This document shows, in pieces, positions 1 to 13,451 of a DNA stretch of 13,451 bases. The stretch comes from Irineochytrium annulatum (Eukaryota > Chytridiomycota > Chytridiomycetes > Chytridiales > Chytridiaceae): contig JADGJL010000814.1 in assembly GCA_027600665.1 (NCBI GenBank), positions 1 through 13,451 of the forward strand. The letters run 5' to 3'. The position numbers and the translations under genes are program-made. How positions within the stretch are numbered: the first letter of the stretch is position 1; each line of letters begins with the position of its first letter. Under the pieces are notes generated by a model that was not told where the DNA came from, ran no database searches, and saw only the letters and a list, made by a program, of their open reading frames with translations.

Positions 1-368
1 GTACACACAAAGAGAAAACGAATAAATGAAGTTAAGGCTTTTTTATTACATTGGCCCGCGACCGCGAAGAGGATTCTGTCGGGGTGGACTTTAGGGAGGA
101 CGGTGGCGGTGGCGGTCGAGATGACGTGACGGGTGCGACGAAGGAGGTCCTCCTTGGACCTTTTTGAAGGCACGGGGAAAACAAGGGACGGCAAATTAGA
201 AAAGAAGAGATTCAACAAGGAAAACAGAATGTAGAAAAAAAAAAAATAAAAAATTTGGGAGATCGCCAACCACAGAAGCTGCGAGGACGTGGGTGGGCGA
301 AGAACGATGAGGTTGCGATCGAAAGTAGGGACGAGGGCCACAATCTGGCGGCCCTCGCTGTCGTCCAT
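1..368 (-). CDS. Unrecognised protein, paralogue of the 1167-2296 gene; partial, cut by the left edge
   Basis: Exon 1 runs 368 to 271 from an ATG in a good context (GCTGCCATGG). Exon 2 starts at 159. The 111-nt intron (270-160) is T-rich, begins GTTGGC, ends AAAAAG and has a branch-like CTAAT. Splicing restores a Trp codon across the junction. The reading frame then continues to about position 50, where a GTAATA donor at 49 probably starts an intron leaving the window. The 69 visible residues begin MDDSEGRQIVALVPTFD and contain RPPTSSQLLW, then LLRRTR and HPDRILFAVAG. These match the neighbouring gene's ALVPTLD, NPPTPQQLTW, LLLRTR and HPDRVLYAVAG in the same order, which supports both the start and the splice. 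The neighbour has no intron at this site. Function unknown; no signal peptide or membrane segment is visible. Confidence 0.68.
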   Translation of the reverse strand, partial: MDDSEGRQIVALVPTFDRNLIVLRPPTSSQLLWLAISQIFYFFFFYILFSLLNLFFSNLPSLVFPVPSKRSKEDLLRRTRHVISTATATVLPKVHPDRILFAVAGQCNKKALTSFIRFLFVC

Positions 369-1166
369 GGCAGCGCGGGGACGAGGTGAGCGGACGGGCG
401 ACGGCGACGACGGCGGGTTGCAGGTTGCAGGAGTTATGCGATCCGCAGGTTGGGCAATCACCACTCCCAGTTCCACGCCCTTTTCAGATCGAATCGCCCT
501 CCTCACAAAGGAATTGGGGTCCTTTCGTCCGGTGCGTAAAATCCGGGAATTGACGAATTTGCTTTGTCGCTCCAACCGACGCCTTTCAGCAGGAGCAGGA
601 ATGTGAATGTTTGGGCCTGTTAGAAACCTGCATTTTTTCGGGGGTGCTTTGCCGGAGTAAAATAGCCAAGAAATAAAATACCACAAACCAGTCCGGTGGT
701 AACGATCACGAGCTTAGGTTACAGGTCAAGTTATCGTCGTTGTCGATGACGAGGCGTAAATGGAACGTAAGTAAATACAGATTGAGGAAACCGTGGTTCA
801 TATAATATAATATTCGTGTTAAAACATGTGGATCAGTAATGTCCGCAATATTTACAGCATCGTGTATACGAGTGGGAAGCAGCGAAAAGAAGTGAATGAG
901 GAGCATTCGAGGAACGGGCACTTGCTCGACAAAACAAAGACCCAAAAAAAACAAACGCACAGGAGCTAAATGAAGAACGTCAAATGCCAAGACGACAGAA
1001 AACACTACAAACTAACTAAAAAGTTGATAAGAGGTGCACTCCTAAATCGTCCACGACATTCCCCCCGCTCAAATCAACCACCCTCCTGACATTTTTTTGA
1101 ACTATCGAACTTGCACTAAGCGGGGAATAAGATCCCTGCCCGAGCCAAGGCCGTCGTCGCGTCCTC
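369..1166. other. Intergenic region between the two paralogues
   Basis: This 798-nt stretch lies upstream of the partial gene starting at 368 and downstream of the stop at 1167. It should hold the promoter of the first and the 3' UTR of the second. Positions about 780-1010 are relatively AT-rich. A minus-strand ORF at 1005-706 (99 codons) shows no recognisable motif and no similarity to its neighbours. I see no convincing gene, tRNA or repeat. Confidence 0.5.
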
Positions 1167-2296
1167 TCAACCATGGCGATCACGCGGGCGGTGAGTGCGC
1201 CCGTCCCGTCCGCCGCTGCTGCTGCCGCCCGGGGTGCTTCGGCCTGCATCGCGGTATGTCGAATACGCCTCGAGTGGATGTGGGAGTCGGTCGCGCGGGG
1301 GGTTGCCGTTATCACCCTGGGTGGCCGTTGGATGCGCTGCTGCCGAGAGAAGAGATTTAGACATCCCGAAAATGGATTTTCATTTAAAGTGAGTGGCATA
1401 ATCGAAACCAAAAAAAAAAAACCCCCAAACACTCACGTTCCAAGGTCGGCGATAAGGCGCCCGCGCTGGCGACGCCGATGGGCGACGAGGTCGCCGAGGT
1501 GGACGTGAAAGAGGTCTCATTGTTCGTGGGGTTTGGTGCCGACTCGATCTTCACTCTTATACGCGGCGATGTCTCTGCCGAGCCTTCCCCGGGCGGTGGA
1601 GACGTAGAACGGCCCCTCTTCTTGTACTGATGGACGTACTCTGTTGCACAAATTACGACATCAGGAACTTGTGCGTAAGAAAAAAAAAAACAAAAAAACA
1701 GAAGACATGCCAAAATGGGCCAACTAAATCCAAAAAAACAAAAAAATAAAAAACTCACCACTCCTCAAGTGCCTCGGCAGCATGATTTTCCCCTTCATCT
1801 GATGCCCGGCCCACTCCATGCCCCTCAACGCATTCTCATCCACTTCGTCCTTCCTCCCAGCCAGCTCGGCCTCCAACACATGATTCACAACACTAACGAC
1901 AAACTCCAGCGCCAAGCCGGCCTCCGTCTTCTTCCTCCCTCGTCCCCCCAGCGGCGCGGCGACGGCCCGCTCTAGCAGCCATCCCAGCAGCTCGTCCGCC
2001 GTCGAGCCCCCAAACTCCTTGTAGGCCGGCTTCGTCTTGCCCCCAATGGGGCGGGGCGCCGCGGCGACGAACGACCTCCCCGCCACGGCGTACAGGACCC
2101 TGTCCGGGTGCGCCGTGGGCAGCGAGGCGGCGATGGCGTCGAGCACGACGGAGCGGGTGCGAAGGAGGAGGGCCGAGTGGTCCCAGGTCAGTTGCTGGGG
2201 GGTCGGCGGGTTGAGGAGGATTCGGGAGGTGGATGGGTCGAGGGTGGGGACCAGGGCCGGGGCCGACGTGCCGTTGGGGCCTTCGGGGGACTCCAT
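1167..2296 (-). CDS. Unrecognised protein with a Ser/Thr/Pro-rich C-terminus; complete, three exons
   Basis: Exons are 2296-1759, 1667-1437 and 1339-1167 (exon 3 could instead start at 1336, an NAGNAG acceptor), giving about 313 residues. Both introns (1758-1668 and 1436-1340) start GTGAGT and carry long T tracts. Both are phase 1, and the frame stays open across both joins to a TGA at 1167. The ATG at 2296 is chosen because the protein aligns from there with the left-edge paralogue: ALVPTLD near residues 14-20, NPPTPQQLTW 29-38, HPDRVLYAVAG 63-73. Residues 1-200 look like a compact alpha-rich domain with GGKTKPAYKEFGG near 85-97. From about 200 on the chain is low-complexity Ser/Thr/Pro, then basic and Gly-rich, and probably disordered. 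No signal peptide, transmembrane segment or known catalytic motif is seen. I do not recognise the family. Confidence 0.72.
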
Positions 2297-2777
2297 GGAA
2301 TCGATCGATCGGGTGAGGTTGGGGAAAGGCGGGAAGGCGGGGGACCACTGGGGAGGTTGGGCACCACAGATGTGGGCAAGCAAAAGCGTCCCACTTGGAG
2401 TCGAACAAGCTCGATCTTTCTCGTCGCACGAGGAAGATAGCAAGTTTTTGAGGCAAACGTTTTTGGACCACTGTAAGCGTGAACTCCATTCTCTGATAGA
2501 GTAGTTGGGAGAGCACAGGGGGAACATTATGCGAGAAGAACAAGAAGGTTAACTACTTGTGAGAATTCGCAGCAACACCACTACCCCACCGGGCATCCTC
2601 AGATTGAAAGGTGCTTTCCCTTGCTTGACACTTGCCGCCGTGCAGCGACTTGACTTCGCGCGTCTTCTTGGCAACGACGTACAAGGCTCCGGGTGACTCG
2701 TCCCGATGTCGCGCGCGCTCGTTGTCTGAGGCGGTCAGGAGTATTTTGGTGTGGTCAGGAACGGGGCTCGTGGGAGA
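2297..2777. other. Intergenic region between the unrecognised gene and receptor R1
   Basis: This 481-nt stretch contains the 5' leader and promoter of the gene starting at 2296 and the 3' end of R1 (stop at 2778), both on the minus strand. The minus frame stays open from 2527 into the gene, but the paralogue alignment does not extend there. No further gene or clear poly(A) signal is seen. Confidence 0.45.
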
Positions 2778-3872
2778 TCATACTCTTCCACCGTTTGCTA
2801 GAGTCCGCACCGTCATGTCGCCGACCGGGTGCACTCGCCGTCCGCCGTCCCCCGCAGACGCTGACGTCGGCAGCCGCAATCCGACGACCGATGCCGCGGC
2901 CTCCGCCACCTTCCTGTTCACCAGCACCATCGTGACGGGCGTGAGCAGTGCGTCCGAGCCCGACAGCGTCGCGGCCAGAGTGTCCACCCAGACGGGGCAA
3001 GGCGCGCCCGTCACGAGCCTGTAAGCGAACGTGCCGAACTGGAGGAGGTAGGTGGAAAGGAACACGAGGACGACGCCGATGCACCGGTAGAACACCTTAA
3101 GCTCGCGATCGCCGCCCGCACCGTGGGCCGGGGGGCCAGGGAGGGCGCGCCCCTTCTCATCAGATATGGCGATGATGGTGCCTGTGGCCCGCCGGCGCGC
3201 CAGTATGACCGTGATGTAGATGTACGTGTAGGAGAAAAGGACGATCGCGGACGCCAGCGCGCAGTACGAGGCCGTCACGAAGGTGCCGAGGAGCCTTGTC
3301 ACACCGGCCCCATCAGGCCTGAACGGCAGGAAACAACCCACCCCCGACTCGCTCGGCTCAAAGCCTCCGGTCACGTGAGCCAGGACGACCGCCGTCGCCG
3401 CTAGGACCTCGACGACGGCCAGGATGGCGAGGAGCGTCGGCCGCGTGTCCTTGACGGCGCCAGATACGGTCATCAGGCGCTCGATCGCGATCAGCATGTG
3501 GGCCGTCACGGCGTTGCCCGAGAGCTCGACTGCGATGGTGCCGGAGGCCAGACACAGGGCGTCGCTGGCCGGCGACCCGTCAAAGCCGCCGTGAATCATG
3601 GCGATGTAGGCAATGACCCAGCCGAAGAGGACGCACATGAGGAGGTGGATGACGACGATCAGGACGAAGAGGTAGTCAATCGTGCGGACGAGAAGGTCGC
3701 GGCGGTGCTTGATGTACCCTACCAGCAGGATCAGCTACCGAGGTGTTAAGCCAATCATATTAACACGTCAGGAAACCAGATTCCTCACGTTCAGCGCGAA
3801 GGCGGCCACGTAGACGGCGAGCTCGACCCGTGCGAAGACCAGCGACGACGGCGGGAGGCCAGGGTCACCCAT
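2778..3872 (-). CDS. Rhodopsin-family (class A) 7TM receptor, paralogue R1
   Basis: Exon 1 is 3872-3789 (28 codons), exon 2 is 3734-2778, and the 54-nt intron (3788-3735) begins GTGAGG and ends GGTAG; 346 residues. It is likely a plasma-membrane receptor signalling through a heterotrimeric G protein. Approximate segments: TM1 15-36 with Asn28 as the last exon-1 residue, basic loop KHRRD 37-41, TM2 47-72, Cys89, TM3 to Glu113-Arg114 (ER motif), TM4 128-148, ECL2 Cys162 in GCFLPF, TM5 176-206 ending YTYIYITVI, ICL3 about 207-241, TM6 242-268, TM7 276-300 with D289-x4-P294, and a basic helix-8-like NRKVAEAA. Seven residues before the TM7 Pro, where opsins have the retinal Lys, it has Gly287. The 28-residue N-terminus carries no signal peptide. 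R2 lies just upstream on the same strand. The ligand cannot be predicted. Confidence 0.88.
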
Positions 3873-3920
3873 GCTGGAGAACCCTTGGAAAATCCCTATT
3901 GTGTCGATCTGCGGGTCGCC
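3873..3920 (-). promoter_or_regulatory. 5' leader of R1, conserved with the R3 leader
   Basis: Read on the minus strand, the 48 bases before the R1 ATG start GGCGACCC, continue AGATCGACAC, then AGG, a TTTCC block and a CTCCA block next to the ATG. The 47 bases before the R3 ATG have the same blocks in the same order and almost the same spacing. This is either a recent-duplication footprint or a conserved leader or promoter-proximal element. Confidence 0.5.
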
Positions 3921-4389
3921 CTCCCGAGTCGCGACAACAACTACAGAAGGTTTGACACTCCGCAGAGTAGGGCAACCTTGCTATGGCATTCAAATCAAGT
4001 TGGGTATGGTAAGAGTTGCGCATGCACTGTGCAGAAAGTAAAATAAATTACAGAAATAGCAGAAAATGTCACAAGGCGCGTAGATGCGATTTCTCTCTAT
4101 TCGCTATGCTCACACATAACTTCCCCAGCCCTCAGGGCCATGCAAAAGTCGCCTGACTTCAAACCACACATGCTGAGCTTGCAGTTCTGCGGCCCATACG
4201 TCGGGGACCCGTCGGCAGGTGGGACGTACAGGTGTTCTGTGGGGACACGACAGCTAGAGGAGCGGTCGCCTGGCCGGCTGAATGTCATGCTGCTGGTGCT
4301 ACTGCTGACTCGGCGAGCCCAGCGCTTGTTGTTGATGCTCGTGAAAAGCGGCGTGGCAGCCAGTTCTTCGCCTTTGTCTGATCTGCTTC
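3921..4389. other. Intergenic region between R1 and R2
   Basis: About 470 nt, holding the R1 promoter and the R2 3' UTR. An AT-rich patch near 4030-4075 contains AATAAA on the plus strand, which is the wrong strand for either neighbour. The minus-strand frame open through 4612-4097 runs through R2 in the wrong frame and is not a gene. Nothing else is supported. Confidence 0.45.
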
Positions 4390-5486
4390 TCATCCAAAAT
4401 TCGCGTCGGCACCCATTTGTAGCGTCACGTCCCCCACCAAAGGCTGCACGCGCCGCCGCCCGTTCCCTCCGAGGAACGCCGGCAGCCGAATCCCAACCAC
4501 CCCTGCGGCGGCCTCCGCTACCTTCGTGCTCACCAGCACCATCATGACTGGCGTCGCCAGGGCGTCCGCGCTGGTCAGAGTCGAGGCGAGGGCTTCTATC
4601 CAGTCCGGGCACTTCTTGGCCGAGATGAGCTTATATGCCAATGTGCAGAACTCGAGCAGGTATGTGCAGGCGAACACGAGGACCACGCCGACGCACCGGT
4701 AGAACACCTTGTGCTCGCGATCGCCCGCACCCTGCTCCGTACGTCCTGGACCTGAGCGCGAGACGAAGCCCTTCTCGCCGGAAGCGTCGACCTTGCTGAT
4801 TATGGCCCGTTGGCTCCGTATAACCGTGATGTAGATATAGGTGTAGGAAACCAGGACGATGGTGGCCGCCAGACCGCAGTAGGACGCCGCCATGATGGTG
4901 CCGATGACCCGAGTCAAGTCCGTTCTACCGGGCGCAAATGGTAGGAAGCAGAAGAGCCCCGAGTCGTCCGGCTCGAACCCTCCCGTCAGGCGGGCCTGGA
5001 CCGCCGCGATTGCCATCAAGATCTCGACGACGACTAGGATGACAATCAGCGTCGGCCTCGTGTCCCTAACGCCAAACACGACGGTCATCAGCCGCTCGAC
5101 CGCGATCAGCATGTGGGCCGTCACGGCGTTCCCGGCGACCTCGAACGTGACCATGCCGGTAACCTGGCACAGGGCGACGCTTGCCGGGGAGTTGTCGTAG
5201 CCGCCCCGGATCAGCGTGCTGTCGACCTGCATCCAGGCATAGAGGATGCTGAGGGAGAGGTGGATGCCGACGACGAGGAGGAAGAGGTAGTCAATTGTGC
5301 TGACGAGAAGCTCGCGCCGACGCTTGATGTACGCTATCAGCAGGAGCAGCTACCGGGGTATCGAGCTGATCAGACCAGGCGGCAGGAAACCGAATTGCTC
5401 ACGTTCAGCGGGAAGGCGGCCATGTAGACGGCGAGGTCGACCCGTGCGAAGGCTGCCGACGACGGAGGGACGCCAGGACCGTTCAT
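4390..5486 (-). CDS. Rhodopsin-family (class A) 7TM receptor, paralogue R2
   Basis: Exon 1 is 5486-5403 (28 codons), exon 2 is 5349-4390, with a 53-nt intron (5402-5350); 347 residues. Intron position and phase match R1, and the introns also look alike (a shared GGTTTCCTG and a CGGTAG end), so R1 and R2 are likely a recent head-to-tail duplication. Landmarks fall at R1 positions: TM1 Asn28, KRRRE 37-41, Cys89, Glu113-Arg114, ECL2 Cys162 in LFCFLPF, YTYIYITVI at the TM5 end, EHKVFYRC entering TM6, and TM7 with SADALATP. The retinal Lys position is Ser. R2 differs in a KRRRE first loop, an ICL3 containing SGEKGFVSRSG, and a C-tail ending in Asn-Phe-Gly. It should be a plasma-membrane receptor coupled to G proteins; ligand unknown. 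It is divergently oriented to R3. Confidence 0.88.
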
Positions 5487-6020
5487 CCGGGGGCAAGGAC
5501 GACGGTCATTGTTAAAGATTTACTCCATGTTCCACATTGGGAGTACCCAAGGCCTTCATGCTCCTGGGGCAAGCTGATCTTCTCTTGCAGCTGGTTTCAT
5601 TCCGCTTTTTCCTCAACCAGAGAAAAAGAACCATAGGAGGACGCTGGACCACTTAGGAGCGGACGAAAACCATCTGACTCAACAGTAGCTCCATGCCTAC
5701 AATGCAGCCAAACCTGCTTTTCCCACGAGCTTGGCGGGGCTTCGACCGCCCGCCTGATCATGAACGTTTCCTGCGATGCGACGGCCCGCCGCCCACATGT
5801 AGGAAATCACCACAAAGCACATTGAACTTCCTTGCAGCATATGGAAGGGGCTTGTTTTCGGACACACCAAGTCATCACCCACCGATATTCACACTCTTCG
5901 TTGAACAGTCATGGAGACTGATGGGATCGACGGCGATGACTGACCTGCGACCACCTGGAATTCATGCAAGGACGGCGACCCCTGAGATCGACACGACAGG
6001 ATTTCCAGCGGTCCTCCAAC
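5487..6020. other. Divergent intergenic region between R2 and R3
   Basis: These 534 nt separate the start codons of R2 (minus) and R3 (plus) and could act as a shared bidirectional promoter. The plus-strand ORF at 5693-6028 has no recognisable motif, overlaps the conserved R3 leader and reads into the R3 ATG in another frame, so I do not call it. No obvious TATA box or repeat stands out. Confidence 0.45.
5974..6020 (+). promoter_or_regulatory. 5' leader of R3, conserved with the R1 leader
   Basis: The 47 bases before the R3 ATG carry GGCGACCC, AGATCGACAC, AGGATTTCC and CTCCA blocks in the same order as the 48 bases before the R1 ATG, with one short indel. R2, R4 and R5 do not show it by eye. 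Confidence 0.5.
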
Positions 6021-7119
6021 ATGAATGACCCCGTCCTCACGCCGTCGTCGCTGGCCATCGCGCGGTTCGAGCTCGCCGTCTACGCGGTCGGATTCGTTTT
6101 AAACGTGAGTGGGCTCCTTGTGATCACGATTAATGTGCTTAACCTATCCTGACTGTTTGATTCAGCTCCTCCTTCTGGTCGCGTACATCAAGCACCGCCG
6201 CGACATCCTCGTCCGCACGATAGATTATCTGTTCGTCCTCATCATTGTAGTTCACCTGGGCCTCTCCGTTCTCTATACCTGGATGCAGGCGCACGTTACC
6301 CTAATCCACGGTGGCTACACCAGTTCCCCAGACAGCGACGTCTTGTGCCAGGCCAGCGGCACCATCGGGCTCGTGGTCTCCGGGAACGCCGTGACGGCCC
6401 ACATGCTGATCGCGATCGAGCGCCTGATGACCGTCGTTCTTGGCGTCAAGGACACGAGACCAACCCTCCTGACAATCCTGGCTTTTGTCGAGGCGCTGAC
6501 GGTCACAGCCGCCGTCCAGACGCACCTGGCGGGCGGGTTCGTGCCGACCGAGTCTGGACTGTACTGCTTCTTCCCTTTTGAAACCGAGGGAGCCGACCCG
6601 GCGCGGCTCGCTGGCACAGTCTTGACGGCAGCCTATTGCGCCATGGCGGCCGTCATCGTCCTCTTCTCCTACACGTACATCTACATCAGGGTCATACGGA
6701 CGAGTCGGCGGGCCACGGGCAACGACGTCCCCGCCCCTGATGAAAAGGGACCCACCGTCGCGCCCGACCGGACAACCCACGGCGCGGGCGATCGCGAGCG
6801 CAAGGTGTTCTATCGATGCGTCGGCGTCGTCCTCGTGTTCCTGTCCACCTACCTCCTCGAGTTTAGTACGTTCGCGTATAAGGTTATGACGGGCGCGGCG
6901 TGCCCGGACTGGTGGGACGCGCTGGCTTCACTTATGACCGGGGTGGACGCCATCGCTACGCCGGCCCTGATGCTGCTCATGATTAGGAAGGTGGCCGAAG
7001 CCGCGGTTGGGGTTGTGGGGATGCGGCTGTCGATGTTCGCGGTGGGGAATGCAGGGAGGCGTGTGCAGCCGATGGGAGATGTGTCGGTGCCAGTGAGCAC
7101 TGAAAAGGCCACGGGGTGA
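6021..7119 (+). CDS. Rhodopsin-family (class A) 7TM receptor, paralogue R3
   Basis: Exon 1 is 6021-6104 (28 codons), exon 2 is 6166-7119, and the 61-nt intron (6105-6165) begins GTGAGT, has CTTAAC and CTGAC branch-like sites and ends TTCAG; 345 residues. The frame is open upstream of 6166, so a within-intron ATG at 6133 would be a false start. Landmarks: TM1 Asn28, KHRRD 37-41, Cys89, AIERLMTV with Glu113-Arg114, ECL2 Cys in LYCFFPF, YTYIYIRVIR closing TM5, ERKVFYRC opening TM6, and TM7 with GVDAIATP. Gly occupies the retinal Lys position, so an opsin is unlikely. ICL3 is short and hydrophilic (about 40 residues) and contains DEKGP. The TM3 region and the leader are close to R1 at DNA level, suggesting recent duplication or gene conversion despite opposite orientation. 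Confidence 0.88.
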
Positions 7120-7919
7120 GGGCCGAGTGTACTCATGCTGGTGAACTCCCGACCAACACGGTGTTCGACCGACCAACGTTGCCGGCCTCCGCATGGCCGT
7201 GCCTGTCGGTTTCATGCCCTTTAATCCGTCGGTCGGCGTGGATCGGGGCGGAGACCGGATTGACGCTCGAACCGCCGCGGGTCGGGCCGCCGAAGTCGTT
7301 TGCTCCGGAGAAAGTTCCTGGGGATAGGGATTCGGTTGAGCGAAGCAGGGTTGAAAGCGCGTGCGGCAAATCCTGAGGCATTACGGCGTGGAGGTGGAGG
7401 AGCCGTCCGAGACAGTGATACCCGTTACTGCTGCGATCCCTCTAGGTCGGGCTGCCGAGTTGATTCGTAAAAAGTCGAGGCCCTGGAAAGAGGACCGCCC
7501 GAGGGCTTTTTCGGCGGACAATATCGTGATGAGGAGCTTGTCGCTGATACAGGGGAGGGACCCGCGGCTCGACGGTGGAAGAGGCAAAGGACGTCAGAAC
7601 GACTTTACAGTGAATGATTTGGTGATGGGAGGCTATCTGGAGACCCCGACGTATCTTGCCGATGATATATCAAGGGATAATGACAAGCGGGAAGGTGGAG
7701 CTGGAGGCGTTGACCGCGGCCGAAGGTGGTCGTGGGCAGAGGAAAAAGTTAGGGATTTTGACTGATATGAACGAGCATGAAGATCGACCGCGTGCGCCAA
7801 CTATCAAAGTGAAAGTTGTTGCGATGCTGGATGTGGCACACGGGAGAGACAGAGATATGAGCGGGAGCAAGACCAGCATGAGGTTAAGACGGTGGAGATG
7901 CACGGCGACCCGTAATTAG
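7120..7919 (+). pseudogene. Possible decayed coding remnant between R3 and R4
   Basis: Three consecutive plus-strand open stretches look protein-like but change frame: about 7220-7376 (with PPRVGPPKSFAPEKVPG), 7361-7765 (134 codons, with GRAAELIRKKSRPW and FTVNDLVMGGYLETP) and about 7680-7919 (with GKVELEALTAAEGG). Composition is charged and hydrophilic, unlike the receptors. Frame hand-offs near 7370 and 7690 would need frameshifts or undetected introns. I found no good GT-AG pair joining them and recognise no domain. It could be a disrupted gene, an exon series of an unknown small gene, or chance open frames in GC-rich DNA. It starts right after the R3 stop. Confidence 0.25.
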
Positions 7920-8262
7920 TGAGGCTGTTCCAAGCAGACGCGGCTCGAACGGTACAAGGGTGGGACGATGGCGGCGGCAGCTGTTGCCACCAAGTGCTGT
8001 CGCGTTGCAAAACGTCTCCGTATGAGTTTCTATTCTACGCCCTTCTATGTTTGTTCTTTTTCTATTGCAAATGCATTGCAAGAAAAGTCTGCATTTGTTG
8101 TTTATCTACGAAGGAACACAATCTGCTTCCAAATATTGTGCTCACGTTGGTAACGATGTGATCGCGATCCGCCCAGCAGTCTTTATGCGGCGTGCGCAAC
8201 ACTGTGTGTGTCGATCTTTGTAAGGATCGCCGCAGCGTCCACCGTCAACCTTCGCCCCTCGG
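7920..8262. other. Upstream region of R4
   Basis: These 343 nt include a relatively AT-rich patch (about 8020-8150) before the R4 ATG and presumably hold its promoter. Short overlapping ORFs on both strands show no motif. No RNA gene or repeat is seen. Confidence 0.4.
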
Positions 8263-9500
8263 ATGGGGGATGTCAGCCCGGCGTCCACCGCCATCGCGTG
8301 GCTCGTGCTCGCAATCTACACTATCGCGTTCCCGCTGAACGTGCGTTACTTCCTTGTCGATCGCATTGTCGCGTCCTCTAACTGTGCCACTCGTAATAAC
8401 AGGCGATCCTCCTGGCCGCGTACGTAAAGCACCGCCGGACGCTCCTGCAGCGCACGATAGACCACCTCTTCCTTTTCATCGTCCTCATCGAGCTGATTTG
8501 GTGCATCCTCTTCGCCTGGATGGTAGCCCACATTGTCATCATCCGCCACGGATTTGACTCCTCACCAGAAGGTGACCTCCTGTGCCAGATCGCGGGCGTC
8601 GTCGTGCTCGAGACAGCGGGCAACGCCATCACGACACACATGCTGATCGCCATCGAGCGGTGGCTGACGGTGGTCGCGGGCGTAAGGGACTCGCGAGTGG
8701 GCATAGCGGCGCTGCTCCTGGTGCTAGAGGCTGGGTTCGCGGGCATGGCATACGCGCAGTGGCGGGTGATGTCTCGCAGGTTCGAGCCGGCGGAGTCGGG
8801 CCTCTACAGCTTCTTTCCCTTGTTGGTGGGTCCAAGTGGGGACTATGCACCGCTGGCGGTGTCGATCGTTGCGGTCGGGTACTGCTCGCTGTCGACAGCG
8901 GTCATCCTTGGCGCGTACGGGTACATTTATGTCACCGCTATCCGGGTCAGGAGGGCTGTCGGGAGTACAGGCCACGGTTCGTCTGACGAGAAACGGAAGC
9001 GGTCCCGCCAGGAGCGCACCACCCACACGAGCCACACGACAGCATCGGACGAATCCCACCCGTCCAGTACGGATGGCAGGATGTCGGTGGACAATGCCGT
9101 CCACCCTACTCGCGTGGCCGGCACAACATCGGATGAGAACGGGGTCAAAGCGGCGACCCTGCGTGCGGCGACGTCCCGAGCGAGCGAGGACCGCAAGCTG
9201 TTCTTCCGCTGCGTCGCGGTCCTAGGCGTCTTCCTCTCGACGTACTCCCTCGCGTTCTACGGGTTTCTCTACAAGCTCATCGCGAATCGGTACGTGTCGG
9301 TGACGTTCGACACGGTCGCCATGGTGCTCACGTCGTGCGACATGGTGGTCACGCCCATTATGATTGTGGTCACAAACAGGAAAGTGGCCGCGGCGGCGGC
9401 TGACGTTGTCGGGATGAAGATGCCATCTGGAATGCGGGGCCATGGGAAGGGGCGGGTGCAGCCTGCGGACGATGTGGGCGAGCCGGTGGACGCGGTTTGA
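8263..9500 (+). CDS. Rhodopsin-family 7TM receptor, divergent paralogue R4 with a long ICL3
   Basis: Exon 1 is 8263-8340 (26 codons), exon 2 is 8403-9500, and the 62-nt intron (8341-8402) begins GTGCGT and ends AACAG; 391 residues. The intron follows the TM1 Asn (residue 26) as in the other four. Cys87 and Glu111-Arg112 (AIERW) are kept. In ECL2 the usual Cys is Ser162 (LYSFFPL), so the canonical TM3-ECL2 disulfide cannot form as usual. TM5 ends YGYIYVTAI. ICL3 spans about 207-291, roughly 85 residues against about 35-40 in the others. It is rich in Ser, Thr, Lys and Arg (for example DEKRKRSRQERTTH), a plausible site for G-protein selectivity or phosphorylation. TM7 has SCDMVVTP, with Ser at the retinal Lys position. 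It is probably a functional but specialised receptor. Confidence 0.87.
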
Positions 9501-9805
9501 AGACTGTGGAAAGGCCGGGAAGGAGGATACCAATGTGCATAAAATATGTAGATATTCCACTTAAGTGTTTCTCAACACATCATAAGCAAGGCAAGCGAGA
9601 AATGTAGCCATGATCCGACCATGAATTGAAGGCGCTTCGATGGTTGAAGCCCGCTGGCCTATTTCCAACACTTCGTGGCATGCAGATGGACAGTCGTGGA
9701 TAGGATTGCAAACTTAGCCAATTTTACCGAGAAGTCGGTACAAAAAGCTCACGACGCGTTGCCTTCACAGTCCGCCATCCCCACCTCGCGCCTACCTCGA
9801 CCCCC
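9501..9805. other. Intergenic region between R4 and the zinc-finger gene
   Basis: 305 nt on the shared plus orientation, holding the R4 3' UTR and the zinc-finger promoter. Apart from a weak poly(A)-like CATAAA at 9538 nothing distinct is visible. A plus ORF beginning at 9675 overlaps the zinc-finger gene in another frame and is a shadow. Confidence 0.4.
9538..9543 (+). terminator. Possible poly(A) signal variant for R4
   Basis: CATAAA followed by AATATG lies 38 nt after the R4 stop codon in an AT-richer patch. This is a non-canonical hexamer, so it is only suggestive. Confidence 0.25.
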
Positions 9806-10552
9806 ATGCCGCCCAGCGTCGACAACGGTTCCGCGGGCCTTGCTCTCCAGGACTGCCGAAGTCTGCGATTATCGCTCTCAACCAACGAATTGAACACGCG
9901 TATGGACTCGCTCTTCCATCGTTACTGCGACTACGTGTACCGGCTCGGGCTGCTCCCCTCCGGAATTGCAGGGCCGCTCGCGGCCGAAGCGGCCGCGGAT
10001 ATTCTTGCCCTGCTGCTCCCCTGCCTGGGCTCCCCTCACCAACCCCTCGACCCGTTTATTGCGGCCTTTGAGAAGCACCGCAACACCATGCGCGCTATAC
10101 GGCATTCGCTGCGATACTTCAATGTCCAAGGGTCAGGCGCGCCAAATTCCCGGTTCTGCACGCCATCCTTGGCCTCGACAGCCGTCCTGTCCACCCCAAG
10201 CCCCGATTACCGCGCCGCCCCCCAAACACCGAAAGCCGCGGACAGGCTTTCCAAGACCGCAACGACGGCCCGCCGTCTCAAACGCGAGCGAGGAGCTGAG
10301 CCTACACACGCGTGCCCGCACGCCGGATGCGGGCGGCGGTTCCACCGGCGCGCATACCTCAGCTCGCACCTGATAACCCACTCGGAGGTCGCGAGGACGC
10401 ACGTCTGCGCCGTCCCGGGGTGTGGGGCCGCGTTCAAGAGGGGCCATGACTTGAACAGGCATGGGAGGACCGTGCATGGCGTCAAGAAGGGGGTGTGTGG
10501 GGAAAGAGCCAGCAGTGAATCGTCGGAGCAGCACAACTACAATTTAATATAG
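9806..10552 (+). CDS. C2H2 zinc-finger protein with two C-terminal fingers, putative transcription factor
   Basis: A single exon of 248 residues. Two adjacent C2H2 fingers lie at the C-terminus: Cys170, Cys175, His188, His192 (C-x4-C-x12-H-x3-H) and Cys201, Cys206, His219, His224 (C-x4-C-x12-H-x4-H). The linker between them is SEVARTHV rather than the classic TGEKP. The x4 spacing and paired fingers are common in fungal DNA-binding regulators. A basic patch (ARRLKRERG, about 155-163) just before the fingers could serve as a nuclear localisation signal. Residues 36-107 form a predicted alpha-helical domain (FHRYCDYVYRLGLLP onward) that I do not recognise; 111-150 is Ser/Pro/Thr-rich. The ATG at 9806 is the first in frame; Met33 is a possible alternative start. 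It sits between R4 and R5, so a role in regulating the receptors is conceivable but unproven. Confidence 0.82.
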   Translation: MPPSVDNGSAGLALQDCRSLRLSLSTNELNTRMDSLFHRYCDYVYRLGLLPSGIAGPLAAEAAADILALLLPCLGSPHQPLDPFIAAFEKHRNTMRAIRHSLRYFNVQGSGAPNSRFCTPSLASTAVLSTPSPDYRAAPQTPKAADRLSKTATTARRLKRERGAEPTHACPHAGCGRRFHRRAYLSSHLITHSEVARTHVCAVPGCGAAFKRGHDLNRHGRTVHGVKKGVCGERASSESSEQHNYNLI

Positions 10553-10858
10553 TGTATACTAAGATCCCGTGATTCAGTTCTCCGAGCATAAGCACGTACG
10601 GTCCTTTTTTAGACTGTGTATGTTGGATTTGTACATGCAGCAGTTCCAGCCATGCCGTCCTAGGTGAAGAATAGCTCTCTCTAGGTGCCAGCGCATGTTG
10701 GCTTTGACACGGTCGGATATTAAGTATTCAAAGTTACTATCCAGTATTTACTCTGCCAAGAAGGAAGTGAGTTTGAAAGATGATTCCCAACTCAGGGCGC
10801 GTATTGCCCTTTAATACAATGTATTTAGTATTTGTACCGTCTGCAATAGGTCAAGCGA
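10553..10858. other. Convergent intergenic region between the zinc-finger gene and R5
   Basis: The 306 nt lie between two 3' ends (zinc-finger gene on plus, R5 on minus) and are comparatively AT-rich, as expected for terminator DNA. No gene is supported. Confidence 0.45.
10810..10815 (-). terminator. Possible poly(A) signal for R5
   Basis: ATTAAA on the minus strand, 43 nt after the R5 stop codon, in an AT-rich context. This is the commonest variant of the canonical hexamer, but a single hexamer is weak evidence. Confidence 0.3.
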
Positions 10859-11955
10859 TTAAGCTTCCTCGCCCTCCCTCTCCTTCTCGGTCTTTGTCCC
10901 ACTCCTTCCCGGCTCGGCGGACGTCGTCGCTGTTGGATGGACGCGGCGCCGGCCCTCCCGAGACATCCACGGTGGAAGCCGCACGCCTACGACAACCGCC
11001 GCGGCCTCTGCCACCTTCTTATTCATGAGCAACATCATGACCGGCGAGGCGATTGCATCAAGCCCGGAAAGCGTCGCGGCGAGCGCGTCGATCCAGCCGG
11101 GGACGTGCGCGTTCGCCATGAGCTCGTATACGATGCTGCTGAACTCGAGAAGGTATGTACACGCGAACACGGCGACGACGCCTACGCAACGGTAGAACAC
11201 TCGTTGCTCGCGCTCGCCGCCGCGAGGGGTCATATCGTGCGTCGTATGTATTGCAGGTTTGTCGGCGGTCCGCCGGCTGGACCGGACCATCACGACGTAG
11301 ATGTAGGCGTACGAAGACAGGATAATCACGGTCGCCCCCCCGCAGTAGGCGCCAAGCATCTTCGTCCCGATTAGCGAATTGGCCATTGGACTGTCGGCCT
11401 GGGTCACGGAGGGGAAGAAGCAGTACAGCCCGGACTCAGCCGGCTCGAACCGGCGCACTGAATGGAGTTGGATGGTAATTGCCGCAGCAAACAGGACTTC
11501 GACGACGGCCAGGATCGCGAGGAGGGTCGGAGGAGTGTCCTTGACGCCAAGCACCACGGTCATCCAGCGCTCGATCGCGACGAGCACGTGCACCGTGACG
11601 GCGTTCCCCGCGAGCTCGAGCGTGAGGATGCCGTCCACTTGACACAGGGTGTCGCCGGCCGGCGAGTCGTCGTAGCCGCCGTGTATGAGCGTGATGTAGG
11701 CCTGTACCCAGGAGTAAAGAACGCATATGACGAGGTGGACGAGGATGATGAGGAAGAAGAGGTGGTCGATGGTGCGGACAAGGAGATCGCGGCGATGCTT
11801 CACGTACGCAACCAGCAGGAGGAGCTTTTATAAATGTATGATCAGAGTCACCAAGTATAGGGTGTTCTCACGTTTAAAACAAAACCGACGGCGTATATGG
11901 CAAGCATGATCTGTGGGAAGGCCTGCAACGGCGCGGGGACGCCTGCGTTCTGCAT
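10859..11955 (-). CDS. Rhodopsin-family (class A) 7TM receptor, paralogue R5
   Basis: Exon 1 is 11955-11872 (28 codons), exon 2 is 11824-10859, and the 47-nt intron (11871-11825) begins GTGAGA and ends TAAAAG; 349 residues. The intron again follows the TM1 Asn28 in phase 0. Landmarks: KHRRD 37-41, TM2 DHLFFLIILVHLVICVL, Cys89, AIERWMTVV with Glu113-Arg114, ECL2 Cys163 in LYCFFPS, YAYIYVVMVR closing TM5, EQRVFYRC opening TM6, and TM7 with GLDAIASP then MNKKVAEAA. Gly occupies the retinal Lys position. Its ICL3 is the shortest of the five. The C-tail is charged and ends in a KEREGEEA-type stretch. An out-of-frame ATG at 11960 overlaps the start. It is separated from the other four receptors by the zinc-finger gene and converges on it. 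Confidence 0.88.
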
Positions 11956-12650
11956 GCCATCAGACAGTGCTGGGATCGGCACAGATTTCCAGACTTGCAG
12001 TAATCCAAGATTCGGCGATCTGGTTCCTCCATCACCTCTGACGGGCCGCCATCATCGTTCTCAGCGCCCACCTCTTCGCAGAAGTTCCGTCTGCCAGCGA
12101 TCCGGGCCAAACCGCACGAACCGGCCGGATCCGGTCAGGTGGGATCGATCAGTTCAACACGCGCCTTCCCCCAGATCGTGCATCCACTACAGAAGGCAAC
12201 GACTTGGAGCGGCTGGAGCCCCCCACTGACGCTAGGCGTGGCTTGACAAGATGTGAGCGAAGGGATGTGGCAGCATTCTTTCGTCCAAGTAAAGGATTGG
12301 ATCGTCAGGACATCATCAGGGAGATCACCTGATGAGTTCTTGACCCGGGCGGCAATGAAAATTTAATAGCTTATTATATACTTGCTACTTTCGTCCTTCC
12401 CTGCCGCACACCGGCGGAATCTCGCGCCTGCAAACCTCAACCGCTCGCCCTCACGCTCCGCACACAGGACAAACCGCAGTTCCTCTCCAGGCTCGTGATG
12501 CGGACGTCGTAGGGCTGCGACCTCGTAGAGTTGCCAGTGCCTTGTTGCGCTACAATAACCAGGCTGTGCATCAATAACAAGGTTTTTACTTCTGATGAAA
12601 AAGACCCACAATTGCCATTCATACCCCATTGCATTCCACCGCAAGCTCTG
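11956..12650. other. Intergenic region between R5 and the copine gene
   Basis: These 695 nt separate divergently transcribed R5 (minus) and copine (plus). The R5 leader side is GC-rich with small GATC/CCGG palindromes near 12119-12155. An AT-rich patch at about 12358-12385 could be a TATA-like element for the copine. Minus-strand open frames (12644-12363 and 12736-12437) give protein-like stretches in two frames, but neither is recognised nor clearly a gene. Confidence 0.4.
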
Positions 12651-13451
12651 ATGACCAGCGAACCTCCCCCCACGTACCAGCCGGCCGCCGGCGCCTTGAT
12701 CGGCCAGTCCGATCCGGGGACCACCGCTCGCTCCATATCTCCTGTTCGCAGCTCCTCAATCGGGACACTTTCTCCAAATCAGATCCCCAGCTCCTCGTCT
12801 ACATCCAACAACGGACCCCGCATCGCTCCTCGACGGTCAGCTCGCTCCCGCAATTTGATCTTGGCACGGGCATGGTGCCACGGATCACTGGCGGCTGGCG
12901 GCTCATCCACCGATCTCGGACGATCCAGGACGACCTCAACCCAGTCTTCCCGGAGCCCATCGAGATCGACTACAAGTTTGAGCGCGTCCAGAATCTCTGC
13001 TTCGTCGTCGTGGACGTGGACGACGACGCGGCGGGCGCGACGCCAGAGCAGCAAGATTACCTGGGCCACCACGTCGTGAGCCTCGCGGGGGTCGTCAGCT
13101 GCGGGAGCGAGGGTCACAAGGCGAACCTGAGCACGGCGGCCTGTCCCGATGGGTTCCTTAAGTTCAGGAGGAGCACGACAGTGAGAGGGGATGGCAAGGC
13201 TGGGACAATCCTGATTAGGGCGGCGACGAAGGCAAGCGAGCACGCAAACATTGTGCTGCGGCTGGAAGATGAGGGTCTGCCGCGATCGTGGACGGGTGCG
13301 CTGGAAGCGTGCGTGAGCGTTTCGACGGTCGACAGCGTGGGGAACGGCCGGCCGCTAATCAAGAGCGAGGTGTGCACGGCGCCGAAGCGGGGAAGGGGGA
13401 ACGCGAGGTGGAAGGTCCGTGTGCCCGTGGCGCTTGTGGGTGGGACGGGAG
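12651..13451 (+). CDS. Copine (C2-domain, Ca2+-dependent phospholipid-binding protein), partial at the right edge
   Basis: From about 12731 the plus frame reads a copine C2A domain. It has HISCSQLLNRDTFSKSDPQL with Asp in NRD and KSDP, then RTIQDDLNPVF, then YKFERVQNLCFVVVDVDDD, then DYLGHHVVSLAGVVS. These are the strand order and Ca2+-binding loops typical of copines. A second, C2B-like part (ANIVLRLEDEG onward) follows and lacks the usual SKSDP-type loop. The von Willebrand A-like copine domain would lie beyond the window. The likely start, ATG at 12651, opens a plausible N-terminus (MTSEPPPTYQP) but lies in a different frame from the C2A domain. The C2A frame is open back to a TGA near 12593 without an ATG. 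A one-base assembly error, a real frameshift, or a spliced upstream exon could explain this. Copines bind membranes in response to calcium. Confidence 0.78.

Follow-up and report, generated by a model that had tools for sequence, protein, structure and literature searches.

Rhodopsin-type receptors serve animals in smell and hormone detection. Lineage-specific animal chemoreceptors, such as nematode Srx and Srv and the vertebrate odorant receptors, form clustered paralogues in which the inner half is constant and the outer half varies. Among fungi, Krishnan et al. 2012 (PMC3251606) reported rhodopsin-family receptors from chytrids and from Allomyces. Fungal GPCR class 15 is defined by 7tm_1 (Liu et al. 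2025, PMC12842992), and an opsin-like GPCR is described in Spizellomyces punctatus, where the protein was picked as an opsin candidate because it has the retinal lysine (PMC5410147).

The window analysed here (13,451 nucleotides) is a whole contig of Irineochytrium annulatum (Chytridiales). It carries five 7TM genes, R1 to R5, all intact, between the stop codon of R1 at 2778 and the start codon of R5 at 11955. The genes lie where the initial annotation had placed them, and the five-gene cluster it described is real. Its features are as follows:

3789..3872, minus strand: R1 exon 1 (HK101_011013), N-terminus and first half of TM1
3735..3788, minus strand: R1 intron, 54 nt, GTGAGG...GTAG, phase 0 after LN
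2778..3734, minus strand: R1 exon 2, second half of TM1 to C-tail
2826..2837, minus strand: R1 C-tail RVHP motif
5403..5486, minus strand: R2 exon 1 (HK101_011014)
5350..5402, minus strand: R2 intron, 53 nt, position as in R1
4390..5349, minus strand: R2 exon 2
4441..4452, minus strand: R2 C-tail RVQP motif
6021..6104, plus strand: R3 exon 1 (HK101_011015); public record P0001 has an identical 345 aa model
6105..6165, plus strand: R3 intron, 61 nt, position as in R1
6166..7119, plus strand: R3 exon 2
7060..7071, plus strand: R3 C-tail RVQP motif
8263..8340, plus strand: R4 exon 1 (HK101_011016)
8341..8402, plus strand: R4 intron, 62 nt, position as in R1
8403..9500, plus strand: R4 exon 2, with the longest ICL3 among R1-R5, Ser replacing the ECL2 Cys, and Glu at 2.50
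9453..9464, plus strand: R4 C-tail RVQP motif
11872..11955, minus strand: R5 exon 1 (HK101_011017)
11825..11871, minus strand: R5 intron, 47 nt, position as in R1
10859..11824, minus strand: R5 exon 2
10934..10945, minus strand: R5 C-tail RVHP motif

Each gene consists of a first exon of 26-28 codons, a single intron of 47-62 nt, and a second exon that runs open for 318-366 codons, counting the stop; there are no internal stops. The intron sits at an identical place within TM1 in all five. Consecutive numbers (HK101_011013 to 011017) are given to the genes in the public annotation. The proteins share 37-64% identity across all pairs (E <= 4e-76). The TM1 Asn, the Cys before TM3, the ER motif, the TM5 end, F(Y/F)RC and the TM7 Pro, on which the initial annotation had based a single family, are present in all five. 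The intron, further family members, deviations from class A and a tail motif are added by the present analysis.

Matches to Pfam 7tm_1, the PDB entries found with a family profile and the AlphaFold models of two members point to R1-R5 as putative class A-like (rhodopsin-family) receptors of a non-canonical kind. The search with Pfam 7tm_1 (PF00001) that had been proposed as a check gave matches in four of the five window proteins (E 4.4e-8 to 6.3e-6), two of them above the gathering cut-off, and none in R5. Across the wider family, 13 of 14 members match at E <= 1. When the PDB is searched with the family profile, class A receptors make up 12 of the 13 matches; with R3 as a single-sequence query in place of the profile, no class A receptor comes up, and the sole match (E 0.94) is to an unrelated protein. 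The AlphaFold models of R3 and R4 have mean pLDDT values of 62.0 and 65.9, a middling confidence, and the predicted fold is the expected class A 7TM bundle, with helix 8. Foldseek proper was run on the R3 model, and the R4 model was compared with the second-look aligner; class A structures account for 50 of the 50 structural matches listed for each. For R3, Foldseek TM-scores are approximately 0.45-0.62 (by query) with large rmsd, and rhodopsin structures top the list.

The same searches bear on whether these are instead a non-receptor 7TM family, such as enzymes or transporters, which resemble class A by chance. Other membrane families in Pfam give weak matches, the best being to Srv (E 0.0023), DUF1182 (E 0.0028) and Ctr (E 0.0099). 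These matches, together with the results for R5 in 7tm_1 and for R3 alone in the PDB, would suit such a family. It is nevertheless highly improbable, given the exact C3.25-R3.50 spacing in 14/14 members, the class A share of the PDB profile matches, and the presence of class A only among the 50 structural matches listed per model. The non-GPCR interpretation is rejected on profile and fold, despite the single-sequence result for R3.

Several class A helix motifs are kept (counts are over 14 family members, and the registers of 2.50 and Y5.58 were set by sequence only). N1.50 is found in all five window proteins and in 13/14 members, the exception being C339 with Thr. C3.25 is invariant and always lies 25 residues ahead of R3.50; its presumed partner, the ECL2 Cys, is present in every member except R4. 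Residues 3.49-3.50 are (E/D)R throughout, followed by Trp or Leu and never by Tyr, and the window proteins have ER(L/W). Y5.58 and P7.50 are present in 14/14. The TM5 end reads Y..IY and the TM6 entry F(Y/F)RC in 5/5 window proteins, and residue 6.30 is acidic in R1-R5.

Other hallmarks are lost, and the initial annotation missed that D2.50, CWxP and NPxxY are among them. Position 2.50 is H, H, H, E and H in R1 to R5 and His, Glu or Gln in the family, with Asp in one member of 14. P5.50 is replaced by Ala, Ser or Thr in all 14 (in the same register as Y5.58). TM6 lacks CWxP: 6.47 is T, S or C, 6.48 is Tyr in all members, and Pro 6.50 occurs in C335 only. TM7 lacks NPxxY, having T, S or A at 7.49 and M, I or V at 7.53. 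With D2.50, CWxP and NPxxY missing, canonical activation cannot be taken for granted. Like Tyr 6.48, both His 3.43 and Asp 7.45 are invariant in 14/14, and a TM4 Glu whose register is not fixed is found in 13/14. Variability is greater in the outer halves of the TM helices than in the inner halves. Conservation of the inner half is expected in non-chemosensory class A receptors too.

Proton-sensing class A receptors have buried acidic clusters. By this likeness, the buried ionisable residues (His/Glu/Gln/Asp 2.50, His 3.43, Asp 7.45 and the TM4 Glu) could form a protonation switch in a pH or ion sensor that would need no organic ligand, and the near-complete conservation of the last three would fit. 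A structural role explains invariance equally well, the change in the outer halves is left unexplained, and the TM4 Glu cannot be placed in register; we regard pH or ion sensing as rather improbable.

The closest described fungal receptors are alike in superfamily, in (D/E)R of TM3, in the ECL1 and ECL2 Cys, and in belonging to early-diverging flagellated fungi (PMC3251606). However, the 12 sequences of Krishnan et al. 2012 are described with a TM2 Asp, ERY and NP in TM7 (PMC3251606), whereas in the Irineochytrium family position 2.50 is His, Glu or Gln (Asp in one member), TM3 has (E/D)R(W/L), and the TM7 Pro follows T, S or A. The Spizellomyces punctatus protein is likewise a chytrid class A-type 7TM protein, and type II opsins acting as zoospore light receptors, as proposed for it, could be envisaged here from the shared superfamily and the rhodopsin structures heading the R3 list. 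That protein has the retinal lysine, ERY and NPVLF (PMC5410147); the Irineochytrium family has neither the lysine nor NPVLF, and residue 7.43 is G, S, A, V, L or T in 14/14. The label "non-opsin" in the initial annotation therefore holds, and a light-receptor role is very unlikely and is rejected on the absent lysine. Class 15 of Liu et al. 2025 would take in those members whose 7tm_1 match is strong enough; the main text of that paper has no occurrence of "Irineochytrium" (PMC12842992).

I. annulatum has at least 15 family members (one partial), plus relics. R1, R2, R3 and R5 cluster together in the tree and R4 lies outside. Family members encoded elsewhere in the assembly, on different contigs, separate R4 from the other four at moderate branch support, so R1-R5 are not one exclusive clade. 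A local expansion, as first suggested, thus stands for the four genes and fails for all five: a single recent tandem expansion is rejected (one-clade constraint, p-AU 0.0251). Values of dN/dS were estimated by the simple pairwise Nei-Gojobori method, at dS of 0.57-1.22. The family history is one of local duplication, divergence and gene death. There are 11 genomic 7tm_1 places; C451 is a non-member, with a sub-threshold Frizzled match (E 0.036) as its sole signal. Bac_rhodopsin and Dicty_CAR had no match in the I. annulatum assembly in searches run without a positive control. Three protein searches, which scored 7998, 7996 and 329 candidates, gave 8, 7 and 10 matches, all of them I. annulatum proteins. 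Their recall was limited to these 8, 7 and 10 of the 13 public family proteins found in total (P0001-P0013), and relatives under an estimated ~45% identity could be missed. None of 25 pattern matches on viral contigs was confirmed. A search of the open-access literature found no report of the R1-R5 cluster or of RVxP tails.

Clustering and the contrast between inner and outer halves are shared with Srx/Srv and the odorant receptors; R5 has a weak Pfam match to Srv (E 0.007) and R4 one to Srx (E 0.029), but this similarity is far under family cut-offs, and the likeness is one of style, not membership. Outer halves that diverge fast, and a family in which genes arise and die, would also suit mating or gamete-recognition receptors, which would detect pheromones or sister cells and diversify with mating types. 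This is unlikely: at least 15 co-resident paralogues in one species would probably exceed the usual need of a mating system, and the analysis of the window, aimed at the receptors, turned up no pheromone-like gene.

The C-tails of the window proteins have diverged, and their sole invariant columns are RV[QH]P, with one copy in each of the five; RVxP is exact in 6 of 14 members compared. As a sequence pattern, RV[QH]P matches (K/R/Q)VxPx, the motif that targets rhodopsin and the polycystins to cilia, and may direct the receptors to the flagellar membrane. Short motifs of this type occur commonly. In nephrocystin-3, VxPx is described as dispensable (PMC3930517). Radial spoke and dynein heavy chain genes are found in the I. 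annulatum assembly; the flagellar marker IFT57 was not found there. On the G-protein side, the analysis covered whether G-alpha and RGS genes are present.

R1-R5 are probably G-protein-coupled chemoreceptors of the flagellated zoospore, drawn from a family grown by duplication, divergence and gene death. The genes, their family, the motifs, the duplication history and the contrast between the helix halves are shown by the analysis, and the fold class by prediction; receptor activity, G-protein coupling, zoospore expression, flagellar location and a ligand are inferred. Host, substrate or gamete cues, the examples given in the initial annotation, may be among those sensed. A soluble cue would bind the outer, fast-changing half of the helix bundle. 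The altered core, with His/Glu/Gln/Asp at 2.50, His 3.43, Tyr 6.48 and Asp 7.45, would then pass the signal on to the inner half, where E/DR, Tyr 5.58 and, in R1-R5, an acidic 6.30 are conserved. A heterotrimeric G protein would then be activated, steering swimming or settlement, and the RVxP tail may deliver the receptors to the flagellar membrane. A bolder and unlikely extension is that an early-diverging fungus evolved an olfactory-like family of its own from class A stock, with a rebuilt core (an acidic switch at 7.45 in place of 2.50, new buried His at 2.50 and 3.43, possibly pH-gated) and RVxP delivery to the zoospore flagellum as in rhodopsin and polycystins, a fungal counterpart of animal ciliary chemoreception.

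Several members are below the Pfam cut-off and R5 is unmatched, so a domain-based survey would count only part of the Irineochytrium family. If its members signal, the family would represent class A-like receptors functioning without D2.50, CWxP and NPxxY, a case relevant to the question of what the class A activation path cannot do without. The mechanism of chemotaxis in aquatic chytrid zoospores is described as poorly understood (PMC12115818). The R1-R5 family, which is clustered and evolves fast, yet keeps its inner half constant and carries a tail motif of ciliary type, offers concrete candidates for it.

The cluster of class A-like (rhodopsin-family) receptor genes on contig C889 of the chytrid Irineochytrium annulatum (order Chytridiales) is real, and its genes are intact. 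The whole contig is 13,451 bases long, within an assembly of 26.9 Mb in 1,082 contigs; the proteins deposited from it are HK101_011013 to 011017. The initial annotation had claimed a five-receptor 7TM cluster, and five genes are indeed found at 2778-11955, each with a shared TM1 intron and one long exon.

Features of contig C889
2778-3872, minus strand: R1, 7TM receptor gene
4390-5486, minus strand: R2, 7TM receptor gene
6021-7119, plus strand: R3, 7TM receptor gene
8263-9500, plus strand: R4, 7TM receptor gene
9806-10552, plus strand: C2H2 zinc-finger open reading frame between R4 and R5 (E 1.1e-5)
10859-11955, minus strand: R5, 7TM receptor gene
12629-13451, plus strand: C2-domain protein, start only, ending at the contig edge (E 2.4e-7)

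In R1-R5, a first exon of 26-28 codons and a single intron of 47-62 nt precede the long exon, and the intron interrupts mid-TM1 at an identical codon boundary in all five. A genomic check shows that the same-boundary splice fits seven members on other contigs, named here by contig (C335, C235a, C235b, C619, C496, C1082 and C339); for C235a and C619 the splice script also gave alternative pairs beside the shared boundary. The five proteins are 345-391 aa long with pairwise identities of 37-64%. All look maintained, because dN/dS is 0.34-0.55 in all ten pairs (dS 0.57-1.22).

Public models deviate from the shared splice pattern at 3735-3872, 5350-5486, 8263-8402 and 11825-11955. The R1 model (P0002) has an N-terminal extension of 25 residues; the R2 model (P0004, 306 aa) lacks the latter half of TM1 as well as TM2; the R4 model (P0010) has five extra residues; and the R5 model (P0003) lacks six TM1 residues. 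The C2H2 frame seems to be unannotated publicly, since the receptor locus tags are consecutive. Two adjacent minus-strand reading frames (3-686 and 1724-2527) have a common block ending HPDR(I/V)L(F/Y)AVAG and, judged by eye, look like tandem paralogues; neither has a Pfam match at E <= 0.1.

Position numbers follow the Ballesteros-Weinstein scheme, with 6.30 as the ionic-lock position; they were placed by sequence anchors, not structure superposition. The distance from C3.25 to (E/D)R3.50 is 25 residues in 14/14 rows, a set that includes the partial public protein P0008, where TM6-7 are missing, as well as two rows that lack exon 1. In the other 14-member motif set C339 replaces P0008 and all rows are complete. 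N1.50 is present in 13/14 members, the ECL2 Cys in 13/14 (Ser in R4), Y5.58 and P7.50 in all, and F6.44 in 13; position 6.30 is acidic in each of the five window members. D2.40, H3.43 and D7.45 are invariant, and a TM4 Glu is found in 13/14. D2.50 is replaced by His, Glu or Gln, with Asp in C339 only. P5.50 is absent from the 14 rows in sequence register. CWxP is also absent (Tyr 6.48 in 14/14; Pro 6.50 in C335 only), as is NPxxY (7.49 is T/S/A and 7.53 M/I/V in the 14 members). Lys 7.43 is found in none of the 14, so opsin identity is rejected for every member, in agreement with the earlier non-opsin assignment. The passages of PMC3251606 describing 12 earlier fungal rhodopsin-family sequences give them a TM2 Asp, ERY and NP; the I. 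annulatum family is thus a distinct variant.

Each helix was split at mid-membrane, with boundaries set by us from the R3 model. Identity is 0.63 in inner and 0.45 in outer halves among R1-R5, and 0.515 and 0.372 over 14 members; 0/20,000 permutations reach the difference in either set. Chemoreceptors would be expected to keep the coupling face constant while the ligand face changes, although other class A receptors show this too. G-alpha pieces above cut-off lie on four contigs of the genome, with eight RGS stretches and three of five arrestin-type stretches also above cut-off; downstream signalling machinery therefore exists. We infer a receptor function for R1-R5.

A 7tm_1 profile search finds 11 places in the genome, ten of which belong to this family. 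C451 (L028 1851-2825) encodes a different 7TM-like protein in several open pieces, with Cys in its N-terminal part and weak matches to Frizzled (E 0.036) and 7tm_1 (E 7.5e-5). Class C receptor (7tm_3) matches comprise 32 stretches on 17 contigs; counted in stretches, not genes, this signal outnumbers the class A-like family.

The tree comprises 14 near-complete members: the five window receptors, the seven from other contigs, and public proteins P0005 and P0006, whose 6,689-base contig did not turn up among the loci located in the searched assembly. P0008, a partial fifteenth member, was excluded. The proposed local expansion is supported in part. R1, R2, R3 and R5 form one clade (support 91/92, not decisive); R4 falls outside a group (87/88) containing these four plus P0005, P0006 and C335, and constraining all five to a single clade is disfavoured (p-AU 0.0251). 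P0005 and P0006 occur together on one short contig; about 19 kb separates the two C235 genes. Every frame seen is interrupted in C996 and in a stretch next to C496; C389 gives piecewise matches only, with in-frame stops that might lie in introns. These putative relics point to gene death in the family. The DNA just ahead of the R3 start codon (5970-6020) resembles that ahead of the R1 start codon (3873-3924) over about 50 bases; duplication of the genes therefore included part of their upstream DNA. Protein database searches, restricted to close relatives by a word prefilter, found no relatives outside I. annulatum; they recovered 8/13, 7/13 and 10/13 public family members.

In the aligned tails of R1-R5 (32 columns) the only invariant columns are R327, V328 and P330 (R3 numbering); His or Gln occupies the column between V and P. 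In 200,000 within-row shuffles, neither a shared RVxP nor a count of invariant columns this high arose. Since shuffling disregards common descent, the result shows conservation of the block relative to its surroundings and does not speak for an independent origin. There is one RVxP per protein, and it lies in the tail. P0006 also has RVQP, P0005 has HVHP and C496 RIHP, and VxP lies near the C-terminal end in C235a and C339; tail comparison found no such motif in C335, C619, C1082 or C235b. By eye, tails of the other main clade, without RVxP (C619, C235a, C235b and C1082), have an E(N/D/G)A(P/S)(L/M)(V/I) block.

RVxP matches the (K/R/Q)VxPx ciliary-targeting motif of rhodopsin and polycystins. 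PMC3930517 notes that CNGB1b also bears RVxP and that ciliary targeting of nephrocystin-3 is independent of its VxPx; PMC5700813 describes VxPx-type motifs as unbound by the BBSome. As expected of a flagellated fungus, I. annulatum carries a radial-spoke gene, and its dynein heavy-chain stretches are spread over 11 contigs; IFT57 was not found in the assembly. A flagellar location of the receptors is a tentative but testable lead. Class A-like receptors are already known in early-diverging fungi as a general kind; the novelty lies in the altered core, in the RVxP tail and in a distribution that appears limited to I. annulatum.
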